Below, one piece after another: positions 1 to 5,870 of a stretch of 5,870 nucleotides of DNA. This DNA comes from Desulfobacteraceae bacterium (GTDB lineage: Bacteria; Desulfobacterota; DSM-4660; Desulfatiglandales; Desulfatiglandaceae), in assembly GCA_011048855.1 (NCBI GenBank), contig DSCZ01000291.1, positions 1-5,870 of the forward strand, in the 5' to 3' direction. A model generated the notes under the pieces. That model made no database searches. It was not told the origin of the DNA and worked only from the letters and a program-made list of their open reading frames with translations. Numbering within the stretch: the stretch's first letter is position 1; each line of letters starts with the position of its first letter. A program made the translations under genes and the position numbers.

Positions 1-231
1 GCTTTTACCGCTGTTGACGACCGTTGCGAGGCCCGGGTAATTCGCATCCAATGCCTGCTGCAGCTGGCTAACCCAGGCGCCTCCCGCTGTAAGGCTGGTC
101 CCGTATGCAACAACTCTTTGCGTCTTCCCGGCTTCCAGGTTTGCAACAAGTCGGCTGGTATTGTCTGCAGGAGCGTTCTCTGCCAGGCTCAGGATGATGA
201 TCGATATGAAAATACCGACGGTTTTTATCAT
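1..231 (-). CDS. Secreted SGNH/GDSL-family hydrolase, N-terminal part (gene continues beyond the window)
   Basis: The open frame gives 77 residues and runs off the left edge. Residues 1-22 form a signal peptide (MIKT followed by a hydrophobic stretch IFISIIILSLA), so the product is probably exported. Residues 40-48 read VVAYGTSLT, matching block I of the SGNH superfamily with Ser46 as the likely nucleophile. Residues 73-77 (NSGKS) match the start of block II, where Gly75 and the Asn help form the oxyanion hole. Family members are esterases, lipases or lysophospholipase/arylesterase-like enzymes; the substrate cannot be told from this fragment. The start at 231 is preferred because AAGGAG lies 9 nt upstream and it gives a clean signal peptide. 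An in-frame ATG at 315 would add 28 residues and hide the signal peptide. The catalytic Asp/His block lies outside the window. Confidence 0.85.
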   Translation of the reverse strand, partial: MIKTVGIFISIIILSLAENAPADNTSRLVANLEAGKTQRVVAYGTSLTAGGAWVSQLQQALDANYPGLATVVNSGKS

Positions 232-247
232 GAAGCCCTTCTCCTTG

Positions 248-730
248 TTATCGCTCAACGCGGGCGCAGTTGCTTTTCCAGGTTGTTTTACGAGAGTTGC
301 CGCAGTAACCTTCATGTCCGTAATCGGGCACAACGAAGGATAAAGATATAGTAGCAAAAAGGTCATGAGATGTCCAACAATGGTTATGAGACATGGATAT
401 GCCTAACGAGACGGTCTGTTGCGGCGGGTTTTCTTCAGCTTGTGAATGAAATTCCGAGAGCATCTGAAGCACTGAGCAGTGTTTCTTGAAACAGAAGAGA
501 GCCACCACGAAGAACAGGATGCTGGGCAGAATTCCCCAAAGGGCTCCCTTCGTGAAGTCCTGCATGATCGAGGGGTTACCCTTGTTCTCCACGGACATCC
601 ACACGAGGACGAGTGCGCCGGTGAGTGGCATGACGCCGATCAGCCCGGCTGTCGACGGCAGCTTCTTCCCGACTGCCGTGGCAATGAGAATGATGGCTAC
701 GCTAAGAACAGCTTTGATTAGTATCTGCAT
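248..730 (-). CDS. DUF3147-like small integral membrane protein with an abnormal, probably frameshifted C-terminus
   Basis: Residues 1-85 look like DUF3147/GlpM-type small membrane proteins of unknown function: a helix at 3-20 (LIKAVLSVAIILIATAV), a second around 28-46 containing the MPLTG segment, and a third at 63-81 (ALWGILPSILFFVVALFCF) followed by KKH. Such proteins are normally about 110-120 residues and end in a fourth helix. Here the frame continues to 160 residues with a hydrophilic tail unlike a membrane helix. In the +1 frame the sequence reads NFIHKLKKTRRNRPSR and stops at 403, which may be a remnant of the true end, so a deletion plus frameshift near 440-460 is likely. The start at 730 is chosen because it gives the conserved N-terminus and lies 13 nt after the cassette core at 744-750; the ribosome site (AGAAG) is weak. 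The longer frame beginning at 898 runs through the attC and intron and is not credible. Confidence 0.65.
   Translation of the reverse strand: MQILIKAVLSVAIILIATAVGKKLPSTAGLIGVMPLTGALVLVWMSVENKGNPSIMQDFTKGALWGILPSILFFVVALFCFKKHCSVLQMLSEFHSQAEENPPQQTVSLGISMSHNHCWTSHDLFATISLSFVVPDYGHEGYCGNSRKTTWKSNCARVER
348..377 (-). promoter_or_regulatory. Putative sigma70 promoter of the SGNH hydrolase cassette
   Basis: On the minus strand TTGGAC (372-377) is followed after 18 nt by TACTAT (348-353), a fair match to -35 and -10 elements. Transcription would start near 340, about 110 nt before the SGNH hydrolase ATG. The preceding gene ends in a disturbed region, so a private promoter is plausible. Judged by eye only. 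Confidence 0.4.
401..407 (-). other. Possible attC core (R') at the start of the SGNH cassette; left half of the attC not recognisable
   Basis: On the minus strand this is GTTAGGC, a strict GTTRRRY core and the same 7-mer that opens the DUF3592-like cassette. It sits between the DUF3147-like gene and the SGNH promoter, where a cassette boundary is expected. I could not find a matching inverse core or a convincing stem within about 60 nt upstream. It may therefore be what remains after a deletion that also damaged the end of the DUF3147-like gene. Other core-like 7-mers nearby (GTTGGAC at 372-378, GTTGAGC at 253-259) also lack partners. The roughly 170 nt from here to the SGNH start hold the putative promoter and leader and no other gene that I can see. 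Confidence 0.35.
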
Positions 731-743
731 AGTCTGTCTTCTT

Positions 744-795
744 GTCCAACGAAAAAGCTCAGCCGCGCGCTGTAAGCCGTCCGCCTGGATGCTGT
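744..795 (-). other. attC site, R' portion (split from its R'' end by the group II intron)
   Basis: Minus strand: ends in core GTTGGAC (744-750), a strict GTTRRRY, 13 nt before the DUF3147-like start codon. Joining 744-795 to 1064-1068 across the intron recreates a 57-nt attC whose inverse core is GCCTAAC, the exact complement of the GTTAGGC that opens the DUF3592-like cassette (1642-1648). The length equals that of the intact sites at 1642-1698 and 2039-2095. Stem pairing of the rebuilt site is weaker than in the other sites. Confidence 0.75.
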
Positions 796-1063
796 GGTGT
801 ACGCCCGACATGGGCATGGATTTATGGGGTGGAAGTCCCCTGTAGGAGTACCGGTAATGTCCGGATTGTGGACAGAAGCAACTACTAGCCGACGGCAAGG
901 GCGGCCCCGCGAGGGACGGTCCGAAGGAAGCCGTAAGCGCAAAGGTGCTTTTCTGACGGACAGAAATCGCATAGAAGGCTTAGTCTCCGGGCGAGGCAGC
1001 ACCACATGACGAAGCCCCTCTGGTACAGGAGACAGGGTAAATGCGGCAGCCCGGCTTCCCGAT
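796..1063 (+). mobile_element. Degenerate group II intron (class C, attC-associated type), 5' domain I part fused to a 3' end
   Basis: This 268-nt plus-strand insert resembles, from memory, the 5' half of bacterial class C group II introns such as that of Oceanobacillus iheyensis. It begins GTGTACGCCCGACATGGGC (797 on), with the basal CCC/GGG hairpin, then GGGGTGGAAGTCCCC (826-840), CCGAAGGAAGCCG (930-942), CTGACGGACAGAAATCGCAT (952-971) and GGTACAG...GGTAAATG (1022-1043), in the family order. The distal end CCCGAT is compatible with a class C 3' terminus (AY ending). No domain V hairpin and no reverse-transcriptase gene are present, so it can neither splice nor move by itself. It lies opposite to the cassette genes and splits an attC at GT/TA, as known for attC-targeting class C introns. 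The exact 5' base (796 or 797) is uncertain. Between 731 and 1074 there is only this element and the split attC; I see no gene. Confidence 0.75.
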
Positions 1064-1068
1064 TAGGC
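1064..1068 (-). other. attC site, R'' end fragment (3' exon side of the intron)
   Basis: Minus strand GCCTA, six bases after the frame-corrected stop of the DUF3592-like gene (1075-1077). It completes the inverse core GCCTAAC together with bases 794-795 once the intron is removed. Confidence 0.65.
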
Positions 1069-1099
1069 ATCTCTTTAGTGTAAGAGAAGGTCCTGAATA

Positions 1100-1612
1100 T
1101 CATTCGCGATCAGTTCTGCTTGAAGTGGATTCTTGGGGTTCACCCAAAGTTGACACTTTCCGTCCGGGGATACTACTTTTGAAAGAAATGATTTGACTTT
1201 TGCTTTCAGAAACAAAAGTTGACCAATAGCCTGGAGTTACTGTGAAATGTTTGCCTTCAAAATCGAATTCACAAAGAAGTTGAAACGCCCACACCTTTCT
1301 CGATCCCCCTCTCGGACCTGGGGGACCAAAGACGCTTTTGTATTCTTGGTCAATCACCTTTGCCAGTAGTTTCTTCCAGTTTCTTCTAAGGATCCTGCCG
1401 CGAAGAAGGATGCTGATGAGTCCAATTAGTAGCCCTGCTATGGAAATGGTAAATAACTCGTTAACTTTGAAACCCGCAAAAATCCCGCCTATAAAGAGGA
1501 GTGCTCCAAAAATGGCACCCCAATTTGTTTCCATCATGGCGCAAGGGTCGCTAAAGGGGATGGGTTTGATTCGCCATTCGCTGCTTTCAAGTGAACTATT
1601 GCCAGAATTCAT
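1100..1612 (-). CDS. DUF3592-like membrane-anchored protein, C-terminus frameshifted
   Basis: Counting from the upstream ATG at 1627, two hydrophobic segments lie at about residues 36-52 and 57-75, then basic RGRILRRNWKK, then a soluble domain beginning AKVIDQEY and continuing FQLLCEFDFEGKHF and TPGYWSTFVSES. This layout (membrane anchor, then a small beta domain with a YxFxG-like motif) recalls DUF3592 proteins, whose function is unknown. As read the frame ends at 1100 in a low-complexity tail. Removing one A from the A4 run (plus-strand T's at 1198-1201) opens a frame reading KVKSFLSKVVSPDGKCQLWV, then NPKNPLQAELIAND, ending at 1075. The PDG...WVNPKNP segment is what the family usually has, giving 183 residues from 1627 (178 from 1612). 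Start 1612 is chosen because GGAG lies 9 nt upstream; the ATG at 1627 lacks a ribosome site. No promoter is visible in the leader. Confidence 0.6.
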   Translation of the reverse strand: MNSGNSSLESSEWRIKPIPFSDPCAMMETNWGAIFGALLFIGGIFAGFKVNELFTISIAGLLIGLISILLRGRILRRNWKKLLAKVIDQEYKSVFGPPGPRGGSRKVWAFQLLCEFDFEGKHFTVTPGYWSTFVSESKSQIISFKSSIPGRKVSTLGEPQESTSSRTDRE

Positions 1613-1641
1613 AAGAGCAAGCTCCATTTGTTAAATGGTTT

Positions 1642-1698
1642 GCCTAACGGTCGCCATCACTTGCGGCCTTGGCCGTCAAATGCATGGCGTGGTTTGCC
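1642..1698 (-). other. attC site between cupin and DUF3592-like cassettes
   Basis: 57 nt. Minus strand: inverse core GGCAAAC (1692-1698), core GTTAGGC (1642-1648, strict consensus). Arms pair as CGCCAT/ATGGCG, CATTTG/CAAGTG (one wobble) and ACGGCC/GGCCGC around a tiny loop. It starts 2 nt after the cupin stop. The inverse core differs by one base from the complement of the cupin cassette's own core (GTTCGCC). Confidence 0.85.
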
Positions 1699-1700
1699 TC

Positions 1701-2018
1701 TCATGATCGTATCATTGTCAACATCATCTTGAATCGTTCAATCGCCTTGAGTGCATGCGGTTCGTTTGCCGGCATGATAAGCATTTCGCCCTGGCTCACT
1801 GTAATTGGGTTGCCGGCGATCACTATCTCCGCTACTCCATCAAGGACACAAACCATGGCGTCGAAAGGTGTTGTGTGTTCGCTCAGCCCTTGGCCCTTGT
1901 CGAAAGCAAACAGCGTGACTGTCCCTGTTTTCTTCTCAATCAACGTCTTGCTTACGACGGATGTTTCCTGGTAGGCGACGAGGTCGACCAGGCTGCGTGC
2001 GATGTCTTCTCGATTCAT
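1701..2018 (-). CDS. Small single-domain cupin protein
   Basis: The 105-residue product is one conserved beta-barrel cupin domain. Residues 42-61 (GQGLSEHTTPFDAMVCVLDG) match cupin motif 1 with His48, and residues 77-90 (GEMLIMPANEPHAL) match motif 2 with His88, the PxxxPH end being typical of this short-cupin family. ERFKMMLTMIRS closes the barrel. The usual second His and the Glu of motif 1 are absent, so metal binding would rest on fewer ligands than in classical cupins; the function is unknown, perhaps a stress or sugar-related binding protein. Start 2018 is supported by GGAGAGGAGA just upstream and by position 20 nt after the cassette core (2039-2045). No promoter is visible in that leader. 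The ATG overlaps the stop of the upstream toxin frame by 4 nt (ATGA), so translational coupling to the preceding cassette is possible. Confidence 0.85.
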   Translation of the reverse strand: MNREDIARSLVDLVAYQETSVVSKTLIEKKTGTVTLFAFDKGQGLSEHTTPFDAMVCVLDGVAEIVIAGNPITVSQGEMLIMPANEPHALKAIERFKMMLTMIRS

Positions 2019-2386
2019 TCTCCTCTCCTCTCTATTGTGGCGAACGTACCGGTCACCGGCGGCTGAAAGCTGTCCGGTGGATCGGTACGTTGTGCCTTAA
2101 TTTCATCAATAGGCAGTACTTGTTTTCCATGACGAACAGTAAGGACAGAAATTGTTTTTTTCTCTACTCGGTAAACAATGCGGTAGTTACCGTAGATCAA
2201 TTCTCTTATGGTTTTATTCTCAGTTTCGGGAACAATACCGCCACTTTCAGGAAAGTCCTGTAGTTCTTTTACCTTCTTAAAAACTGTATTTGCCCAATTC
2301 TCGGCGGCTATAGGATTATCCATTGCTATATATTCTGCAATTTCCGATACTCTAGCTACAGCAAGGGGGGACCAAATAATTCTCAT
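2015..2386 (-). CDS. RelE/ParE-family toxin, frame extended through attC
   Basis: The first ~96 residues form a RelE/ParE fold: MRIIWSPLAVARVSEIAEYI (helix), then FKKVKELQDFPESGGIVPE, IRELIYGNYRIVYRVE and ISVLTVRHGKQVLP, the last strand carrying the Arg/His/Lys-Gln signature of the family. Members are toxins that act either as ribosome-dependent mRNA endonucleases or as gyrase inhibitors; which applies cannot be told here. The start overlaps the antitoxin stop by 4 nt (ATGA at 2383-2386), the standard arrangement. Family proteins usually end soon after the HGKQ segment. Here no stop occurs before the attC, so about 25 residues (from IKAQR onward) are translated from the recombination site and the frame ends at 2015-2017, overlapping the cupin ATG. 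The tail is likely incidental. Confidence 0.85.
   Translation of the reverse strand: MRIIWSPLAVARVSEIAEYIAMDNPIAAENWANTVFKKVKELQDFPESGGIVPETENKTIRELIYGNYRIVYRVEKKTISVLTVRHGKQVLPIDEIKAQRTDPPDSFQPPVTGTFATIERRGE
2039..2095 (-). other. attC site between the RelE-type toxin-antitoxin cassette and the cupin cassette
   Basis: 57 nt. Minus strand: inverse core GCACAAC (2089-2095), core GTTCGCC (2039-2045; not GTTRRRY). Arms AACGTACCGATCCACCGG and CCGGTGACCGGTACGTT pair almost fully with one extra base, as expected for an extrahelical attC base. The inverse core differs by one base from the complement of this cassette's opening core GTTATGC. The toxin reading frame runs right through the site. Confidence 0.85.
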
Positions 2387-2664
2387 TTTCTTATTCGATT
2401 CATTACACTCGACTTTGCATTTTCATGCTCAATCCCATAGCCTGCTTCTATCTGCCCAATGGAGGTTTGTATGTCTTGAAGCAACTCGATCTTATCTTGC
2501 ATAGCCTCGTACTCGCGTGCATCCAGCAACACCGCCACACCTTTCCCGCGCTGTGTTATTATAAGAGGTCTTTTTGTATTGTGTATCTGTTTAAGGAAAG
2601 ATGCTATTCCGGTTCTGAATTCTGACATGGGATGAATATCTTCATTGATTCTAGGTCTTTTCAT
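2383..2664 (-). CDS. Phd/YefM-family antitoxin
   Basis: The 93-residue product has the Phd/YefM layout: residues 10-30 (IHPMSEFRTGIASFLKQIHN) form the first strand and helix of the DNA-binding half, residues 33-49 (PLIITQRGKGVAVLLDA) are the classic PLxITxxGKxxAVLLD motif, and residues 50-93 (REYEAMQDKIELLQDI and beyond) form the helical, probably disordered toxin-binding tail. It would neutralise the adjoining toxin and repress the operon. ATG at 2664 is preceded by GAGG at good distance. It is first in a two-gene operon with its own promoter (2688-2716) and a possible palindromic operator overlapping the -10 element. Confidence 0.9.
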   Translation of the reverse strand: MKRPRINEDIHPMSEFRTGIASFLKQIHNTKRPLIITQRGKGVAVLLDAREYEAMQDKIELLQDIQTSIGQIEAGYGIEHENAKSSVMNRIRK

Positions 2665-2683
2665 AAATTACCTCACATATAAG

Positions 2684-2699
2684 GTACATTATAACGTAC
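2684..2699. promoter_or_regulatory. Possible antitoxin operator (GTAC-N8-GTAC)
   Basis: Two GTAC half-sites at 2684-2687 and 2696-2699 flank the -10 hexamer symmetrically. Phd/YefM antitoxins usually repress their own operon through short palindromes in this position; binding is inferred, not shown. Confidence 0.4.
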
Positions 2700-2716
2700 T
2701 TAATAAGTTCGGTCAA
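2688..2716 (-). promoter_or_regulatory. Strong sigma70 promoter of the Phd/RelE-type operon
   Basis: Minus strand TTGACC (2711-2716), 17 nt, TATAAT (2688-2693): a near-perfect consensus promoter within the cassette, giving a leader of about 17-20 nt before the antitoxin ATG at 2664. It may also drive downstream promoterless cassettes (cupin, DUF3592-like, DUF3147-like). Confidence 0.8.
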
Positions 2717-2731
2717 TGTACATATTCTTTG

Positions 2732-2789
2732 GCATAACGCTGCGGATCAGGCGCGCTATCAAGCGTCGCCTGCATCCGACTTGTTGGGC
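2732..2789 (-). other. attC site between permease and RelE-type toxin-antitoxin cassettes
   Basis: 58 nt. Minus strand: inverse core GCCCAAC (2783-2789, strict RYYYAAC), core GTTATGC (2732-2738, one departure from GTTRRRY). Arms CGGATGCAGGCG and CGCCTGATCCG pair perfectly apart from one extrahelical G, a hallmark of attC. The inverse core differs by one base from the complement of the permease cassette's core GTTGGGT. The permease frame ends inside the site at 2759. Confidence 0.88.
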
Positions 2790-3859
2790 AGCCGGTCCTT
2801 TTCCTCATCAGTGTGCCCGTGCCTATGATGCAAGTCGGGCCAGTGTTTGTGCGCATGAGTCACGGGGTCATGTTCATGCATGTGCGAATGGCTCACTGTT
2901 GCCGGAAGACCGCTATGTTCGTGGTCATGATGGCCATCCATATGGTGGTGACCATGCTGGTGAAGTATCGAGTCGTGCCGGTGAACGTGTGCATGCTTCT
3001 CGGTGAAGAGCAACGCCAGCGATGCCGCAATGATTCCGGCCCCCAGCGCCTGCGTCCCCGTGAAGGTCTCACCGAGGACGGAAACAGAAAGGAGCACGCC
3101 GAAGAATGGAGCCGTCGAAAACACCATCTGACCGCGAGAGGCCCCGAAACCTTGCGCCGTGACGATATACAACGTCACGCTCAGGCCATATGCGAGCGCT
3201 CCCACAAGCAAGGCTACCAGAACCAGTTCCGGCTTCCCGACTCCACCGGCAAGAACTGCACCGAGGGTCAGATTGAACGCTCCCGCGACCAGGCCTTTCC
3301 ACAAGGTAGTCTGGGCAGGAGTGATACCGTCGATGAGCGCCGTGAAGTGATTGTCGAAACCCCAGCAGAGGCAGCCGGCAGCGACAAGGCCGACAGACAG
3401 GACACCAACATCGCCCTCACCTCCGGCCAGGAGCAGTGCGGCAACGAACGTCCCGCCTGCTGCAATCCATCCTCGTGCCGTCAGGTGTTCACGGAACACG
3501 AAATGCCCAAGAATTACAGTGGCTACGAACTCCAGATTCAGCCAGAGGGAGACAGATCCCGAACTGGCGAGCCTCAGTCCGAGCAAGAGTAACAGTGGGC
3601 CGAGGATTCCTCCCATAACAACGGCTCCTGTGAGCAGCAAGAGCGTTCGTCGACCCGCTTGCCACGGCGGCAGGAAGGACTTGCTTTGGATGACGACAGG
3701 CAAAACACCAAACGCGGCTCCGAGGTACAGCAGGCCCGCGAGGACCTGTGGCTGAATGCCCGTCAGCAAGGCCTTGCTGGCGGGGGTTGCCGCACCAAAG
3801 AGACAGGCCGAGACAAGCCCGATTCCCAGAAGCGCTTTCGTGTGCCGCTGCCCTTTCAT
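2759..3859 (-). CDS. DMT/EamA-family permease with a histidine-rich C-terminal tail
   Basis: The 366-residue protein has about ten hydrophobic helices between residues 8 and 286 in two EamA repeats (first ending near ALLLAGGEGD, second ending ALGAGIIAASLALLF). Motifs such as GAATPASKAL in helix 1 and VLGETFTGTQALGAGIIA near the end are typical of drug/metabolite exporters. Residues 289-349 form a cytosolic or periplasmic tail with 24 histidines in 61 positions, in HxH runs and a segment SHSHMHEHDPVTHAHKHWPD followed by LHHRHGH. A similar tail occurs on a recognised subset of DMT permeases and suggests metal binding, so metal export or metal-regulated transport is plausible but unproven. Start 3859 is chosen because GTGAG lies just upstream and it sits 18 nt after the cassette core; the upstream ATG at 3964 would translate the attC. 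The last residues (from about LPNKSDAGDA) are encoded within the next attC. GC-rich compared with the toxin-antitoxin neighbours. Confidence 0.9.
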   Translation of the reverse strand: MKGQRHTKALLGIGLVSACLFGAATPASKALLTGIQPQVLAGLLYLGAAFGVLPVVIQSKSFLPPWQAGRRTLLLLTGAVVMGGILGPLLLLLGLRLASSGSVSLWLNLEFVATVILGHFVFREHLTARGWIAAGGTFVAALLLAGGEGDVGVLSVGLVAAGCLCWGFDNHFTALIDGITPAQTTLWKGLVAGAFNLTLGAVLAGGVGKPELVLVALLVGALAYGLSVTLYIVTAQGFGASRGQMVFSTAPFFGVLLSVSVLGETFTGTQALGAGIIAASLALLFTEKHAHVHRHDSILHQHGHHHMDGHHDHEHSGLPATVSHSHMHEHDPVTHAHKHWPDLHHRHGHTDEEKDRLPNKSDAGDA

Positions 3860-3877
3860 TGGTCTCACTTTCTGGCT

Positions 3878-3939
3878 ACCCAACGCTTGTGCATCAGCAG
3901 CGCGGCTCCGCCGCGTCCGTCTGGATGCGTTGGTTCGAA
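3878..3939 (-). other. attC site between the ParE-type toxin-antitoxin and permease cassettes
   Basis: 62 nt. Minus strand: inverse core TTCGAAC (3933-3939), core GTTGGGT (3878-3884, strict consensus). Stem elements CAACGC/GCGTTG, GCATC/GATGC and CGCGGC/GCCGCG around a GGA loop. The inverse core is the exact complement of this cassette's own opening core GTTCGAA at 4532-4538. It begins 6 nt after the frame-corrected toxin stop (3946-3948). Confidence 0.88.
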
Positions 3940-4241
3940 GATCCTTTAGACTCTCTTCTTCCAAATGCGAGGATTGCGTTTAACATGAAATACAGAAAGA
4001 ACAACAATTTTTGTTTTTTCGAGTATGAAGAAGACTGAATAAGGAAATCTTCTAATAAGCGCCCTGTGAACATTTTATATACAATTGGATAAACAAGATG
4101 ATTTCTCAGAATCGAATTGAAGAGAGCATCTAGAACAAGCAAGAACTCGGAACCAAGGCCATGAACTTGAGTATCATACCAATCAAAGGCTTCAGCAATA
4201 TCCACTTCAGCCTCTGGGCTGATGATTAACTCAGGAATCAT
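3894..4241 (-). CDS. ParE/RelE-family toxin, broken by a 1-nt frameshift
   Basis: Residues 1-56 are a clear ParE/RelE N-terminal half: IISPEAEVDIAEAFDWYDTQ (helix 1), GLGSEFLLVLDALFNSI, then LVYPIVYK. After YK the frame as read gives unrelated sequence and runs into the attC, ending at 3894. One additional A in the A4 run (plus-strand T's at 4073-4076) restores NVHRALIRRFPYSVFFILEK, then TKIVVLSVFHVKRNPRIWKK and a stop at 3946. The restored 98 residues equal the family length and include the RRFPYSVFF and VFHVKRNPRIW motifs. So the gene is either a pseudogene or carries a sequencing error. Its start overlaps the antitoxin stop by 4 nt (ATGA). The target (gyrase or mRNA) is not determinable. 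Confidence 0.8.
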   Translation of the reverse strand: MIPELIISPEAEVDIAEAFDWYDTQVHGLGSEFLLVLDALFNSILRNHLVYPIVYKMFTGRLLEDFLIQSSSYSKKQKLLFFLYFMLNAILAFGRRESKGSSNQRIQTDAAEPRC

Positions 4242-4459
4242 ACACGACTCTTAATACGTTCTCGGACAAGTGACCATGGTGATCCTGCGTTAGGATTATT
4301 ATGATATGAATCGAGTCGACGATCAATTTCAGCCTTTTCTTCATCTGTCAGAGGCACCGCCTCTGGGACTTGAGCAATGCTGTCCCAAATATCCTCAACA
4401 AGCTGAATACGCTCAGAAACGCTGAGATCCAGAATGTCCTTTTTTGCAAATGATCCCAT
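4238..4459 (-). CDS. Addiction-module antitoxin (TIGR02574/putative addiction module component family)
   Basis: The 73-residue acidic protein matches the short antitoxins paired with ParE/RelE-type toxins: a helical start DILDLSVSERIQLVEDIWDS (residues 8-27) with the family's ERIQLVEDIWDSI core, then PLTDEEKAEIDRRLDSYHNN and a C-terminal GSPWSLVRERI, each a recognised element of the family. It should bind and block the downstream toxin. GGAGG lies 4 nt before the ATG at 4459. It is first in a two-gene operon with a 4-nt overlap and has an 80-nt leader with a possible promoter. If the toxin is truly frameshifted, this antitoxin is an orphan in practice. Confidence 0.88.
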   Translation of the reverse strand: MGSFAKKDILDLSVSERIQLVEDIWDSIAQVPEAVPLTDEEKAEIDRRLDSYHNNPNAGSPWSLVRERIKSRV

Positions 4460-4477
4460 ATTTCCTCCGTTAAAATT

Positions 4478-4506
4478 ATTGTAACCTATATTGGGTCATC
4501 TTTCTA
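4478..4506 (-). promoter_or_regulatory. Putative promoter of the ParE-type toxin-antitoxin operon
   Basis: Minus strand TAGAAA (4501-4506, 4 of 6 to TTGACA), 17 nt, TACAAT (4478-4483, 5 of 6 to TATAAT). It lies inside the cassette between its core site and the GGAGG ribosome site, where toxin-antitoxin cassettes usually keep their own promoter. Confidence 0.5.
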
Positions 4507-4531
4507 TGAACTTCGTACAATAAGGGTGCTC

Positions 4532-4591
4532 TTCGAACGCACCCCTCTGCGGCGGCGCGTAAGCGACGTACGCAGCAGGGGTGCGTTGTGA
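4532..4591 (-). other. attC site between the amide-hydrolase and ParE-type toxin-antitoxin cassettes
   Basis: 60 nt. Minus strand: inverse core TCACAAC (4585-4591), core GTTCGAA (4532-4538; not GTTRRRY). Outer arms AACGCACCCCT/AGGGGTGCGTT pair over 11 bp without mismatch, then CTGCG/CGCAG after one extrahelical G. It starts 2 nt after the hydrolase stop. The inverse core is the exact complement of that cassette's opening core GTTGTGA (5660-5666). Confidence 0.85.
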
Positions 4592-4593
4592 AA

Positions 4594-5646
4594 TCATAGT
4601 CCCTGGAATTCGAACGGCTCCGTTTCTATAAAATGCTCATGCGCATTGCCTGCGTAAATCTGCCCAGCGTCCAGAGCAAGCTTCCTGACAGGTTGCCCCG
4701 GCGATAAATTCACTTGCCTAAGATCCACCCAAAGAACATTAGGTGTAAGAACGTTCTCGAAGTAGTAAACCAAGCGCTTCTGATCTGCGACAACCCGCCA
4801 ACGTGTGCTGGATATATGCGGTTGTCCTTCCGTGGATATTCCATAAGGAACCGATACATTTCGGATGACACTGAACACACTGGCCACGGAAACTAAAGGA
4901 TCGCTGGTTTGCGGGATCGCATTGATGTAGTAGGATGCCCGAACAAAGCGATCCGAAGCTCGATTACTCCCGGGAAGGAATATGGTGCCGGGTATGCTCT
5001 TCCAATAGCTTGAAATAGCTAACTGTTCCTCGAATAGCGGATCGTTGGTCATGACCTGATAGGATGAATCGTGGTGAATCACCAACTTTCCTTCTACATA
5101 CTCAAGAATGGCACTGTCGCCAGACGCGTCAGATATCGAAAGATGCACCGTTGTGAACTTGTCCGTTCCGGGGATGAAGTCGGTGACGACGACAAAATCC
5201 TCTTTTCGTAAAGACTCAACGGCTTCCTTAACCGTGGCATAATTATCGAGCACATACTGCGCCCATGCGGCAATGGTGAGTCCTGTTTCTCCTCTTTCCT
5301 TGTCAAAAGTGGGATATTCCGATTGAACCAACCATAGCATGTTGGCGACCAAACCTTTTTCATTCATACCGTCAGGCGTGGCAATATCCCATGAACTGGC
5401 CGCAATACTGCCGAAGCGCGACACCCACCGCAGGGAATTCGGTCCCACCTGCCCATGCCGTTCCATACCTCGCGGGAAAATCCACAGATTTGCAGGAATA
5501 TCGATAGAGAAATCCATGGTTCTTCCAGTAACAATCGTCTGGTCAGGTCCAATGTATACAACTCGTGTGCAGGCGTTAGCTTCAACAGCAAAGGCCACGA
5601 CCGCAACAGCCATCACGGATATCCAAGTCCTCATCATTATTCGCAT
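4594..5646 (-). CDS. Secreted choloylglycine hydrolase / penicillin V acylase family Ntn-hydrolase
   Basis: The 350-residue product begins with a signal peptide (MMRTWISVMAVAVVAFAVEA) whose cleavage after NA would expose Cys26 as the N-terminal nucleophile. Setting Cys26 as Cys2 of bile salt hydrolase places Arg42 and Asp45 (in GRTMDF) exactly at the catalytic Arg18 and Asp21, and Asn201 (in VMTNDP) close to Asn175; TRWRVVADQK (281-290) probably supplies the late arginine. DGMNEKGLVANMLWL (92-106) and SDASGDSAILEY are family motifs. Members cleave linear amides: conjugated bile acids, penicillin V or acyl-homoserine lactones. In an environmental cassette the last or an unknown amide is more likely than bile salts. 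Export to the periplasm is inferred from the signal. Start 5646 has AGGAG 7 nt upstream and lies 13 nt after the core site; the frame upstream to 5796 merely translates the attC. Confidence 0.9.
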   Translation of the reverse strand: MRIMMRTWISVMAVAVVAFAVEANACTRVVYIGPDQTIVTGRTMDFSIDIPANLWIFPRGMERHGQVGPNSLRWVSRFGSIAASSWDIATPDGMNEKGLVANMLWLVQSEYPTFDKERGETGLTIAAWAQYVLDNYATVKEAVESLRKEDFVVVTDFIPGTDKFTTVHLSISDASGDSAILEYVEGKLVIHHDSSYQVMTNDPLFEEQLAISSYWKSIPGTIFLPGSNRASDRFVRASYYINAIPQTSDPLVSVASVFSVIRNVSVPYGISTEGQPHISSTRWRVVADQKRLVYYFENVLTPNVLWVDLRQVNLSPGQPVRKLALDAGQIYAGNAHEHFIETEPFEFQGL

Positions 5647-5659
5647 CCTATTTCTCCTT

Positions 5660-5740
5660 TCACAACGCCAGCCATAACCGGAGGCAAAAAGTGAAGCGCA
5701 GCGTAGCTTTTTACCGTCCGAGTTTATGGCATTGTTGGAC
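5660..5740 (-). other. attC site upstream of the amide-hydrolase cassette
   Basis: 81 nt, longer than the others. Minus strand: inverse core GTCCAAC (5734-5740, strict RYYYAAC), core GTTGTGA (5660-5666; not GTTRRRY). Arms pair as GCCATAAAC/GGTTATGGC, then CGGACGGTAAAAAG with CTTTTTGCCTCCG, around a TACGCTGCG loop. The inverse core belongs to the cassette to the right, which lies mostly outside the window. Confidence 0.85.
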
Positions 5741-5870
5741 GAAGCCGCTACGCGGCAGACGAACCTCGAGCGATTCTGTTCGCCCATGATTAACATGTTG
5801 TAATCTCACGGCATTTGGTAATAGATAGGGAGTGGCGGCGCAAAGGCAAGGCCGCCGCATCAACCATTAC
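5741..5870 (-). other. 3' tail of an upstream cassette, no gene recognised
   Basis: These 130 nt precede the inverse core at 5734-5740, so they should be the end of another cassette. The minus-strand frames give only short, compositionally biased peptides; the one open from the edge stops at 5790. Two small GC-rich hairpins occur: GCCGC/GCGGC with a TAC loop at 5744-5756, and GGCGGC/GCCGCC near 5834-5857, neither followed by a T run. Confidence 0.4.

Follow-up and report, generated by a model that had tools for sequence, protein, structure and literature searches.

A class C group II intron that appears to have lost its interior, inserted in an attC site of a Desulfobacteraceae cassette array

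We asked what separates the two parts of an attC site in a cassette array from a Desulfobacteraceae bacterium, and how the separating segment arose. The window, by which we mean the whole stretch of 5,870 nucleotides that was analyzed (contig DSCZ01000291.1), is a cassette array with its main open reading frames (ORFs) on the minus strand; the products encoded include cupin, ParE/Phd-YefM, EamA, addiction-module antitoxin and choloylglycine-hydrolase types. We found that positions 799-1063 of the plus strand are a group II intron of class C, belonging to the lineage that targets attC (IIC-attC), with a large internal deletion (Table 1).

Table 1. Features of the interrupted attC site and its surroundings, in window positions
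Feature	Position	Strand	Evidence
Class C (IIC-attC) group II intron with an internal deletion	799..1063 (265 nt)	+	Rfam, blastn, termini, tree
5′ part of domain I, almost to its end (GTAAATGCGGCAG)	799..1049	+	RF02001; alignment with 18 relatives
Domain VI, 3′ terminal strand CCCGGCTTCCCGAT	1050..1063	+	Match to the relatives' 3′ end
attC, part 1: R′ core GTCCAAC (744-750, plus-strand letters), L′, L″ and the last R″ bases GT (797-798)	744..798	-	Sequence
attC, part 2: remaining R″ inverse core TAGGC, giving GTTAGGC with GT	1064..1068	-	Sequence
Core site at the start of the cassette whose attC is interrupted (plus-strand letters, GCCTAAC)	1642..1648	-	Equals the rebuilt inverse core
ORF of the cassette with the interrupted attC; hypothetical protein, no Pfam family	1100..1627	-	
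ORF of the cassette that follows the interrupted attC downstream; without a Pfam family	248..730	-	

The identification is carried by domain I. The original prediction, made from the letters of this DNA, had read class C domain I on the plus strand and proposed an Rfam search as a check. That search bore the claim out, matching RF02001 (group-II-D1D4-3) at window positions 903-1069 of the plus strand. The score was 87.5 bits (E = 3.3e-17), compared with a gathering score of 32, and this was the sole match listed in 700-1150 at E ≤ 1, apart from a weaker overlapping match of the same clan that the tool omitted. Among 176 plasmid records, the best blastn match was an intron on a Candidatus Methylocalor plasmid (L001; 81.5% identity over 797-1045, E = 2e-58), the protein of which contains the Pfam reverse transcriptase (RT) domain RVT_1 (E = 8.1e-40). 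The 3′ end of this intron is domain V/VI-like by eye and scored under the Rfam gathering threshold, unlike the 3′ ends of the relatives L002, L004 and L005, which scored above it. In a tree of 20 domain I sequences, the window element formed a clade (support 99/97) with L001, the intron of genome G268 (81% identical to the window element, with 82 amino acids of RT left) and the RT-less introns of genomes G175 and G197. The minimum-energy fold of the 265-nt RNA was uninformative (z = −0.02), so the structural claim rests on the covariance model. As 799-1063 matches introns of unrelated genomes, a reading of the segment as part of a gene or as a cassette leader was ruled out. ORFs of at least 50 amino acids that overlap it measure 216 (minus strand), 119 (plus strand, 486-845), 95, 72, 71 and 51 amino acids; the longest is a read-through of the adjacent gene's frame, and the 119-residue ORF has its end alone inside the segment.

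Both termini agree with those of the relatives. The 5′ motif (799-821) had two mismatches in 23 bases, and none of 200 shuffles was as good; the 3′ end (1050-1066) differed from that of the relatives at one of 17 bases, with none of 200 shuffles reaching even two mismatches, and 13 of the last 14 bases of the element were identical to the 3′ end of the relatives' domain VI. All five plasmid relatives begin as TTGT/GTACGCCC, and the four read on the 3′ side all end as CCCGAT/T. Because GTACGCCC is constant whereas the bases preceding it vary among relatives (TTTG in the Alteromonas locus L010, TTTT in one copy of locus L099), we place the 5′ end of the element at 799; the original prediction had placed it at 796. 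Either start gives the same GTTAGGC core, and 796 leaves the attC three bases shorter. The rebuilt attC, of which the predicted core is restored, is consequently 60 nt long and not the 57 nt proposed, the intron start having shifted by 3 nt. Its GTTAGGC is the complement of the cassette's own GCCTAAC core, as had been foreseen. The available excerpt of PMC7923331 places the insertion of IIC-attC introns within R″ on the bottom strand of attC, at the consensus TTGT/T and opposite to cassette transcription. The insertion point here, TGGT/T, fits this published cut with one mismatch (IBS1 TGGT, not TTGT), and the proposed antisense orientation and insertion in the inverse core agree with the rebuilt core and with the relatives' ends. 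The element thus shares with IIC-attC introns a class C domain I, antisense insertion in attC R″ and both termini of the lineage, and it lacks their domain V and RT/maturase gene.

The fold of the joined attC was not better than that of shuffled sequences (z = +0.51 and +0.61 on the two strands; +0.56 and +0.20 for the 57-nt version), where z-scores were derived from single-base shuffles. Of six other array stretches picked by eye, five gave z between −2.87 and −5.44, and 401-470 gave −0.24. Since the fold is weak, the assignment as attC rests on the two cores, the pairing of L″ (AGCATCCAG) with L′ (CTGAGCT; seven pairs and two bulged bases, read by hand), the setting in an array and the known behavior of this intron family. 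With its R″ box split, this attC is probably impaired, and the two adjoining cassettes may be locked together. For the protein of the 1100-1627 ORF, 57 proteins were among the matches listed, the first being identical. Searches for an uninterrupted form of the site gave no match with the 1100-1627 ORF against plasmids (tblastn), no match with window 640-798 against plasmids, and no hit for P0001 in 369 gammaproteobacterial genomes, where the uninterrupted attC of the same cassette was sought.

Homology to domain I ends at about 1047-1049 (bases 1-251 of the query in the search for relatives, window 797-1047), and the end of domain VI follows within about 5 bases; the junction lies between about 1045 and 1051. 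The last columns of RF02001 align to the domain VI remnant plus exon. Several parts are absent from the window element: the strand AGTTCATG, which seems to close domain I in the relatives (pairing by eye); domains II-IV, along with the RT gene; all of domain V; and the 5′ half of domain VI, together with the branch-point region. No domain V hairpin motif was found in 799-1063, while elsewhere in the window three matches with two mismatches compared with 1.91 expected. RF00029 had no match in 700-1150, and tblastn of two intron RTs against 2700 bases from 797 gave no match. The original prediction of a miniature that has lost domain V and the RT, with domain I joined to the 3′ terminus, therefore holds. 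Its domain I, class C by the match above, is nevertheless incomplete, the closing 3′ strand being gone. Recognizable intron sequence with an essential part absent is what is termed a degenerate (truncated) group II intron; an ORF-less intron, by contrast, keeps domains I-VI and loses only the ORF, a definition that does not cover this element. Under the known rules of group II introns, the element is not a self-sufficient ribozyme, because the AGTTCATG strand, domains II-V and the 5′ half of domain VI are absent. Given the loss of domain V, the remnant would be unable to splice or move by itself.

We consider it very probable that the element is a dead relic of an IIC-attC intron, formed by internal deletion within this attC. 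Comparison of ends shows that an IIC-attC intron once entered the R″ box of the bottom strand by reverse splicing, at the point between TGGT and TAGGC and in antisense to the cassettes. One internal deletion, the single step being our inference, would then have brought domain I, at about 1047-1049, up against the final 14 bases of domain VI. What is absent, namely the end of domain I, domains II-V together with the RT gene, and that side of domain VI which bears the branch point, would have been lost in this step. The deletion would be later than the insertion, which is the simpler reading; a deletion during insertion is less likely. This origin is favored by homology to introns with an RT or traces of one (L001 and that of G268) and by L010, which has the same kind of deletion and a close relative that retains RT. 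Counted against it are the IBS1 mismatch, the weak attC fold and the state of domain I, which appears not clearly more decayed than that of the relatives: the window element is changed at 8 of 136 conserved domain I columns (5.9%), compared with 0-10 changes (0 to 7.2%) in 18 relatives. Two of the eight changed columns lie, by eye, in the strand that lost its partner. In the tree, no branch of the clade is as long as that of the window element (0.14 vs. 0.076-0.11).

Preservation of the remnant through usefulness to the cassettes, for instance as an outward promoter into the 248-730 ORF, is very improbable. Full-length IIC-attC introns do carry outward promoters according to the available part of PMC8876359, but when 680-1150 was scanned with a promoter consensus, no site fell in 799-1063 and a single one lay outside it (748-720); a terminator scan of the same region found nothing inside the element. 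There is, likewise, hardly any chance that a chimeric assembly joined two places of an intron-rich genome: although the sequence comes from a single contig, both flanks fit one attC core, and an independent lineage (Alteromonas), in another assembly, has nearly the same deletion.

That second case came from a scan of an 84,980-species genome collection and of viral contigs for a domain VI end lying no more than 30 bases after a domain I end. The pattern demands exact letters, so more distant miniatures are missed, and the window itself lies outside the 21 genome stretches returned, of which one was real; neither of two viral stretches was. The remaining 20 genome stretches lacked a convincing domain I, and in all, 22 of the 23 stretches were rejected as chance, having either no match to the element or short, weak ones (E at best 2.8e-4), many of which lay over the pattern itself. 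The real one is a 304-nt mini-intron of Alteromonas sp. 1_MG-2023 (L010, 2286-2589; RF02001, 115.8 bits), in which domain I is joined to the end of domain VI, with no domain V motif and no RT. Its relative in genome G570 is 92% identical, still has 369 amino acids of RT and groups with it at support 100/99. The upstream flank of L010 recurs elsewhere in its genome, as attC sites do. L010 keeps more of domain VI than the window element (BLAST match over the last 31 bases); one deletion shared by the two miniatures was rejected because they lie in separate supported clades and have different junctions.

The deletion relic has one further competitor, which we hold to be rather unlikely: the intron was already deleted on entry, either as a trans-mobilized member of an RT-less family that was shortened further or through a jump of the RT from domain I to domain VI. 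Counting against it, second copies of the window junction (GTAAATGCGGCAGCCCGGCTTCCCGAT) were found neither in plasmids (two of 176 records cover 80% of the query, both ending before the junction) nor in E. coli (none of eight records covers 80%), nor among the 21 genome contigs and two viral stretches. In its favor, close relatives of the window element include class C introns that lack RT: a 758-nt intron in G175 (C396) with a domain V motif and a domain VI end, 84% identical to the window element over domain I, and a 670-nt intron in G197 (C92) with a domain V motif, 76% identical to the window element. Against RF00029, the G197 copy scored 41.5 bits and the G175 copy remained under the gathering score, which weakens the latter as support. 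The tail of the G175 intron occurs at four sites with different flanks (L178, L179, L180 and L101); its copies at C139 (85%), C344 (93%) and C101 (93%) each lack the 5′ part, the pattern expected of 5′-truncated retrotransposition or of later decay. The same genome holds an RT-bearing copy at C183. In G525 (C1; L099, minus strand, about 2487-3096 and 3387 onward), one RT-less derivative is present twice at neighboring, different attC-like sites; the copies are 95.7% alike over 256 bases, with similarity from six bases before GTACGCCC and no flanks shared beyond; in the second of them the 3′ end is gone. RT-less kin thus seem to have multiplied in these two genomes, as their sequences suggest. 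However, each of these RT-less families has one or more copies that retain the domain V motif, and the window element has none.

A wide spread of the G175 tail was considered and rejected, most of it being matched in G175 alone among 369 genomes (at most two candidates per genome); with the tail as query, G197 matched at 116-198 and 76-178, and other genomes from base 126 on, the part for domains V-VI. In the available part of PMC2882425, RT-less introns of Thermosynechococcus multiply with a driver RT, and PMC4424553, likewise in part, calls bacterial ORF-less introns rare. The literature searched, a set that missed three primary IIC-attC papers, gave no report of RT-less multiplication among IIC-attC introns. 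Occurrence of RT-less class C copies at several sites per genome makes trans-mobilization in integrons testable. A further idea, with little to recommend it in our judgment, is that SINE-like miniature retroelements derived from IIC-attC introns, composed of little more than domain I and the 3′ tip and served in trans by the domain V and RT of full-length or RT-less helpers, pass from attC to attC, the window element being a member without domain V; if true, this would be a bacterial parallel to group III introns. Mobility of the mini-element itself is unlikely.

We also surveyed the state of related copies. Around the Alteromonas genome, at least 27 of 369 genomes at class level and at least 24 of 295 at order level had domain I matches, match counts of these multi-genome searches being lower bounds with at most two candidates scored per genome. 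The sample comprised 60 gammaproteobacterial stretches, or 64 of 75 rows (eight rows near contig starts and three of G001 were left out), drawn with two domain I queries, so that copies with domain I were counted. A rule classed 63 domain I-bearing places, 15 of which were unresolved at contig or stretch ends. Among the 48 resolved places, 10 were two-ended and at least 1.5 kb long (nine with an RT of at least 369 amino acids, one with none seen), nine were two-ended and shorter than 1.5 kb (138 to 1056 nt; seven with a domain V motif) and five had a 3′ end without the 5′ motif. At most 24 had the 5′ side only, with no 3′ end within the at least 2,400 bases read, a class that the rule can inflate by missing diverged ends. 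Short two-ended class C introns were thus as common as two-ended RT-bearing ones (9/48 vs. 9/48). By these counts, decay is the norm among the sampled copies, a point in favor of the deletion relic, and the window copy is one of a frequent class of relics. Survey rules that start from domain V, as in the available part of PMC8919778, are blind to such copies. As a separate observation, class C introns at L118 (G423:C11), L157 (G403:C56) and L113 (minus strand, 312-449; G423:C1) do not show the usual GTGCGGANCCGCAY tip but instead a longer domain-V-like hairpin of unusual form (..GAACCGCCCATTGCA..TGCATGATGGGTGGTG.., with close variants); one of these copies is a 138-nt two-ended mini-intron.

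Among known systems, the window element shares with IIC-attC introns such as S.ma.I2 the class C domain I, the antisense insertion in attC R″ and the 5′ and 3′ termini, but without RT and domain V, and with only the 3′ strand of domain VI, it cannot be an active member. UHB.F1 (IIC-attC) and H.ha.F1/F2 (IIB), described in the available part of PMC7923331, are likewise degenerate introns within cassette arrays; however, they lack the 5′ end and keep pieces of RT with domains V and VI, whereas the window element keeps both ends and has lost the middle. In T. elongatus, the group II intron TeI3n has also suffered a large internal deletion, but it is of another intron family, and its deletion ends at DIVa1, so domains V and VI should remain; the 17 ORF-less introns of T. 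elongatus, copies without RT that multiply with a driver RT, keep the ribozyme, unlike the window element (PMC2882425, in the available part). L010 is of the same kind as the window element and differs in its separate lineage and fuller domain VI. Group III introns of Euglena chloroplasts also have domain I- and VI-like parts without domain V according to the available parts of PMC4424553 and PMC2882425, yet they are organellar, 90-120 nt long and thought to be excised with trans factors; the likeness is one of anatomy. By itself, the window element is a relic; it is of mild importance because surveys that start from domain V overlook copies of this sort, which are common in the sample.

Elsewhere in the array, an antitoxin gene (PF09720, 4238-4459) lies on the minus strand within 3894-4459 beside a 115-amino-acid ORF without a Pfam match, possibly its toxin partner. 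ORFs for a ParE toxin and a Phd-YefM antitoxin occupy 2015-2664 on the same strand, and the end of the ParE ORF overlaps the start of the cupin ORF (1701-2018) by four bases.
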